Source: Deltaproteobacteria bacterium
GTDB taxonomy: Bacteria; Myxococcota; Myxococcia; Myxococcales; SZAS-1
Assembly (NCBI GenBank): GCA_018266075.1
Contig: JAFEBB010000003.1
Span: 1-64,000, forward strand
Reading direction: 5' to 3'
DNA length: 64,000 nucleotides
The notes below the pieces were generated by a model, which worked only from the letters and a program-made list of their open reading frames with translations, did not search any database and was not told where the DNA came from. Made by a program: the position numbers and the translations under genes. Shown piece by piece: positions 1-64,000 of the stretch (position 1 is the stretch's first letter; every line of letters starts with the position of its first letter).

Positions 1-283
1 CTACGACGCCGAGCACTTCCCCGAGGACCTCGTCTTCCAGGAGACCGGCGACCAGCGCAACTTCCAGGCGCGCTACATCATGCACGAGCCCTTCCGCGGC
101 AACCTCGAGTGCGAGGCTGGGCAGCAATACTTGAAGCAGCTCGCGCAGCGGCACGAGAAGGAAGCGGTCTCGCTGGCGGAGCTCACGGGTTGGAGTCGCG
201 AGGAGATCGTCCAGAAGATGGGACCCGATGCGCCCGGCGCCGCGCCCTCGGATGAGCAGTGGTACAAGAAGCTCTGGAAGTAA
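1..283 (+). CDS. DUF2330 family protein, C-terminal part (5' end outside window)
   Basis: The open frame enters from the left edge (first full codon at 2) and stops with TAA at 281-283. The visible 93 residues match the C-terminus of the next gene almost throughout: the shared block YDAEHFPEDLVFQETGD, then Glu/Lys-rich helices ending in WYKKLWK (WYKQIWK in the neighbour). It is therefore the tail of a tandem paralogue of the DUF2330 protein at 298-1602. Full-length members are secreted proteins of unknown function, common in Myxococcota. Only 14 nt separate this stop from the next start, so the two are probably co-transcribed. The N-terminus and signal peptide cannot be seen. Confidence 0.8.
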   Translation, partial: YDAEHFPEDLVFQETGDQRNFQARYIMHEPFRGNLECEAGQQYLKQLAQRHEKEAVSLAELTGWSREEIVQKMGPDAPGAAPSDEQWYKKLWK

Positions 284-297
284 CCAAACGGTTAACC

Positions 298-1602
298 ATG
301 AACAAGTTCCTCGTCGGGATGGTGCTGGTTGCGCTCGCGGTGCCTCGGCCGGCCCATGCGTTCTGCGGCTTCTATGTGGGGAAGGCGGGCGCGGAGCTCT
401 ACAACCACGCGTCGAAGGTGGTGCTGGTGCGCGACGGCAAGCACACCGTGCTCACCATGAACAACGACTTCGAGGGCAACTTCAAGGATTTCGCACTCGT
501 GGTGCCCGTGCCGACGGTGCTCGTGAAAGAGCAGATCCACATCGGCGACAAGCGATTGGTCGATCGAATTGACAATTATTCGGCGCCGCGGCTCGTCGAG
601 TACTTCGATGAAGATCCGTGTGAAGTCCTCAAGTACAAGATGGAGGGCGAGTTCGACATGTTGCTGGGCGGCGGGGGTCCTGCCGTGCCCAAGCCCGATG
701 CGGCAATTCGTCACGGCGTGAAGGTCGAAGCCGAGTACACGGTCGGCGAGTACGACATCGTCATCCTCTCCGCAAAGGAGAGCGACGGCCTCGAGACCTG
801 GCTCGAGGAGCAGGGCTATCAGATTCCGGCCAAGGCCTCGGCGGCGCTGCGGCCGTACATCAAGCAGAACATGAAGTTCTTCGTCGCGCGGGTGAATCTG
901 AAGGAGCAGAAGACCACCGGCGTGACGTACCTGCGACCCATCCAGATCGCGTACGAGAGCGAGAAGTTCATGCTCCCGATCCGCCTTGGAATGGCAAACG
1001 CGAAGGGGGCGCAGGACATGCTGGTCTACACACTCACCAAGAATGGCCGAGTGGAGAGTGCAAATTACAAGACCGTGAACATGCCCAGCGGCATGGACAT
1101 CCCGCTCTATGTGAAGAACGACTTCTCACGCTTCTATGCCTCGACGTTCGAGCAGGCTCACAAGAAGTCCGACTACCGCGCGGTTCATACGGAATATGTG
1201 TGGAACGCCAACTCGTGCGATCCGTGCGTGGACGAGCCGCTCACGCCTGAGGAGCTTCGCGGTCTTGGTGTGTACTGGCTCGACGACGGCCGGAGCAGCG
1301 CGCCGATCATCACCCGGTTGCACGTGCGCTACGACGCCGAGCACTTCCCCGAGGACCTCGTGTTCCAGGAGACCGGCGACCAGTCGAACTTCCAGGCGCG
1401 CTACGTCCTGCGTCACCCGTTCACGGGGAAGATGGAGTGCACGGAGGGCGAGACGTACAAGAAGTCGCTCCCCGCTCGGCATGCAAAGGAAGCGGAGGCC
1501 CTCGCCAAGCTCACCGGCTGGGATCCGCACGAGATCGCCAAGCACATGGGCGCCGATGCGCCGCCGCCCAGCGACCCCTGGTACAAGCAGATTTGGAAGT
1601 AG
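298..1602 (+). CDS. Secreted DUF2330 domain protein
   Basis: This is a 434-residue protein of unknown function. I chose ATG 298 because it opens a clear signal peptide (MNKFLVGMVLVALAVPRPAHA region; cleavage after AHA). An in-frame GTG at 259 lies inside the preceding gene and would bury the signal. The mature part starts with FCGFYV and contains the DUF2330-type core (NDFEGNFKDFALVVPVP) and a single Cys pair (NSCDPC). The C-terminal 90 residues duplicate those of the upstream gene. It should be exported to the periplasm or cell surface. It abuts the convergent zinc-ribbon gene, whose stop lies at 1603, with no spacer. The family call is good; the function is unknown. Confidence 0.85.
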   Translation: MNKFLVGMVLVALAVPRPAHAFCGFYVGKAGAELYNHASKVVLVRDGKHTVLTMNNDFEGNFKDFALVVPVPTVLVKEQIHIGDKRLVDRIDNYSAPRLVEYFDEDPCEVLKYKMEGEFDMLLGGGGPAVPKPDAAIRHGVKVEAEYTVGEYDIVILSAKESDGLETWLEEQGYQIPAKASAALRPYIKQNMKFFVARVNLKEQKTTGVTYLRPIQIAYESEKFMLPIRLGMANAKGAQDMLVYTLTKNGRVESANYKTVNMPSGMDIPLYVKNDFSRFYASTFEQAHKKSDYRAVHTEYVWNANSCDPCVDEPLTPEELRGLGVYWLDDGRSSAPIITRLHVRYDAEHFPEDLVFQETGDQSNFQARYVLRHPFTGKMECTEGETYKKSLPARHAKEAEALAKLTGWDPHEIAKHMGADAPPPSDPWYKQIWK

Positions 1603-3615
1603 CTACTGTTTAGCCGTCGCGGATCCGAGATCCGGCACGATGCGCACCGCGCGCCCGCCGTGCTCCGCGGGCACATCGAGCATCACCGCCAGGAACGGCC
1701 GCGACTCGCCCGGCGCCAGCGGCTGCGCCTCGGCCTGCTGCTGCGCCTGAAGCGCCTTGAGCTGCGAGCCATCGACGAGGTTGTAGACCTGCTCCGGCGT
1801 GAGCGGCTTGCCGGCCCACGCGTCGGCCTGGGCCACCACCTTCTCGCCCTCGAGCAGCTCGACGTGCGCCTTGGCAGCGGGCACCTGGTCCTTGCCGTGG
1901 TTCGTCAGCTCGCCGCGGACGAAGAAGGCTGTCTTGCCGCCGGAGATCTCGTACAGCCCGCTGGACACGTCCTCCAGCACCAGCTGCGCCGCCGCGGTCT
2001 TGCCGCCGAACACCACCTTCCCCAGCTCGGCCGGCCGCAGCAGCGCGGGATCGAAGTGCCAATCGGCGCGCGCGGTGGCGTAGCCCAGCAGGCTCCCCCA
2101 GCCGACGACGAGCACGAAGAGCGCGTTGAGCACGCCGCCCAGCACCCGCTGACCGAGCGGCTTCTTGGGCACGGCCGGCTTGGTGGACGTGGTGGGCGGC
2201 CGCAGCCGGCGCGCCTGGCCTGGCTTGGGTTGCGACTCGAAGGCCGCGGGCGCGAGCGGCTCGCTGGGAGCGGGCGCAGCAGCCGTCGGCGGTGGCGCGG
2301 GCGGGAGCTCGAACATCGAGCGGTCGGGCTCGCCCGCGGCGGTCACGGGCTCGTCCATACCGATGTCCATGCCCATGCCCATGCTGGCCGAGCTCGTGTT
2401 CCTGGGTGGCTCCGGGGCTGGGCTGCTGGCGAAGAAGTCGTCGGCTGGCGCGGGCGCGGCCGCAGAGACGGGCGCTGCCGGCGCGCCACCGCCGCCGCTC
2501 TCGAAGGAGAAGGTCACGGAGTCTGGCAGCGGCGCGGGACCCGGTGCGGCCGGCTTGTTGGCCACCGACAGATCCAGGTTCGCAAACGGATCCGACGCCG
2601 GGGCAGCCGGCGCAGGCGTGGCGCCGCCAGACAAGTCGAGCCCCGCGAAAGGATCCGACGCCGGCGCGGGCGCAGCAGCTGGAGCCGATGCTGGCGGCTT
2701 CCCTCCGGCCTCGGCGAGGTCCACGTTGGCGAACGGATCCGCGACGGGCTTGGTGGGCGCGGCTGGCCGCCCCGCCGAGAGATCCAGGTTGGCAAACGGA
2801 TCCGCGGTCGGGGGCGGACCGCCCTGGCCCGGCGACGTGAGGTCCAAGCCGCCGAACGGATCCGCGGCCGGCGCCGCCGCAGAAGGCAGAGGCGGCGGAC
2901 CCACCGGCGCGCTGGCGCCCTCGTTCGGCGAGAACGGCACCAGGCTCGCGAAGGGATCCGTGGGCGAGCTTGGCGCGGGCGCCTGCATCAAGGCCGCGGC
3001 CGGAGCCGCCTGGAGCTTGGCGGAGGAGATGAGCGTGTTCGCCGAACCCGCAGCCGCAGCGACGTTGAGCGACGCGAACGGATCGCCTGGCTTACCCGCC
3101 TGGGCGTCGAGCTCCGCGGCGAGGCCCGCGAACGGATCCGAGCCTGCATCGAGCGGCGCGGGCGGCGGCGGGGCCAGCGCGGGCGCAGGCGTGGCGAGCG
3201 GCGGCTCGGCAGGCGGCGGCGGCGCGCCCAGCTTCGAGGCCATGAGCGCGTTCACCGCGAAGCCCGGCTTGGTGACCTCGATGTCGGTGGTCGTCCGGCG
3301 CGAGGCGGCGATGCCCCCGTGGTAGATGCCGGCGCGGGTGGTCTCGCCCTGGGCCTCGGGCGGCGGCCCGAACGCGGCGAACGGATCCGACTTCTGCGTC
3401 GATTCGGTGGGGCCGGGCGCCATCGCCGGCATGGCGGGCAACGTGGCGCCGCTGGGCTTGGCGGGGAGATCCACGGGGAGCGCCGAGCCGTCGGCCGCGC
3501 GCCGAACGCCGAAGACCGCCTGGCACTTGCTGCAGCGGACCTTCACCGCCTTGTCGCCGATCTTCTCGTCCGGGACGCGGAACTTCGTCTGGCAGGCGGC
3601 GCACTGGACGATCAT
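1603..3615 (-). CDS. MJ0042-type zinc-ribbon protein with DPF-motif repeats and one membrane segment
   Basis: This 670-residue protein starts with a zinc ribbon (MIVQCAACQTKF ... CSKCQAVFGV; two CxxC pairs, residues about 4-32). A long Pro/Ala-rich, presumably disordered region follows and carries nine DPF(A/G) motifs, mostly of the form DPFAxLDL. A single membrane helix (GVLNALFVLVVGWGSLLGYA) comes next, then a C-terminal domain resembling DUF3426 (about 150 residues, beta-rich). ATG 3615 is preferred over in-frame starts at 3627 and 3654 because family members begin right at the ribbon; none of the three has a strong Shine-Dalgarno sequence. It is probably anchored in the inner membrane with the ribbon in the cytoplasm. 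Function is unknown; a scaffold or regulator is a guess. Confidence 0.8.
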   Translation of the reverse strand: MIVQCAACQTKFRVPDEKIGDKAVKVRCSKCQAVFGVRRAADGSALPVDLPAKPSGATLPAMPAMAPGPTESTQKSDPFAAFGPPPEAQGETTRAGIYHGGIAASRRTTTDIEVTKPGFAVNALMASKLGAPPPPAEPPLATPAPALAPPPPAPLDAGSDPFAGLAAELDAQAGKPGDPFASLNVAAAAGSANTLISSAKLQAAPAAALMQAPAPSSPTDPFASLVPFSPNEGASAPVGPPPLPSAAAPAADPFGGLDLTSPGQGGPPPTADPFANLDLSAGRPAAPTKPVADPFANVDLAEAGGKPPASAPAAAPAPASDPFAGLDLSGGATPAPAAPASDPFANLDLSVANKPAAPGPAPLPDSVTFSFESGGGGAPAAPVSAAAPAPADDFFASSPAPEPPRNTSSASMGMGMDIGMDEPVTAAGEPDRSMFELPPAPPPTAAAPAPSEPLAPAAFESQPKPGQARRLRPPTTSTKPAVPKKPLGQRVLGGVLNALFVLVVGWGSLLGYATARADWHFDPALLRPAELGKVVFGGKTAAAQLVLEDVSSGLYEISGGKTAFFVRGELTNHGKDQVPAAKAHVELLEGEKVVAQADAWAGKPLTPEQVYNLVDGSQLKALQAQQQAEAQPLAPGESRPFLAVMLDVPAEHGGRAVRIVPDLGSATAKQ

Positions 3616-3688
3616 CGGTGACGGCATTATCCGGGCGCCCGGAACTCGCAGCAAGCGAGGTCGCCTGCCTGCGTCGATCAGCGCCGAC

Positions 3689-3717
3689 TTGACTTGGTGC
3701 GTCGAAGGTCCGAATCT
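3689..3717 (+). promoter_or_regulatory. Possible sigma70-type promoter for the PHA-regulator gene
   Basis: TTGACT at 3689-3694 and GAATCT at 3712-3717 are 17 bp apart, about 50 bp before the start at 3767. The -35 is good and the -10 is weak. No experimental support. Confidence 0.3.
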
Positions 3718-3766
3718 GCGTGGCCTTTACCCCTCTCGTGGCGATCTAGAGCCGAGGTCCGCACCC

Positions 3767-4390
3767 ATGAGCGACGCGCCCAACGTCCCGGCCAGCACCG
3801 GCACCGCCGCCGAGCCCAAGGTCATCAAGCGCTATACGAACCGCAAGCTCTACGACACCGTGGAGAGCCGGTACGTGACGCTCGAAGAGATCGCGGACAT
3901 GGTGAAGAGCGGCGCGGAAGTGAAGATCGTCGACAACCGCACCAAGGAAGACCTCACCTCGGTCACCCTGGCGCAGATCATCTTCGAGGAGGAGAAGAAG
4001 ACCTCCAAGATGCCGCTGGGCATGCTCCGCGACATCATCCGCACCGGCGGCGACTCGGTGCAGGCCTTCCTGGCCGCGCAGGTCGCCCCGCGCGTGGAGA
4101 AGCTCCAGGCCGAGGCTGAGCACCTGCGCGAGCGCTTCTTCAAGAAGGAAGATGGCACCATCGCTGAGGTCCCGCCCGAGCCGGAGAAGGCCGACGCCAA
4201 GAGCAGGCTTTCTCCGAAGGAGCTGATGCAGCTCTCGACGAAGACCGTCGAGGACTGGCAGCGCAAGCTCGACGACCGCATCAAGGCTGTGGTGGAGAGC
4301 ATGACCTCGCTCCCCGCACTGGCGAAGGATCTCCACGAGCTCGAGAAGAAGATCACCGAGCTCGAGAAGAAGATCGAAGAGCTGAAGTAA
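3767..4390 (+). CDS. Polyhydroxyalkanoate-synthesis-regulator-type DNA-binding protein
   Basis: This 207-residue cytoplasmic regulator carries the PHB/PHA accumulation regulator DNA-binding domain at residues about 17-80 (signature KRYTNRKLYDTVESRYVTLEE, then VDNRTKEDLTSVTLAQIIFEEE). The rest is mostly helical and ends in a heptad coiled coil (HELEKKITELEKKIEELK), which suggests an oligomer. In PHA producers this domain (PhaR/PhaF type) controls granule-protein genes. No PHA genes are visible here, so the target is unknown. ATG 3767 is the only start that leaves a normal N-terminus. The stop (4388-4390) directly touches the stop of convergent moaC. Confidence 0.8.
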   Translation: MSDAPNVPASTGTAAEPKVIKRYTNRKLYDTVESRYVTLEEIADMVKSGAEVKIVDNRTKEDLTSVTLAQIIFEEEKKTSKMPLGMLRDIIRTGGDSVQAFLAAQVAPRVEKLQAEAEHLRERFFKKEDGTIAEVPPEPEKADAKSRLSPKELMQLSTKTVEDWQRKLDDRIKAVVESMTSLPALAKDLHELEKKITELEKKIEELK

Positions 4391-4840
4391 TCAGGCCTGC
4401 TCGAACGTCCCGCTCTTGCCGCCGGACTTGTGCGTGAGCCGCACGTCCGTGAGGTGCATGCCGCGGTCGCCGCTCTTGAGCATGTCGTAGAGCGTGAGCG
4501 CCGCCGCACAAACCGCGGTCAGCGCCTCCATCTCCACGCCGGTGCGCTCGACCGTGCGAACCGTCGCCGCGATCTCCACGCCGTCCGTGCCCAGCTCGAG
4601 CTGCACCTCGGCGCCGCTGATGCCGATGGGGTGGCAGAGCGGAATCAGATCCGGTGTGCGCTTCACGGCCATCACGCCGGCGAGCTTGGCGGCCTCCAGC
4701 GCGTCGCCCTTCTCGAGCTTGCGCTCGCGCAGACGCACCAGGCTCTCGGTGGACATGCGCAGCATGCCGCGCGCGATCGCCACGCGCTCGGTCTTCTCTT
4801 TGCTACCTACGTCCACCATCTTCACGGTCGCTCCATTCAC
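4391..4840 (-). CDS. moaC: Cyclic pyranopterin monophosphate synthase MoaC
   Basis: MoaC converts the MoaA product (3',8-cyclo-GTP) to cyclic pyranopterin monophosphate in molybdenum-cofactor synthesis. Diagnostic segments are MVDVGSKEKTERVAIARG at the start, LIPLCHPI in the middle (metal- and phosphate-binding site), and VRTVERTGVEMEALTAVC plus TLYDMLKSGDRGM towards the end. GTG 4840 gives 149 residues with about seven residues before MVDV, as is usual, and a GAGGAG about 12 nt upstream. GTG 4900 would add 20 residues without a ribosome-binding site. It lies just downstream of trxB on the same strand and may be co-transcribed. No other moa genes are in the window. Confidence 0.88.
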   Translation of the reverse strand: MNGATVKMVDVGSKEKTERVAIARGMLRMSTESLVRLRERKLEKGDALEAAKLAGVMAVKRTPDLIPLCHPIGISGAEVQLELGTDGVEIAATVRTVERTGVEMEALTAVCAAALTLYDMLKSGDRGMHLTDVRLTHKSGGKSGTFEQA

Positions 4841-4916
4841 GCCGAGCCATCGCTCCTCGCCGAGCCAGCGGGGCCGCGGTCCGCGGCCTCGCTGCACCAC
4901 CGGCGGCGATGGCTCG

Positions 4917-5879
4917 TCACCACTCGGTCTCGGTGAGGTGCACGCCGTGGCTGAGCCAGCGCTCGGCCTCGATGGCGGCCATGCAGCCCGTGCCCGCGGC
5001 GGTGACCGCCTGGCGGTAGGTCGAGTCCATCACGTCGCCGGCCGCGAACACGCCGCGCACGCTGGTCCGGGTGGTGCCCGGGCGAACCTTCACGTAGCCC
5101 GCGGCGTCGACGGCGAGCTGGCCCTCGAGGAACTCGGTGTTCGGCTCGTGCCCGATGGCCACGAACACGCCCGTGCAGTGGAACGGCGACTCGGTGCCGG
5201 TCATTAGATTCTTCACCTTGATGCCCGAGACCTTGCCGTCGGTGGCCAGCACCTCGGTGACCACGGTGTTCCAGAGCCACTCGATCTTGGGGTTGGCGCG
5301 GGCGCGCTCCTCCATGATCTTCGACGCGCGCAGCTTGTCGCGGCGGTGGATCACGGTGACCTTGCTCGCGTGCTTGGTGAGGTAGTTGGCCTCTTCCATC
5401 GCGGTGTCGCCGCCGCCGATGACGACCACGTGGTGGTTCTTGAAGAAGAAGCCGTCGCACGTGGCGCAGCCGGAGACGCCGCGACCCATGAGCTCCTGCT
5501 CGCCGGGGACATCGAGCCACTTGGCGGAGGCGCCGCTGCTCACGATGAGGGCGTTGGCCAGGTAGGTCTTGTCGCCGGCGACCACGCGGAACGGCCGCGA
5601 CTTGAGGTCCACCTTGCTCACGTGCTCGGGGATGATGCGCGTCTCGAAGCGCTCGGCCTGGGCCTTGAACTGCTCCATCAGCTCGGGGCCGAGGATGCCC
5701 TTGGGGAAGCCGGGGTAGTTCTCGACCTCGGTGGTGATGGTGAGCTGGCCGCCGGGCTGGTTGCCCTCGAAGAGCATGGGCTTCAAGTTCGCGCGGGCGG
5801 CGTACACGGCGGCCGTCCAGCCGGCGGGGCCGGAGCCGATGATGATGAGGTTCTCCACGCCGTCTTTCTGCTCGCTCAC
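4917..5879 (-). CDS. trxB: Thioredoxin reductase TrxB
   Basis: This is a 320-residue NADPH-dependent flavoenzyme that reduces thioredoxin in the cytoplasm. It shows the FAD-binding GSGPAG (residues 15-20), the redox-active CATC (138-141), an NADP-binding GGGDTA (about 155-160) and the C-terminal FAD motif FAAGDVMD. GTG 5879 is chosen because GGAGG lies 4 nt upstream; a start at 5921 would add 14 residues of non-family sequence. Length and motif order match low-molecular-weight bacterial TrxB. The gene is divergent from the cNMP-binding gene and leads into moaC. Two thioredoxin-like proteins occur in the window (39367-39894 and 63705 on), but neither is adjacent. Confidence 0.95.
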   Translation of the reverse strand: MSEQKDGVENLIIIGSGPAGWTAAVYAARANLKPMLFEGNQPGGQLTITTEVENYPGFPKGILGPELMEQFKAQAERFETRIIPEHVSKVDLKSRPFRVVAGDKTYLANALIVSSGASAKWLDVPGEQELMGRGVSGCATCDGFFFKNHHVVVIGGGDTAMEEANYLTKHASKVTVIHRRDKLRASKIMEERARANPKIEWLWNTVVTEVLATDGKVSGIKVKNLMTGTESPFHCTGVFVAIGHEPNTEFLEGQLAVDAAGYVKVRPGTTRTSVRGVFAAGDVMDSTYRQAVTAAGTGCMAAIEAERWLSHGVHLTETEW

Positions 5880-5991
5880 GGTGCCTCCGGGGCTTGCGAT
5901 TTTGGGCGCGGACCGTACCACGCCGGGGTCACATTGATAACGCCGCGCCTGTTACTTGGCCGCTTGGTGCCGGAGTGCTCTAGTTCAAGCC

Positions 5992-6453
5992 ATGGATATT
6001 GCGCTGCTGAAGAAGGTGAAGCTCTTCGAAGGCCTCAACAGCGCCCAGCTGGCGAAGCTGGCGGCGCTCGGCGAAGAGCGCAAGGTCCAGGCGGGCGAAC
6101 ACCTCTTCAAGGAGGGCGACGTCGGCGCGGAGATGTTCATCATCGAGACCGGGCGGGTGCGCATCAGCAAGAACGTGCCCGGGATTGGCGAGGAGGCGCT
6201 GGCGATTCTGGAGCCGGGTCAGTACTTCGGCGAGATGGCGCTGATCGACGATGCGCAGCGCTCGGCCGACGCCATCGTGCACGCGCCGGTGACGCTGCAC
6301 GTGATCTCGAAGGAAGCGCTCGACGAGCTGATGTTCGTGGACAAGGAGATCGCCTACATCCTGCTCTGGACCTTCGTGCGGACGCTGAGCGAGCGCCTCC
6401 GCGAGACGGACGACAAGATCAAGGCGTTCTTCGCGCTGAGCTCGTTCAAATAG
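5992..6453 (+). CDS. Single-domain cyclic-nucleotide-binding protein
   Basis: This 153-residue protein consists of one CRP-like cNMP-binding beta-roll. The phosphate-binding cassette region is recognisable (GQYFGEMALIDDAQRSADAIV; FGEMALI followed by R-S-A). There is no DNA-binding HTH, only a C-terminal helix (LRETDDKIKAFFALSSFK), so it is not a transcription factor of the CRP type. Such stand-alone modules may act as regulatory subunits or protein-interaction modules; the partner is unknown. ATG 5992 is preferred over 5956 because the extra residues (MAAWCRSALVQA) are not family-like. A class III cyclase is encoded at 57693-59225, but no link is shown. Confidence 0.8.
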   Translation: MDIALLKKVKLFEGLNSAQLAKLAALGEERKVQAGEHLFKEGDVGAEMFIIETGRVRISKNVPGIGEEALAILEPGQYFGEMALIDDAQRSADAIVHAPVTLHVISKEALDELMFVDKEIAYILLWTFVRTLSERLRETDDKIKAFFALSSFK

Positions 6454-6475
6454 CCGCGCGGTCCGGCGGGCCGAA

Positions 6476-6502
6476 CACCGCACACCGATCACCGTCACCG
6501 TT
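6476..6502. repeat. Short CACCG-headed repeat, four units
   Basis: Four near-tandem copies of CACCGNN with unit lengths 7, 7, 6 and 7 nt lie just downstream of the cNMP-binding gene. This is a weaker relative of the heptanucleotide arrays at 26591, 28667, 47012, 57508 and 61744. Confidence 0.4.
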
Positions 6503-6576
6503 CCCCAAGCAAGAGCGCGTGTGAGTGAAGCGGGGAAACCCGCGAATCCCTCTTGCGAACCCCGGGTGTCCGCGCC

Positions 6577-6596
6577 GCGATCGCATCAGCGATCGC
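6577..6596. repeat. Two GCGATCGC octamers forming an 8-bp stem-loop
   Basis: GCGATCGC occurs at 6577-6584 and 6589-6596, separated by ATCA. Each copy is its own reverse complement, so the pair can form an 8-bp stem with a 4-nt loop. It sits in the 247-nt gap upstream of radC, which also has a GCGGG-GAAA-CCCGC hairpin at 6530-6543. No T-run follows, so it is not a classical terminator. Confidence 0.55.
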
Positions 6597-6700
6597 CCCG
6601 ACGACACCCCAAAGCGCATCCCACGTCCCGCCGCGCACTTACGCGCTGGCCCGCCGCTTGCTCTCGCCCCGCCGCGTTCAAACGGGGAAGGGGGGCGGGA

Positions 6701-7429
6701 ATGGTGGAGGGCTTCAATCCGATCTTTGGTGGGCCGCGCGTGGCGCCGGTGGTCGCGCTGCGGCAGCAGAAGGGCAAGCCGCGCGACCGGCTCTACGACG
6801 TGGGCGCTTCAGGCCTCGGCGACGGCGAGCTGCTCGGGCTGGTGCTCGGTACCGGCGCCGGCGGACAGAGCGCACAGCAGACGGCCGAAGAGCTCTTGCA
6901 GCGCTTCGATGGCCTGGGAGGTCTGGGCCGCGCGCACGTGACGGATCTGCGCGACGAGCACGGAGTCGGCGTGGCCAAGGCGGCGGTGCTCGCGGCGGCG
7001 TTCGAGCTGGGCCGGCGATCCATGGGGCCACACGCCGAGCGGCCGCGGCTCCGACAAGCGATCGAGGTCGACGCGCACTACCGGCCGAAGCTCGCGCACC
7101 TGCACAACGAGGTCTTCCACGTCGCGTGCCTGGACGTGCGCAACCGGCTGCTCCGCGACGCGCGCGTGGCCCAGGGTGGATTTGCCGCGTGCGCCATCTT
7201 GCCGCGCGAAGTGTTCGCGCCGGCGATGCGCGAGGGCGCGGTGGGGGTGATCCTCGTCCACAACCATCCGAGCGGCGAGACCGAGCCTTCGGCCGACGAT
7301 CTCGCGCTCACCGCGCGGCTGGTGCGCGCCGGCGAGGTGCTCGGGATTCGGGTGGTGGACCACGTGATCATCGGCGCGGGCGGCTACACCAGCCTCGCCA
7401 CCACCGGACAGCTCGCGTGCGCGCGTTGA
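6701..7429 (+). CDS. radC: RadC/JAB-domain (JAMM) protein
   Basis: This 242-residue RadC family protein has an N-terminal helix-hairpin-helix-like part (about 1-100) and a C-terminal JAB/MPN domain. The JAMM metal-site residues are intact: E in NEVFHVACLDVRN, then HNHPSGETEPSADD (H-x-H and D). RadC is widespread; the old DNA-repair assignment is doubtful and its true role is unsettled. ATG 6701 follows a purine-rich GGAAGGGGGGCGGGA; the longer open frame upstream is not family-like. The stop overlaps the ATG of the DUF3006 gene as TGATG (7427-7431), and recQ follows, so the three are probably one transcript. Confidence 0.88.
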   Translation: MVEGFNPIFGGPRVAPVVALRQQKGKPRDRLYDVGASGLGDGELLGLVLGTGAGGQSAQQTAEELLQRFDGLGGLGRAHVTDLRDEHGVGVAKAAVLAAAFELGRRSMGPHAERPRLRQAIEVDAHYRPKLAHLHNEVFHVACLDVRNRLLRDARVAQGGFAACAILPREVFAPAMREGAVGVILVHNHPSGETEPSADDLALTARLVRAGEVLGIRVVDHVIIGAGGYTSLATTGQLACAR

Positions 7430-7677
7430 TGGCGGCGTTGGTGCTCGGTGGCTGCGCCGGCGAGCCGCTCTTCGTGGACCAGGTCGAGGACGGCCGCGCG
7501 GTGCTCATCGACGCGCACGGGAAGGTGCAGCACGTGCCGGCGGACGTGCTCGGCGGCGATGCAGGCGAGGGGATGTGGCTCGGAGCTCCGCCGGATCTGG
7601 ATCAACCCGCGCAAATCGCGGCGCTGCGCGCGTCGCTCTCGGCCAGCGACGACGGCGGCGATCTGGTCTTGCCTTGA
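7417..7677 (+). CDS. Small DUF3006-like putative lipoprotein
   Basis: The 86-residue product has a short hydrophobic N-terminus ending in a lipobox-like LGGC, then a compact domain (VDQVEDGRAVLIDAHGKVQHVPADVLGG) that matches the DUF3006 pattern of D-x-hE-G-x-A-V-h followed by V-P-x-x-h-L. GTG 7417 is chosen because it supplies an Arg before the hydrophobic stretch, as a lipoprotein signal needs. ATG 7429, which overlaps the radC stop, is the alternative and would leave no charged residue. The function of the family is unknown. Its position between radC and recQ is the oddity: a predicted envelope protein inside a DNA-metabolism transcript. Confidence 0.65.
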   Translation: MRALMAALVLGGCAGEPLFVDQVEDGRAVLIDAHGKVQHVPADVLGGDAGEGMWLGAPPDLDQPAQIAALRASLSASDDGGDLVLP

Positions 7678-7686
7678 GGAGGGAAT

Positions 7687-9681
7687 GTGAACGAAACGGT
7701 TAACATCGACGAGGCCTTGCAGAAGCACTTCGGCTTCCCTGCGTTCCGCGAGGGTCAGCGGCAGGTGATCTCGGCGGTGCTCGCGGGCACGCCCACGCTG
7801 GGCATCATGCCCACCGGCCAGGGGAAGAGCCTCTGCTTCCAGCTGCCGGCGCTGCTCTTGCCGGGGCTGACGCTGGTGGTGTCGCCGCTGGTGGCGCTGA
7901 TGAAGGACCAGGTTGATGCGCTCACCGAGCGCGGCATGCCGGCCACGTTCATCAACTCGTCGATCTCGGAGACCGAGCGGCGCGAGCGGCTGGCGAAGGC
8001 GGTGCGGGGCGAGGTGAAGCTGCTCTATGTCGCGCCCGAGCGGTTCCGGGTGACGCAGTTCGTGGATGCGCTCTCCAAGATTCAGCTGGCGCTGCTCGCC
8101 GTCGACGAGGCGCACTGCATCAGCCAGTGGGGCCACGACTTCCGGCCCGACTACACGCGGCTGGGCGAGATTCGCGCGATCCTCAAGCCGCCGCGCACGG
8201 TGGCGCTCACGGCCACGGCCACACCGGAAGTGCGCGCCGACATCGTCCGCGCGCTCGGGCTCAGCGATCCGCTCGTCTTCGTGGCCGGCTTCGATCGGCC
8301 GAACCTGTATCTGGACGTGCGTCAGCTCCGGACCTGGCGCCAGAAGCTCACCGCCACGCTCGTGCTCGCGCGCGACGGCCAGTCGGGCATCGTCTACGCG
8401 GCCACGCGCAAGAAGGCCGAGCGGCTCGCGGTGGACCTGGGTGCGCGCGGCGTGACCAGCGAGGCGTACCACGCGGGGCTCGCGCCGGAAGCGCGGTCGG
8501 CGGTGCAGCAGCGCTTCATGTCCGGGAAGACGAACGTGGTCGTGGCGACGAACGCCTTCGGCATGGGCATCGACAAGCCCGACATCCGCTTCGTGGTGCA
8601 CGCGCAGGTGCCGCGCGCGGTGGAGGCCTATTACCAGGAGGTCGGCCGCGCCGGTCGCGATGGCGCGCCTGCGACCGCGCTGCTGCTCTTCAACCACGCC
8701 GACGTCTATCTGCAAGAGCGGCTGCTGGCGTCGAGCTATCCCACGCCCTCGCTGGTGCGCGACGTCTGGGAGCGCCTTCGCTTCGAGCCGCTGGTGCGCA
8801 CGCCCATCGCCGCGCTCGCCTCGCAGATTGGCGCGGAAGAACAACAGGTCCACGCGGCGGTGAAGCTCCTCGAGCGCGCGGGCCACCTGGATCGCGGGGC
8901 GCGCGGCGATGGACCGGCGGAGCTGGCCATCGTCGATCGGCTGCAACCCAAGCTCGGTCACCTCGGGCTGGTGCTCGATTGTCTGCGGCAGAAGCTGCCC
9001 GGCGACGGTGCGTCAGCGCTGTACCTGGAAGAGCTCGTCGGAGCCGTGGGCTTGCCCATCCTCGCCGTGCGTCGGGCGCTGGCGCAGCTCGCGCGCGAGG
9101 GCCTCATCGCCTACAAGCCGCCGTTCGCGGGTCGCGCGCTCGCCATTCGCGATCTCGGTCTGCCGAGCGGCGAGCTGGGCATCGACTTCGACGCGCTGGC
9201 AAGACGGGAAGAGCAGTCGAAGCGGATGCTCAAGCGCATGGCGAGCTACGCGTACGCGAAGTCGTGTCGGCGCGGCTTCATCCTGCGCTACTTCGGCGAG
9301 CGCGCCCCCCAGCGCTGCGGCAATTGTGATCTCTGCGCGCCGCGAAGGCCGAAGCGAGGCGCCCAGTCGAGCTCCAGCGCCGAGAGCAGCTGGTCGCTCC
9401 TGGACCAGGGCTTCTCGCTCGACGAGGTGGCGCGGCTGCGCGGCATCAGCGCTGAGACCGCGCTCAGCCACCTGGCCACGGCCGCGCGCATGGGGCGTCC
9501 GATTGCGCTGGATCGCTTCGTTCCGCCGGCGCGGCAGGCGCGGATCCGGGCGGTGGCGGCGCTGCACCCGCACGCGCGGCTCGGCGAGCTGCGGCGCGCG
9601 CTGGGCGATGTGAGCTACGGCGAGCTGCGACTGACGCTGGCCGTGGGCCGCGACGCGGCTCAGCCCATCGATTCCAGGTAG
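7687..9681 (+). CDS. recQ: RecQ family ATP-dependent DNA helicase
   Basis: This is a 664-residue superfamily 2 helicase that unwinds DNA 3'-5' in repair and recombination. It has Walker A PTGQGKS (residues 42-48), the DEAH box (140-143) with the RecQ-specific CISQWGHDFRPDY, and the C-terminal helicase motif VATNAFGMGIDKPDIRFV...QEVGRAGRDG. The four-Cys zinc site (C-x-RGF...C-GNC-DLC, about 526-549) is intact. A short winged-helix-like tail (FSLDEVARLRGISAETALSHL) follows; no HRDC domain is evident. The GTG start has GGAGGG just upstream. The last 22 nt overlap the convergent GAF gene. Confidence 0.93.
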   Translation: MNETVNIDEALQKHFGFPAFREGQRQVISAVLAGTPTLGIMPTGQGKSLCFQLPALLLPGLTLVVSPLVALMKDQVDALTERGMPATFINSSISETERRERLAKAVRGEVKLLYVAPERFRVTQFVDALSKIQLALLAVDEAHCISQWGHDFRPDYTRLGEIRAILKPPRTVALTATATPEVRADIVRALGLSDPLVFVAGFDRPNLYLDVRQLRTWRQKLTATLVLARDGQSGIVYAATRKKAERLAVDLGARGVTSEAYHAGLAPEARSAVQQRFMSGKTNVVVATNAFGMGIDKPDIRFVVHAQVPRAVEAYYQEVGRAGRDGAPATALLLFNHADVYLQERLLASSYPTPSLVRDVWERLRFEPLVRTPIAALASQIGAEEQQVHAAVKLLERAGHLDRGARGDGPAELAIVDRLQPKLGHLGLVLDCLRQKLPGDGASALYLEELVGAVGLPILAVRRALAQLAREGLIAYKPPFAGRALAIRDLGLPSGELGIDFDALARREEQSKRMLKRMASYAYAKSCRRGFILRYFGERAPQRCGNCDLCAPRRPKRGAQSSSSAESSWSLLDQGFSLDEVARLRGISAETALSHLATAARMGRPIALDRFVPPARQARIRAVAALHPHARLGELRRALGDVSYGELRLTLAVGRDAAQPIDSR

Positions 9682-10958
9682 CGCGCGGTGGCGTCGCCCA
9701 GGTACCCGAGGATGGCGATTTCACCCTCCGTGAACCGGCTCGACGACTTCTTGTTCAGCACTTCCAGGCAGCCGAACGAGCGGCCCGCGCGGATCATGGG
9801 CACGCAGAGGATGCTCTGGGTTGGGTAGCCGATGCGCTCGGAGATGGCGCGGTAGAAGCGCGGGTCGCGCTGGGCGTCGGAGATGGCGATGGAGATGCCC
9901 TCCAGCGAGCAGAAGCCCACGATGCCCACGCCCATGGGCACGCGCGGATTCAGCCGCAGGAGCTCCTTCGACTTCGGCCCGCGCGCCGCGCCCAGGGTGA
10001 GGTCGTTCGTCGAAAGGTCGGCCAGGAAGATCGAGCCCGCCTCGGCGGCGATCTTCTCCATGGCCAGGTCGAGGATGAACTCCAGCGCCTCGTCGGGCGA
10101 GCTGAACTCCTCCAGCTCCTGCACGCGCTCGAAGAGCTCGGCGAGCACGTCGTCGACGTTCTCCACCTTCTCCGGCTTGTCGCGCCCGATGCGCCCGGTG
10201 GGCGGCCTCACTTCCTTCTGCGGTACCTCGGTCACGTTCTTGGCGATGCCCGAGGGCCGCCGGGTGAACCCGCTCTTGGGCCGCGCGCCCGAGGGCGGCC
10301 GCGCGGGGTTGAAGCCCGGCGGTGGAATACTGGGCGGCCGGCCCTTCCCGGGCTGCACCGCGGGCTGCGGCGAGGGCATCGTCTGGGCCATGGCCGGTGC
10401 GTTCTTGGCGTCGTTGCGCGCCTGCTCGGCGATCATCTGCGGCGGAATGCCGGGCAGCGTGGCCTTGGCGCTGAACGCCGGCTGCAGCTCGGGCTCGGTG
10501 GCGGGCCGCGCGGCGCTCTTGGTCGCTGCACCAGGCGGCACGAACTCCATCGCCGGCTGGGGCGGCAGCGTGGCCGCTTCGGTCGCGCCCGTCTTGGGTG
10601 CGGGCGCATGTGCCTGCACCGCGGGAAGGTCGAGCTGTGTGGAGCGACCCGGCAGGGGATCGAACGGGTTGGGCTCGGGCGCCGCAGCGTTCACCGTCGC
10701 CATCGACATGGGCGCGGTCGGCTCCTGCGGCGCCTCCATCTCGGTGATGCGGAAGACCCGGTGGCTCTTGGGGTCGGTGACGTGGATGGAGTTGTCGTCC
10801 TGGATGTCGACCAGGAAGTTGCTGCCGGTGCCGCCCTTCTCGCCGATCTTCTTCAGGCCCGTGTTCAGGGCAGCGAGCCAGTTGTCGGCCTCGACGCGAA
10901 AAGTGAGGTCGAAGGTGCCGGCGCCAGCGGCGGGGATGAACACCTCGAACTTGGCCAT
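9660..10958 (-). CDS. GAF-domain protein with Pro-rich linker
   Basis: The product has 432 residues. Residues about 1-80 form a small unassigned beta-rich domain (KFEVFIPAAGAGTFDLTFRV ... HRVFRITEME). A Pro/Ala-rich linker runs to about 265, and a C-terminal GAF domain occupies about 275-425 (ELEEFSSPDEALEFILDLAM, then AGSIFLADL, VPMGVGIVGFC, SILCVPMI, GCLEVLNKK). GAF domains bind small ligands or act as dimerisation modules; no output domain is present, so it is probably an adaptor or sensor. The ATG at 10958 follows GGAG by 9 nt and is preferred over the GTG at 10997. The downstream end overlaps recQ. Confidence 0.8.
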   Translation of the reverse strand: MAKFEVFIPAAGAGTFDLTFRVEADNWLAALNTGLKKIGEKGGTGSNFLVDIQDDNSIHVTDPKSHRVFRITEMEAPQEPTAPMSMATVNAAAPEPNPFDPLPGRSTQLDLPAVQAHAPAPKTGATEAATLPPQPAMEFVPPGAATKSAARPATEPELQPAFSAKATLPGIPPQMIAEQARNDAKNAPAMAQTMPSPQPAVQPGKGRPPSIPPPGFNPARPPSGARPKSGFTRRPSGIAKNVTEVPQKEVRPPTGRIGRDKPEKVENVDDVLAELFERVQELEEFSSPDEALEFILDLAMEKIAAEAGSIFLADLSTNDLTLGAARGPKSKELLRLNPRVPMGVGIVGFCSLEGISIAISDAQRDPRFYRAISERIGYPTQSILCVPMIRAGRSFGCLEVLNKKSSSRFTEGEIAILGYLGDATARYLESMG

Positions 10959-11034
10959 GAAGGGGGCTCCGAGGAGAACGGTGCGGCCCACCATCAAAGC
11001 CTGAAACCTGCCGCGAGGCGAGCCCCGAGCGGGC

Positions 11035-11056
11035 GATCCGGTTGGATCAACGGATC
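11035..11056. repeat. Imperfect palindrome after the hydrolase gene
   Basis: GATCCGGTTG, GAT and CAACGGATC form a 9-bp stem with a single-base bulge and a 3-nt loop. The right arm overlaps the stop codon of the hydrolase gene on the minus strand. No T-run follows, so terminator function is uncertain. Confidence 0.35.
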
Positions 11057-11957
11057 AAAACCGCACGCGCTCTGCCAGAAACTTCCGCAAGCGCAGGGCG
11101 AGCAGGAGCGGCTGCTCCACCAGGGCCGCGTGCGAGCCGCCCGGAATGACGAAGAGCTCCGCCTCGGGGATGAGCGCGGCCATCTCCTGCGACACGGAGA
11201 GCGGCGTGAACAGGTCGCGATCGCCGGCCACCACCAACGTGGGGATGTCCATCGCCCGGAGCTGCGCGGTGGCGTCGTGCTGCTGCATGCTCTCCGCGAG
11301 GTTCAGGTAGAGCTGCAGGTCCACCCGGCAGTTGTGCTCGAGGTACGGCTCGAGCGCGCTCTTGGGGCAGAGCTCGGGGTGCACCAGCCGCAGGATGCGC
11401 GCGGTGGGGTCCGCGATGGGCGAGCGCATGGCGGCCGCGGTGGCGCGCGCGAGCAGCCTTGGCGCCAGCGGGATCGCGCGGCGCATGACGGCGAAGCCCT
11501 TGAGCGAGTGCTTGGTGTTGAAGAAGGTGTCGATGGGCCGGCGGTAGGTGCCCAGCGTGGGCACCAGGCCCGCCACGGCCTTGGGCCGCAGCCGTGCCAC
11601 CTCGAAGCCCACCTGGGTGCCCATGCTGTGGCCGAGCAGCACCGCGCGCGGGATGTCGAGCTGGTCGAGCACGGCGAGCGCGTCCTCGGCGCAGCCCTGG
11701 AGCGTGGCCGACGCGCGCTCGAGCGGATCGTCGGAGAGGCCGTGGCCGCGGTAGTCCCAGCGGATGACGGTGAAGTCGCTGCTGAGCTCGCGCGCCACCG
11801 GCGCCCAGAAGAACGTGGAGACCCCGATGCCGTTGCTGCACAGGAGCGCGGGGCCGCTGCCTTCGGCGCGCCAGTAGAGGCGGGTGCCGTCGGCGGCGTG
11901 GGCGTAGCCCTCGCGCACGGGAGCGGGCTCAGGGGGCCTGGGGCTGGCGCGGTACAC
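11055..11957 (-). CDS. Alpha/beta hydrolase
   Basis: This is a 300-residue alpha/beta-hydrolase fold enzyme, probably cytoplasmic. It has the oxyanion region (CSNGIGVSTFFW), the strand-turn RWDYRGHGLSDDP, the nucleophile elbow GHSMG (Ser about 111), an acid in the VAGDRDLFTPL segment and a C-terminal His in PGGSHAALVEQP. The substrate cannot be told from sequence; bacterial relatives include esterases, lactonases and haloperoxidase-like proteins. The GTG start is preceded by AGGAAC; a 10-bp perfect palindrome (GGAACGTTCC, 11958-11967) sits right against the start codon. It is monocistronic or follows the OmpA operon by about 80 nt. Confidence 0.8.
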   Translation of the reverse strand: MYRASPRPPEPAPVREGYAHAADGTRLYWRAEGSGPALLCSNGIGVSTFFWAPVARELSSDFTVIRWDYRGHGLSDDPLERASATLQGCAEDALAVLDQLDIPRAVLLGHSMGTQVGFEVARLRPKAVAGLVPTLGTYRRPIDTFFNTKHSLKGFAVMRRAIPLAPRLLARATAAAMRSPIADPTARILRLVHPELCPKSALEPYLEHNCRVDLQLYLNLAESMQQHDATAQLRAMDIPTLVVAGDRDLFTPLSVSQEMAALIPEAELFVIPGGSHAALVEQPLLLALRLRKFLAERVRF

Positions 11958-12037
11958 GGAACGTTCCTAACCGAAGCCGGAGGCCGGCGCCGCAAGCGGC
12001 GCGCCCGTTCGCGCGGAGGCGGACAGGCGGCCGGCTG

Positions 12038-13267
12038 CTACGGCGTGGGCGGCGTCTCGGGCGGCGTGGGCGACATGCCCTCTCGCTCGAGGATGTTGAA
12101 CTCCGTGCGGCGGTTCTCGGCGCGGCCCTTGGAGGTCTTGTTGCTCGAGATGGGCTTGTCCGGACCGAAGCCGTGGGCCTCGAGGCGGCTGGAGTCGACG
12201 CCCTCGTGCTGCACGAGGAAGTCGCGCACCGAGTCGGCGCGGTCCTGGCTGAGCTTCATGTTGTGGGCGTGGGAACCCACGTTGTCCGTGTGCCCGTCGA
12301 CGCTCACGCGCTTCACGTCGGGGAAGTCCTTGAGCACCTGGGCGACCTCGTGCAGCAGCTCGAAGCTGTCGGGGAGGACCTTGCTCTTGTTGGTGGCGAA
12401 GTGGACCTGCTGCTTGATCTCGATCTTGTCCTTCTTCATCACCACGAGCTTGTAGACCTTGGGCGGGCAGCCGTTGGTCTTGGGGTTATCGGTCTTCACG
12501 CCCGGCTCGTCGGGGCAGGCGTCCACGTTGTCGGCGATGCCGTCGCCGTCGCGGTCGCCGGGGCAGCCGTTGGTCTTGGGATCGTTGGTGCGCACGCCGG
12601 GCACGTCGATGCAGGCGTCTTCCCAGTCGGCGATCTTGTCGCCGTCGGCGTCCGGGCAGCCCATGGTCTCGAGCGGGCCGGGGTTGTTGGGGCACTTGTC
12701 CTTGGCGTCGACGATGCCGTCGCCGTCGTTGTCGGGCTCGGGGCAGCCGTCCTCGTCCTGGAAGCCGTCGTAGTCCTCAGGCTGCGTGGGGCAGCGGTCG
12801 AGGTCGTCGGGGATGCCGTCGCCGTCGGTGTCCTTGGAGACGGGGCAGCCCGCGTTCTCCTTGGGGCCGGGGACGTCGGGGCACTTGTCCTCGTCGTCGT
12901 AGACGCCATCGCCGTCGCGGTCGGTGCGCTCCACCACCACCGGCTTGGGCGGCTCCTTCACCACCACGTTCTTCGGCCCGCAGTCGCGCGAGAGCACGAG
13001 GGCCTTCTTGATGTTCTCCTCGGCGATGGAGATGTGGTCCTGGGCGCGCACGGAGTTGCCCTCGAGCAACTCGCCGTGGGCGAAGTCGAGGTTCGCCTCG
13101 GCCAGCGCGAGCTCGCGGGGGGCGCACTTCTTGGCGTTCTGCTGCTTGGCGCGCTCGATGTCGTTGCGGATGACGTCGCTGTCGGCGCGGATCTTGTTGC
13201 CCGAGACGCACGAGAGCGCAGCGGCGGCGAGCGCCGACACGGCGAGCAACTTCACAACCTGGCGCAT
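12038..13267 (-). CDS. OmpA-family lipoprotein with thrombospondin type 3 calcium repeats
   Basis: This is a 409-residue outer-membrane-associated protein. A signal with lipobox (AAAALSC) comes first, then a DUF4398-like helical segment (about 25-90). Five TSP3-type repeats follow (DxDGDGxxDxxDxCP; about 115-275), which are Ca2+-binding in known proteins. The C-terminal OmpA domain (about 285-395) has the peptidoglycan-binding signature DGHTDNVGS...LSQDRADSVRDFL...NRRTEF. It probably tethers the outer membrane to peptidoglycan. ATG 13267 has GGAG 4 nt upstream. The DUF4398 lipoprotein gene ends 11 nt before it, so the two form an operon. Confidence 0.88.
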   Translation of the reverse strand: MRQVVKLLAVSALAAAALSCVSGNKIRADSDVIRNDIERAKQQNAKKCAPRELALAEANLDFAHGELLEGNSVRAQDHISIAEENIKKALVLSRDCGPKNVVVKEPPKPVVVERTDRDGDGVYDDEDKCPDVPGPKENAGCPVSKDTDGDGIPDDLDRCPTQPEDYDGFQDEDGCPEPDNDGDGIVDAKDKCPNNPGPLETMGCPDADGDKIADWEDACIDVPGVRTNDPKTNGCPGDRDGDGIADNVDACPDEPGVKTDNPKTNGCPPKVYKLVVMKKDKIEIKQQVHFATNKSKVLPDSFELLHEVAQVLKDFPDVKRVSVDGHTDNVGSHAHNMKLSQDRADSVRDFLVQHEGVDSSRLEAHGFGPDKPISSNKTSKGRAENRRTEFNILEREGMSPTPPETPPTP

Positions 13268-13278
13268 GGGGCTCCGGA

Positions 13279-13605
13279 TCACGGGGTGGCAGGCGGAGTG
13301 GCGACGCCCTGCTCCTTCACGTGGTTGACCGCGATGTCCTTGGCCTTCTTGGCGTTGTCGAGGGCCTTCTGGGCGAAGTCGATGCAGACCTCGTAGTCGG
13401 CGTAGCCCTGCTCCTCGCGGGCCTTGTGCAGGTAGGCGTCGGCGAGGGTGTACTCGTAGGGCGCGAACTTGGGGCCGTCGGCGGCGCGCGCGGCCTCGAG
13501 CTGGGTGTCGGCGTCCAGGATGAGCGACGTGCTCTGGATGGGGCCGCAGCCGGTGAGGCCGAACGCGGCGAGGACCAGGGCTGCGATTGCGACGCGGAGG
13601 CGCAT
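13279..13605 (-). CDS. DUF4398 lipoprotein
   Basis: This is a 108-residue lipoprotein: an Arg-rich start and hydrophobic helix ending in the lipobox LTGC, then a helical DUF4398-type domain (LEAARAADGPKFAPYEYTLADAYLHKAREEQ). The same helical theme recurs at the N-terminus of the OmpA protein encoded 11 nt downstream, so the two may pair as an envelope complex. ATG 13605 is chosen for its signal peptide, with GGGAGA about 10 nt upstream; the open frame extends 54 codons further but is not signal-like. The exact role is unknown. Confidence 0.78.
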   Translation of the reverse strand: MRLRVAIAALVLAAFGLTGCGPIQSTSLILDADTQLEAARAADGPKFAPYEYTLADAYLHKAREEQGYADYEVCIDFAQKALDNAKKAKDIAVNHVKEQGVATPPATP

Positions 13606-13623
13606 GTGGCGATGTCTCCCTCG

Positions 13624-13643
13624 GCCGTTTCGGTTGAAACGGC
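13624..13643. repeat. Perfect 8-bp inverted repeat in the leader of the DUF4398-OmpA operon
   Basis: GCCGTTTC (13624-13631) and GAAACGGC (13636-13643) are separated by 4 nt and lie 18 nt upstream of the DUF4398 start. It could be a repressor operator or an mRNA stem-loop that affects initiation. Nothing binds it as far as the sequence shows. Confidence 0.55.
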
Positions 13644-13786
13644 GCCCCGATCCCAGCGCTAAGGCGTAGCATCGCCTGAAGAACATGGTCAAGGAAATGA
13701 CCTCGCGTTTTGCACCGCGGTCTCGCTGGTTCTTGCGGTGGCGGGTTTTTCCCGTGCCGCGCGCCATCGCTTAAGCTCGCTGCCCG

Positions 13787-15193
13787 ATGGCCCAGTTGTC
13801 GGCGCCGCTGCCGTTCGGAAAGTACGAGCTCCTCCGCCGGATCGGCGCGGGCGGCATGGGCGAGGTGTTCCTGGCGCGCCAGCACGGTGCGCCGCAGGGC
13901 GAAGTGATCGTCATCAAGAAGATCCTGCCCCACCTGAGCGAGGACCAGGGCTTCGTGGGCCGCTTCGTCGACGAGGCCAAGGTCGTGGTGCTGCTCAACC
14001 ATCCGAACATCTGCCGCACCTTCGACATGGGCGAGGTGGATGGCCAGTTCTTCATGGCCATGGAGTACGTGGAGGGAAAGACGCTGGCGAAGACCGAGAG
14101 CCGCCTGCGCGAGATGAACTACAGCTTCCCGGTGGAGCTCGCGCTCTGGGTGTGCGCGCAGACCTGCGACGGCCTGGCGCAAGCGCATCGACAGACGGAC
14201 CTGGAGGGCAAGCCGCTGGAGGTGGTGCACCGCGACGTGTCGCCGAGCAACATCATGGTGACCTACGAAGGCGCGGTGAAGATCATCGACTGGGGCGCCG
14301 CGCTCTCGACGTTGAAAGAAGAGATGACCGCGCCGCGCGTGGTGATCGGCAACCTCTCGTACATGGCGCCGGAGCACGCGCGGAAGCAGCATGTGGATCC
14401 GCGCGCCGACATCTTCAGCATGGGCGTGGTGCTCTGGGAGCTGCTCACCTGGCAGCTCATCCCCGCCGACGGCGATCCCATCGATCGCTGGAAGCGGGCG
14501 GCGCGGCCCAATTTCCAGAAGCCGTCGTTCTACCGGCCGGATCTGCCGAAAGAGATCGACGCCATGGTGACGCGCGCGCTGCAGACCGAGCCGCGCGAGC
14601 GCTTCCCCGATGCGGCCAGCTTCCGCGACGAGCTCATGAATTGCCTGCACGCGCGCTGGCCGCAGACGAGCGCGAGCAAGCTGGGCGCGTTCATGCGGGC
14701 GGTGTTCCAGGCCGAGGTGGAGGCCGAGCGCGCCATCGTGGCCGAGGTGATGGGCACGTCGGTGCACGGGGTGAACGTGACCGGCACCGTCACCGCACCC
14801 GGGCCGGTGACCGATCCCTTCGACACCGCCGGCGCGTCTCGAAGCGATCCCATGCCCGCCATGCTCGACCTCACCCAGCCCGGCTCGCCCGCGCTGGGCC
14901 GCGAGCTCTCGGATCCGGCGGCGCGCGCGACGGTCCCCGGCCGCCCGCCCATCGACCTCGCGGAGTTCGGCGCGGAGCTCTCGCTGGCGCCCAAGGCGCC
15001 CATCGGGTCCACGGGGACCCGGAGCGAGCTCAGCATCTCCACCGACGGCGGCGAGTCGACGGCGCCGCAAGCCCGGCCCATGCAGCGCACGCCCACCAAC
15101 ATGAAGCGGCCGCTGCCGACGTACGTCTGGGCGGCGGTAGGCGTGGGCCTCGGGTTTTTCCTGGTGGGATTGGTGTTTGTGCTGATGAAGTGA
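13787..15193 (+). CDS. Tail-anchored Ser/Thr protein kinase with a DWG motif
   Basis: This 468-residue Hanks-type kinase has its catalytic domain at residues about 10-285: glycine loop GAGGMGEVF, ATP lysine in VIVIKKILPHL, catalytic loop HRDVSPSNIMV, and APE as YMAPEHA. The Mg-binding DFG is replaced by DWG (KIIDWGAALS); Asp is retained, so activity is likely. A 160-residue linker follows and a single C-terminal membrane helix (VWAAVGVGLGFFLVGLVFVLMK) that leaves no extracellular domain. The kinase is therefore cytoplasmic and tail-anchored, presumably sensing through partners. It is divergent from the DUF4398-OmpA operon. Confidence 0.9.
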   Translation: MAQLSAPLPFGKYELLRRIGAGGMGEVFLARQHGAPQGEVIVIKKILPHLSEDQGFVGRFVDEAKVVVLLNHPNICRTFDMGEVDGQFFMAMEYVEGKTLAKTESRLREMNYSFPVELALWVCAQTCDGLAQAHRQTDLEGKPLEVVHRDVSPSNIMVTYEGAVKIIDWGAALSTLKEEMTAPRVVIGNLSYMAPEHARKQHVDPRADIFSMGVVLWELLTWQLIPADGDPIDRWKRAARPNFQKPSFYRPDLPKEIDAMVTRALQTEPRERFPDAASFRDELMNCLHARWPQTSASKLGAFMRAVFQAEVEAERAIVAEVMGTSVHGVNVTGTVTAPGPVTDPFDTAGASRSDPMPAMLDLTQPGSPALGRELSDPAARATVPGRPPIDLAEFGAELSLAPKAPIGSTGTRSELSISTDGGESTAPQARPMQRTPTNMKRPLPTYVWAAVGVGLGFFLVGLVFVLMK

Positions 15194-15231
15194 TCGCCCC
15201 AACAGGCTGATCCGCAAGTGCCGGCTTTTCG

Positions 15232-15260
15232 TTGACTCGGCGCGCCGCGGCTTGTAGAAG
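15232..15260 (+). promoter_or_regulatory. Probable promoter of the F0 ATP synthase genes
   Basis: TTGACT (15232-15237) and TAGAAG (15255-15260) are separated by 17 bp and end 29 nt before atpZ. This is the best sigma70-like match between the kinase stop and atpZ. Confidence 0.5.
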
Positions 15261-15288
15261 CCGCACCCGAAAACGGGCTGGTTTTCAC

Positions 15289-15555
15289 ATGGCGGACGAG
15301 CGGCCACCCAGCGACGCTGAGAAGCGCGCCGCCGAGGTCGCCCGAACTGCCGATGCGTACCGAAGCAGCCAGCCCTATTTCGACGCCGTCTGGCGGTTGG
15401 TAGGCGGCGTGGGCGTGGGCGTGGGCGGCGGGTACATGCTGGACAAGTGGCTGAACACCACCCCTTGGCTCCTGGTGGCCGGGTCGGTGGTGGGGATGAC
15501 GGCAGGGTTCATCGGTTTTTTTCAGTCGATCACGCGGGCAAGTCAGCGCAAGTAG
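15289..15555 (+). CDS. atpZ: AtpZ/AtpI-type ATP synthase accessory membrane protein
   Basis: This is an 88-residue inner-membrane protein with two predicted helices (WRLVGGVGVGVGGGYMLDKW, with its Gly-rich pattern; then TPWLLVAGSVVGMTAGFIGFF). It matches the AtpZ family, small proteins at the head of many atp operons implicated in F0 assembly or Mg2+/Ca2+ transport. ATG 15289 gives the typical hydrophilic N-terminal 30 residues. The next gene starts 9 nt after the stop. The call is by family pattern plus position. Confidence 0.75.
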   Translation: MADERPPSDAEKRAAEVARTADAYRSSQPYFDAVWRLVGGVGVGVGGGYMLDKWLNTTPWLLVAGSVVGMTAGFIGFFQSITRASQRK

Positions 15556-15564
15556 CCAGCCTCC

Positions 15565-15939
15565 ATGAGCTCCTCCGGCCGACACCACCTCGCCTTCGTG
15601 ATGGCGGGCGCGATTGCGGGGATCTGCGCGCAGTTGCTCGTGGCCGGTCCCGAGCGCCTGGGCGCGATGATCGGGCTCACCGCGGGGCTCGCCTCCGGGT
15701 TCATCTCGCTGGCCTGGGTGGGTACGGCCGCGCAGAAGAGCATCAACGCCGCGCTGATGGCCGTGGTGGGCGGCTTCCTCATTCGAATTTTGCTGGTGCC
15801 TGCGGCGCTGCTCGGCTGCAAGGCGGCGGGCGGCTCCACCGTGACGTGCGCGGTGGGCTTCTTCGTCCTCTATGCGGTGGGGCAGGTGCTGGAGATCCTC
15901 CTCGTCGGGGCGCGGGCGCGTCAGGAGAAGCGGGCATGA
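15565..15939 (+). CDS. AtpI-like ATP synthase subunit I (membrane protein)
   Basis: This is a 124-residue, four-helix membrane protein located between atpZ and atpB, the usual place of atpI (UncI), an assembly factor for the c-ring. Sequence similarity to AtpI is faint from inspection; the helices (AFVMAGAIAGICAQLLV, IGLTAGLASGFISLAWV, AALMAVVGGFLIRILLV, VGFFVLYAVGQVLEILL) and the basic tail fit. Its stop overlaps the atpB start as ATGA (15936-15939), which indicates translational coupling. Confidence 0.65.
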   Translation: MSSSGRHHLAFVMAGAIAGICAQLLVAGPERLGAMIGLTAGLASGFISLAWVGTAAQKSINAALMAVVGGFLIRILLVPAALLGCKAAGGSTVTCAVGFFVLYAVGQVLEILLVGARARQEKRA

Positions 15940-16913
15940 AGCGGCTGGTGCTCTGGGGCTTGGGGTTGTCGCTCTTCGTGGGCGCCGGCGCGGCGTTCGC
16001 CCAGGAGCCGGAGCACGCCCACGCGGCGGCGGCCGAGGGCGCCGAGGGCGAGGAGAGCAAGGCCTCCGTCTCGGACGTGATCTTCGGCCACGTCTCCGAC
16101 GAGCATCAGCTCGAGTTCCAGAGCCCGTTCGGCGGCGAGGTTCGCATCGCGCTGCCGGAGTGGAAGCACGCCTTCGGCATCGAGTGGCTGGATCTCTCCA
16201 TCACCAAGCACACGGTGTGGATGTGGATCGCCGCGGTGCTGGTGATCTTGATCTTCGCGATTGGCCGGCCGCGCAGCATCACGCCCTCGGGCTTCGGCAT
16301 CGTGCTGGAGACGCTGGTGCTCTTCGTGCGCGACGAGATCGCCAAGCCCACCATCGGCGACCCGGAGTACAAGCGCTACACGCCGTACCTCTGCAGTGCG
16401 TTCTTCTTCATCCTGGTCTGCAACCTGCTGGGCGTGCTGCCCTACACCGCCACCCCGACCGGAAACGTCTCGGTCACGGCGGCGCTGGCGCTGTTCACCT
16501 TCATCATCACGCAGATGGCGAGCATCCGCGCGGCGGGCATCGGCGGCTACCTGGCGCACCTCACCGGCGGCGTGCACTGGGCGCTGTGGCCGATCATGAT
16601 CCCCATCGAGATCATGGGCCTGTTTGCCAAGCCCTTCGCGCTGGCGCTGCGCCTCTTCGCCAACATGGTGGCCGGGCACATCGTCATCTTCTACCTGCTG
16701 GCGCTGATCTTCATCTTCAAGAGCATCCTCATCGCGCCCGCGTCGGTGTTCCTTGCGGTCTGCATCTACATGCTGGAGCTCTTCGTGGCGCTCCTGCAGG
16801 CGTACGTCTTCACCATGCTGTCGGCGGTGTTCATCGGACTGGGCGTCGCCATGGGCCACCACGGCCACGATGACCACGGCCACGACGAGCACGAGGGCAA
16901 GCCGGCTCACTAG
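15936..16913 (+). CDS. atpB: F0F1 ATP synthase subunit a
   Basis: This is the 325-residue proton-channel subunit of F0. A signal-like N-terminus (ending AFAQEPEH) is followed by an extended His/Glu-rich region of about 70 residues before the first core helix, as in other split-operon a subunits. The essential stator Arg is R239 in LALRLFANMVAGH. Conserved helices follow (IMIPIEIMGLFAKPFALALR, then FVALLQAYVFTMLSAVFIG). The C-terminus is an unusual His/Asp/Glu tail (GHHGHDDHGHDEHEG), possibly metal-binding. ATGA overlap with the preceding gene. Confidence 0.95.
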   Translation: MKRLVLWGLGLSLFVGAGAAFAQEPEHAHAAAAEGAEGEESKASVSDVIFGHVSDEHQLEFQSPFGGEVRIALPEWKHAFGIEWLDLSITKHTVWMWIAAVLVILIFAIGRPRSITPSGFGIVLETLVLFVRDEIAKPTIGDPEYKRYTPYLCSAFFFILVCNLLGVLPYTATPTGNVSVTAALALFTFIITQMASIRAAGIGGYLAHLTGGVHWALWPIMIPIEIMGLFAKPFALALRLFANMVAGHIVIFYLLALIFIFKSILIAPASVFLAVCIYMLELFVALLQAYVFTMLSAVFIGLGVAMGHHGHDDHGHDEHEGKPAH

Positions 16914-16964
16914 GCCTCGCTTTTCACGGAGTAGCAGCAACACCCTTTGGAGGAGTCACACACA

Positions 16965-17195
16965 ATGAACAACATCGCGTTGGGTTATCTGTCGGCGGGT
17001 ATCGGTGCGGGGCTGGCGGTCATTGGTGCGGGCCTGGGCATTGGCCGTCTGGCGGGCGACGCGCTCGCGGGCGTGTCGCGGCAGCCCTCGGCGGGCGGCG
17101 ACATCCGCACCACCATGATCATCGCGGCGGCGCTCATCGAGGGCGTGACCCTCTTCGCCGAAGTGATCTGCATCATCCTCGCCACCAAGGCGTAG
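16965..17195 (+). CDS. atpE: F0F1 ATP synthase subunit c
   Basis: This is the 76-residue c-ring subunit: two membrane helices joined by the polar loop RQP (39-41). The ion-binding carboxylate is E59 (AALIEGVTLFAEV). TM1 carries the Gly pattern GAGLGIG and, unusually, Arg at position 28. ATG 16965 is preceded by the strong ribosome-binding site TTTGGAGGAG (16947-16956), consistent with the high copy number of c; TTG 16947 is therefore not the start. A stem-loop in the gap to atpF may set differential expression. Confidence 0.95.
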   Translation: MNNIALGYLSAGIGAGLAVIGAGLGIGRLAGDALAGVSRQPSAGGDIRTTMIIAAALIEGVTLFAEVICIILATKA

Positions 17196-17216
17196 TCGGC
17201 GAGGGTGAAGGAAGGC

Positions 17217-17238
17217 GGGGCCCTCTCGCGAGGGCTCC
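17217..17238 (+). promoter_or_regulatory. Intercistronic stem-loop between atpE and atpF
   Basis: The core stem is GCCCTC/GAGGGC with a TCGC loop, and it extends to 9 bp with one G-T wobble. No T-run follows, so it may stabilise the atpE message or partly attenuate atpF rather than terminate. A 12-bp palindrome, CCGGCGCGCCGG, lies just beyond at 17246-17257. Confidence 0.5.
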
Positions 17239-17292
17239 ACAACATCCGGCGCGCCGGAGGTCGGCGCGCGGGCGATTTCGCGGAGGCGTACC

Positions 17293-17808
17293 GTGGCCGT
17301 GCTGCTCGCCAGCCTGATTGACGTGAACCCCGGGCTCATCGCCTGGACGCTCATCACCTTCATCCTGGTGATGATTGTGCTCAGCCGCGTGGCCTGGAAG
17401 CCGATCCTGGGCCTCATCGACGAGCGCGAGAAGGCCATCGTCGACGCCATCGACGCGGCCAAGAAGGAGCGCGCCGAGGCCGAGCGCCTGCTCGCGGAGC
17501 AGAAGTCGGCCATCGCCGACGCGCGCCGCGAGGCCGCGGAGATGATGGCCAAGAACCGCGACGAGGTGGCCAAGTTCCGCGAGGAGCTGATGGCCAAGAG
17601 CAAGAAGGAGGCGGACGACCTCCTCGCCAACGCGCGCCGCACCATCGACGAGGAGCGGGTGAAGGCCGTGGCCGAGGTGAAGACCAAGGCCGTGGACCTG
17701 GTGCTCGCCGCGACCGCGAAGCTGCTCGGCACCCAGCTCGACGAGAGCAAGCACCGGCAGCTGGTGAACGAGTACATCGAGAAGCTGCCCAACCCGCCGC
17801 GCGCGTAG
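17293..17808 (+). CDS. atpF: F0F1 ATP synthase subunit b
   Basis: This is the 171-residue peripheral-stalk subunit. One N-terminal membrane helix (GLIAWTLITFILVMIVLSRVAW) carries the conserved KPILGLIDEREKAI after it, then a long charged coiled coil. The GTG start has GGAGG 6 nt upstream. It is the last gene of the cluster: a strong terminator follows and no atpH, atpA, atpG, atpD or atpC is adjacent, so the F1 genes must be elsewhere. Confidence 0.93.
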   Translation: MAVLLASLIDVNPGLIAWTLITFILVMIVLSRVAWKPILGLIDEREKAIVDAIDAAKKERAEAERLLAEQKSAIADARREAAEMMAKNRDEVAKFREELMAKSKKEADDLLANARRTIDEERVKAVAEVKTKAVDLVLAATAKLLGTQLDESKHRQLVNEYIEKLPNPPRA

Positions 17809-17830
17809 ATCGCCGTCGGGCTGGAAGCGG

Positions 17831-17863
17831 AACGGGCGCCCCTCGCGAGAGGAGCGCCCGTTT
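17831..17863. terminator. Rho-independent terminator between atpF and DUF4476 gene
   Basis: AACGGGCGC (17831-17839) pairs with GCGCCCGTT (17854-17862), with an inner CCTC/GAGG stem and GCGA loop. On the plus strand the stem ends in TTT, and by symmetry the minus strand starts with AAA, so it may serve both convergent genes. Confidence 0.8.
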
Positions 17864-17879
17864 GCGTTGCGGGCTCTGG

Positions 17880-18653
17880 CTACTGGAAGAGCTTCTGGAC
17901 GGCCTGCTTGTCGTTGGGGAAGTCGAAGTGCGAGGAGAGCGTGTAGCCGTTCTCCGGATCCAGGATGTGCGAGCGGGTCATCTTCACCGCGTCGACCTTG
18001 TCGTGCGGGAACGAGTAGAGGTCCACGAGCTGCGCGACCTGGTCGCAGGTGAAGAACTCGTGCGCTGCGGCCGTGCGCAGCACGCTCAGCTGCTGCTGCG
18101 GAAAGCTCTCGCCCTGAATGGCCTGCACCAGCCGCGCGAAGCGGTCGGCCGGCATGGGCGTCGGGCCCGGGGGCGGCGGCGGTGGAGGAGGCGGCGCCTG
18201 GGTGGTGGTGACCACGAGGGGGCCCGTCTGCGGCCCGCGCGGCACCTCGCCGCGGCTCACCCAGAGCTTGGCCACCGCGCCGGGGCGGGTCTGGACGTGG
18301 CGCGTCCAGATGGAGCCGTCGCCGAAGACGACCTGCAGGCGGAAGCGCTGGTCCGGGGCGGCGTCGAAGACGGTGGGCACCTCATCGGCGTAGACCTCGC
18401 GGCCCTCGTGGAAGACGTGCAGCACCGCGCCCTCGGGTGCCAGGACCTTGATGCGCGTGCGGCCATACGGGTCGCGCTGGACGACGAGGCGGTGATCGCC
18501 CTCCTCCTCCACGAACCGACCGCCGGCGCCCTCGTAGCCCCAGACGCCCACGCGGACCTTGCCCTCAGGGGTGTCCATCCAGAGCTGCTGGCCTTGCGCC
18601 TGCGCGCGTGCGGCGACGAGGAGCATTGCCGCGATGAGAAGGGTCCGGGTCAT
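17880..18653 (-). CDS. Secreted DUF4476 protein
   Basis: This is a 257-residue exported protein. A signal peptide (TLLIAAMLLVAARAQAQG) is followed by a beta-rich domain (about 25-140), a run of nine prolines, and a C-terminal DUF4476 domain (about 170-257: FARLVQAIQGESFPQQQLSVL ... NGYTLSSHFDFPNDKQAVQKLF). DUF4476 is an all-helical module common in Bacteroidota and Myxococcota, function unknown. ATG 18653 has GGAGG 6 nt upstream. It is divergent from ychF. Confidence 0.8.
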   Translation of the reverse strand: MTRTLLIAAMLLVAARAQAQGQQLWMDTPEGKVRVGVWGYEGAGGRFVEEEGDHRLVVQRDPYGRTRIKVLAPEGAVLHVFHEGREVYADEVPTVFDAAPDQRFRLQVVFGDGSIWTRHVQTRPGAVAKLWVSRGEVPRGPQTGPLVVTTTQAPPPPPPPPPGPTPMPADRFARLVQAIQGESFPQQQLSVLRTAAAHEFFTCDQVAQLVDLYSFPHDKVDAVKMTRSHILDPENGYTLSSHFDFPNDKQAVQKLFQ

Positions 18654-18808
18654 GGTGAGCCTCCGTGCGGCTGGACGGCCGCTCGCTGATACCCATTCAA
18701 CCCCGTCCGCGCGCGGACCGGGCAAGCTTTTCGGGGCGGCCGGCAAGGCGAGCAAAAACGCGGCGATGCTGCTAGAAGCGCCCGCGGCTTTCTCCCGGAG
18801 TAGTCGGA

Positions 18809-19918
18809 ATGGCGCTGTCGATCGGCATCGTGGGACTGCCCAACGTGGGCAAGAGCACCCTCTTCAACGCGCTCTCGGGCGCGAGCGTGCTCGCGGCGAA
18901 CTACCCCTTCGCCACCAAGGACCCCAACGTGGGCGTGGTGCCGGTGCCCGATGAGCGCTTGCAGAAGCTCGCCGCCATCTACAACCCGAAGAAGGTGCTG
19001 CCCACCACCTTGGAGTTCGTGGACATCGCTGGCCTGGTGCGCGGCGCCAGCAAGGGCGAGGGCCTGGGCAACCAGTTCCTGGGCAACATCCGCGAGGTGA
19101 CCGCGGTGGCGCACGTGCTGCGCTGCTTCGAGGACACCAACATCACCCACGTGGAGGGCGGTATCGACCCCACCCGCGACGCCGAGGTGGTGAACACCGA
19201 GCTCTGCATCAAGGATCTCGAGACCGTGGAGAAGCGCAAGGAGCGCGCCCAGAAGAACTCCAAGGCCCCCGGGAAGGCCGGCGAGGAGGCCAAGCTGGAG
19301 ATGGCGCTGCTCGAGAAGGTCGCCAAGGCCCTCGACGGCGGCAAGGCCGTGCGTGCCCAGGGCCTGAACGAAGAGGAGCGCGCCGCCCTCCGCGACCTGC
19401 AGCTGCTCACGGCCAAGCCGGTGCTCTATGTGGCCAACGTGGCCGAGGGCCAGCTCGCCAAGGCCGACAGCGATCCGAACGTGCAGGCCGTGAAGAAGCT
19501 CGCCGAGGCGGAGAAGGCCGGCGTGGTGATCATCTGCGCCGGACTCGAGGCCGAGATCCAACAGCTGCCCGAAGCCGAGCGCCCCGGGTTCCTGGAGAGC
19601 GCCGGCTTGAGCGAGCCGGGCCTCAACAGGCTCGTGCGCGAGGGCTACAAGCTCCTCGGGCTCATCACCTACTTCACGTGCGGTGAGCAGGAGGTCCGCG
19701 CCTGGACCATCACCCGCGGCACCCTCGCTCCCGGCGCCGCCGGCGTGATCCACACCGACTTCGAGCGCGGCTTCATCAAGGCCGAGATCTTCGGCTACGA
19801 CGACATCATGCGCCTCGGCAGTGAGCAGGGCGTCAAGGAGAAGGGCCTGCTGCGCATGGAGGGCAAGGAGTACGTCGTGCGCGATGGCGACATCGTGCAC
19901 TTCCGCTTCAACGTCTAG
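18809..19918 (+). CDS. ychF: Redox/ribosome-associated GTPase-fold ATPase YchF
   Basis: This 369-residue Obg-related P-loop protein (Ola1 in eukaryotes) binds ATP better than GTP and associates with ribosomes. Walker A is GLPNVGKS (9-16), the DxxG motif lies in FVDIAGLVRGASKGEGLGNQF, a central coiled-coil insertion holds EKRKERAQKNSKAPG, and a C-terminal TGS domain ends in FRFNV. ATG 18809 follows CGGAG by 8 nt. Length and motif order are typical. It is monocistronic, with a likely terminator at 19996-20048. Confidence 0.95.
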   Translation: MALSIGIVGLPNVGKSTLFNALSGASVLAANYPFATKDPNVGVVPVPDERLQKLAAIYNPKKVLPTTLEFVDIAGLVRGASKGEGLGNQFLGNIREVTAVAHVLRCFEDTNITHVEGGIDPTRDAEVVNTELCIKDLETVEKRKERAQKNSKAPGKAGEEAKLEMALLEKVAKALDGGKAVRAQGLNEEERAALRDLQLLTAKPVLYVANVAEGQLAKADSDPNVQAVKKLAEAEKAGVVIICAGLEAEIQQLPEAERPGFLESAGLSEPGLNRLVREGYKLLGLITYFTCGEQEVRAWTITRGTLAPGAAGVIHTDFERGFIKAEIFGYDDIMRLGSEQGVKEKGLLRMEGKEYVVRDGDIVHFRFNV

Positions 19919-19995
19919 CGGGCGCGCGCAAACAGGGCCCGCACGGGACACGGGTGCGTCGCTGCGCGGCCCGGGCGCGTCAGAACACTCTCGTC

Positions 19996-20048
19996 CGGGC
20001 TTTCCCCCGGCGGAGCGTCGAACGCGACTCAGCACAGCCCGTTTTTTT
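19996..20048 (+). terminator. Possible rho-independent terminator of ychF
   Basis: CGGGCT (19996-20001) and AGCCCG (20036-20041) pair across an inner GCGT/ACGC mini-hairpin, and seven T residues follow directly (20042-20048). The stem is short and the loop long, hence moderate confidence. Confidence 0.5.
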
Positions 20049-20343
20049 CGCGACCTTTGATCACGCGGACCCTGCACACGATTCGAGGACGGAACCTCGC
20101 GCCCACCGCGCCAGCCCACCCCATCACGCCCAGTTTCGACCTCCTTGTAACGACTACACATCCAGACAACCCCAACGCTCGCGAGCGGGGGCACGCAGAG
20201 CAGGTGTCGTGCCAGGTCGTCTTCGAGAGGGCATTCCCTCGGGAGCTGATCGCGGGGCGATCGCGGGCGTCCACACGGACGACGCCCCAATCCGGGATGA
20301 CGAATCGCGTCCGCTGCGCTCGACCGAATCGGGGCCGCTTCGC
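20049..20343. other. Gene-free spacer between ychF and pdxA
   Basis: Together with the preceding 130 nt this is the longest gap in the window (425 nt) and lies between convergent genes. I found no coding frame with a plausible start, no tRNA fold and no tandem repeat in it. Confidence 0.6.
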
Positions 20344-21327
20344 TCAGCCATAGCGCGCGGCCCAACGAAGGGCTTCGGCCATGCTGAGGTCGTCGGCGCG
20401 GCCGGTGCCCGCGAGGTCGTAGGCGGTGCCGTGGTCTGGCGAGGTCCTCACGAACGGCAATCCGAGGGTGACGTTCACGCCATCGCGGAAGTGGAGCAGC
20501 TTCAAGGCCACCAGGCCCTGGTCGTGAAACATCGCGAAGACGGCGTCGAAGCCGCCGTCGACGGCGCGCGGAAAGAGCGAATCCGCGGGGAAGGGCCCTT
20601 CGGCGCGGATGCCGCGGCGTCGAGCGCGCGCAATTGCAGGGGCGATGATCCGCGCGTCCTCCTTGCCGAGGTGGCCGCTCTCGCCCGCGTGAGGGTTGAG
20701 GCCGCACACGGCGATCCGCGGTCGGCGCAGGCCGAGCCGCCGGAGCTCATCACGGATCAGCGCCAGATCGTCGGTGAGCCTCGCGGTCGAGAGCGCGTCC
20801 GGCACCTCGCGCAGCGGCAGGTGGGTGGTGGCGAGCACCACGCGCAGCCGCTGACCCGCGAGCATCATCAGCACCCGCCGCTTGAAGCGGTTGGCGAGGT
20901 ACTCGGTGTGTCCCGTGAAGGCGACCCCGGCCGCATTCACCTGGGCCTTGGAGAGCGGCGCGGTGCAGAGCGCGCGGCACCGCCCGTCAGCTACGGCGTC
21001 CGTCGCGGCCTGAAGAAACGCCAGCTGCGCGCGCGCGCCCGCGAGGTCCGGCCGGCCGGGCTTGGACTCGCGCGCCGCGAGCTGCGTGACCTCCACCAGC
21101 ACCCCGCGCTCGGGCCAGGGCTCGCTCGGCTGCACGTGGGCCAGGCCATCGCGCACGCCGGCGGCGCGGCAGGCGCGGCCCCACACGCGCGTATCGCCGA
21201 ACACCACTGGCCGCAAGCGTCGCCGAATGTCGGGTCGGGCCAACGCGCGGGCGGTGACCTCCGGGCCAATCCCCGAGGGATCGCCCAGCGAGATCGCGAC
21301 CCATGGCAGCTCGCGCGTGCGGGCCAC
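20344..21327 (-). CDS. pdxA: 4-hydroxythreonine-4-phosphate dehydrogenase PdxA
   Basis: This 327-residue cytoplasmic enzyme of pyridoxal phosphate synthesis oxidises 4-phosphohydroxy-L-threonine. It shows the family start SLGDPSGIGPEV, the metal-ligand His segments TGHTEYLA, NPHAGESGHLGKE and MFHDQGLVALK, and the C-terminal FVRTSPDHGTAYDLAG. GTG 21327 lies 2 nt after the stop of the upstream parvulin gene, so it is the last gene of a four-gene operon with three periplasmic chaperones. PdxA next to SurA-type genes is also known in enterobacteria (surA-pdxA), which supports both calls. Confidence 0.93.
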   Translation of the reverse strand: MARTRELPWVAISLGDPSGIGPEVTARALARPDIRRRLRPVVFGDTRVWGRACRAAGVRDGLAHVQPSEPWPERGVLVEVTQLAARESKPGRPDLAGARAQLAFLQAATDAVADGRCRALCTAPLSKAQVNAAGVAFTGHTEYLANRFKRRVLMMLAGQRLRVVLATTHLPLREVPDALSTARLTDDLALIRDELRRLGLRRPRIAVCGLNPHAGESGHLGKEDARIIAPAIARARRRGIRAEGPFPADSLFPRAVDGGFDAVFAMFHDQGLVALKLLHFRDGVNVTLGLPFVRTSPDHGTAYDLAGTGRADDLSMAEALRWAARYG

Positions 21328-21329
21328 GG

Positions 21330-22460
21330 TCAGTGGGGCATTCCGCCCATACCGCCCATCCCGCCCATGCCACCCATGCCGCCGCGCTTGTCGTCGTCCT
21401 TGGGCTTGGAGGGCGGGGTCACGCCGGGGCCGCTGATGACGGTGCCTTCGCCGCCGGCCGCATCGGCGGCCTCGGGCTTGGCGTTGGGGTCGCGCAGCTC
21501 GGCGATTTTCACGTCCACCGCGGCGTTGCGGCGCAGCTCGCCGATGTACGCCGTCGTCTGGCGCTCCACCTGCTCGCGATAGAGCTTGTCGCGGAGCTGG
21601 TCCTTGACCTCGTCGAACGGTCGGGGCGCGGCGTGGCGCGTGTCCTCGAGGGTGATCACGTGCCAGCCGAAGCTGGTGCGCACCGGCTCGCTCACCTCGC
21701 CCTTCTTCAAAGCGAAGGCGGCGTTCTCGAAGCTGGCCGCGAGCGTCCCGCGGCGGAACCACCCCAGGTCGCCGCCGCTCGAGGCGCCGGAGCCCTCGCT
21801 GTACTTCTTGGCGATGGCGGCGAAGTCGGCGCCGGGCTTCTTGGCCAGGGCCATCACCTCGAGGGCCTTCTTGTGCGCGGCCTCCACCTTCTCCGGCGGC
21901 GCGTTCTGCGGGCAGAGGATGATCACGTGCCGCGCGTGGATCTCCACGTCCTGGTTGTCGGCGTGGGCCATGCGCGCGTACTCGGCCTTCACGTCGTCGT
22001 CGGAGACCTTCACCTTCGACTTCACCTTGATGTTGAGCAGCTTCACCTTGGCGAGCTGCTTCTTCATGAAGTCGCGATAGGTGGCGAGGGTGAAGCCCTG
22101 TTGCTTGAGGGCCTCTTCGAACGCGGTCGGGTCGGTGATGTTGTTCTGCTTCTTCACGTCCTCGATCGACATGTCGACCTCCTGATCGGAGACGTCGACA
22201 TTCAGCCCCTTCAGCTCGGCGTCCATCAGCTTCTCGCCGATGAGGTCGTCGAGCGCGCGGCGCAGGGCGTCGGTGTGGTCCTTGTCCTTCTGGGCGCCGT
22301 CGGGCTCGCGCGAGACCTGCTCCAGGAGCGGCAGGGCGCGCTGCTCCACCTCGGTGAGGGTGACCACGTCGGTGTTCACCACCGCGGCGACCCGGTCCAG
22401 GACCTCGGCGCGAGCCAGGGCGGGCGAGAGCAGGAGCAGGGAGGCAAGCAGGCGTCGCAT
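21330..22460 (-). CDS. SurA-like periplasmic peptidyl-prolyl isomerase/chaperone
   Basis: This 376-residue protein has a Sec signal (LLASLLLLSPALARA), a SurA-type N-terminal helical domain starting EVLDRVAAVVNTDVVTLTEVEQR, and one parvulin domain at about 175-275 (ARHVIILC ... GGDLGWFRRGTLAASFENAAFALKKGEVSEPV ... GWHVITLEDTR). A Lys/Asp-rich tail ends in five GGM-type repeats before PH, unusual for SurA. It probably escorts outer-membrane proteins through the periplasm. It is third in the operon, directly before pdxA. Confidence 0.85.
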   Translation of the reverse strand: MRRLLASLLLLSPALARAEVLDRVAAVVNTDVVTLTEVEQRALPLLEQVSREPDGAQKDKDHTDALRRALDDLIGEKLMDAELKGLNVDVSDQEVDMSIEDVKKQNNITDPTAFEEALKQQGFTLATYRDFMKKQLAKVKLLNIKVKSKVKVSDDDVKAEYARMAHADNQDVEIHARHVIILCPQNAPPEKVEAAHKKALEVMALAKKPGADFAAIAKKYSEGSGASSGGDLGWFRRGTLAASFENAAFALKKGEVSEPVRTSFGWHVITLEDTRHAAPRPFDEVKDQLRDKLYREQVERQTTAYIGELRRNAAVDVKIAELRDPNAKPEAADAAGGEGTVISGPGVTPPSKPKDDDKRGGMGGMGGMGGMGGMPH

Positions 22461-22477
22461 GGGGTCGTCGTTCCTCC

Positions 22478-23416
22478 TCACGGTGCAGCCGCGAGGACCT
22501 TCTCGTTGATGGTGATCTGTGCCTTCTGGTGCAGCTCGTCCAGCTTGGCTTGTTGCGCAGCGGCCTCGCGGGACTTGCGCAGCACGGCCTCCACCTTCGG
22601 ACGGATGTCGGCGAGCGGCGGCGTGCCTGCGGCCTGGTGCTCCAGGACTTTGATCAAGTGGTACCCGTACGGACTCTGCACCACGTCGCTCACCTGGCCG
22701 GCCTTGAGCGTGAAGCACGCGGAATCGAATGGCTCGGGCATCTGGCCCTTGGGGAAGTAGCCCAGGTCGCCGCCCACCTTGGCGTCGGGGGAGATGGAGT
22801 ACTTGCGCGCCAGCTCCTCGAAGCGCTGGCCCTGGCGGAGCTCCTGCTGCACGCGATGGGCGGTGTCCGCGTCGGTGACCAGGATCTGCTCGGCGTGCAC
22901 CTGTTCGGGATGCGCGAAGTCGTCCTTGTGGGCCTGGTAGTACGCCTCCACGTCGGCGTCGGTCACCGCCACGCGGGCGTAGACCTGGCTGGCGAAGAAG
23001 GCCTCCACCAGGAGCTGGCTCTTGATCTGCTCGCGCAATTCCTCGGCGGTGGTGGAGCCTTCAGCGAGGGCCTCGTCGAAGCTCTTGCCGGGGTAGTCGG
23101 CCTTGAGGCGCATCACCTCGCGCTCCACCCGGTCGTTGGGGACGCTGGTGTTCACCGCCTTCGCGGCCTGGAGCAGCAGGGCCTGGTTCACCAGGTCGTC
23201 GAGCGTCGCCTTGCGGAAGGCAGCCTGGTCCTCGCCGGTGCGCGGGGTGAGGTTCTCGTCCTCGCGCTGGGCGCGGCGGAGCGCCTTGGCCAGCGCGCCC
23301 GCGGTGATGGGCTCACCGTTGACGGTGGCCACCACGTCCGGCGGCGGGGCCGGCCGGGGCCCGGGGCGGCAGGCCCCGAGCACCAGCGCAGCGATGGCGA
23401 GGCCCAGCCGCCGCAC
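22478..23416 (-). CDS. Parvulin-type peptidyl-prolyl isomerase lipoprotein (PpiC/PrsA-like)
   Basis: This 312-residue lipoprotein has the lipobox LGAC followed by a Pro-rich stretch, a SurA_N-like helical part (VATVNGEPITAGALAKALRR) and a parvulin domain at about 175-265 (EQVHAEQILV ... GGDLGYFPKGQMPEPFDSACFTLKAGQVSDVV ... GYHLIKVLEHQ). The GTG start (GTGCGGCGG) has GGAGG 11 nt upstream and gives the required basic N-terminus. It follows the 380-residue paralogue by 4 nt. Membrane-anchored foldase; the client is unknown. Confidence 0.85.
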   Translation of the reverse strand: MRRLGLAIAALVLGACRPGPRPAPPPDVVATVNGEPITAGALAKALRRAQREDENLTPRTGEDQAAFRKATLDDLVNQALLLQAAKAVNTSVPNDRVEREVMRLKADYPGKSFDEALAEGSTTAEELREQIKSQLLVEAFFASQVYARVAVTDADVEAYYQAHKDDFAHPEQVHAEQILVTDADTAHRVQQELRQGQRFEELARKYSISPDAKVGGDLGYFPKGQMPEPFDSACFTLKAGQVSDVVQSPYGYHLIKVLEHQAAGTPPLADIRPKVEAVLRKSREAAAQQAKLDELHQKAQITINEKVLAAAP

Positions 23417-23420
23417 GGGA

Positions 23421-24563
23421 CTACTTCCCTCCGGCCGGAGCCGTGGCCGGCACGGGCGCGGGCATGGGCTGCTGCGCCGAGGCCGCCTTCACCTGGATGG
23501 GACCGCCCATCTTCATGCCCGGCTGCGGGCCGGTCATGTTGGGCGCGCCGGGCTGGCCGCCGGGCATCTGCATCGCGCCCAGGCCGGTGGTCGGCGCGGT
23601 GGTGTTCACCTGGAACTTCTCGAGCTCGGCCGTGTCCAGCTCGTAGCTCGACTTCTTCTTCAGGTCGTCGATGAAGCCGTCGAAGAGCTTGCTGCGCTTC
23701 TCGTACCAAACCCGCTGGGTGAGCATGGGCTTGGCCTGGTCGAAGCTCTGGCTCACCGCGGGCGTCCGGCCGGTGAGCTTGAGCACGAACACGCCCTTGG
23801 GGGTCACCACCGCGTCGCTGATGCCGCCCTGGGTGAGGGCGAAGCCGGCCGCGGCCACTTCGGCGCCGTAGCGCTCGGTGAGCTGCTGCTTGGACAGGAA
23901 GCGCAGATCGCCCTGGACGGCCTTGGTCGCCGGGTCCTCGCTCTTCTTGCCCACCATCACCCCGAACGCGGAGTAGTCGTTCGACTTGGCCTTGAGCTCC
24001 TTGGCGATGCCCTCGGCCTCGGCCTTGCGCTTCCCGGCCTCGGCCGCGTCCTTGGCGTTGAGCACGATGGCCGAGAGCCGCACCATCTCCGGCCGCTCGA
24101 AGTCGTCGTGGTGGGCGTCGTAGTAGGCCTTGAGCTCCTCGTCGGAGAACTTCTTCTTCTCCGGGTTGTCGTCGATCTCCTGCTGGATGAGCTTGCGGAC
24201 CATCACCGTCTGCATGGCCTTCTGCACTTCCGGATCCTGGTCGAGGCCGCGCTTCTTGGCCTCGTCGGCCAGCAGGTCGAAGCGGACCAGCTGCTCCACG
24301 AACTCCTTCTTGCGGTCGAGGTTGTTCACCCGGGCGCGCTCGAAGGGGCTGCGCTCGTTGAGCTTGGCGGTGAGCTCGTCGGCGGTGAGGCTCTCGCCAT
24401 TGCCCCACTTGGCGAGCACCGCCCCGCCCTTGTGGACGTTGGCGGCGGCAGGCTTGGCGGCCTCGGAGGTCGCGGCGGGGGTCGATGCGTTGGTGCAGCC
24501 CCAGAGCGGCGCGGCGGCGAGGGCCGCGAGCGGGGCAGCGCGGAGGAGGGTGGCGAGCTTCAT
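23421..24563 (-). CDS. SurA/PpiD-like peptidyl-prolyl isomerase lipoprotein
   Basis: This is a 380-residue lipoprotein (lipobox LWGC) and first gene of the three-parvulin/pdxA operon. N-terminal SurA-like helices (LTADELTAKLNERSPFERAR) are followed by a parvulin-like domain (about 165-275: VRLSAIVLNAKDAAEAG ... GDLRFLSKQQLTERYGAEVAAAGFALTQGG ... GVFVLKLTGR). Several positions differ from classical parvulins, and it may be mainly a chaperone. The C-terminus is Pro/Gly/Met-rich. ATG 24563 opens the signal peptide. Confidence 0.83.
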   Translation of the reverse strand: MKLATLLRAAPLAALAAAPLWGCTNASTPAATSEAAKPAAANVHKGGAVLAKWGNGESLTADELTAKLNERSPFERARVNNLDRKKEFVEQLVRFDLLADEAKKRGLDQDPEVQKAMQTVMVRKLIQQEIDDNPEKKKFSDEELKAYYDAHHDDFERPEMVRLSAIVLNAKDAAEAGKRKAEAEGIAKELKAKSNDYSAFGVMVGKKSEDPATKAVQGDLRFLSKQQLTERYGAEVAAAGFALTQGGISDAVVTPKGVFVLKLTGRTPAVSQSFDQAKPMLTQRVWYEKRSKLFDGFIDDLKKKSSYELDTAELEKFQVNTTAPTTGLGAMQMPGGQPGAPNMTGPQPGMKMGGPIQVKAASAQQPMPAPVPATAPAGGK

Positions 24564-24597
24564 GGTCGTTCTCGGTCGCTGGAGAGCGGGAGGTTGC

Positions 24598-24613
24598 GCC
24601 CGGGGAACCGGGC
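24598..24613. repeat. Small hairpin upstream of the parvulin operon
   Basis: GCCCGG/CCGGGC with a 4-nt loop, 35 nt before the first parvulin start, in the 185-nt gap after the Cys-rich gene. It might end the upstream transcript or lie in the leader; there is no T-run. Confidence 0.35.
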
Positions 24614-24748
24614 ACGCGTCCAAACAGGGGTGTCTCCGGGCAATTCCCCGGGGATGTGCCCCATTTGGAGGCCGCTTCAGGTAGCACACGTCGGAACCGA
24701 GCCACAAGCGCGAGAGCGCCCGCTCGTTGACGCTCTCCCAGCAGCCGA

Positions 24749-26008
24749 TCAGGTGGTGCTGCCGCTGCCCGAACCGCTGGCGGCGCTGCTGCTCACGCTG
24801 GCGGTCGTCGACGTCGCGCTCGACCCGCTGCCGGATCCGGATCCGCTGCTGGGCATCGCGCAGGAGCCCGAGCTGCCGCCCGTGGCCGCGGCGCCCGGGC
24901 CGATCACGCACTGGCCGCTCGTGCACACGTAGCCCTGGTGGAAGGCGTCGTTGCAGTCCGCGTCGGCGCTGCACGAGCAGCCGCCCGTGGAGCCGCCCGA
25001 GCCCGAGCCCGCAGTGCTGGTAGAGGAGAAGCTGGCGGTCGTCGAGCCGGCCGTGGACGTGGCGGTCGAGCCCGAGGAGCCGAAGGAACCGCCGCTCGTC
25101 GCGCTGGTGCCGATGGCGCCGCCGGTGGTGCCCGTGGCGGTGGCCGTGCCCGTGAAGCCCGTGGTGTTGCCCGCGGTCGCTCCGGTGGTGCCGGTGGTTG
25201 CGCCCGCGCCGGTGCTGGTGCCGCCGGTGGTGGCGCTGGTCCCGCTTCCGGTGGCGGTGCCCGAGCCATTGGATCCGGTGGCGCCCGCCGCCGTCGCGCC
25301 GCCGATGGTGCTGTGCTGGCCGCAGACGCCGTCGGCGCCGCAGACCTCGCCCCTGCACACCGCGCAGTCGGCGCTGGTGGTGCAAGCCTGGCCGCCGCGG
25401 CTCGGGCAGGTGCAGCTGCCGGTGTTGTCGCAGACCGCGCCCAGGCCGCCGCACTCGCGGTCGTTCTGGCACCTCCAGCCAGGAGGCTCGCACACGCCGC
25501 CAATGCAGAGGTCGCCGGCGCAGCGGGCGTCGGCGCTGGCGCAGTCGGCGGGGCTCGTGCAGCTCACCAGGCCGCCCGTGCCGACGGTGCACACGCCGGA
25601 GGTGCAGCTCTCGCCGCACTCGCAGTCCGCGTCCGCGTGGCAGGCGCTGGCGAGGGGGCCGGGGTCGGTGCCCGCGGTGGCGCAGGGGGGGCCGTTGCAA
25701 GCCAGCTCACAGCTGCACTGGCACTGGCCGAAGCCGTTGTCGACGCAGCAGTGGACGAGGAACCCGCACGCCGGGCACGACGCGGTGCACACCGTGTCCT
25801 CTTGGGTCTGGCAGGTCTGCTCCGCGCCGCAGAGTCCCTGGACCTCGGTGCACACGCCGTTCACGCAGGTCTGGCCCGCGCTGCAGTCGCTCGAGGCGCG
25901 GCAGCTTCCGCTGGCGCTGGTGCCGGTCGAGCCCTGCTGGCCGAGGGAGACGTCGCGGCCGCAGCCGACGAGGGCCAGGCCCAGGACCATGGCGATGGCG
26001 AGCTTCAC
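24749..26008 (-). CDS. Cys-rich surface lipoprotein with Thr/Gly/Ser stalk
   Basis: This is a 419-residue lipoprotein (MKLAIAMVLGLALVGCGRD; lipobox LVGC). The N-terminal half holds at least five disulfide-type modules of the form C-x-x-x-x-D-C-x(4-8)-C-x-x-G-x-C (for example SSDCSAGQTCVNGVC). A region of about 130 residues is almost only Thr, Gly, Ser and Ala, then one more module (CSADADCNDAFHQGYVC) and another Ser/Gly tail. The design resembles myxobacterial surface or adhesin-like proteins; binding partner unknown. The GTG start overlaps the stop of the FecR-like gene as GTGA (26005-26008), so it is translationally coupled to the sigma factor operon. Confidence 0.8.
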   Translation of the reverse strand: MKLAIAMVLGLALVGCGRDVSLGQQGSTGTSASGSCRASSDCSAGQTCVNGVCTEVQGLCGAEQTCQTQEDTVCTASCPACGFLVHCCVDNGFGQCQCSCELACNGPPCATAGTDPGPLASACHADADCECGESCTSGVCTVGTGGLVSCTSPADCASADARCAGDLCIGGVCEPPGWRCQNDRECGGLGAVCDNTGSCTCPSRGGQACTTSADCAVCRGEVCGADGVCGQHSTIGGATAAGATGSNGSGTATGSGTSATTGGTSTGAGATTGTTGATAGNTTGFTGTATATGTTGGAIGTSATSGGSFGSSGSTATSTAGSTTASFSSTSTAGSGSGGSTGGCSCSADADCNDAFHQGYVCTSGQCVIGPGAAATGGSSGSCAMPSSGSGSGSGSSATSTTASVSSSAASGSGSGSTT

Positions 26009-27153
26009 GGCGCGAGCATCCGGGCCACCTCGGCGGCATGCGGGCCCTGGGGGAAGTCGCGGGCGTAGGCCTGCAGCGCCTCGCGGGCCTCGAGCGCCAG
26101 CCCCAGCTTCTCGGCGGCCAGCGCCTGGCCGAAGCGCGCCTCGGCGCGGACGTTGGCCGGCGCGCTGCTCTCGGCGAGCGCGCGGTAGGCCTCGAGCGCG
26201 GGCAGCGTCTTGCCCAGGTGCTCGCGGAGCAGGTTGGCGCGGATGAGCCGCACCTCGGGCGAGCGGCCGCCTTGCGGCACGCGGCTGAGATAGGCGTCGG
26301 CGGCGGCGAGGGCTTCGGGCCACTGGCCCTGGTCCATGCGCGCGGTGAGCATCGCCGCGGCAGCCTCGGGCCAGAGCGCGCCGTCCGGGAAGCGGCGCTC
26401 GTAGGCGCTCCAGTAGTCGATGGCCGAGGGCAGCTGGTGCGCCTCACGCTCGAGCTGGCCGAGCATGTACACCGCGTTCTGCGCCGCGAGGTCCGAGCCC
26501 ATCGCCAGGCGCGTGTAGCAGGCCCTGCGCGCGTCCAGGCTCAGGTTGGCGCAGGTGTCCTGGGTCGAAGGCATCGCATCGACGGGCGTCGGTGGCTGGT
26601 GGCCGGTGGCTGGTGGCTGGTTGAGGCGCGGATCGTCGGAGCGGAAGCGGACAGCGCCGCTGAGCACGAGCTCGGGCCCCTGCCCGCGACGCACGCGCAG
26701 CTCGCCGTCATGCACGTCGATGGTGGTGAGCTCGCCCGCGACCTGGATGCGGCAGTGCGCGCTCTGCACCGTGATCTCCAGCTGCGGCGTGCGCACGCGC
26801 GCGCCCGGACCCGCCACCACCTCGCCCGAGCGCAGCGCCACCGCGTCGCTCTCGACGGCGAACTGCGCGCCTGCCGACGGCGTCACGAACTGCTTCGCCG
26901 CCGCGAGCGTTTGAGGATCCGAGGCGGGCGCCTGACCGCGCACGATCACGACGACAATCGCCAGCGCGGCGAGCGCGGGAACGGCGAGAAGCCAGGGCCG
27001 ATTGCGCTGCAGCTTGCGCGCGTCGGCGGTCTCGTTGATGCGGCTCCACACCGCGGCCTGCTGGTTGGGCGTGAAGGCGTCGGTCTGGCGCGCGGCCTCG
27101 AGCAGCTCGGCCACCTCGCGCGGCGACTGAGGATCTTCGCGGAGCGGCTTCAT
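26005..27153 (-). CDS. FecR-like protein with TPR-type C-terminus (putative anti-sigma partner)
   Basis: This 382-residue, single-pass inner-membrane protein has a cytoplasmic N-terminus of about 50 residues and a membrane helix (WLLAVPALAALAIVVVIV). A periplasmic FecR-like beta domain (about 85-180: DAVALRSGEVVAGPGARVRTPQLEITV ... ELTTIDVHDGELRV) and helical TPR-like repeats to the end follow. It overlaps the sigma gene by ATGA (27150-27153), the classic arrangement of a sigma factor and its membrane regulator. A four-unit heptanucleotide array interrupts the linker at 26591-26618. Confidence 0.78.
   Translation of the reverse strand: MKPLREDPQSPREVAELLEAARQTDAFTPNQQAAVWSRINETADARKLQRNRPWLLAVPALAALAIVVVIVRGQAPASDPQTLAAAKQFVTPSAGAQFAVESDAVALRSGEVVAGPGARVRTPQLEITVQSAHCRIQVAGELTTIDVHDGELRVRRGQGPELVLSGAVRFRSDDPRLNQPPATGHQPPTPVDAMPSTQDTCANLSLDARRACYTRLAMGSDLAAQNAVYMLGQLEREAHQLPSAIDYWSAYERRFPDGALWPEAAAAMLTARMDQGQWPEALAAADAYLSRVPQGGRSPEVRLIRANLLREHLGKTLPALEAYRALAESSAPANVRAEARFGQALAAEKLGLALEAREALQAYARDFPQGPHAAEVARMLAP
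26591..26618. repeat. Heptanucleotide array (GGTGGCY x 4) inside the FecR-like gene
   Basis: Four tandem 7-mers: GGTGGCT, GGTGGCC, GGTGGCT, GGTGGCT. They encode Gln/Pro/Ala/Thr-rich linker residues between the FecR-like and TPR parts. The same 7-mers recur at 57508-57630. Confidence 0.8.
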
Positions 27154-27797
27154 GGCTTGGCCCTCCGCGCGTCGACGTCGTCCGGCTTCTCGTCCTTGGC
27201 GGGTCGCTTGAGCACCAGCAGCCCCGCGGCCTCCTGCGCCTCGCTCAGCTTGAGGTGCTTCTGGAACTCGGCGCGCGCGTGGAAGAGGCGCGTCCACACC
27301 GTCTTCAGCGGACACCCGACGAGCTGAGCGATCTCCTCGCCGGACAGACCTTCGAGCTCGTAGAGCACGAACACGGTGCGCTTCTTCTCGGAGATTCTCT
27401 CCAGCGCGTCGAAGACGGTCTTCTTGGCCTGGGCGGCGTCGAGGGCGGTGGCGGGCGTCTGGGCGTCGACGGGCTCGCGCTCGGGCGGCACGTCGTCCAT
27501 GCCGAAGAAGCTGCGCAGCTTGGACTTGCGGCGGTGCGCGGCCACGACCTTCAACGCGATGCCGTAGAGCCAGGTGCGCGCGGTGGAGCGGCCTTCGAAG
27601 CTGCTTTGACGATCGAGGGCGACGATGAAGACCTCGTGGAGCAGGTCGTCGGCGTCGACGCGCGGGCCGCCCAGGCGCTGGATGGCAGAGCGCAAGAAGG
27701 CCGCGTGCTGCTGATAGAGCGCACGCAGGTCCAAACGCTCGGTGCGGGCGTCCTCGCTCACGGCGAACAAGCTAGCTGGAATCGCGACGGCGGTCAT
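27150..27797 (-). CDS. ECF-type RNA polymerase sigma factor
   Basis: This is a 215-residue group 4 sigma factor. Region 2 spans about 25-95 (LYQQHAAFLRSAIQRLGGPRVDADDLLHEVFIVAL, then TARTWLYGIALKVVAAHRRK) and region 4 about 125-180 (ALERISEKKRTVFVLYELEGLSGEEIAQLVGCPLKTVWTRLFHAR, an HTH). A charged tail of 35 residues follows. ATG 27797 is used; GTG at codon 13 is an alternative. It is coupled to the FecR-like gene, its likely regulator, and may drive the Cys-rich lipoprotein gene. Confidence 0.88.
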   Translation of the reverse strand: MTAVAIPASLFAVSEDARTERLDLRALYQQHAAFLRSAIQRLGGPRVDADDLLHEVFIVALDRQSSFEGRSTARTWLYGIALKVVAAHRRKSKLRSFFGMDDVPPEREPVDAQTPATALDAAQAKKTVFDALERISEKKRTVFVLYELEGLSGEEIAQLVGCPLKTVWTRLFHARAEFQKHLKLSEAQEAAGLLVLKRPAKDEKPDDVDARRAKP

Positions 27798-27867
27798 GGT
27801 CGGCCCGTAGACGAATCGCCTCCCGACGACCCATCTGCTGCTTGGGTGCCGCCCGGATCAAATTGCT

Positions 27868-29091
27868 TCAAAAGAAGTTGGCGCGGAGGCCGGCGTCGAG
27901 GCCAGCCCAGGCAACGGGCAACGGCAAGATGGGAACCTCTGGCCCCTTTGCCTGCGTCAGGTCCTGGATTCCGAAGGTCGTCTGCTGCGCCAAGATCTCG
28001 AACTTCGGGCCGATTGTGAACGTCGCTGGGCCAAAGGCTTCTTCGTACGCCACGCCTACCGCGAGCCCTGGCGTGTACTCGGTCTTGGCGGCTTGTGCCG
28101 AATAGCGGAAGGCCTGCGCTCCAAGCCGCTCCAGCAGTGGCCCGAGCTCCACGCGTAACGCACCGGAGGGGTGCGACGACAAAGGATGAAACCGCGCCAC
28201 GGCTTGGAGCGCGAGAGTCTGTCGGGTGGCGCTCACGAATCCATTCACATTGGCAACCTTCTGGCTTGCCTGTTGGCGCGAGTCGAAGGCCAGCGTGAGC
28301 TGCCCGCCCCAGCGCTCACCGCGATCGACCTCGACCACTGCTGCCAGCGCGCCTTGCTGCTCCGATTGATCCAAACCGAGCGCGCCGCCAACTTCGACGC
28401 CCGCCGCCAGATGCCACGGCGACGGCTGCTGCACCTCCTGCTCCGCCGGCGGCGGCTCGATCTTGATCACCGGCACCTCCTTCGGCGGATCCGCGAGCGC
28501 GATCAGCACGCCCGCGTCCGGCTCGGGCGGCGCCGTGGCCACCACGATTGGCGCCGGCGGTGCGCCCGCGTCGAGCGTCAGCGCGACGGATCCGGATCCG
28601 GATCCAGCGTCGGCCGGATCCGGAATCGCCGGCGTGATCGAAGTGGGCTCCACCTTCGGCTCTGGTGGGTGGCTGGGGGCTGGGGGCTGGGGGCTGGTGA
28701 GTTCCTGGTTCCTGGTTCCTGGTTCCTGGTCTTTGGTCGGCGTAACCGTGATGTGCGCAGCTTGATCGAGCGGATCCGCGCTCGTGGACGTCGGCAGGGT
28801 GCGTTGCCAGGCGGCGACGAGCAGCGAGATCGTTTCGGCGGCTGCAGCGCAGTCGCGCGGACTCACCGTGACCACGCGCGAGAACCTGCGATCGGCCACG
28901 TCCCAGCGAACCTCGACCTCGCCCGCGCGCCCCGACACCGCCAGCGATCCGCCGAGCGCCGGCGCGTGCTGCGTGAGCGCCGTGCGCAGCTGCGGTTCGC
29001 TCGGACAACCCAGGTCGTCGTGTACGGAGAGGGCGCGCGCCGGCAGCGGCAACAGGAGCAGCCCCAGGGCCAGGACACGCACGCGCGACAT
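27868..29091 (-). CDS. Secreted protein with predicted outer-membrane beta-barrel C-terminus
   Basis: This is a 407-residue protein with a signal peptide (VLALGLLLLPLPARA). An N-terminal domain (about 20-105) contains two Cys residues (DLGCPSEPQL; PRDCAAAAE). A Pro-rich linker follows, then a C-terminal region of alternating beta strands ending in GLRANFF, whose aromatic end is typical of outer-membrane barrels. Not assigned to a named family. It precedes the sigma gene by 70 nt on the same strand and could belong to the same regulon. A ten-unit heptamer run (28667-28736) lies in the linker. Confidence 0.7.
   Translation of the reverse strand: MSRVRVLALGLLLLPLPARALSVHDDLGCPSEPQLRTALTQHAPALGGSLAVSGRAGEVEVRWDVADRRFSRVVTVSPRDCAAAAETISLLVAAWQRTLPTSTSADPLDQAAHITVTPTKDQEPGTRNQELTSPQPPAPSHPPEPKVEPTSITPAIPDPADAGSGSGSVALTLDAGAPPAPIVVATAPPEPDAGVLIALADPPKEVPVIKIEPPPAEQEVQQPSPWHLAAGVEVGGALGLDQSEQQGALAAVVEVDRGERWGGQLTLAFDSRQQASQKVANVNGFVSATRQTLALQAVARFHPLSSHPSGALRVELGPLLERLGAQAFRYSAQAAKTEYTPGLAVGVAYEEAFGPATFTIGPKFEILAQQTTFGIQDLTQAKGPEVPILPLPVAWAGLDAGLRANFF
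28667..28736. repeat. Seventy-bp run of ten heptanucleotides inside the envelope-protein gene
   Basis: Continuous 7-nt phase: three TGGGGGC units (28674-28694), a bridging unit, four TTCCTGG units (28702-28729), and flanking variants. In the minus-strand reading frame the second part gives the heptapeptide-type sequence DQEPGTRNQEL. This is the longest array of the family in the window. Confidence 0.8.
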
Positions 29092-29155
29092 CGCCGCGCA
29101 TCTTCGCCTGGAATCGCGCCGCCGCCGAGCGCCCTGTTTCGCGGTAGAAAATGCC

Positions 29156-30073
29156 ATGGACCTCAGCCGCATCGACCTCAACCTGCTCCTCGTCCTCGAC
29201 GCCCTGGTCGAAGAGAAGAACCTCGCCCGCGCCGCCACCCGCCTCGGAATCTCCCAGGCCACCATGAGCGCCCAGCTCGCCAAGCTCCGCAAGCTCGTGG
29301 GCGACCCGGTCCTCGTGCGCAACCAGGGCAAGATGGTCCCCACCGCGCGCGGCTGGGAGCTGCACGCGGCCGTCCGGAAAGTTCTCGCGCAGGTCGAGGA
29401 CACCCTCGCGCCGCCCGCGCCCTTCGATCCCGCCACGTCGCGGAACACGTTCACCCTCGGCGCCACCGACTACGCCGAGTTCGCGCTCTTGCCCGCGCTG
29501 GTCACCAAGCTGGGCGAGGTCGCGCCGGGCGTCCGCGTGGCCGTGCGCAGCCTCGCGGGCGAGCAGCCGCTCAAGGATCTCGAGAACGGCCGCGTGGATC
29601 TGGTCGTCGGCGAGCTGCACGACATCCCTTCGGGCCTGAAGAAGCTGCAGCTCTTCAGCGAGCGGCCCGTCGCCGTCGTCCGCAAGGGCCATCCCAAGGT
29701 TCCGGGCAAGGCGCCGGCGCTCCTGCCCCAGCAGGTGGAGGCGCTGAGCTTCGTGCAGGTTGTGCCGCGCGGTGGCGTGCCGCCGCCGCTCTCCGACGTC
29801 CTCAAGGAAGCCGGCTTCGACACCCACGTCGCCCTCAAGGTCCCGAGCTTCCTGGTGGCGCCGATGGTGGTGGCCCAGACGGATCACGCGGCGGTGCTGC
29901 CCGAGCGCGTGGCCCGGCACTTCGCCCAGCTCTTGCCCATCAAGGTGCTGGAGCTGCCGCTGCGGCTCGAGGGTCCGCCGCTCTTGCTGGTGTGGCGCGG
30001 CGGGGAGGAGCCGGCGTCGATCAACTGGCTGCGCAACATCGTCGCGCAGGCCGGCAAGGCGCTCGCGGATTAA
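29156..30073 (+). CDS. LysR family transcriptional regulator
   Basis: This 305-residue regulator has an N-terminal winged HTH (DLNLLLVLDALVEEKNLARAATRLGISQATMSAQLAKLR), then the usual linker helix and a periplasmic-binding-like effector domain (about 90-305; FTLGATDYAEFALLPALVTKL ... DLVVGELHDIP). ATG 29156 gives the standard start MDLSRIDLNLL. It is divergent from the envelope-protein gene (64 nt apart), the arrangement in which LysR proteins often regulate the neighbour. The effector is unknown. It ends convergently 12 nt from the chemoreceptor fusion gene. Confidence 0.9.
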   Translation: MDLSRIDLNLLLVLDALVEEKNLARAATRLGISQATMSAQLAKLRKLVGDPVLVRNQGKMVPTARGWELHAAVRKVLAQVEDTLAPPAPFDPATSRNTFTLGATDYAEFALLPALVTKLGEVAPGVRVAVRSLAGEQPLKDLENGRVDLVVGELHDIPSGLKKLQLFSERPVAVVRKGHPKVPGKAPALLPQQVEALSFVQVVPRGGVPPPLSDVLKEAGFDTHVALKVPSFLVAPMVVAQTDHAAVLPERVARHFAQLLPIKVLELPLRLEGPPLLLVWRGGEEPASINWLRNIVAQAGKALAD

Positions 30074-30085
30074 CCGGACGGTTAA
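30070..30085. repeat. Palindrome TTAACCG-GA-CGGTTAA between convergent genes
   Basis: A perfect 7-bp inverted repeat with a 2-nt centre spans the LysR stop codon and the 12-nt gap to the next gene. The loop is too small for an RNA hairpin, so if functional it is more likely a protein-binding site. Half-sites (CGGTTAAC) also occur at 289 and 7695. Confidence 0.45.
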
Positions 30086-33000
30086 CTACTCTTCATCCAC
30101 CCACACGTCGTCCACGCGGAGCTGCGGCGGCGTGAGGCGCAAGCGCATGCCGTGCACGTTGGGCCGCGTGGCCGCGAAGGTGCGGTCGTGGAAGAGCGGG
30201 ATGAGCGGCGCGTCCTCGCGGAGGATCCGCTCCGCCTGGCGATACAGCTCCGTGCGCCGCGTGGGATCGATGGTGCCGCGCGCTTCGGAGGTCACCGCGT
30301 CGAACTTCTCGTTCTTGTAGCCGAGGGCAAAGTAGCTCTGCGCCCGCGAGTTGCAGAGGAAGTAGAGGAAGTTGTCGGCGTCGGGGTAGTCGGCCACCCA
30401 GCCACCGTAGGTCATGCCCACGCCGCCCGCTTCGGTGCGCCGGTTGAACTCCTCGTTGGGCATGGTCTCGCAGCGCACGGTGATGCCCACCTCGGCGAAG
30501 CGTCGGAAGAACGCCTGCGAGAGGACGCCGTTGCGGCTCGAGCTGTAGCAGGTGAGCTCCAGCCCGCGCGCGACGCCCGCCTCGGCCAGGAGCCGCCGCG
30601 CCTTCTCCACGTCCACGCGGAAGAGCGGCGCCGCATCGTCGTAGCTGGGCAGGCCCGGCGGCGTGAGCGAGCGCGCCGGCTTGCCGTCGGGGAAGGCCTC
30701 GCGCACGCCCGCGTCGACGTCGACCAGCAGCTGGATCGCGCGCCGCACGCGCACGTCGTCGAAGGGCTTCACCTTGCAGTGCAGCGCCAGGAAGTTCGTC
30801 GACAGCGACGTCGCCGACATCACGCTGATGCGCTGTCCCGCCGCCTTCACCAGCTCGCGGTTGGTGAGGTTCGAGAGGACGTCCACCTCGCCGCGGGAGA
30901 GCGCGTCCATGGCGGCCTGCTGGTCGGCGAAGAAGGTCACCTCCACGCGGTCCACCATCGGTCGATCCGGCGCGTGGTACTCGCCGTACCGCTCCACCAC
31001 CATGCGCCGGCCCTTCTCCAGCTGCGTGCAGCGGAACGGGCCCGTGCCCACCGGCAGCCCGCGCGACGGCGCCCGGCCCACGAACGTGAACGGCAGCGTG
31101 AGCAGGTTCAGGAAGAACGCCTTGGGCTCGAGGAGCTCGATCTCCAGCTCCAGCTCGCCCAGCACGCGCATGCCCGAGACGCTGTCGGCCTGGCCGCGGC
31201 GATAGGCCTCGGCGCCGACCACGTCTTCGAAGATCCAGCTCGAGGGGCTCTTGCGGCGCGGCGAGAGCGAGCGCTCGAAGGCGCTCTTCACCTCGGCGGC
31301 GGTGAGCGGCGTGCCGTCGTGGAAGCGCACGCCGCGGCGCAAGCGGAAGCGATAGCGGCGCCCGTTCGGATCCGAGTCCCAGCTCTCGGCGAGATCGGGC
31401 ATCACCGCGGCGCCGTCACCTGCGCGAAGGAGCGTGGAGTAGAACGTCGCGGCCACGTCGACCGCGTGCACATCGACGAGGTTCAGCGGATCGAACCCGT
31501 TGCTCGACTCCACCAGATCCGGCGCGGGCACGGCCACGCGCAGCGTCCCGCCGCGGCGCGCGGTGGGCAGCCGGAAGTGGAAGACCTCCTCTTCGAGGCC
31601 CTCCGCTTCGCGATAGAGGTGATCCACCGTGCGCGAGAGATCGTCGGCGACCTGGATGACGCGGTTGGCGTCGTCGCGGACCTCGGCCACGGCGGCGGCG
31701 ATGTCGGCGTCGCCGCGATCGAGCACCTCGTGCGCCGCGCCGATCTCGCCGCGCACCACCTCGAGGCGATTCACCGCGACGGCCAAATTCGCGGCGCTCT
31801 CGGCCTGACCGGCGGCCTGCGCGCGCGCGTCGTTGGCGAGCCGGGCCATCTCTTTGGTCTGCTCCGAGAGCGAGCGGCCGATGCGCGCCTGCTCGAACGC
31901 CGCGCGCGACACGTCTTCCACGCGCGCCGCCACGCGCTTGCTGGCGTCGGCCACGCGGCCGCCCTCGCTCTGCAAGCGGCCGGTCTCGCCGACGGTCTCT
32001 TCCACCGCCAGAAAGGTGCGCTCCACGGTGCCGCGGATCTCGCCGAGGGCGTCCATGGCGCGGTCGCCGAGGAGCACGCCGTGCGCGGCGCGCTCGCGGC
32101 CTTCGCCCACCAGTTCGACGGCGCGTCCCACTTCGTTTCGAACGGCGTTCACCAACTGGGCGATCTCGCGGGTGCTGCGCGCGGTGCGCTCGGCCAGCGT
32201 GCGAATGCTGTCGGCGACGACCGCAAATGGCCGTCCGTGCTCGCCCGCCTGCGCCGCGATGATCGACGCGTTCAGCGAGAGCAGGTTCGTCTGGTCGGCG
32301 ATCTCTTCGATGACGTCGATGATCCGGCCGATCTCGTCGGAGCGTTGCCCGAGTCGTTCGACGAGCTCGGCCACGCGCTGCACCGAGTCCTGCAGCACGT
32401 ACATGCCCTGCACGCTGTCTTTGACCAGCGCCTGGCCGCGCTCGGCCGTGCTCGACACCTCGCGCGCGAGATCGCCCGTCTGCTGCGCGCGCCGGCGCAC
32501 GCCCTCGATGCCCTGGGCCACCGCGCCCACGAAGAGGTCCGCCTCCACCGCGAACTTGGCCAGCTCGCCGCCCGAGTCGGCGATGGCGCCCATGCGCTCG
32601 GTCATCTCCTCCACCGCGCGGCTCTGCTTGGTGACGAAGTCGTTGAGCGTGGCCAGCACGTTGCCCACGCTCTCCATGCGCGAGGTCATCTCCTGCAGGC
32701 TCCCGGTCGCCTCGCTGGAGAAGCTCTGAAGCTGGGCCACGCGGCCGCGCACGCGCTCCAGCTCGCTGCCCATGCCGCCCACGGCCGTCAGCGTGCGGTC
32801 CACGGCCGAGCCCTGGCGCTTGGCGAACTCGAGCAGGCGGCGCGAGCGCTCGGCCGTCTCGCTGCTGGTCCCTCGCAGGTTTCGCGTCACCTGCTGCACC
32901 TGGGCCACCGCGCGTCGGAGCGCCAGCACCAGCGCGCGCAGATCGCCGCCGCGGTCCTCGACGGCCTGCGGCGTGCGCGTCAGGTCGCCCTGGGCAATCT

Positions 33001-33217
33001 GGGCCACCACCAGCGCGCGGCCCGAGCGCTCGATCCGCGCGGCGCGCACGAAGTAGAGGTAGCCCACCAGCCAGAACCAGAGCGCCGAGACCACCAGGGC
33101 GATGCCGGCCCGCACCGCGAACGGCTGGCCCGACAGCGACTGGGCGATGAGCAGCGCCGCCAACCCAGGCAGCGCGCCAGCCAGGCTGTAGGCGACGAGG
33201 AAGCGGCGCAGGCCCAT
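30086..33217 (-). CDS. Chemoreceptor (MCP) fused to an ABC-type oligopeptide-binding (SBP_bac_5) domain
   Basis: This is a 1043-residue protein. Two membrane helices (about 8-28 and 37-57) are joined by a loop of only about 10 residues; a HAMP-like stretch leads into a long MCP signalling domain (about 100-540). Its tip reads [40 protein letters not shown], close to consensus and expected to bind CheA/CheW. Residues about 557-1030 form a complete family 5 solute-binding domain (start [10 protein letters not shown]; signature [15 protein letters not shown]). By the membrane topology this domain should be cytoplasmic, whereas such proteins are normally periplasmic. No che genes are adjacent. 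Confidence 0.87.
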
Positions 33218-33353
33218 GTTCGGCGGGGTCGGAGCGCCCCAGGAGAGCTACCAGGCTCCGGACGGCTCAGACTAGAGTATCCACCCCGGGTTGCAAACTG
33301 CCCCGCGCGATTGGCCGATTCGGCATCCGCGGCGCATCCAACGAGGACGACGC

Positions 33354-34223
33354 ATGCGTATGACTTGGGTGCTGGTGCTCGGGCTGACGCTCGCGCCGCC
33401 GACCTTCGCCTGGGCCAAGAGCGTGGACGCTGAAGTGAGCCGGCTGGCCAAGCAGAGCCAGCAGCAGTACCAGGCCGGCGACTACACCGCCGCGGCCGAG
33501 ACGCTCCTCAAGGCCTACGAGCTCAAGCCCGTCTCGCGGCTGCTCTTCAACATCGCCAAGACGTACGAGAAGGCCGACAACGGCGACCAGGCGATGCGCT
33601 TCTACCAGCGCTACATCGACGCCTCCGACGCCGAGCCGGAGCTGGTGCGCCAGTCGTCGCGGGCCATCGAGCGGCTGAGGATGCTCGCCGACCAGAAGAA
33701 GGCCGCCGAGAAGGCCGAGGCCGACAAGAAGGCCGCCGAGCAGAAAGCCGAAGAGGACAAGCTCGCCGCGCAGAAGGCCGACCTCGAGAAGCAGCAGGCC
33801 CAGGCCGCCAAGGACGAGGCCGATCGCCAGGCGCGCGCCAACGAGCTCGCCGCCGCGCCGCCGCCCAAGCGCTCGCGCGCGGTGCCCTACACGCTGATTG
33901 GCGTGGGTGGAGCCGCGGTGGCTGGCGGCGCCGTGCTCGGCATCACCGCCAGCGGGCTCGCGTCCGACGAGAAGGCGTCGACGGATCCTTTCGCCAAGCC
34001 GGACCTGCGCAGCCAGGCCAAGAGCCGCGCGCTGGTGGCCGACATCGCCTACGGCGTGGGCATCGCCGCGCTGGCCACGGGCGTGATCCTCATTGCCACC
34101 GAGCCCAAGGCGCCCGCACCGGCCGACGGAACCATCTCGTCGACGTCGACCACGCACAGCTTCACGCCGCAGCTCCTGCTCTTCGATCACGGCGCGGGCG
34201 TGGCCCTGGGAGGTTCGCTGTGA
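33354..34223 (+). CDS. Secreted/membrane TPR protein with Lys/Glu-rich coiled coil
   Basis: This is a 289-residue protein with a signal peptide (WVLVLGLTLAPPTFAWAK) and TPR-like helices (about 25-110; QYQAGDYTAAAETLLKAYELKPVSRLLFNIAKTY). A charged coiled coil (AAEKAEADKKAAEQKAEEDK region, about 120-170) and two C-terminal hydrophobic segments (YTLIGVGGAAVAGGAVLGIT; VADIAYGVGIAALATGVILIA) follow. It is a common myxobacterial architecture of unknown function. ATG 33354 has GAGG 7 nt upstream. It is coupled by GTGA to the next gene. Confidence 0.75.
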   Translation: MRMTWVLVLGLTLAPPTFAWAKSVDAEVSRLAKQSQQQYQAGDYTAAAETLLKAYELKPVSRLLFNIAKTYEKADNGDQAMRFYQRYIDASDAEPELVRQSSRAIERLRMLADQKKAAEKAEADKKAAEQKAEEDKLAAQKADLEKQQAQAAKDEADRQARANELAAAPPPKRSRAVPYTLIGVGGAAVAGGAVLGITASGLASDEKASTDPFAKPDLRSQAKSRALVADIAYGVGIAALATGVILIATEPKAPAPADGTISSTSTTHSFTPQLLLFDHGAGVALGGSL

Positions 34224-35656
34224 AGCGCACGCTCCTCTTCGCCGCGACGCTGGGCGTGCTGGGCGCGGCCTCCGCGTGCAGCCTGGTCATCGGCTCGTTG
34301 GATGAGTGCAAGGTCGATGGCGATTGCGCCAAGAAGGGCCCGGGCCTCGTCTGCCAGGACTCGCTCTGCGTGGCCAGCTCGGCCCCGGTCGACGCCGGCG
34401 TGGACGCCGGCCCCGCCGTCGCCCGCGATCCGCTCTGCCAGGACGTCTACGGCAGCACCGACGGCGGCAACGTCCTCCGCCTGGGCGCGGTGGTGCCCAA
34501 GAGCACCTCCACCGGCGCGGTCGATATCCGCGGCGTGTACCGCGGCGACGCCATCGCCATGGCCGTTCAGGAGCTCAACCGCAAGTCGGCGCTGCCGGGC
34601 ACCTCGGTGGTCATCCGCGTGTGCGACGACACCGGCGACAGCACCAAGGCCGCCACCGAAGCGGGCGAGCTCCTCGACGAGGGCGCGGTGGCGCTGGTCA
34701 CCACCGGCTCCTCGCAGACCATCGCCATCGCCAACGCGGTCGTCTCGCGCGGCGCGACGCTGATGAGCATCTCCGCCACCTCGACGCAGATCCAATCGGC
34801 CGGCGTGTTACCTGATGGCGGCGCCAAGCGCGTCTGGAGCACGGCCACGTCGGACTCGTCGCAGGCCAAGGTGCTCGCGGGGATGATGGAGGACGCCGGC
34901 TACTCGCGGCCCGCCTGCGTGCACGCCGACGACGTGGCCTTCAACGGGCTCTACGCCTCGCTGACCCAGGACCTGCCCGCGTTCGCCGACGGCGGCGCGA
35001 ACCTGCCCCAGTTCCTCTACGAGTCGGGCACGAGCCCCACTTCAGCGATTCAGGGCGCGCAGCAGAGCTCGCCCGACGCGGTGGTGCTCATCTCCACCGT
35101 GGGCGACACCGCGGCGCTGCTCGGCGCCTGGGAGGGCGCGGATCCGGTCTGGCTCTTCACCGACAACGCGCGCAGCACCAGCGTCTACGGCTTCGACGGC
35201 GGCCTGGCGCGGCTCGCGGGCTCCAAGGGCACCGGCCCGAGCACCCCCTCGGCGTCGAACCTCGAGTACTCGAGCTTCCACGCGCTCTTCGTGACCGACT
35301 TCCCCGACGCGGGCGACCCGGCCACGGTGAGCTACGTGCCCAACGCCTACGACGCCGTGCTCCTGCTCGCCGCGGGCTCGCTCTGGGCGCAGGGCCACGG
35401 CACCATCGACGGCGCCGGCGTGGCGCAAGGCCTCACCCAGCTCTCGAACACCAGCGTGGCGGCCACGCCGCTCAGCGCGGACCAGTTCACCACGCTGGCG
35501 GCGTCGTTCTCGCAGGGCCAGCAGGTGAACGTGAAGGGCGCGAGCGGCGCGCTCGACTTCGACAACGCGCACGGCGTTGCGCCCGGCCCCATCGACATCT
35601 GGGTGATCGCGCCGGACGGCGGCATCGTCACCGTGGCCAACGTGGCCAACCCGTGA
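34220..35656 (+). CDS. Periplasmic-binding-protein-like lipoprotein (LivJ/Peripla_BP_6 type)
   Basis: This is a 478-residue lipoprotein (lipobox ASAC) with a short Cys-containing segment (DECKVDGDCAKKGPGLVCQDSLC), then a type I periplasmic binding fold (about 85-470: LRLGAVVPKSTSTGAVDIRG ... AIAMAVQELN ... VTTGSSQTIAIANAVVSRGATLMSISATST). It resembles branched-chain amino-acid binding proteins, but no permease or ATPase gene is nearby, so it is more likely a sensor or structural ligand-binding protein. The GTG start overlaps the previous stop; the stop overlaps the esterase start (35653-35656). Confidence 0.8.
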   Translation: MKRTLLFAATLGVLGAASACSLVIGSLDECKVDGDCAKKGPGLVCQDSLCVASSAPVDAGVDAGPAVARDPLCQDVYGSTDGGNVLRLGAVVPKSTSTGAVDIRGVYRGDAIAMAVQELNRKSALPGTSVVIRVCDDTGDSTKAATEAGELLDEGAVALVTTGSSQTIAIANAVVSRGATLMSISATSTQIQSAGVLPDGGAKRVWSTATSDSSQAKVLAGMMEDAGYSRPACVHADDVAFNGLYASLTQDLPAFADGGANLPQFLYESGTSPTSAIQGAQQSSPDAVVLISTVGDTAALLGAWEGADPVWLFTDNARSTSVYGFDGGLARLAGSKGTGPSTPSASNLEYSSFHALFVTDFPDAGDPATVSYVPNAYDAVLLLAAGSLWAQGHGTIDGAGVAQGLTQLSNTSVAATPLSADQFTTLAASFSQGQQVNVKGASGALDFDNAHGVAPGPIDIWVIAPDGGIVTVANVANP

Positions 35657-36669
35657 TCGCCTTCGCCGCAGCGCTGCTCCTCGCGGCCGCGCCACCCAGC
35701 GAGCTCGCCACAGCCAAGGACGCGCTCGCGCACGTCGCGAAGTCCGGTGCGCGCTGGTCGATGACCCAGTGGAGCTCGCCGGATCTCGCGGCCAACCTGC
35801 TCGGCGATCCCGGGATCGCGCGCGTGGGCGTGGAGCTGCCACGGCGCGAGGCGGAGTGCCTCTCCGGCGCCGCGAAGTGCTGGCTGGTGCTCTACCTGCC
35901 CGGCTTCGACGGCTCGCCCGACGGCATGGCGCCGCTCGCCAAGGTCGTGGACGAATTGGATCAGCGCGGGTCCGCGGCGCCCATCGTGATGGTGGTGCTT
36001 GATGGGCGCACCAAGCTCGGCGGCGGCTGGTACCTGGACTCTCCGACGAGCGGCAAGTGGGAGAGCCTGGTGATGCAGGTGCTGCTCCCCGCGGCCCGCG
36101 ACGCGCTCGCGCCGGGCACGCCGCCCGAGCGCACGCTGGTGATGGGGCACTCGATGGGTGGCTTCGGCGCGCTGCATCTGCTCGCCGCACACCCGGAATC
36201 GTTCGCGGCCGCGGCGGCGTTCAATCCCGCGGCGCGCATCGGGCTCATCGCCTCGGGCACGCTGGTCGTGCTCGATCAGCGTCGCGAGTTCCCCGACGCC
36301 GAGGCGCGGCTGGCGCAGCCCAGCGAGGCGCACTTCACGCAGCGCATTCTCTTGTCGCTCGGGGCGGCGCTGGATCCGGATCCGTCGAAGAAGCACGGGC
36401 TCTCCACGCTCTTCGAGCCCGCGGTCGAGCCCTGGCACCTCGCGCCGGAAGCGCTGGCGGCGATGGAGCGCGCGGATCCGACCTCGGCGCTGAAGGCCCA
36501 TCCCAAGTTGCGCGCGCGAATCTACGCGGGTCGCAAGGACAACCTCGTCCCGCTCGCGCAGCTCGAACCGCTGGCCTCAGGGCACGTGGAGCTCATCGCC
36601 ACCGACGGCGATCACCTCAGCCACCTGGCGGCGGATCTGAAGGACGCGCTGGAGCAGCTGGCGAAGTAG
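35653..36669 (+). CDS. Esterase family alpha/beta hydrolase
   Basis: This is a 338-residue hydrolase with a short hydrophobic, signal-like start. It has the nucleophile motif GHSMGG (Ser167) in the esterase D/feruloyl-esterase style, the preceding strand VLYLPGFDGSPDGM, a C-terminal acid region (YAGRKDNLVPL) and the catalytic His in DGDHLSHL. The substrate is unknown; acyl esters are likely. The GTG start is coupled to the binding-protein gene. Its 3' end overlaps the convergent SGNH gene by 53 nt; since that gene belongs to an O-acetylation pair, a de-acetylating role is conceivable but unproven. Confidence 0.78.
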   Translation: MIAFAAALLLAAAPPSELATAKDALAHVAKSGARWSMTQWSSPDLAANLLGDPGIARVGVELPRREAECLSGAAKCWLVLYLPGFDGSPDGMAPLAKVVDELDQRGSAAPIVMVVLDGRTKLGGGWYLDSPTSGKWESLVMQVLLPAARDALAPGTPPERTLVMGHSMGGFGALHLLAAHPESFAAAAAFNPAARIGLIASGTLVVLDQRREFPDAEARLAQPSEAHFTQRILLSLGAALDPDPSKKHGLSTLFEPAVEPWHLAPEALAAMERADPTSALKAHPKLRARIYAGRKDNLVPLAQLEPLASGHVELIATDGDHLSHLAADLKDALEQLAK

Positions 36670-37849
36670 CGTCGGCGGCGCCGGCAGCGGTCAGCGCCTT
36701 GCTCTCGATCCAGGCCACCGCGCGCGCGGCCACCCGCGAACCACCCGCGGCCGAGAGATGGATGCCGTCCTCCTGGCGAACCTGGACCAGGCCGCCACCG
36801 GGCGCGGGCAGGTACGTGGCGAACGCGTGATCGTCGCCGGTGACGAGCGGCGTGGCATCGAGGAACTCCACGCGCGGCATGCCCTTCGAGGCTTGAACCA
36901 CCAGATCGTTGAGCTTGCCCACGCGCTCGTTGAAGTCCTCGGCGCGCATGGGCGGCAGGCCAATCCAGAGCACCTCGGCGCCGTCGCGGGTGAGCTCGGT
37001 GAGGAAGTCGTGCACGCGCGCGACGTAGGTCGCGTCCCAGCGCTCGGTGCCGAAGGGAATGAGCCGGCCCTCGACGCGGATGTCCTGCGCGTCGTTGCCG
37101 CCGAACGTGGCCACCACGAAGCGCGGCCGCTGCTTGGTGAGCGTGCGCGAGAGCGTGGCCGGCCAGTCGTACACGTCCGGCCGCGAGAGCCCGGTGCCCA
37201 CGTGCGTCTCGCGGATCACGCGCACGTGCGGATCGCGCGCGTAGGCCGCGGCGATGCCGGGCGCCAGGCCCACCTGCATCATCGAGTCGCCCACGAGAAG
37301 AATCGTCACCTCGGTGGATCCGCTCGACGCCGGCGGAGGCGCGTCGCCGTCGAGCCCGGGCAGCTCCACCTCGTCGTCCGCTTCGGGGACCTTGAGCTTG
37401 CCCAGCGGTCCGTCGATCTCGCCCGCGAGGGGCGCGGGCGACGCCGTCGGCATCGGCGGCGCTTCGACTTCTTCCTCTGCGAGCTGCACCGCCTCTTCCG
37501 CCGAGCCGCCAAAGCGCGCGCTCCAGCGGTCCGACGTCGCCAGCAGCACCTCGCGCGGCCGGCTCAGGTGCGCGCGCGCCATCGCATGATCGACGGGCGT
37601 GAGCACGCGCTGCCAGAGCGCCTGCGCGGGCCCGATGTTGAGCCGGTTGGCCCAGGTGAGGAGCCCGCTGGAGTCGAAGACGATGCCGCAGACGGCGAAC
37701 GTCACCAGCACCACCGCGGCTTCCTTCCAGGTGTAGTGCCGCGCCACCGGACGATCGGTGAGCGCTCCGCCGCCGAACGAGCGGTCCGAGAGCTTCACCG
37801 TGCGGTGAGCGTTCGCGTCGGGCGCGTTCTGTGGCGTCTCGGTGGTCAT
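36617..37849 (-). CDS. Membrane-anchored SGNH/GDSL hydrolase-fold protein (DUF459-like)
   Basis: This 410-residue protein has one N-terminal membrane helix (AAVVLVTFAVCGIVFDSSGLL) and a periplasmic SGNH domain (about 180-385). Catalytic blocks are visible: Ser in LLVGDSMMQVG, Gly/Asn in VATFGGNDAQD, and Asp/His in DGIHLSAAGG. Such proteins act as the acetyl-transferring or esterase partner of MBOAT proteins in polysaccharide O-acetylation (AlgX/AlgJ- or PatB-like role). The start overlaps the MBOAT stop by 1 nt (TGATG), so the pair is coupled. Confidence 0.82.
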   Translation of the reverse strand: MTTETPQNAPDANAHRTVKLSDRSFGGGALTDRPVARHYTWKEAAVVLVTFAVCGIVFDSSGLLTWANRLNIGPAQALWQRVLTPVDHAMARAHLSRPREVLLATSDRWSARFGGSAEEAVQLAEEEVEAPPMPTASPAPLAGEIDGPLGKLKVPEADDEVELPGLDGDAPPPASSGSTEVTILLVGDSMMQVGLAPGIAAAYARDPHVRVIRETHVGTGLSRPDVYDWPATLSRTLTKQRPRFVVATFGGNDAQDIRVEGRLIPFGTERWDATYVARVHDFLTELTRDGAEVLWIGLPPMRAEDFNERVGKLNDLVVQASKGMPRVEFLDATPLVTGDDHAFATYLPAPGGGLVQVRQEDGIHLSAAGGSRVAARAVAWIESKALTAAGAADATSPAAPARPSDPPPGG

Positions 37850-39273
37850 CAGAACTGGAAGTAGATGAACGGCGCGATGCCGCTTGGGCCAAAGGTCTCG
37901 ATGAGGAGCACGCTCACCGAGAACGCCATCCCTTGCACGGGCAGCGGCAGGTGCGCGAACGCGTTGCGCGCGCGATCCGTGAGCGAGTCCGGCAGGTACT
38001 GCGCGGCGATTCCGCCCACGAGGCACGCGCCGAGCACCGGCGAGAGCCACGGGCCCACGCTCCACGGCGCGACGATGCCCTCGCACACCGCGAGCGCGGT
38101 CGAGAACGTCGGCGCGCGGAAGAGGATCCACGTCAAACACACGAAGTGGAACGTGAGCAGCTGCGCGAACGCGGTCCACGGGCCGCTCTCTCGCAGCTTG
38201 CCCAGCGGCGCCCAGCGGATGCTGCTCCACGCGCGGTGCACCGCGAGCGCCGCGCCGTGCAGCGCACCCCAGGCCACGAAGGTCCACGCGGCGCCGTGCC
38301 ACAAGCCGCCCAGGACCATCGTTACAAAAAGGTTAACATACGTCCGGAACGCGCCGCCGCGATTGCCGCCCAGCGAGACGTAGAGGTAGTCGCGCAGCCA
38401 GCTCGAGAGCGAGATGTGCCAGCGCCGCCAGAACTCCTGCGGGCTCGCGCTCACGTACGGGTTGTGGAAGTTCTCGGGGAAGCGGTAGCCGAGCAGCAGC
38501 GCGGAGCCGATGGCGATGTCGGTGTAGCCGGAGAAGTCGCAATAGATCTGCGCGGCGTAGCCGTAGACGCCGCAGAGCACCTCCAACCCCGAGCGACCCG
38601 CGGGATTTTCGAACACCGCGTCCACGAGGTGCGTCGCGAGGAAGTTCGCGATGAGCACCTTCTTCACCAGGCCGAGGACGATGAGCTCCAGCGCGCGCGC
38701 GGCGTCGATGTCGCCGGGATCTCGCGGGCGCGCGAGCTGGGGCATGAACTGGCTGGCGCGCAAGATCGGCCCGGCCACCAGCTGCGGGAAGAACGCCACG
38801 TAGAGCAGCGCGTCGAGGATGGTCACCTTCACCGACAGCTTGCCGCGGTACGAGTCCACCATCAGCGAGATGGCGTGGAACACGAAGAAGCTGATGCCCA
38901 CGGGCAGCGCGATTTCGGGAACCTTCGGACTCCAGGCGATGCCCTCGCGCGCGAGCAACTGCGCGAGCTGAACGACCACGAAGCCGCGGTACTTGAAGAA
39001 GCCGAGCACCAGCAGGCACGCGGTCACGCCCGACGCGATCAGGATCTTGCGCTTGCCCACGTCGGTCGTGCGCTGGAGGAGCTTGGCCACGCCGGCGGCG
39101 AAGAGCGAGATGCCCGCGAGGAGCGGCACGAAGCGCCAATCCCAGTAGCCATAGAAGAGGTAGCTGGCCGCGAGCAGCAGGGCCTTGTGCAGCCAGAGCG
39201 GTCGCCGCAGGGTCCACGCGATGGCGAAGACCACCAAAAAGAACAGCGCGTATTCGACCGTCGGGAAAAGCAT
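37849..39273 (-). CDS. MBOAT family O-acyltransferase (AlgI/PatA-like)
   Basis: This 474-residue polytopic membrane protein has about ten helices and the MBOAT core: GFFKYRGF, PVGISFFVFHAISLMVD, FPQLVAGPILRASQFMPQL, QIYCDFSGYTDIAIG, EFWRRWHISLSSWLRDYLYVSLGGNR, with the active-site His in LGGLWHGAAWTFVAWG. It should move acetyl groups across the inner membrane for exopolysaccharide or peptidoglycan O-acetylation with the coupled SGNH protein. ATG 39273 (MLFPTVEYALFF) matches family starts; 39306 is possible. The sugar target is not encoded nearby. Confidence 0.9.
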   Translation of the reverse strand: MLFPTVEYALFFLVVFAIAWTLRRPLWLHKALLLAASYLFYGYWDWRFVPLLAGISLFAAGVAKLLQRTTDVGKRKILIASGVTACLLVLGFFKYRGFVVVQLAQLLAREGIAWSPKVPEIALPVGISFFVFHAISLMVDSYRGKLSVKVTILDALLYVAFFPQLVAGPILRASQFMPQLARPRDPGDIDAARALELIVLGLVKKVLIANFLATHLVDAVFENPAGRSGLEVLCGVYGYAAQIYCDFSGYTDIAIGSALLLGYRFPENFHNPYVSASPQEFWRRWHISLSSWLRDYLYVSLGGNRGGAFRTYVNLFVTMVLGGLWHGAAWTFVAWGALHGAALAVHRAWSSIRWAPLGKLRESGPWTAFAQLLTFHFVCLTWILFRAPTFSTALAVCEGIVAPWSVGPWLSPVLGACLVGGIAAQYLPDSLTDRARNAFAHLPLPVQGMAFSVSVLLIETFGPSGIAPFIYFQF

Positions 39274-39366
39274 GGCGGCCGGATCCGACTGGATCCGCTC
39301 CTCCATCGTGCCCCAGACCCCGGGGAGGGGGCCAATTTGCGACCGATGGGAAGCTAGGCCGGACGC

Positions 39367-39894
39367 TTACTGGACGGGAGCCGGCTCAGCCAGCAACTGC
39401 TTGATCTCCGACTCCGTCTTCGACACCTCTTCGTCGCTGTAGCCCGAGTGCGCGAAGCGGACGTGGCCGCTGCGGTCGACCAGCAGGGCGGCGGGGATGG
39501 TGGCGAGCTCGAACCTGGAGGCGCACTTGGCGCCGCTCGGGTCGAGCACGATGGGGTAGGTGACGCCCTGCTCCTTGAGGAAGGCGTCGATGCCGCTCGG
39601 CTCGTCGTCGAGGCTCACGCCGTACACCACGAAGCCGTCGGCCTTGTGCGCCTGGTACAGCTTCTCGTACGCGACGGCCGCCTCGTGGCACGGCCCGCAC
39701 CAGGTGGCCCAGAAGTCGATCAGCACGACCTTGCCGCCGAGCGCGCCCAGGTTCGACTCGCCCGGGCCGGGATAGTTCGCCAGCGTGAGGTTCAGGCGCG
39801 CGTCGCCAGGCTTCACCGTGGGCGGCACCGGCTGCGTGGTGGTGCACGCCGCCAACGCGAGCCCGACAACGAGATATGTCGAGATATGTCTCAT
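39367..39894 (-). CDS. TlpA/ResA-like thioredoxin-fold lipoprotein
   Basis: This is a 175-residue lipoprotein (lipobox LAAC) with a thioredoxin-like domain: active site WCGPC within VVLIDFWATWCGPCHEA, cis-Pro loop ATIPAALLVD and the AhpC/TlpA-type insertion (DDEPSGIDAFLKEQGVTYPIV). It is probably a periplasmic thiol-disulfide reductase. ATG overlaps the mpl stop as ATGA (39891-39894). Co-transcription with mpl may be coincidental in function. Confidence 0.88.
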   Translation of the reverse strand: MRHISTYLVVGLALAACTTTQPVPPTVKPGDARLNLTLANYPGPGESNLGALGGKVVLIDFWATWCGPCHEAAVAYEKLYQAHKADGFVVYGVSLDDEPSGIDAFLKEQGVTYPIVLDPSGAKCASRFELATIPAALLVDRSGHVRFAHSGYSDEEVSKTESEIKQLLAEPAPVQ

Positions 39895-41336
39895 TTGCCA
39901 CCGAGCCCCTGGAGCAGCCTCGGCAGGAGCCCGCCAAACGCGCCGTTCGACATCACCAGCAGCACGTCGCCCTTCTTGGCCTTCTCGAGCGCGCTGGCCG
40001 CGAGGGCGTCCACGGTCGCGAAGCTCTCCGAGGCGATCCCGCCAGCGGTGAGGTCGCGCGCGAGCTTGGTGGCATCGAGCTGCTGATCTGCGGGCACCTG
40101 GTCGTGCGGCTTGGGCACCAGGATGAGCGCGCCGGCCGCGCCGTTGAAGGAGCGCGCGTACTCGTCCTGGTGCAGGTTGCGTCGCGACGTATTCGAGCGC
40201 GGCTCGAAGAGCGCCAGCAGTCGCCGTCCTGGATAGCGCGCGGCCACGGCGGCGATGGTCTCACGCACGGCCGTGGGGTGGTGCGCGAAGTCGTCGATCA
40301 CCGCGATTCCCGAAGGCTCGCCGCGCAGCTCCTGGCGCCGCTTCACGCCGGAGAAGCTGCCCAAACCGGTCGCGAGCTCCGCGTGCGAGAGCCCCAGCGC
40401 CGCCAGCGACGCGTAGACGCCGAGCGCGTTCTCCACGTTGTGCATGCCGGGAATCTGCAGGCGAACGTCGCCCACGTCCTTGCCCAGGTGACGCACCATG
40501 AAGCGCGCGCCCTCGGGCCCGAGCTGCACGTTCGACGCGGTCCAGTCGGCGTCGTGCCGCACCGCGTACGTCTCGACTTTGCACTTCGCGGCGCGCGCGA
40601 GCTTCACAGCGTTCGGATACGCGGCGCACACGGCCACGTGTCCGTCGGCGGGCACCAGGTCGAGCAGCTTGGCGAAGGCGGACTCGTAGTGCGCGAGGTC
40701 GCGATAGATGTCGGCGTGATCGAGCTCGACGCTCGTGAGAATCAGCGAGCGCGGCCGGTAGTGGAGGAACTTGGGGCCCTTGTCGAAGTAGGCGGTGTCG
40801 TACTCGTCGCCCTCGACCACGAAGTGGCGGCCTTTGCCCAAGCGGAAGTTGGTGTCGTAGTTGCGGCTCACGCCGCCCACCAGGAACGAGGGATCGCGTC
40901 CGGCGCTCACCAGCACGTGGCTCGCGAGGGCGCTGGTCGTCGTCTTGCCGTGCGTGCCCGCGACCACCACGCTGTGCCGGCTGGCGAGGAACAAGTCGCC
41001 GAGCGCCGCGGGGAAGCTCATGTGCGGCAGGCCGCGCTCGCGCATCGCGGTCGCTTCCGGGTTCACGCGGCGGATCACGTTGCCCACGATCACCAGATCC
41101 GCCTTGGCGGCGTCGAGGTTCTCGGGGCGGTACGGCGTCATGGCGGCGATGCCCCACTGCTTGAGCATGTCGCTCATGGGCGGGTACACGTTCTCGTCGC
41201 TGCCGGTGACGGCGTAGCCCGCCGCCTGCAAGAGGCCCGCGAACGAGCCCATGCCGGTGCCGGCCACGCCGAGCACGTGGATGCGCTTCACGCTCGCGGG
41301 CTCGACGTGGGTGAGGATCTTCTCGGTCTCGCTCAT
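39891..41336 (-). CDS. mpl: UDP-N-acetylmuramate:tripeptide ligase Mpl
   Basis: This 481-residue Mur ligase homologue recycles murein tripeptide by joining it to UDP-MurNAc in the cytoplasm. N-terminal Rossmann (IHVLGVAGTGMGSFAGLL), ATP loop AGTHGKTTTSAL, central domain with NYDTNFRLGKGRHFVVEGDEYDTAYFDKGPKF (characteristic of Mpl rather than MurC), and the C-terminal DDFAHHPTAVRETI and LFEPRSNTSRRN. It lies 3 nt after the DUF2059 gene and is coupled to the TlpA-like gene. Confidence 0.92.
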   Translation of the reverse strand: MSETEKILTHVEPASVKRIHVLGVAGTGMGSFAGLLQAAGYAVTGSDENVYPPMSDMLKQWGIAAMTPYRPENLDAAKADLVIVGNVIRRVNPEATAMRERGLPHMSFPAALGDLFLASRHSVVVAGTHGKTTTSALASHVLVSAGRDPSFLVGGVSRNYDTNFRLGKGRHFVVEGDEYDTAYFDKGPKFLHYRPRSLILTSVELDHADIYRDLAHYESAFAKLLDLVPADGHVAVCAAYPNAVKLARAAKCKVETYAVRHDADWTASNVQLGPEGARFMVRHLGKDVGDVRLQIPGMHNVENALGVYASLAALGLSHAELATGLGSFSGVKRRQELRGEPSGIAVIDDFAHHPTAVRETIAAVAARYPGRRLLALFEPRSNTSRRNLHQDEYARSFNGAAGALILVPKPHDQVPADQQLDATKLARDLTAGGIASESFATVDALAASALEKAKKGDVLLVMSNGAFGGLLPRLLQGLGGK

Positions 41337-41339
41337 GGC

Positions 41340-41786
41340 TTACTTGGCGGGGACGTCGCTGGGCTGCGTGGTCGCGCTGGAGAGCTGCTGGAGCTTCTCC
41401 ATCGCGTAGGTCTGGCTCATCGCCACCGACTCCTGCGCAATGGCCGGGCTCTCCTGGATCAAGCGCTGGCCGAGCGGCGTGGCATAGAAGGCGAGCAGGC
41501 CGTCGATCTCGCTCTCCTGGAAGTGCTTGTCGTAGAGGCCAGCGAGCTTGTCGGCGAGCTCCTCGGGCTTGATGAGCTTCTCGAGCCGCGCGTACTGCGC
41601 ATCCGGCACGCGGCCCTTGAGCGAGGCGAGCATGTTCTGCCCGGCCTGGTCGGCCTTGGTGAGGTGCAAGAGCTTGTGGATCTTGTCGAGCTTCGACTTC
41701 GACGAGGCGGTCGCCTTGGTCGGCTCAGCCGACTTCGCCGGTGTGGGCGCAGCGGCCAGAAGCGCACAGAGCAGGAGCGTTTGCAT
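41340..41786 (-). CDS. Secreted DUF2059 protein
   Basis: This is a 148-residue protein with a signal peptide (LLLCALLAAAPTPAKSAE) and a helical DUF2059-type domain in the C-terminal 70 residues (YDKHFQESEIDGLLAFYATPLGQRLIQESPAIAQESV). It is a family of unknown function found in many proteobacteria. It sits directly upstream of mpl (3 nt), so an envelope-related role is plausible. Confidence 0.8.
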   Translation of the reverse strand: MQTLLLCALLAAAPTPAKSAEPTKATASSKSKLDKIHKLLHLTKADQAGQNMLASLKGRVPDAQYARLEKLIKPEELADKLAGLYDKHFQESEIDGLLAFYATPLGQRLIQESPAIAQESVAMSQTYAMEKLQQLSSATTQPSDVPAK

Positions 41787-41879
41787 GGCCGCGGTTTAGC
41801 ACTGCTTGGGCTGCGAAAAAACCGTGGCTGCTGGCTCGTACCGAGGTGCCAACGATCCGGGCGCCCGCGTGCCAGCTCG

Positions 41880-42605
41880 CTAGCGCCGGCCCACGCCGTA
41901 CTTCACGATCGCGTAGACCGCGCGGAAGCCGTCCTTCCAGCCGATCTTCTTGCCCTCTTCGTAGGTGCGCCCGTGGTAGCTGATGGGCACCTCGTACACG
42001 CGCCAGCCGCCCTTGGCGACCTTGGCCGTCACCTCCGGCTCGAAGCCGAAGCGCTTCTCCTCGAGCTTGAGGCCCTTGATCACCTCGGCGCGGAAGACCT
42101 TGTAGCAAGTCTCCATGTCGGTGAGGTTCAAGTCGGTGAGCATGTTCGAGAACGTGGTGAGGAAGCGGTTCCCCATGGAGTGCCAGTAGTAGAGCACCCG
42201 GCGGCTCTCGCCCACGAAGCGGCTGCCGAAGACCACGTCGGCGTGGCCGTCGATGATGGGCTTGCAGAGCTTCACGAACTCGGCGGGGTCGTACTCGAGG
42301 TCGGCGTCCTGCACGACGATCATGTCGCCGGTGGCCTCGGCGAAGCCGCGGTGCAGCGCCGCGCCCTTGCCCTGGTTCACGTCCTGGAAGAGGACGCGGA
42401 ACTCGTTCTTGCCCTGGGCCTTCACCTCGCCCAGCGAGGCCAGGCCGTTCTTCTTGAGATCTTCGAGGATGTCCCGCGAGCCGTCCTTGGAGCAGTCGTC
42501 GACGAGGACGATCTCCTTGTCGAGCGGCACCGCCACCACGCGCCGGAGGATCTCCTTCAGCGTGGCGCGCTCGTTGTAGACCGGGATCACCACCGACAGC
42601 TTCAC
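41880..42605 (-). CDS. GT2-family glycosyltransferase (DPM1-like)
   Basis: This 241-residue GT-A fold enzyme has the N-terminal [49 protein letters not shown] and the DxD-type [11 protein letters not shown]. No C-terminal membrane helices are present, so it is a soluble or peripheral transferase, like dolichyl/polyprenyl-phosphate sugar synthases. GTG 42605 is chosen because AGGAG lies 6 nt upstream; the longer open frame to 42644 lacks one. It is divergent from the zinc-ribbon kinase. Confidence 0.88.
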
Positions 42606-42741
42606 GGGCAGCTCCTGCGGAACGGGCGCGCATCTTCTTCGCACGCGCCGCCGGGTTCAAGCACCTTCGCGGGCGCAATCTTGGGGCGGCGTGCGGGAGG
42701 GGGTAGCATTCGAGCGGGGCCCCCGACGTCGAGGACACGCC

Positions 42742-45027
42742 TTGGCCGAACCCAGCGCCGTGACCCAGCCAGGCGAGGCGCCGCCCGCACAGTGCGGCCG
42801 CTGCGGGACCATGGTCGGCTCGGAGACCAACTTCTGCCCCAAGTGCGGCACCGACCTGCGCGGGCAGACGGGCAGCAGCGACACCTTCCGCGGCTTCTTG
42901 CCCGGCACCGTCATCGACAGCCGCTACCGGCTGCTCGAGAAGCTGGGCGACGGCGGCATGGGCGTGGTCTTCCGCGTCGAGCACGTGCGCATGGGCAAGG
43001 TGATGGCCCTGAAGGTCTTGCGCAGCGAGATCGCCGGGCAGTCGCAGGTGCTGGAGCGCTTCCGCACCGAGGCGCAGGTGGTGAGCAAGCTCAACCACCC
43101 GAACACGATCAGCGTCTTCGACTTTGGCGAGCTGGAGGACGGCGGCCTCTACATCGCCATGGAGTACGTGCGCGGCCGGGATCTCCAAGCGATGTTGCTC
43201 GCCGAGGGCAAGCTCACCGAGGTCCGTGCGGCCACGCTCGCCAGCCAGGTGCTGCGCTCGCTCGAGGAAGCGCACGAGGCGGGCATCGTCCACCGCGACA
43301 TCAAGCCCGCGAACGTGATGGTGGTTCAGACGCGCGGCGGCGAGGACTGGGCCAAGGTCGTCGACTTCGGCATCGCCAAGCTGAACGAGGGCGGCAAGGG
43401 CAACAGCAAGATCACGGGCGTGGCCGAGTTCGTGGGCACGCCCAACTACTGCGCGCCGGAGCAGGCCCGCGGCGAGTCGCCGGATCCGCGCACGGATCTC
43501 TACGCCGTGGGCGCCATGCTCTTCGAGCTCGTCACCGGCAAGCCGCCCTACGAGGCGCCGAGCGCGATGGGCGTCATCGCCAAGCACCTCTCGGATCCGG
43601 TGCCGCACGCGCGCGAGCGGAATCCCGAGCTCTCCGAGGCGCTGGACACCGTGCTGCAGAAGGCGCTGGCCAAGAAGCCCGACGACCGCTTCCAGACCGC
43701 GAACGAGATGCGCAAGGCGCTGGAGCTCGTTGCGGGCTCGCCGGCGCGCACCTACTCGGGCCAGGAGCTGCCCATCATCGACGGCTACGAGATCGCCAGC
43801 CGCGAAGACTGGGATCAGTTCGAGCGCCAGCTGGTGCGGAGCCTGCGGCTGCGCACGGTCGGCGGCGTGGCGCTGGTGCTGGCGGTGCTCGGCGCGGGCG
43901 CGTACGCGGGCTACCACAAGCTCACCGCCCAGGCGCCGGTGGTGGCGGTCGAAGAAGAAGTCGAGGTGAACGACGAGCCGGCGCAGGCAAACTTGATCGC
44001 GCTCGACAAGGCCGTGCACGGCTCCATCGGCGTGAGCCACAAGCAGGGCAAGAGCGACCTCGACACCTATCGCCTCGAGGTGCCGAGCGAGGGCCGACTC
44101 TGGGTCACGCTCACCGGCGTGCGCGACTTGAACCTGGTGCTCGAGCTCTTCGACGCCGAAAAGGAAGCGAACCACGTGGTGGATCCCCTCGCGCACGTGA
44201 CCATCGACGATGGCCGCTTGAGCGAGGGCGAGCTGCTCGCCGATGTGCCGGTGCACGCGGGCCGCTACTTCCTGCGCGTGTCGGAGCGGCCGGCCTACGA
44301 CGAGCCGGATCCCACGCGGCCGCCGCGCGAGCGCGAGAGCGCGCCCTACACGCTCACCGCGCACCTGGTGCCGCCCACCGAGCTCGACGAGCGCGAGCCG
44401 AACGATCTGTGGAGCCTGGCCCAGCTGCTGGCGCCGGCCCAGCCGGTGCTCGGGCATGCGGGCTTCGCGCTCCCGGCGCACGCGCTGGAGAAGAACATCG
44501 TGCTCTCGGCGCTCGACTTCTTCAGCGTGAAGTCGACGACCGCGACCGCGTTCCTGGTGCAGCCCACGGATCGCGCGCTCGGCCTCTGGGATGCGCAGAA
44601 GCTCCAGGGGTGGCGTGCCGAGGCGAAGGCCTTCGGCGTGCGCAAGGCCGAGCTGGAGAAGAAGGCGGCGAGCGATCGCGAGGCGGAGAAGGAGCTGAAA
44701 AAGCTGGTGGCGCCGTTCCTGGCAGCGCCGGTGCGCGCCAACAACGCCGGTGTCTCGGCGCTGAAGCTGGAATCGCAGGACGGCCTCGCGGGCGTGCTGG
44801 TGGCGCCGCTCTCGGGCGCCTCGCCCACGGCCAACGACGCGCCCTATGGCCTCGCGTTCGCCGTGCCCGGCCCGGGCGGACTCGATGGCGTGATCACCCT
44901 GGCGCGCGAGCTGGCCGCGCGCGGGCGGTCGGTGCAAGCCCAGGCGTTGCTCGAGAGCGTGCTGCGCGAGCTGCCGAGCGCGGAAGATGCGCCCAAGGTG
45001 AAGGCCGCGCTGACGCAGATCAAATAA
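42742..45027 (+). CDS. Ser/Thr protein kinase with N-terminal zinc ribbon and extracytoplasmic PPC-like domains
   Basis: The 761-residue product has a zinc ribbon (CGRCGTMV...CPKCGTDL, about 18-40) and a Hanks kinase domain (about 60-330: GDGGMGVVF, ALKVL lysine, HRDIKPANVMV, VVDFGIAK, APEQA). A membrane helix (GGVALVLAVLGAGAYAGY, about 375-395) and two extracytoplasmic beta domains like the bacterial pre-peptidase C-terminal domain (EVEVNDEPAQAN...; EREPNDLWSLAQ...) follow. TTG 42742 has GAGG 7 nt upstream; GTG 42691 is an in-frame alternative. All kinase residues are intact, so it is a likely transmembrane sensor kinase. Confidence 0.9.
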   Translation: MAEPSAVTQPGEAPPAQCGRCGTMVGSETNFCPKCGTDLRGQTGSSDTFRGFLPGTVIDSRYRLLEKLGDGGMGVVFRVEHVRMGKVMALKVLRSEIAGQSQVLERFRTEAQVVSKLNHPNTISVFDFGELEDGGLYIAMEYVRGRDLQAMLLAEGKLTEVRAATLASQVLRSLEEAHEAGIVHRDIKPANVMVVQTRGGEDWAKVVDFGIAKLNEGGKGNSKITGVAEFVGTPNYCAPEQARGESPDPRTDLYAVGAMLFELVTGKPPYEAPSAMGVIAKHLSDPVPHARERNPELSEALDTVLQKALAKKPDDRFQTANEMRKALELVAGSPARTYSGQELPIIDGYEIASREDWDQFERQLVRSLRLRTVGGVALVLAVLGAGAYAGYHKLTAQAPVVAVEEEVEVNDEPAQANLIALDKAVHGSIGVSHKQGKSDLDTYRLEVPSEGRLWVTLTGVRDLNLVLELFDAEKEANHVVDPLAHVTIDDGRLSEGELLADVPVHAGRYFLRVSERPAYDEPDPTRPPRERESAPYTLTAHLVPPTELDEREPNDLWSLAQLLAPAQPVLGHAGFALPAHALEKNIVLSALDFFSVKSTTATAFLVQPTDRALGLWDAQKLQGWRAEAKAFGVRKAELEKKAASDREAEKELKKLVAPFLAAPVRANNAGVSALKLESQDGLAGVLVAPLSGASPTANDAPYGLAFAVPGPGGLDGVITLARELAARGRSVQAQALLESVLRELPSAEDAPKVKAALTQIK

Positions 45028-45044
45028 ATATTTAAGTTAACGAA

Positions 45045-46976
45045 TTACGAGCCGTGTCCGAGCGCCGAAGTGGGCGTCGGCTCGCGCTCACCGGGCAGCG
45101 GCGCCTGGGCGAACACCGACGCGGCGATCCCGGCGGCCGCGCTCTGCAGCGGAAAGCGGCCATGCGCGTGGAGCGTTCCACAGGAGAGATCCACGTCGAG
45201 GATGCGGCGGGCGTCGATCTGCGCGCTGAGCTGCACCTCGCGCTCGGCGCCCGCGAGGGCCACCGCGCCGAGGTAGCCGCGGCCATTCGCGAGGGCCGCG
45301 CCCTCCACCACCGGACAGATGAGCCCCGCGCCCGGACCCACGCGAAGCTTGAGCTCCGCGCGTGCGGGCAACACCGCGCCGCGATCGAAGAGCCGCAAGA
45401 GCTTCCCGCCGGCGCCCATCACGCTCACCGGCTCCTGGAGCTTCTGGGACACCGCATCGCCGCCGGCGCGCTGCTTCTGCGCCGCGATGCGCGCCGTGCC
45501 CATGGCCACCGCGGCCGCAGGCTGGTTGGGCGCCACCACCTTGCCGGGAAACCGCGACTCCAGCCGCTCACGCACCCGCGGCCACGCGCACTGCCCACCC
45601 ACCAGCAAGACTTGATGCACCTGCGAGGGCTCCAGCTCCAGGCTCTCCAGCACCGCCAGCGCCACGCGCAGGAGCTGATCCAGCGCAGGCTCCAGCGCGC
45701 GCAGGGTGGGCGCGGCGTCGAGCTTCACGTCGAGGTCCACGGGATGGCCGTCGTCGCTCATGGCCAGGAAGGGGATGCGCACGTGCACCTCTCGCTGGCT
45801 GGCGAGCGACACGCGGGCGCCCTCGGCGGCGTCGAGCAGGCGCTGACGCGCGAGCGGATCCGTGAGCTTGGCACCCAGCTTGCCCTCGACGGACTCGAGC
45901 AGCGTGCGCGCGATGCGCTCGTCGATCGCGGTTCCGCCGAGGTGTCGCTTCTGCCCGGCGGCCAGGACGTCGAGCCGGCCGTCGACGTCGTCGAGCACCG
46001 CGAGCTGCAGCGTGGTCCCGCCCCAGTCGACGACCAGGATGGGCCCCGGCGGCCGCGCGTCCAGCGGGAGGCCGTGGTGCGCCGCCGCCGCCAGCGCCGC
46101 ATCCACGAGCACGGGACTGGAGAAGCCCGCGTGTCGCAGGCCGAGCTGGAGCAGGTGCTTGGCGCGCATGTCCAGCGTCGACGGAACCGCCAGGTGCGCC
46201 TCGACGAGCGGCTGGCCCGCGGCGTCCTGGGCGCGGGAGCGCAGCTCGCCGACGACGGCCGCGAAGAGCTCCACCGCGGGCATGGCGTGGTGGGGCAGCT
46301 CGGCCACCGGGCCGCCCTCGCCATCGCGGACGTTGAACGGCAGCCGGGAGAGCTCGGCGTCGTCTCCGGCGCGGCGCGGATCCAGGAGCAGCAGCGGCAG
46401 CGGCGAGGCGAGGCCGCTCTGGGCGTCTATGGCGCGCTGGGCGCGAGCGCGGGCGCCGAGCACCAGGCGGTCCTTGTCGTCGAGCGCGACCGCGGCAGGC
46501 AGCGCCGTGTTCCCCGGCGCGACATTCACCAACACCGGCCGACCGCCCTTCATGATTGCGGCGCGCGCGAAGGTGCCGCCCACGTCGAGGCCGAGCGGCG
46601 CGCGGGGCGGAGCCGCCACGACGCCGGGCTCGGTGGGGGGCGAGGTCGCGAGCGCGAGGTCGGTGACGCCGCGCTTCATGAGCAGGATGCGATCGAGCGC
46701 GGCGCGATCGGCGCCGTCGAGGCGCTGGTAGCGCACCAGCAGGGCCAGGTCGTCCTCGCGCTGGCCGCGCAGGGCCTTCACCACCGCGCCTGCGCCCTGG
46801 AAGAGCACGGTGCCATCGCGCGCGCAGAGCTCGAAGGCGACCACCTCCCCCGGCGAGCGCGGCTGCCCGGTGAAGAGCCGCACGCCCCCCGGGCCGATGT
46901 GCTCGCCGAACTTCTCGGCCAGGTCGCGCTCGTCGCGCACGGGCAGGACCACACGAATCGGGGCGAGCGCCGGCAT
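45045..46976 (-). CDS. PilZ-like domain fused to an Hsp70 (DnaK-like) ATPase
   Basis: This is a 643-residue protein. Residues about 1-100 resemble the PilZ-type domain common in myxobacteria (GGVRLFTGQPRSPGEVVAFEL ... VLFQGAGAVVKAL). Residues about 128-500 form an Hsp70 nucleotide-binding domain: phosphate 1 PLGLDVGGTFARAAI, phosphate 2 VVDWGGTTLQLAVLD with HLGGTAIDERI, and adenosine motif VLLVGGQCAWPRV. A short substrate-binding-like beta domain (about 535-610) follows; the helical lid is missing. It is probably a specialised cytoplasmic chaperone. Its partner J-protein is not in the window. Confidence 0.82.
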   Translation of the reverse strand: MPALAPIRVVLPVRDERDLAEKFGEHIGPGGVRLFTGQPRSPGEVVAFELCARDGTVLFQGAGAVVKALRGQREDDLALLVRYQRLDGADRAALDRILLMKRGVTDLALATSPPTEPGVVAAPPRAPLGLDVGGTFARAAIMKGGRPVLVNVAPGNTALPAAVALDDKDRLVLGARARAQRAIDAQSGLASPLPLLLLDPRRAGDDAELSRLPFNVRDGEGGPVAELPHHAMPAVELFAAVVGELRSRAQDAAGQPLVEAHLAVPSTLDMRAKHLLQLGLRHAGFSSPVLVDAALAAAAHHGLPLDARPPGPILVVDWGGTTLQLAVLDDVDGRLDVLAAGQKRHLGGTAIDERIARTLLESVEGKLGAKLTDPLARQRLLDAAEGARVSLASQREVHVRIPFLAMSDDGHPVDLDVKLDAAPTLRALEPALDQLLRVALAVLESLELEPSQVHQVLLVGGQCAWPRVRERLESRFPGKVVAPNQPAAAVAMGTARIAAQKQRAGGDAVSQKLQEPVSVMGAGGKLLRLFDRGAVLPARAELKLRVGPGAGLICPVVEGAALANGRGYLGAVALAGAEREVQLSAQIDARRILDVDLSCGTLHAHGRFPLQSAAAGIAASVFAQAPLPGEREPTPTSALGHGS

Positions 46977-47011
46977 CCAGCTCCGGAAGCTAACTCATAA
47001 TTCGCGAGCGC

Positions 47012-47039
47012 GGGACGTGGGACGTGGGTCCCGGGTCGG
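47012..47039. repeat. Heptanucleotide array (GGGACGT-type x 4), intergenic
   Basis: Four 7-nt units headed by GGG: GGGACGT twice, then GGGTCCC and GGGTCGG. They lie in the 96-nt gap between the GerW-like gene and the Hsp70 fusion gene. Confidence 0.65.
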
Positions 47040-47072
47040 CCGGATCCCGGGATTGCCCCGCTCATGCGCTGG

Positions 47073-47453
47073 CTATCGAAGGGCGTGCAGCAGGGAGCGG
47101 CGTCGCCTGCCGCCGCCGAGCGAGCGAATCACCCCCGCACGCACGAGCGCACGCACGAGCAGCAGCGCGCCCAGCGCCACCACCTGGCCCCCGAGGATGA
47201 TCCGGTTGACGTCGATGGCCGGGTACCAGCGCACCTGGCCCTGCTTGATCGCGAAGGCGCCGGCCGGCCGCCCTTCGAAGCCGAAGCCCGAGCCGAGCTG
47301 CCCCTCGGCGCCCATGCGCTCGCCGCCGCCCGCGCCCCCGCGGACCTTCGCCGCGAACACCACCGTCGAGCCGTCTTGTTGGACGGGCTCGCTGAACACC
47401 CGCCGGGCGGTGAAGCTGTCCGCCGCTCGCCCGAGCACCTCCGAAATCGCCAT
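47073..47453 (-). CDS. GerW/YtfJ-like protein
   Basis: This 126-residue protein matches the sporulation protein YtfJ/GerW family: FSEPVQQDGSTVVFAAKVRGG, then GFGFEGRPAGAFAIKQGQVRWYPAIDVNRII, followed by a hydrophobic segment (GGQVVALGALLLVRALVRAG) and a basic tail. In Bacillus the family affects spore germination; homologues in non-sporulating bacteria are of unknown role. Whether it serves myxospore formation here is speculation. ATG 47453. It lies 66 nt after the frameshifted outer-membrane gene. Confidence 0.8.
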   Translation of the reverse strand: MAISEVLGRAADSFTARRVFSEPVQQDGSTVVFAAKVRGGAGGGERMGAEGQLGSGFGFEGRPAGAFAIKQGQVRWYPAIDVNRIILGGQVVALGALLLVRALVRAGVIRSLGGGRRRRSLLHALR

Positions 47454-47519
47454 GGCGCACCTCCATACGCGCCAAGGGTGGACATCGCCTCGGTCGAGGC
47501 GCGAGCGAGAAGCGCGTGC

Positions 47520-48351
47520 TCAGCGGACGTCCTGCCAGGGCTTCTCCAGCACCGGCGCCACCGTCACCTCGAGCTGCCTGCTGCCCGAAGTTGTCCGGGT
47601 GCACGATCATGTAGAGCGCCTGGAAGCCCACGTGGAGCGCGGTCTTGTCGCCCAGGACGAAGGCGTGGCTGGCGCCCAGCCCAACGGGAAGCGTGAGCCT
47701 CTGCCCGGGGGAAGCAGTCCAATCGAACGAGATCGTGGGTGACGCGCCCACCGTCCAGCCGCCGGCGAAGAAGCGGCTGAGGAAGTATTGAATATTCAAT
47801 TTGCTCACGCGCGGCCGCGAGCTCTCCCCCGCGAACGACCACCACTGCTGCGCAAACAGCGCCACCTGCCAGGCTTGTGACTTCCAACCCACGACGCCCG
47901 CGGGCCCGGCCTGCCACTTCCCATTCCCGGTTTGCGGCGTGGTCGCCGTGGGGAGCACGAAGGTGGGCCCCAGCCCGTCGATGATCGAGGGGCCGAGATC
48001 GACCGAGAGCACCACGGGCAGCTCGAGATCGCCGAGCCCCGCGGCCCGCGAGAGCTCGCCTCCTGGGCTCTTGTAGGGAATCGAATCGAGAAGGAGGAAC
48101 TTCGGTCGCGCGACGAAACAGCTCCGATCGCCGACCGGCCAGGAGAGCCGTGGCTGGAGCTGCAGGACCTGGTTGGCCTGGTGGGTGTCGAACTCCGAGA
48201 TCTTCAAAATATAGGTTTCATTTTGAAGTTCGAGGACCCACTTCCCGCCAATGGGGTTCTCCTCGTCGCGCTCGATGGCGCTCGCCTCGTCGGCATGTGC
48301 GCGCTCCCAGACGCCCAGGAGCGCAGCCAGCGCCAGAAACCGCAGGCGCAT
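47520..48351 (-). pseudogene. Neuromedin-U-like outer-membrane/transporter protein, 3' frameshift
   Basis: From ATG 48351 the frame encodes a signal peptide and a beta-rich protein matching the so-called neuromedin U/transporter family in style (NGKWQAGPAGVVGWKSQAWQ..., FAGGWTVGASPTISFDWTA). After HPDNFGQ (about 47580) the frame runs into Arg/Ala-rich nonsense. One base out of register the expected ending appears, QLEVTVAPVLEKPWQDVR and TGA at 47520-47522. So one extra base near 47576-47583 breaks the last 18 or so codons: either a real frameshift or a sequencing error. The start lies 8 nt after the stop of sulfatase 1, so it is in the sulfatase transcript. Confidence 0.75.
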
Positions 48352-48359
48352 GCGCGACC

Positions 48360-49838
48360 TCAGTGCATCCCGCTGCCCGTCGCGTCCTGGAGCTTGCGCA
48401 TCACCTCGTCGAGGTTGAACGAGGCGGGCCGCTGCCGCGGCGGAAACTCCGCGAACGAGCGCGCCTCCTCGGCGACGTACGCCTGCGCGGGCACGAGCAG
48501 GAATGCGTGATCGAGCACCCAGTCCCAGTAGGTGTTCGAGTTCTCGTCGGCGCGCTCGAACGGGTCGCGGCGCAGGTGGAAGATCTTGGGGATGCGCAGG
48601 GGCACGAACGGCTCGGCCCAGACGGCCAACGTCTTGGCCCGCTGCTCCAGGAACACCAGCTTCCAGTCGCCGTAGCGCAGAGCCATCAACTGGCCGTCGT
48701 CGTTGAAGTAGAAAATATGATCGCGCGGACTATTGGATACCTCGCCCTTCAGGTATGCCGTCATGTCCGTGCCATCGATGTGAACCTTGAAGCTCTTGCC
48801 GTCGATGCTGTGGCCCTTGATCAGCCGGGGCACGATGTCGGGCACGCCCGCGACCGAGAGCAGCGTGGGCAGCCAGTCCTGGTGTGAGAGAAGGCCGTTC
48901 AAGACCTTCCCGGCTTCGAACTTGCCCGGCCAGCGCACGAACGCCGGCACGCGCCAGCCGCCCTCCCAGTTGGTGTTCTTCTCGCTGCGGAAGGGGGTGA
49001 TCGCCGCGTCGGGCCAGGAGTTGAAGTGCGGGCCGTTGTCGGTGGAGTAGATGACGATCGTATCGTCGGTAATCTTGAGCTCATCGAGCTTCTTCAACAT
49101 CTGGCCCACCATGTCGTCGTGGTAGACCATGGCGTCGTTGTAGAACCCCTGTCCCGAGCGACCGACGTAGTCCTTCTTCACGTGCGTGCGGAAGTGCATG
49201 TGCGTGGAGTTCCACCACATGAAGAAGGGCTTATTGGCCTTGTGGGCCTCGTCGATGAAGCGCAGCGCGTGTTGGTTGATCTCGCTGTCGATGGTCTCCA
49301 TGCGCTTGCGCGTGAGTGGACCGGTGTCTTCGATCTTCCCGTTCGCGAAGCTGTGGATCACCCCGCGCGGCCCGAAGCGCTTCTTGAAGCTTGGATCCTT
49401 CGGGTAGTCGGGGTTCTCGGGCTCCTCCTCTGCGTTCAAGTGGTAGAGGTTGCCGAAGAACTCGTCGAAGCCGTGGTTGGTGGGCAGGAACTCGTCGCGA
49501 TCGCCGAGGTGGTTCTTTCCAAATTGCCCGGTCGCGTAGCCGAGCGGCTTGAGCAACTCGGCAATCGTGGGGTCCTCCGGGCGCAAGCCGACATCAGCGC
49601 CGGGCATGCCCACCTTGGTCAAGCCGGTGCGCACCGGGTTCTGGCCGGTGATGAAGCTCGCGCGGCCCGCGGTGCAGCTCTGCTGGCCGTAGTAATCCGT
49701 AAATGAAATTCCCTCTTTCGCGAGGCGGTCGATGTTGGGCGTTCGGTAGCCCATCATCCCGTGGTTGAAGGCGCTGATGTTCCACATTCCAATGTCGTCG
49801 CCCCAGAGGACGAGGATGTTGGGCTTCTTCGTTGCCAT
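48360..49838 (-). CDS. Type I sulfatase (CxAxR), no signal peptide visible
   Basis: This is a 492-residue arylsulfatase family enzyme that hydrolyses sulfate esters. N-terminal metal site NILVLWGDDIGMWN, sulfatase signature CTAGR at 55-59 (Cys to be converted to formylglycine), GKNHLGDRDEFLPT, and the later metal motif YSTDNGPHFNSWPD. It starts MATKKPNILV with GGAG 6 nt upstream, so it has no export signal. A second sulfatase and the activating enzyme gene are adjacent. The substrate is unknown. Confidence 0.9.
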   Translation of the reverse strand: MATKKPNILVLWGDDIGMWNISAFNHGMMGYRTPNIDRLAKEGISFTDYYGQQSCTAGRASFITGQNPVRTGLTKVGMPGADVGLRPEDPTIAELLKPLGYATGQFGKNHLGDRDEFLPTNHGFDEFFGNLYHLNAEEEPENPDYPKDPSFKKRFGPRGVIHSFANGKIEDTGPLTRKRMETIDSEINQHALRFIDEAHKANKPFFMWWNSTHMHFRTHVKKDYVGRSGQGFYNDAMVYHDDMVGQMLKKLDELKITDDTIVIYSTDNGPHFNSWPDAAITPFRSEKNTNWEGGWRVPAFVRWPGKFEAGKVLNGLLSHQDWLPTLLSVAGVPDIVPRLIKGHSIDGKSFKVHIDGTDMTAYLKGEVSNSPRDHIFYFNDDGQLMALRYGDWKLVFLEQRAKTLAVWAEPFVPLRIPKIFHLRRDPFERADENSNTYWDWVLDHAFLLVPAQAYVAEEARSFAEFPPRQRPASFNLDEVMRKLQDATGSGMH

Positions 49839-49905
49839 GGGACGCTCCGATAGAAGGGCGCCCGGTTCCCGCGCGCCCGCGTAAATGAAGAGCCTGAAGG
49901 GACAG

Positions 49906-51609
49906 CTATTCGCTGGGCTTCGCCGAGTCCTTCACCTGCTTGATGATCTCGTCGAGGTTGTAGGCCTCGGGCGCCTGCAGCGGCGGGAACTCCTTGTACG
50001 ACATGAGCTCCTTGGTCCAGAGCTGCTGGCCGATGGGGAGCATGTTCCAATCGTACTGGAAGGCCGTGACCGGGCCGCTCAGCGCGCCGCCGACGCCCAT
50101 GGCGGACTTCACACTTTCGCCAACAGCCTGCTCGAAGGGGTCGCGCTTGATGTTTTGAACAAGCGTGAAGTGGAACGGGATCAGCGGGAGGATCCATCCC
50201 TCCGCGCCGGGTTGAGACATATTATAGTACATCTTCCAGTTCTTATATCGAACCGCCGAAGGCGTGGCGCCGGAGTAGTAGAAGAACACATCGCGCGCCG
50301 AATGCTCCGATGTGCCTTCCAGATATTCGCGCTGATCGAAGCCGTCGAGCGTGGTCTTCACGATTCCTTGATACTTGCCCGCCTCGATCTGCTTCTTGAG
50401 GGCGTCGCCCTTGGGCCCGCCGGCGATGTCCACGAGGGTGGGAAGCCAGTCGAGCGCGGCGAACATATCGCTCTTCACCGTGTGCGGCTTGATGTGACCC
50501 GGCCAGCGCACGACCATCGGGCAGCGATAGCCGCCCTCCCAGGCCTCGCCCTTCTGGCCCTTGAACGGCGTGATGCCGCCGTCGGGGAAGGTGATGGCCT
50601 CGGCGCCGTTGTCCGAGGTGAAGACGATGATGGTGTTGTCGAGCTGGCCCATCTCCTCGAGCTTGTGCATCACGTAGCCGATGTTGTCGTCGAGCTGCTT
50701 CATGCCCGCTTCGTTGATGCCCCAATCCTTGCCGCCCGCGGTGCCGACCATGGCCATGTACTTGGGCGGCAACATCGTCGTGACGTGCATGCGCGCGGGG
50801 TTGTACCAAACGAAGAACGGCTTTCCGGTCTTCTTGGGGTCGTTGCGATCGAGGAAATCGATAACTTTTGAAGAGATCTCCTCGTCGATTGTCTTCGAGC
50901 GCTCCAGCGTGAGCGGGCCCTCGTCCTTGCAGGTTTGATTCTTCTCGGTGCCGTCGGCCGAGTGGCAGAAGAGGACCGGGCGCGGAGGCGTCAGGCACGC
51001 GGTCGTCTTGGGATCCACGGCGCCCGGCACCTCGGCGACGCCAGGGATCGGCGTGTTCTTGCACGGAGGAGCGATGCCCTGTTGGTTGGGCGTCTTGTTG
51101 ATGTCGGGGAAGCTCACCTGCTGCATCGCATCCAGGTGGTACAGATAGCCCCAGTACTCTTGAAAACCGTGAGCGGTGGGCAGCGACTCCGTGTGATCAC
51201 CGAGGTGGTTCTTTCCGAACTCACCTGTGGTGTACCCGAGGTCGTGCAGGAACACCGCGACCGAGGGCGTGCCCTTGCGCAGCCACGACGGGCTTCCCGG
51301 GAGCTGCGGCGGAATCATGCCCGTGCGCAGCGGATACATCCCGGTGAAGAACGCATTGCGCCCCGAGGTGCAGCTCTGCATCCCGAGGTAGTCCATGAAG
51401 ATGGCGCCCTCGTGGCCGATACGATCGATGTTGGGTGTCTCTCCGACCATGAGGCCGCGGTGGTAGATGCTCGGCTGCATGAAGCCGATGTCATCGCCCA
51501 TGATGAAGAGGATGTTGGGCTTCTGGCCTTCGGCTGTCGCCGCGGCGGCGCTGCGAGCCGCGAACAGGGACGCCAACGCGAGCGTGAGACGCATTCCACG
51601 AGTGCTCAT
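49906..51609 (-). CDS. Exported sulfatase with a CTSGR active-site variant
   Basis: This is a 567-residue sulfatase with a Sec signal (RLTLALASLFAARSAAAATA). It has the metal site NILFIMGDDIGF, the signature CTSGR at 80-84 (third position Ser instead of the usual Pro or Ala), GKNHLGDHTESLPT, and FTSDNGAEAITFPDGG. A Cys-containing insertion of about 60 residues (near 185-245) is absent from sulfatase 1. It is paralogous to sulfatase 1 and transcribed just upstream of it (67 nt), divergent from the formylglycine-generating enzyme gene. Confidence 0.88.
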   Translation of the reverse strand: MSTRGMRLTLALASLFAARSAAAATAEGQKPNILFIMGDDIGFMQPSIYHRGLMVGETPNIDRIGHEGAIFMDYLGMQSCTSGRNAFFTGMYPLRTGMIPPQLPGSPSWLRKGTPSVAVFLHDLGYTTGEFGKNHLGDHTESLPTAHGFQEYWGYLYHLDAMQQVSFPDINKTPNQQGIAPPCKNTPIPGVAEVPGAVDPKTTACLTPPRPVLFCHSADGTEKNQTCKDEGPLTLERSKTIDEEISSKVIDFLDRNDPKKTGKPFFVWYNPARMHVTTMLPPKYMAMVGTAGGKDWGINEAGMKQLDDNIGYVMHKLEEMGQLDNTIIVFTSDNGAEAITFPDGGITPFKGQKGEAWEGGYRCPMVVRWPGHIKPHTVKSDMFAALDWLPTLVDIAGGPKGDALKKQIEAGKYQGIVKTTLDGFDQREYLEGTSEHSARDVFFYYSGATPSAVRYKNWKMYYNMSQPGAEGWILPLIPFHFTLVQNIKRDPFEQAVGESVKSAMGVGGALSGPVTAFQYDWNMLPIGQQLWTKELMSYKEFPPLQAPEAYNLDEIIKQVKDSAKPSE

Positions 51610-51717
51610 TGTCTAGTCCCCCCGCTGCTCCGCAAGCGAATGCGTGAGAGCCAGGCGAGGAGGTAGGCACTGGCTCGCTTGCCTGCAAGGGCCGCGGCCG
51701 CCGCCCTTTTGCATTGA

Positions 51718-51900
51718 TGCGAGAGGGCCAATGAAGGCGGCGCTGGCGAATGTCGCGGGTGCACGTTCCCCTGGGATCTGTACGATGATGCGCGTCGCCA
51801 GGGCTGGACAGTCATCAGTATGAAGAATGACTGGCGTCGGATCTTCGCGTTTGAACAGTGGCTCGTCCTCGAGCGTGAATTGCGCGCGGCGGCCGAATAG
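51718..51900 (+). pseudogene. Coding-like remnant or short unannotated frame upstream of the FGE gene
   Basis: An open frame of 60 codons follows the stop TGA at 51715 and ends with TAG 51898-51900. It has no usable start until ATG 51820. The translation looks protein-like (CRGCTFPWDLYDDARRQGW ... WRRIFAFEQWLVLERELRAA), rich in Trp and aromatic residues. It could be the tail of a decayed gene, or a 26-residue peptide from ATG 51820. I do not recognise it. The rest of the 51610-51909 gap holds nothing I can name. Confidence 0.3.
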
Positions 51901-51909
51901 AAGCGCGGG

Positions 51910-52953
51910 ATGAAGAACGCGATCGTGCTCGGGCTCGTGGGCTTCGTTGCGTGTCACAGCAAGCAACCCGACGTCGCCACGGCCGCGCCCACCCATGAGC
52001 CCTGGGCGCCTCGGATCAACGCCGCGAAGCCGCCGGGGCCCGCGCCGGAAGGCATGGTGTGGATCCCGGGAGGCAACTTCTGGATGGGCACCAGCGACGA
52101 GCACATGCCCGATACGCAGCCGCTGCACCGTGTGACCGTCGACGGCTTCTGGATGGACACGACGGTCGTCACGAACGCGCGCTTCGACCAATTCGTGAAG
52201 ACCACGGGCTACGTGACCCTCGCCGAGAAGAAGCCGCGCATCGAGGACTATCCCGACGCGATCCCCGAGAACCTGGTGGCCGGCTCCGTGGTCTTCACGC
52301 CGCCGAAGCAGGAGGTGCCGCTCGACGACCACTTCCGCTGGTGGAGCTACGTCCCAGGTGCAAACTGGCGGCACCCGGAGGGGCCGCTTTCAGGCATCGA
52401 GACGCGCGCGAAGCACCCGGTGGTGCACATTGCCTATGAAGATGCGGTTGCATTCTGCAATTGGGCAAACGGTCGCCTGCCGACGGAAGCCGAGTTCGAG
52501 TTCGCCTCGCGCGGCGGATTGGATCGCAAGCGCTATGTCTGGGGCGACGAGTTCATGCCCAACGGGAAGCACATGGCGAACACGTTCCAGGGGCACTTCC
52601 CGGATACCAACAGCTCCGAGGATGGCTTTCCTTCGACGTCACCGGTCGGGACGTTCCCCGCGAACGGCTTCGGGCTCTTCGACATGTCGGGCAACGTCTG
52701 GGAGTGGACCTCGGATTGGTATCGCGCGGATTACTATCAAACGCTCGCGGACGGCGTGGCGATCAACCCCCAGGGCCCGCCGAGCAGCTTCGATCCCTCG
52801 GAGCCGAAGGCCAAGAAGCGCGTCCACAGAGGCGGCTCATATTTATGTACAGATCAGTATTGTTCCCGATATGTGGCGGGTGGCCGCGGCAAGGGTGAGC
52901 CCGACACGGGCACCAACCACCTTGGCTTCCGCTGCGTGCGCGCCGCGAACTAA
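51910..52953 (+). CDS. Formylglycine-generating enzyme (sulfatase-modifying factor), lipoprotein
   Basis: This 347-residue enzyme oxidises the sulfatase Cys to formylglycine. A lipobox (FVACHSK) is followed by the FGE-sulfatase domain: MVWIPGGNFWMGTSDEH, VTVDGFWMDTTVVTNARFDQFV, GRLPTEAEFEFASRGG, GLFDMSGNVWEWTSDWY and RVHRGGSYLCTDQYCSRY. The active-site pair is Cys313/Cys318, with the same five-residue spacing as the human enzyme. It is divergent from the two sulfatase genes, its obvious clients. The lipobox predicts a periplasmic location. The end of the gene is locally AT-rich, with a rare TTA codon. Confidence 0.93.
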   Translation: MKNAIVLGLVGFVACHSKQPDVATAAPTHEPWAPRINAAKPPGPAPEGMVWIPGGNFWMGTSDEHMPDTQPLHRVTVDGFWMDTTVVTNARFDQFVKTTGYVTLAEKKPRIEDYPDAIPENLVAGSVVFTPPKQEVPLDDHFRWWSYVPGANWRHPEGPLSGIETRAKHPVVHIAYEDAVAFCNWANGRLPTEAEFEFASRGGLDRKRYVWGDEFMPNGKHMANTFQGHFPDTNSSEDGFPSTSPVGTFPANGFGLFDMSGNVWEWTSDWYRADYYQTLADGVAINPQGPPSSFDPSEPKAKKRVHRGGSYLCTDQYCSRYVAGGRGKGEPDTGTNHLGFRCVRAAN

Positions 52954-52955
52954 GC

Positions 52956-53759
52956 CTAGGGATCCGGTTCAGACGCAGGCGGCTGGTACCAACAGCGCGG
53001 CCGCATCCCGATCGTGAAGTGCTCCGCGCGCGTGCACGCGCCGGGCTCGGGCGCCAAGTCGCTGAAGTCTTCGGTCGCCGGCTTGGCGCAGAGCGCGCCC
53101 TGAAACTGCGTGTCCAGACGGCACTGGCGCGGCATGTGGCGATCGTCGGTGACCGTGGTGCGAAACGGATCGGGCGTGTCGAGCGCGGCGAGCGGCTCGT
53201 CGTCGCGCCAGGTGGAGGTCATGCGGCTCGCTGAGAGCGCGGCCAGCGCGCTGCGAATGCAGATCGCGCGCTGATGCTCGCCCGAGAAGGCGGCGGCGCA
53301 GGCCTTCCTCGCGACCGGGTCGCTCGCGGGCAGCCGCGAAAACGTCTGACTCGAGGGACTGGTGAATATGCGCCGGAGGCACTTGGCCGTTGCAAAGTAG
53401 TCGGCCTGGCCCTCGTTGGACATTCCAGGATTTCCCTGGGGGAACCCTCCGAGGAGGTGACCGAGCTCGTGGCAAGCCACGAGGGCGAGCGCGTCCTGGG
53501 TCATGCCGCGCGCGCGGGCGATGCCGCCGGAGATGGAGATCCCGACGAACGTCGCGCCGCGGAAGGGGCTGGAGTTCACGGCGTCGTCCGGCCAGCGCCG
53601 CTCGATGATGAATCGCAGGTTTCGCTGCGCCAGGATCGGCGTGTAGGTCGCCTCAACGGCATCGAGCACCTGGTTGAATTGGAGCTCGTCCAGACCGCGC
53701 TCCGGTGCGCCCGCGAAGCCCACGGCGATCGCCCAACTCAAGAGTGCGTGCGAGAACAT
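52956..53759 (-). CDS. Secreted zincin metalloprotease-like protein
   Basis: This is a 267-residue exported protein with a signal-like N-terminus (LLSWAIAVGFAGAPE). The zinc motif is HELGH (ACHELGHLLGG), followed by SNEGQADYFATAKCL, where the Glu of NEGQAD fits the third ligand of a gluzincin. At least six further Cys residues suggest disulfides. It is probably a periplasmic or secreted peptidase; no specific family is assigned. It ends 2 nt from the convergent FGE stop. Confidence 0.75.
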   Translation of the reverse strand: MFSHALLSWAIAVGFAGAPERGLDELQFNQVLDAVEATYTPILAQRNLRFIIERRWPDDAVNSSPFRGATFVGISISGGIARARGMTQDALALVACHELGHLLGGFPQGNPGMSNEGQADYFATAKCLRRIFTSPSSQTFSRLPASDPVARKACAAAFSGEHQRAICIRSALAALSASRMTSTWRDDEPLAALDTPDPFRTTVTDDRHMPRQCRLDTQFQGALCAKPATEDFSDLAPEPGACTRAEHFTIGMRPRCWYQPPASEPDP

Positions 53760-53828
53760 GGGCTCGAGGTCGAGCCCGGTATTCGATAGTCGCCTTGGCG
53801 ACGGATCAACAACCGGCCAAGCGAGCGC

Positions 53829-54758
53829 TCAGCTGGCGAAGAACATCTCCACGAGGTCCGCCACGGGGCCCGGCGTGTCCACGTGCGCGAAGTGCGAGGT
53901 GTCCTCGAGCCAGTGCAGCTGCGCGTCGGGAACGAGCGGCGCCAGCCGCGCGCCCACGCTCGCGGGAACCAGCGGATCGTGCCGCGCGTAGATCAGGCAG
54001 AGCGGAATGGGGAAGGGCAGGTTCTGCACCTTGCGCTGCTGCAGCTCGCTCGAGAACTCGGCCAGCCCAAGCGCCGACATCGCGTCGCGGAGGTAGCGCG
54101 TGAACGCGCGCATGCCCTCGGGCGTCGCGAGCGGGTCGCCGTAGGCGTGGGCTTCCTCGAGCGACTTCAAGCTCTCGTCGAAGTAGTGCACGTTGCGGTG
54201 CGCCCAGCGCAGCACGTCGCGCTGCACGAAGGCCGAGAGCCCCGCGGCGACGCCAGGCACTTGCAGGAGCGCGTTCATCGCGCGGAGCCGCAGCTCGGGA
54301 AACGCCGGCGAGTGCACGTTCACCAGTTTGGAGAAGATCGTCGGATCGCGCAGGACAGCGCGCATGCACAGATAGCCGCCCATCGAGTTGCCGACCGTCA
54401 CGCAGCCGCGAATGCCGAGCGCGTCCACGAACTCGCCGAGGAACGTCGCCAGCGCTGCGGGGCCGTAGGTCGTGTCCGGCTTGTCGCTCTGGCCGCAGCC
54501 GGGCAAGTCGGGAATCAGCAATCGATGCTTCTGGCCCAGCCGCTCGAGCACGTAGCGATACGAGTAGCTGGTGGTCATCAGGCCGTGCACGAGCAGCAGC
54601 GGCGGGCCGTTGCCGTGCTCGCGCAGGTGGATCCGGACATCACCAAAATGTTTCGAATGCACCGAGACGTCGCGCGCGGTCGTTCGCCCGTACGGGTGCG
54701 GCACGCGCGGGAGCTCGGGCAGCTCCTCGAAGCGGCCGCGGACGAACGGCGCGCCCAT
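53829..54758 (-). CDS. Alpha/beta hydrolase
   Basis: This is a 309-residue alpha/beta-hydrolase: HG oxyanion motif (LLLVHGLMTTSYSY), DLPGCGQSDKP, nucleophile elbow GNSMGG (Ser125), acid in YARHDPLVP and catalytic His in DTSHFAHVDTP. It resembles epoxide-hydrolase/haloalkane-dehalogenase-like or ester hydrolases; the substrate is unknown. The start is 3 nt after the alaS stop, so it is probably co-transcribed with alaS. Confidence 0.83.
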   Translation of the reverse strand: MGAPFVRGRFEELPELPRVPHPYGRTTARDVSVHSKHFGDVRIHLREHGNGPPLLLVHGLMTTSYSYRYVLERLGQKHRLLIPDLPGCGQSDKPDTTYGPAALATFLGEFVDALGIRGCVTVGNSMGGYLCMRAVLRDPTIFSKLVNVHSPAFPELRLRAMNALLQVPGVAAGLSAFVQRDVLRWAHRNVHYFDESLKSLEEAHAYGDPLATPEGMRAFTRYLRDAMSALGLAEFSSELQQRKVQNLPFPIPLCLIYARHDPLVPASVGARLAPLVPDAQLHWLEDTSHFAHVDTPGPVADLVEMFFAS

Positions 54759-54761
54759 CCG

Positions 54762-57449
<2,688 letters not shown>

Positions 57450-57507
57450 GGTGCGTGTTCCTTAGCAGCGGCGCCCTTCCATAGCATGTGCGCCCGCCTG
57501 AGTGACT

Positions 57508-57630
57508 GGTGGCTGGTGGCCGGTGGCTGGCAGCGGAAACGAGCCGGTCTTCCATCTTTGGCGCGCGTGGCGAGCGGAAGCTGACCGGGCGCTCTTCGAA
57601 CGAGCCACCAGCCATCAGCCACCAGCCACT
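57508..57630. repeat. Inverted pair of heptanucleotide arrays between alaS and the cyclase gene
   Basis: The left arm has GGTGGCT, GGTGGCC, GGTGGCT (57508-57528); the right arm is the complementary AGCCACC, AGCCATC, AGCCACC, AGCCACT (57603-57630). They flank about 74 bp and can pair as a long imperfect stem. The element lies in the 243-nt divergent promoter region; nothing else is visible there. Confidence 0.75.
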
Positions 57631-57692
57631 TGGCCGCTTGCCCTCTTCAGGGTTCGCGCCTGACATCCGACGCGCTGCTATCGTGTGCGCGC

Positions 57693-59225
57693 ATGCTCTT
57701 CGAACTCGTCCGGCTCCTGCGCGATCACCAGGAGAGCTACGTCGACCGCCTGGTGAGCCGCATCGCCTCGGCGCTCCCTGCCTACGCGCGCATGGAGGGC
57801 GTGGAGCTCCGCGAGAGCGTGGCCGGCTTCACCGCGGAGCTCATCCAGGCGGTCGAGACCGGCGACGCCGGCAAGCTCACCCAGCGCCTCATCGAGAACT
57901 CGCAGTCCCGGGTGAACCAGGGCTTGAGCCTGGCGGAGTACATGCGCGCCCTCTTCCTCGCGCCCGGCGTGTGCCGGGAGATGCTCCGCGAGATCGGCCC
58001 CAAGAATGACCCCAACGCGGCCAAGGCCTTCAGCGCGCTGGAGGAGAAGCTGCACGAGATCACCGCGCTGGCCGCCGACATCTACACCGAGACCGCCGCC
58101 CGCCAGCTCCGCGCCAAGAACCTGGAGCTCAACCGGCTCAACCAGGCGCTGGAGGCGCGCGAGAAGGCGCTCCAGGCCGAGGGCGTGAAGGTGAGCCGCG
58201 CCCTGGCCTCGGCCAACGAGTTCAACTCGCGGGTGATCCAGAGCCTGTCCTCGGGCGTGCTGGTGGTCGACCACGCCACCCGCAAGCTCACCCTCTACAG
58301 CCAGCGCATGGAGGGCATCTTCGACCTCCCCGCCGAGGAGGTGCTCGGCAAGGAGGGGCCCGAGGCGTTCGCGCGCATCAAGGGCATCGACCACGCGCTG
58401 ATCATCAAGACCGTGCAGGCCACCGGTCGCTTTCCGCTCACCAAGCTGAGCCTCACCAGCGCCCAGGGTCGCAAGCGCACCGTGTTCGTGCGCGCCCAGC
58501 GCATGTACGGGCCCGACGGAGAGATCGAAGGAACGGTCTTCGTGGCCGATGACGTGACCGAGCGCGAGCTGCTCATCGACAGCTTCAGCCGCTACGTCTC
58601 CCGCGACCTGGTGACGCGCCTCTTGAGCCGCTCGGGGGAGCCGCTCGGCCTGGAGGGCGAGCGGCGCACCTGCACCGTGCTCTTCGCCGACATCCGCGGG
58701 TTCACCGGCATCGCCGAGCACTTGCCGCCCGAGGCGCTGCACCGGCTGCTCAACGATTATTTGCACGTGATGGTGGAGAGCATCGTCGAGCAGGGTGGGT
58801 TCATCGACAAGTTCGTGGGCGACAAGGTCATGGCGCTCTTCACCGGGCCTCGCAGCGACGCCGACTCGGCCCATGCGGCCATCGAGGCGGCGCGGGCCAT
58901 CCTGGTGCGCATCGCCGCGCAGAACGCGTCGCGCGTGGGCGGGGGCGAGCGGCCCATCGAGGTGGGCATCGGCATCAACACCGGCCCGGTGGTGGTGGGC
59001 AACGTGGGCGACGAGGCGCGCATGGACTTCACCGCCATCGGCGACGCGGTGAACGTGGCCGACCGGCTGCAGTCGCTGGCCAAGGGCGCGGAGATCCTGG
59101 TGGGCGGCATGACCGCCTCGCTGGTGCAGGGCAAGGTGGCGTTCGAGGACCGCGGCGCGCAGCAGGTGAAGGGCCGGGCCGCGCCGGTGCCCGTGCACGC
59201 CGTGCGGCCGCAGGTCGGGGGCTGA
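57693..59225 (+). CDS. PAS-domain class III adenylate/guanylate cyclase
   Basis: This is a 510-residue soluble protein. A helical N-terminal region (about 1-170, including the coiled-coil LRAKNLELNRLNQALEAREKALQ) is followed by a PAS domain (about 175-300; SLSSGVLVVDHATRKLTLYSQRMEGIF) and a class III cyclase domain (about 325-505). Metal-binding Asp residues are in VLFADIRGFTGIAEHL (about 332) and KFVGDKVMALF (about 378); GDAVNVADRLQ carries the transition-state region. ATG 57693. A lone cNMP-binding protein is encoded at 5992-6453, too far to infer a link. Confidence 0.88.
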   Translation: MLFELVRLLRDHQESYVDRLVSRIASALPAYARMEGVELRESVAGFTAELIQAVETGDAGKLTQRLIENSQSRVNQGLSLAEYMRALFLAPGVCREMLREIGPKNDPNAAKAFSALEEKLHEITALAADIYTETAARQLRAKNLELNRLNQALEAREKALQAEGVKVSRALASANEFNSRVIQSLSSGVLVVDHATRKLTLYSQRMEGIFDLPAEEVLGKEGPEAFARIKGIDHALIIKTVQATGRFPLTKLSLTSAQGRKRTVFVRAQRMYGPDGEIEGTVFVADDVTERELLIDSFSRYVSRDLVTRLLSRSGEPLGLEGERRTCTVLFADIRGFTGIAEHLPPEALHRLLNDYLHVMVESIVEQGGFIDKFVGDKVMALFTGPRSDADSAHAAIEAARAILVRIAAQNASRVGGGERPIEVGIGINTGPVVVGNVGDEARMDFTAIGDAVNVADRLQSLAKGAEILVGGMTASLVQGKVAFEDRGAQQVKGRAAPVPVHAVRPQVGG

Positions 59226-59228
59226 CCC

Positions 59229-59396
59229 GAGGACCCACGGGTCGCGCTCGAGGACCCACGGGGCGCAGTTGACGACCCATGGTGCGCGCTTGAGGACCCA
59301 CGGGGCGCAGTTGACGACCCATGGGTCGCGCTCGAGGAGGTGCGGGTCGCGTTCGACGCCCACGGGGGCACAGAAGAGAGACCCGGTGTCGCGGAA
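59229..59396. repeat. Eight tandem 21-bp repeats with palindromic cores (candidate operators)
   Basis: Eight consecutive 21-bp units start at 59229, 59250, 59271, 59292, 59313, 59334, 59355 and 59376. The common core is GACCCAYGGGKC; in unit 5 it is the perfect palindrome GACCCATGGGTC (59316-59327). Units 2 and 4 are identical; units 6-8 are degenerate. The spacing equals two helical turns, so bound dimers would line up on one face. The array fills the gap between the cyclase and HTH genes. Confidence 0.85.
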
Positions 59397-59424
59397 GAGT
59401 GACAGGTCGTCTAGGATGCTTGCC

Positions 59425-59871
59425 ATGCCCAAGAAGCCTGCCGCCGCGGCCCCCGTGCTCGATCCGCCGAGCCTCATCGAGCGCGCCCGGCTGGCGCTCC
59501 ACCTGGACAAGCGGGAGCTCGCCAAGGCGCTGGGGATGTCGCCGCGCACCGTGTACCGCTGGAAGGCGCGCATGGCCTGGCCGCGCAAGGAGACGCTGCG
59601 AGAGCTGGCGGTGAAGCTGCACCCGGTGGATCCCGCGCTCGCGTCGGACCTCGCCGTGGCGGGGGGAACCACCAGCGCCGCCATGGGGCTGATGGACCGG
59701 GTGAAGGTGGCGCCGGGCGCGCTGGCCGCGGAGTCGGTGGTGGGCGCGGCCGCCGACGTGCTCGGCTTGCCGCCCAAGGGGGTGCGGCCCGCGGTGGTGG
59801 CGGCGCTGCACCGGGCGCAGGCGCTGGGGGTGTCGGTGGAGGCGCTGCTCGCGGCGCTGGAGCAGCCATGA
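59425..59871 (+). CDS. Helix-turn-helix regulator-like protein
   Basis: This is a 148-residue protein with an N-terminal HTH (about 15-60: LIERARLALHLDKRELAKALGMSPRTVYRWKARMAWPRKETLRELA), best described as XRE/Cro-like. The C-terminal half is Ala/Val-rich and helical (GAAADVLGLPPKGVRPAVVAAL). ATG 59425 is preferred because AGGA lies 8 nt upstream. The frame stays open through the 21-bp repeats, so a longer N-terminus cannot be excluded. It overlaps the next gene as ATGA. Likely role: DNA binding, perhaps at the repeat array in front of it. Confidence 0.75.
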   Translation: MPKKPAAAAPVLDPPSLIERARLALHLDKRELAKALGMSPRTVYRWKARMAWPRKETLRELAVKLHPVDPALASDLAVAGGTTSAAMGLMDRVKVAPGALAAESVVGAAADVLGLPPKGVRPAVVAALHRAQALGVSVEALLAALEQP

Positions 59872-61205
59872 GCAACTACTGGTGGTGGCTCATCCTCACG
59901 CAGGTGACGGGCAACCCGCTGCTGGCGCTGGTGCTGCTCTTCGCCGGCGGCTGGGCGCTGGACCAGTTCACCTTCGGCATCCTGCCCAGCCCGCTGCGCG
60001 CGTGGCGGCGCTTCGAGCGCACCGGCAAGCTCCAGCGCGAGCTCGCGAACAATCCTTCGAACCGCAGGGCGCGCTTCGAGCTCGCGGATCTGCTGTGCGA
60101 TCAGCGTCGCTTCGGCAAGGCGCTGGAGGTGCTCAAGCCCAACGTGGCTGCGGGCGACGACGATGCGGCGACCATGTACCTGATGGGCGTGGCCGCGTAT
60201 GGCTCGGGCCATCCGAAGGAAGCGGAGACGTTCCTCGGCGAGGCGCAGGCGTCCGATGCCGAGTACCGCATGGGCGCCATCTTCCTGGAGCAGGGGCGGG
60301 GGCGGCTCGCCAACGGCGACGCCGCCGGTGCCAGGGCCGCGCTCGAGGAGCTGGTGAAGCGGCGCAAGGGCACGGTGCAGGGCCGGGTGCTCCTCGCGCG
60401 CGCGTGCGCGGCGCTCGGCGAGGGCGCGAAGGCGAGCGAGCTGCGCAAGCAGGCCTGGAGCGAGTACGCCAGCTCGCCGCGCTTTCAGCAGCGTCAGGAG
60501 CGCTGGTGGGCGTGGCGGCTGCAACCCTGGCGGCCGGTGCTGCTGGTGGTGGCCGCGGCAGGGCTCGCGTTCGGGATGTCGAAGCTCTCGCCGACGCTGA
60601 GCCGGATGGGTGGCCGCGGCGCGATGGGCTCGATCGGCGCGCTCGGTCGCGCGCGGGCGGCGATGCCCGGACCGGTGATGCGCGCCGCAGGGATGGACGC
60701 CGCCGAGCAGCAGCGCTTCCGAGAGGCCCTCGCGACGCCGAAGCACCCCGGCGGCGGGCCCATCGATCCCAAGCGCTTCGAGCGGCTGCCCGACGCAAAC
60801 CTCGCCGGCACCTCGCAGCTCCGCGGCCGCTACGACCCCACGGACACGGATCCGGCGCATGCCCAGCGCATGATTCCCGGCGACATGCTCTGTCGCATCT
60901 GGGCCCGCTACGGCGCGCCCACCAAGCAGGACGGCCTCTTCGCGTACATGTTCCGCGACACCACCAACGGCGTGCAGTTCTCGGCCTACTCGGCGGGCAG
61001 CGGCCCGGCCTACGGCGCGGCGCTCTACGATCACGGCGCGCCCATCCCCGACGCGGCCCGCGCCCAGGCCGAGGCCTCGGTGGGCGCGTTCGACCAGCTC
61101 CTCGACGAGACGCCGCCCGTGGACTGCGAGTGGAAGTTCGAAGGCGACGAGGGCGCGTACCGCTCGGGCGTGAAGAACGGCGTGCCCTTCGCGGAGGATC
61201 TGTAG
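59868..61205 (+). CDS. Membrane TPR protein coupled to the HTH gene
   Basis: This is a 445-residue protein with an N-terminal hydrophobic stretch (YWWWLILTQVTGNPLLALVLLFAGGWAL) and tetratricopeptide repeats (about 60-190; RRARFELADLLCDQRRFGKALEVLKPN). A second membrane helix (VLLVVAAAGLAFGMSKL, about 225-242) precedes an unassigned C-terminal domain with a Cys pair (DMLCRIWARYGAP ... VDCEWKF). The ATGA overlap with the HTH gene implies stoichiometric expression. It may control or anchor the HTH protein, but no family homologue is recognised. Confidence 0.75.
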   Translation: MSNYWWWLILTQVTGNPLLALVLLFAGGWALDQFTFGILPSPLRAWRRFERTGKLQRELANNPSNRRARFELADLLCDQRRFGKALEVLKPNVAAGDDDAATMYLMGVAAYGSGHPKEAETFLGEAQASDAEYRMGAIFLEQGRGRLANGDAAGARAALEELVKRRKGTVQGRVLLARACAALGEGAKASELRKQAWSEYASSPRFQQRQERWWAWRLQPWRPVLLVVAAAGLAFGMSKLSPTLSRMGGRGAMGSIGALGRARAAMPGPVMRAAGMDAAEQQRFREALATPKHPGGGPIDPKRFERLPDANLAGTSQLRGRYDPTDTDPAHAQRMIPGDMLCRIWARYGAPTKQDGLFAYMFRDTTNGVQFSAYSAGSGPAYGAALYDHGAPIPDAARAQAEASVGAFDQLLDETPPVDCEWKFEGDEGAYRSGVKNGVPFAEDL

Positions 61206-61209
61206 CGCT

Positions 61210-61704
61210 TCAGTGGCCCGCGTCGGATCCGGATCCGGATCCCGCGTCGACGACGGCCGGGACGGGGGCAGGCGCGGGCGCACCGGCATCGGCCACGTCG
61301 AGCGCGTCGAGGTGGACGCGCCACTGGCCCTCTTCGCGGACCATCCGTACCGTGCCCTGCTCGCCGCCGTCGGTGGTGATGCGGAGCAGCGCGCTGTTCT
61401 CGGCCTGCTGCACCACCTCCACGCTCGCGACCGCCGACGGGGTGAAGCCGCCCAGGCTCATCTGATCCGCCGCGTCTTCCGGGAACCCCTTGCCCGCGGC
61501 CCCGGCGGCGGCCTTGGCGCGGGCCAGGAGCGCGGCGCGGGTGGAGCTGTCGAAGGCGAGCATGAAGTCCTTGCTCGGTCGGCCTTCGCGCGCAGCCTCG
61601 GCCTGCGCCACGAACGCGCGATAGGCGGCCTCCGGCGTGGATGGCTGCTGCGGTTTGCAACCGGACACGAGCCAGAGCGCGACGAGTGCGAGAGCGAGCC
61701 GCAT
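61210..61704 (-). CDS. Small lipoprotein of unknown function
   Basis: This is a 164-residue lipoprotein (MRLALALVALWLVSGCKP) with an N-terminal helical part starting TPEAAYRAFVAQAE, a beta part ending EEGQWRVHLDALDV, typical of DUF4878/NTF2-like small lipoproteins, and an Asp/Ala/Gly/Ser tail. ATG 61704 is preferred to 61737. It is convergent with the TPR gene (4 nt between stops). The (GGATCC)3 run at 61225-61242 encodes part of the tail (GSGSGS). Confidence 0.7.
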   Translation of the reverse strand: MRLALALVALWLVSGCKPQQPSTPEAAYRAFVAQAEAAREGRPSKDFMLAFDSSTRAALLARAKAAAGAAGKGFPEDAADQMSLGGFTPSAVASVEVVQQAENSALLRITTDGGEQGTVRMVREEGQWRVHLDALDVADAGAPAPAPVPAVVDAGSGSGSDAGH

Positions 61705-61743
61705 GCCCGAGTCGTAGTTGAGCGCGACCGGGCGCACAAGTGA

Positions 61744-61822
61744 GTTCCTGGTTCCTGGTTCCTCGTTCCGGGTTGGTTCACCCGTGCAATCCGCCAGGAA
61801 CCAGCGACCAGGAACCAGGAAC
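61744..61822. repeat. Inverted pair of four-unit heptanucleotide arrays
   Basis: The left arm 61744-61771 has four GTTCC-headed 7-mers (GTTCCTG twice, then GTTCCTC and GTTCCGG). The right arm 61795-61822 has CAGGAAC, CAGCGAC, CAGGAAC, CAGGAAC, the reverse complement. The arms flank 23 nt, so a 28-bp imperfect hairpin can form. The last base is the first of the stop codon (complement) of the GGDEF gene. Confidence 0.85.
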
Positions 61823-62790
61823 TACTCTTCGTGAAACGCGACTCGGTTTCGGCCGGCCTTCTTCGCGCGATAGAGGGCGTCATCCGCGGCGCGGAGCAGG
61901 CTCTCGTGGTCCTCGAGCTGGCGCGCCGGGTACCACGCGAGCCCGACCGAGCAGGTCACGCCCAGCGGCTCTTGATCCGCAATCTCCACCGGCGCGCCGG
62001 CCACCGCCGCGCGGATCCGCTCGCCCGCGCGCCGTCCCTCTTCCGGGCCCGTCTCCGGCAAGAGGGCGATGATCTCCTCGCCGCCGTAGCGCGCCACCAG
62101 ATCCACGTCGCGCAACGTGGTGCGCACGCGCGCGGCGATTTCTTTCAGGACCTTGTCGCCGGCCGGGTGACCGCGGGTGTCGTTCACCTGCTTGAAGTGA
62201 TCGAGGTCGATCATCATCAGCGCCAGCGGCGAGCGGTAGCGCTTGCTGCGCGAGAACTCCGCGTGGAAGCGCTCCTCGAAGTAGCGCCGGTTGAAGAGCT
62301 GGGTGAGCGGATCCAGCCGGCTGAGCATGGTGAGCTCGTTGGCCTGCCGCTGCAGCGTGGTCTGCGCCTGCTCCAGCTCGCGCACCTTGTTGGCCAGCTC
62401 GTCCTGCAGCGCCTTGAGGCGCAGCATGCTCTTCACCCGCGCCGCGAGCTCCGCCGTCTCGATGGGCTTCACCAGGTAGTCGTCGGCGCCGAGCTCCAAA
62501 CCCTCGACCTTGCCGCTGCCCGCGCGCGCGGTCATGAGGATCACCGGGATGAAGCCGAAGCCGTTCTGGCCGGAGTTGGCCTTGATGATCCGGCAGGTCT
62601 CCACGCCGCCCAGGCCGGGCATCTCCACGTCCATGAGCACGAGGTCCGGGCGCTCGTCGCGGAGCTTCACCAGGGCGCTGCGGCCGTCGTGGGCCTCGAC
62701 GAAGTTGTAGGGGCCGTTCGAGAGCCCCTCGCGCAGGAGCGTGAGGCTCGCGGGATCGTCGTCGACCAGCAGGAGCTTGCGCTGCGTCAC
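61822..62790 (-). CDS. Response regulator-diguanylate cyclase (REC-GGDEF)
   Basis: This is a 322-residue two-component output protein that makes c-di-GMP. The receiver domain (1-125) has the acidic pocket VDDDP, phospho-acceptor Asp54 (LVLMDVEMPG) and Lys in LVKPIE. A coiled-coil linker (LANKVRELEQAQTTLQRQANEL) leads to a GGDEF domain (about 160-320). The active-site motif is GGEEI, with Ile in place of Phe; the inhibitory RxxD (RDVD) lies five residues before it. The GTG start at 62790 has GGAG 6 nt upstream. The cognate kinase is not adjacent. Confidence 0.9.
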   Translation of the reverse strand: MTQRKLLLVDDDPASLTLLREGLSNGPYNFVEAHDGRSALVKLRDERPDLVLMDVEMPGLGGVETCRIIKANSGQNGFGFIPVILMTARAGSGKVEGLELGADDYLVKPIETAELAARVKSMLRLKALQDELANKVRELEQAQTTLQRQANELTMLSRLDPLTQLFNRRYFEERFHAEFSRSKRYRSPLALMMIDLDHFKQVNDTRGHPAGDKVLKEIAARVRTTLRDVDLVARYGGEEIIALLPETGPEEGRRAGERIRAAVAGAPVEIADQEPLGVTCSVGLAWYPARQLEDHESLLRAADDALYRAKKAGRNRVAFHEE

Positions 62791-62886
62791 CAGATCTCCC
62801 GACCCACCATCGGGCGCCACGGTTAAGTATCGCGCGCCCTCGACGCTTTGTCGCAAGGGGGCCTGGTTCCCCAGCGTCAACGGCCG

Positions 62887-63615
62887 TTAGCGCTCGAAGA
62901 TGCGCCGCAGGTAGCGCTCGCGATCCAACAGGAAGTCGCGGGTGAGCGCGAAGTGCTCGGTCTGCTCGTACTCCACCTGCTCGATCCCCCGCTCGGAGAG
63001 CGAGTAGAGGAGCGCGCCCGGGTAGGCCATCAGGATCGGCGAGTGGGTGGCGATGATGAACTGCGAGCGCGCTTGAACCAGCGCGTGGATCCGCGCGAGC
63101 AGCGCGAGTTGGCGCTGGGGTGAGAGCGCGGCCTCGGGCTCGTCGAAGATGTAGAGGCCGTTGGGGCCGAGGCGGTGGTTGGCCATGGCCATGAACGATT
63201 CGCCGTGTGACTGCTCGTGCAGTGATTTCCCACCGTAGCTTCGCGTAGCCAGGTAGCCGTCCACCGCGGTGGCCACGTTGTAGAAGCTCTCGGCGCGGAG
63301 AAAGAAATCCGTCCGTGGTCGCTTGTACCCGCGCACCAGTCTCAGCGCGGTGTGCAACGAAGACTGCGACTCGCGCGTGGCGAAATGCATGTTGCGGCTC
63401 CCGCCCTCGGGGTTCATACCCGCCGCGACGGCGATCGCTTCGATCAGCGTCGACTTCCCGCTGCCGTTCTCGCCGATGAAGAACGTGATGTGCGGATCGA
63501 GCTTGAGCTTGTCGAGCTTGCGCAACGCCGGCAGCGAGAACGGGTACGCGTTCGGATCCGCGATGCGCTCTCGCAGCAGCTCGATGTGGCGGATGAAGAC
63601 GGGGGAGGGAGCCAA
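62887..63615 (-). CDS. Predicted AAA/ABC-like ATPase
   Basis: This is a 242-residue small ATPase. Walker A GENGSGKST (about 48-56), ABC-like Walker B YIFDEPEAALSP, switch His in ATHSPIL. It matches the single-domain 'predicted ATPase' family (COG3910-like), not a transporter subunit; no membrane gene is nearby. TTG 63615 is the only start that keeps the N-terminal strand and has a weak AGG upstream. The role is unknown; relatives occur alone or in defence-type operons, but no partner is visible here. Confidence 0.78.
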   Translation of the reverse strand: MAPSPVFIRHIELLRERIADPNAYPFSLPALRKLDKLKLDPHITFFIGENGSGKSTLIEAIAVAAGMNPEGGSRNMHFATRESQSSLHTALRLVRGYKRPRTDFFLRAESFYNVATAVDGYLATRSYGGKSLHEQSHGESFMAMANHRLGPNGLYIFDEPEAALSPQRQLALLARIHALVQARSQFIIATHSPILMAYPGALLYSLSERGIEQVEYEQTEHFALTRDFLLDRERYLRRIFER

Positions 63616-63704
63616 AGTAGTTGGAGCCTAGATTCTCACCCTGTCACGAGCCGTGAAATCCGCGTTCAGCGCGTTAGTCTAAACAGGCTTGAAGTGGGGG
63701 AATC

Positions 63705-64000
63705 ATGTCGCGTCCGGCAATCTTCGCGGAGCTCGAGCTCGACGCTGCGCTCGCGCAAGCCGCCTCGGAGAAGAAGCTGCTGCTCGTCGATGCCACCGCG
63801 AGCTGGTGCGGGCCGTGCAAGACGATGGATCGCACCACCTGGGTGGATCCGGCGGTGATCGATGCGCTGCGCGAGAAGGCGCTGGCGATCCAGATCGACG
63901 TCGATGCCAAGGCCGACGTCGCCAAGAAGCTCAACATCATGGCCATGCCCACCGTGATCGCGTTTCGCGACGGTGCGGAGATCGATCGCGTCGTGGGGTT
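63705..64000 (+). CDS. Thioredoxin-like protein (3' end outside window)
   Basis: 98 codons are visible. ATG 63705 follows GGGGGA. The thioredoxin active site is ASWCGPCKTMD (about 33-43); a cis-Pro loop occurs in IMAMPTVIAFRDG. No signal peptide precedes it, so it is probably cytoplasmic, with an N-terminal helix AELELDAALAQAASEKK like that of DsbD-type or thiol-fold proteins. It is divergent from the ATPase gene. The remaining C-terminus is not seen. Confidence 0.82.
   Translation, partial: MSRPAIFAELELDAALAQAASEKKLLLVDATASWCGPCKTMDRTTWVDPAVIDALREKALAIQIDVDAKADVAKKLNIMAMPTVIAFRDGAEIDRVVG

Follow-up and report, generated by a model that had tools for sequence, protein, structure and literature searches.

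The current analysis concerns a chemoreceptor gene on the reverse strand of a stretch of 64,000 nucleotides of myxobacterial DNA, referred to here as the window. The gene encodes a protein in which an MCP signalling domain is followed by a family 5 solute-binding domain, and these two are the sole significant domains recognised by Pfam in the 1043 residues (Table 1).

Table 1. Features of the receptor gene and of its encoded protein, with positions in the window
Feature	Position	Strand	Remarks
Receptor gene (McpK orthologue), whole	30086..33217	(-)	ATG start, 1043 aa + stop
Membrane helix 1, residues 6-24	33146..33202	(-)	Predicted; Kyte-Doolittle 2.04 over 19 residues
Membrane helix 2, residues 39-57	33047..33103	(-)	Predicted by hydropathy
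MCP signalling domain (PF00015, MCPsignal), residues 249-409	31991..32473	(-)	Pfam E 5.9e-35
Hairpin tip [23 protein letters not shown], residues 306-328	32234..32302	(-)	Best-conserved stretch of the family
Coiled coil/binding domain junction, residues 546-557	31547..31582	(-)	F548, P551, G556, G557 conserved, gap-free
Family 5 solute-binding domain, residues 558-1043	30089..31546	(-)	Pfam and PDB matches
Pfam core SBP_bac_5 (PF00496), residues 605-959	30341-31405	(-)	E 1e-74
Asp943 codon	30389..30391	(-)	Aligned with mature Asp408 of E. coli DppA

Two membrane helices are predicted close to the N-terminus on the basis of hydropathy (Kyte-Doolittle over 19 residues, with a cut-off of 1.6 for a membrane segment). 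The loop between them is of about 14 residues and has a single Arg/Lys, versus 2 and 4 on the outer flanks of the helices, and past residue 70 the hydropathy of the window receptor reaches a maximum of 1.29 only. No HAMP domain has been matched by Pfam in this protein. A conserved 'LAxGDLT' motif that follows helix 2 (residues 66-82, about 32972-33022 on the reverse strand of the window) is found also in orthologues devoid of the helices and is perhaps a HAMP remnant. The hairpin tip is near-consensus and represents a tip subclass in which IIAAQAGE replaces IEAARAGE. The source genome has 6 MCP loci, among which one other, on contig 29, was seen with the IIAAQAGE tip.

The C-terminal half of the receptor comprises a complete family 5 binding fold. 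Dipeptide- and peptide-binding proteins of the PDB match residues ~571-1024, which correspond to the entire fold, in phmmer searches, and the family profile spans the complete fold with E-values down to 6.9e-129. The family 5 signature [15 protein letters not shown] lies at residues ~622-636, and the nearest solved structures are those of peptide, heme, dipeptide and glutathione binders. A single-sequence AlphaFold model of residues 546-1043 had a mean pLDDT of 35 and was discarded as unusable. A preliminary description of this DNA had proposed two close N-terminal helices with a tiny loop, a full MCP signalling domain with a near-consensus tip and a complete family 5 domain behind it, and all these features have been recovered in the current analysis.

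The genes neighbouring the receptor in the window code for a LysR regulator, a TPR protein, a lipoprotein-like Peripla_BP_6 protein and an esterase, and no permease or ATPase gene adjoins the receptor. The Peripla_BP_6/ANF_receptor protein (34220-35653, forward strand, E 2.9e-21) is encoded behind the TPR protein gene, and the few genes scanned around it include no permease. In the sampled relatives, neither a che gene nor a transporter has been recognised beside the receptor. The gene neighbourhood differs between the source genome and its relatives, and gives no clue to the ligand or the pathway. Many genomes of one myxobacterial family (f7) have in the flanks of the receptor (L048-L067), mostly ~1-2.2 kb upstream, a gene that resembles by eye an arginine N-succinyltransferase, often with an opposite-strand gene in between; it is absent beside the window receptor. 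The source genome has 11 CheW-domain matches, none of them beside the receptor gene. Three successive CheW-domain matches lie on contig 25 of this genome (G000; 71068-72527), which carries no MCP match. A frame of 696 residues among these matches is perhaps a CheA, and the cluster could be a partner of orphan receptors like that of the window.

Proteins with the same fusion have been identified in a large number of genomes. A search with the whole protein in 195 genomes of the phylum revealed matches below 1e-60 in 92, representing 26 of the 90 genera and belonging nearly all to the family f7. In 85 of these 92 genomes (as counted from the match table) the match runs for at least ~985 residues within a single open frame, the remaining 7 being contig-end or split copies. 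The Myxococcota orthologues share 39-50% identity with the window receptor over ~1000 residues, and those in the set are 1036-1054 aa long with the same layout. Both Pfam domains are significant in all 22 Myxococcota members of one alignment (A2) and in all 18 scanned members that are mostly from Acidobacteriota, including six without membrane helices. One orthologue (L048, in genome G117) is split near 9640-9652 into two overlapping frames exactly at the junction of coil and binding domain, which may be a sequencing error, a pseudogene or a true fission. Four genomes of a single genus (G061, G062, G064 and G065) encode a second paralogous fused receptor, both matches being partial in G064.

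Beyond the Myxococcota, 31 of 396 genomes from the phylum of an Acidobacteriota MAG have a match, which extends across more than 900 residues in 29 of them with 25-34% identity, and the phylum of a 'Deltaproteobacteria' MAG has one genome with a full-length match (36%). No fusion was detected in 398 genomes of the Pseudomonas phylum (Pseudomonadota), and 296 Nitrospirota-type genomes gave separate binding proteins only, both being weak negatives with only two candidates scored per genome. Matches in G574 and in the Nitrospirota, which had been considered as possible fusions, were rejected as they correspond to separate, exported binding proteins. A contig scan with the single protein gave no match, and that with the alignment returned mostly ordinary MCP tips together with one true orthologue (L068). 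The junction 'EVFxFxLPxPRxGGTLR' aligns gap-free across the family. In a quick tree with few outgroups the fused binding domains cluster together, separately from 9 periplasmic relatives (SH-aLRT 99), a grouping that is compatible with one old fusion event. The fusion is a real receptor class kept in many myxobacteria and Acidobacteriota. The preliminary description had envisaged such a class with conserved spacing, and the same fusion with its gap-free junction is indeed present in many genomes of three phyla.

The architecture is not a new kind, as it has already been tabulated for Myxococcus xanthus. McpK (MXAN_6456) is listed as an orphan receptor of 1048 aa with an MCP domain at 246-463 and a 'Bacterial extracellular solute-binding proteins domain' (Moine et al. 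2014, PMC3945109). Going by this published description, McpK is similar to the window receptor in the order of domains, the length, the lack of HAMP and the orphan nature of the gene. It differs in that three TMHMM helices are listed for it, their positions not being given (PMC3945109), as against two by hydropathy here; a third helix of the McpK type is not reproduced by hydropathy. The identical layout, length and lineage indicate that McpK is almost certainly the M. xanthus orthologue of the window gene. The same publication assigns McpK to class 44H along with DifA and suggests signalling to the Dif (exopolysaccharide) pathway; DifA is described there as a two-helix receptor with almost no periplasmic room and with HAMP from residue 33 (PMC3945109). 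In the parts of that paper drawn on here, neither a ligand of McpK nor the side of the membrane on which its binding domain lies is discussed. The receptor mutants named there as free of defects are those of McpG, McpI, McpJ, McpL and Mcp4, and McpK is not among them. No functional study of McpK in Myxococcus, or of MXAN_6456, was found in literature searches. The earlier statement that no well-described system of this architecture is known is not supported as it stands and has to be limited, because McpK is tabulated with both the domains (PMC3945109) and an SgrR-type cytosolic SBP_bac_5 sensor is known (PMC13060122).

No hydrophobic segment is present between the hairpin tip and the binding domain in any of 43 Myxococcota orthologues, and only one of these (L017) has an over-threshold segment past residue 70, which lies inside its MCP hairpin. 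The MCP hairpin must be cytosolic in order to meet CheA and CheW, and family 5 binding domains are normally periplasmic. In six orthologues from Acidobacteriota (L174, L175, L179, L180, L192 and L199) the first 130 residues are devoid of hydrophobic segments, the highest value being 1.24, and a signal peptide is also lacking. For five of them the reading frame stays open for no more than ~20 residues ahead of the chosen start, and in the sixth, L179, the whole of the longer frame is also without a hydrophobic segment. Since neither a helix nor a signal peptide is available, the C-terminal half of these six would not be exportable by the usual routes. Weak hydrophobic stretches seen near residues 650-720 in some members, the helix-free ones included, are part of the binding fold. 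The binding domain of the window receptor is internal and is not preceded by a signal peptide; the separate binding proteins that came up alongside the orthologues have N-terminal export signals, mostly of the lipoprotein type. The binding domain is predicted to be cytosolic, as the preliminary description had inferred, and this location is well supported by the homology to helix-free orthologues and by the lack of an intervening helix. The third helix that was considered there as a means of placing the domain outside was not found in the 43 orthologues, and the unusual topology offered as an alternative is not needed.

Mean conservation is highest in the hairpin tip (0.92) and lowest in the first 60 residues (0.59), with values of 0.67-0.74 for the binding domain. 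The dN/dS ratio of the binding domain is 0.06-0.33 in 8 close pairs, indicating purifying selection, and its FHDG/FHNG and W..D..D.D.F motifs vary hardly at all across two phyla. Asp943 aligns with residue 436 of the E. coli DppA precursor, equivalent to Asp408 of the mature protein, which holds the amino group of the ligand. An Asp occupies this position in 47 of 48 orthologues and an Asn in the other one. In DppA an Arg holds the carboxylate of the peptide. An Arg of this type is common in Myxococcota and is not conserved elsewhere, and a dipeptide is therefore not secured as the ligand across the family. As Asp943 is conserved and the carboxylate Arg is not, the ligand is predicted, with moderate confidence, to carry a free amino group, a short peptide being the simplest candidate.

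We consider it fairly probable that the window protein is a membrane-anchored orphan receptor of the McpK family, in which the binding domain at the C-terminus senses a cytosolic ligand that is probably peptide-like. The N-terminal helix pair would be an anchor in the inner membrane, with no sensor on the periplasmic side, and the signalling hairpin and the family 5 domain would both be cytosolic. Because most orthologues keep the anchor without a real periplasmic domain, the input is most likely to be the cytosolic binding domain. This domain would be joined almost linker-free to the base of the returning coil. Its opening or closing on a small ligand from the cytosol, the likeliest being a short peptide or other compound with a free amino group, would alter the hairpin and with it the activity of a CheA kinase. 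As the junction has no gaps, closure of the domain may act directly on the base of the coil. We infer in this manner the binding of a ligand, its identity, the mechanical coupling and the direction of signalling. The Dif pathway is the putative partner in M. xanthus, a link that is a published prediction (PMC3945109). More tentatively, the family could be a widespread class of receptors through which the pool of peptides in the cytosol, whether imported or recycled, controls a chemosensory kinase. The peptides would be read by a binding protein that has lost its export signal and is welded to the end of the coil, some members in Acidobacteriota being fully soluble.

It is unlikely that ligand binding has been lost and that the binding domain now has a structural role or mediates protein interactions, such as docking to another cytosolic protein. 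Such a role would agree with the lack of conservation of one of the two charged anchors of DppA, with the other roles known for SBP folds (PMC9602780) and with the failure to recognise transporter or che genes as neighbours, but the retention of the complete fold, the purifying selection on it and the near-invariance of Asp943 and of the two motifs over two phyla argue against it. Even less likely is the sensing of the primary signal, such as the membrane state or a partner protein, by the helices or the coil, with the binding domain only tuning the response. The two helices and the short loop are kept in most orthologues and DifA likewise has two helices with almost no periplasmic room (PMC3945109). 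However, six orthologues without helices still keep the binding domain, and the N-terminal 60 residues, where the helices reside, show the lowest conservation in the protein.

Export of the binding domain to the periplasm through an extra helix or an unusual topology is very improbable, even though it would conform to the usual location of family 5 domains. The TMHMM count of 3 for McpK (PMC3945109) is also in its favour, but helix-free orthologues exist, the region from tip to binding domain has no hydrophobic segment in the 43 orthologues, the only over-threshold segment past residue 70 being that within the L017 hairpin, and the weak stretches near residue 700 sit inside the binding fold. 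That the fusion is a sequencing or assembly artefact has a negligible probability and is refuted by independent genomes of three phyla, which have full-length copies of the same fusion with the same gap-free junction. A stop or frameshift at residues 540-560, which the preliminary description had raised, is excluded by full-length orthologues in one frame in many genomes. The reading of a cytosolic ligand by the C-terminal domain of an anchored receptor is the preferred explanation.

The current analysis adds to the tabulated architecture its breadth over three phyla, the helix-free members that fix the topology and a conserved residue of the pocket. Chemoreceptors usually sense signals outside the cell, either by themselves or with the help of a separate periplasmic binding protein that docks to them. 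The window receptor has such a binding protein built in at its opposite end, where it would lie inside the cell. If the domain binds peptides, the receptor could link the internal nutrient state of the predatory, proteolytic myxobacteria to motility, exopolysaccharide or development. The helix-free version in Acidobacteriota would be a soluble protein suited to ligand screening and structure work.

The binding proteins DppA, OppA, GsiB and HbpA share with the receptor the same complete fold and the Asp at the amino-group site. They carry a signal peptide for export and work with transporters or, as stand-alone proteins, with Tap-type receptors, unlike the internal domain of the window receptor. 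In the SgrR/DsvR regulators a family 5 domain is known to act as a sensor in the cytosol and is likewise fused to an output module (PMC13060122); their output is an N-terminal DNA-binding HTH in contrast to the chemoreceptor hairpin. A survey has reported Pfam domains of binding proteins also in cytosolic proteins and as sensor domains (PMC9602780). An MCP encoded in a KSB3 MAG (L096) has two N-terminal helices and a C-terminal Peripla_BP_4 domain (E 3.4e-27), and is similar to the window receptor in its tip class ([10 protein letters not shown]) and in having a binding-protein fold after the coil. Its fold is RbsB/LacI-like and the two binding domains are not homologous, making it a parallel case. 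Since the KSB3 protein carries Peripla_BP_4 at the same place, a binding-protein fold has probably been placed behind the coil more than once.
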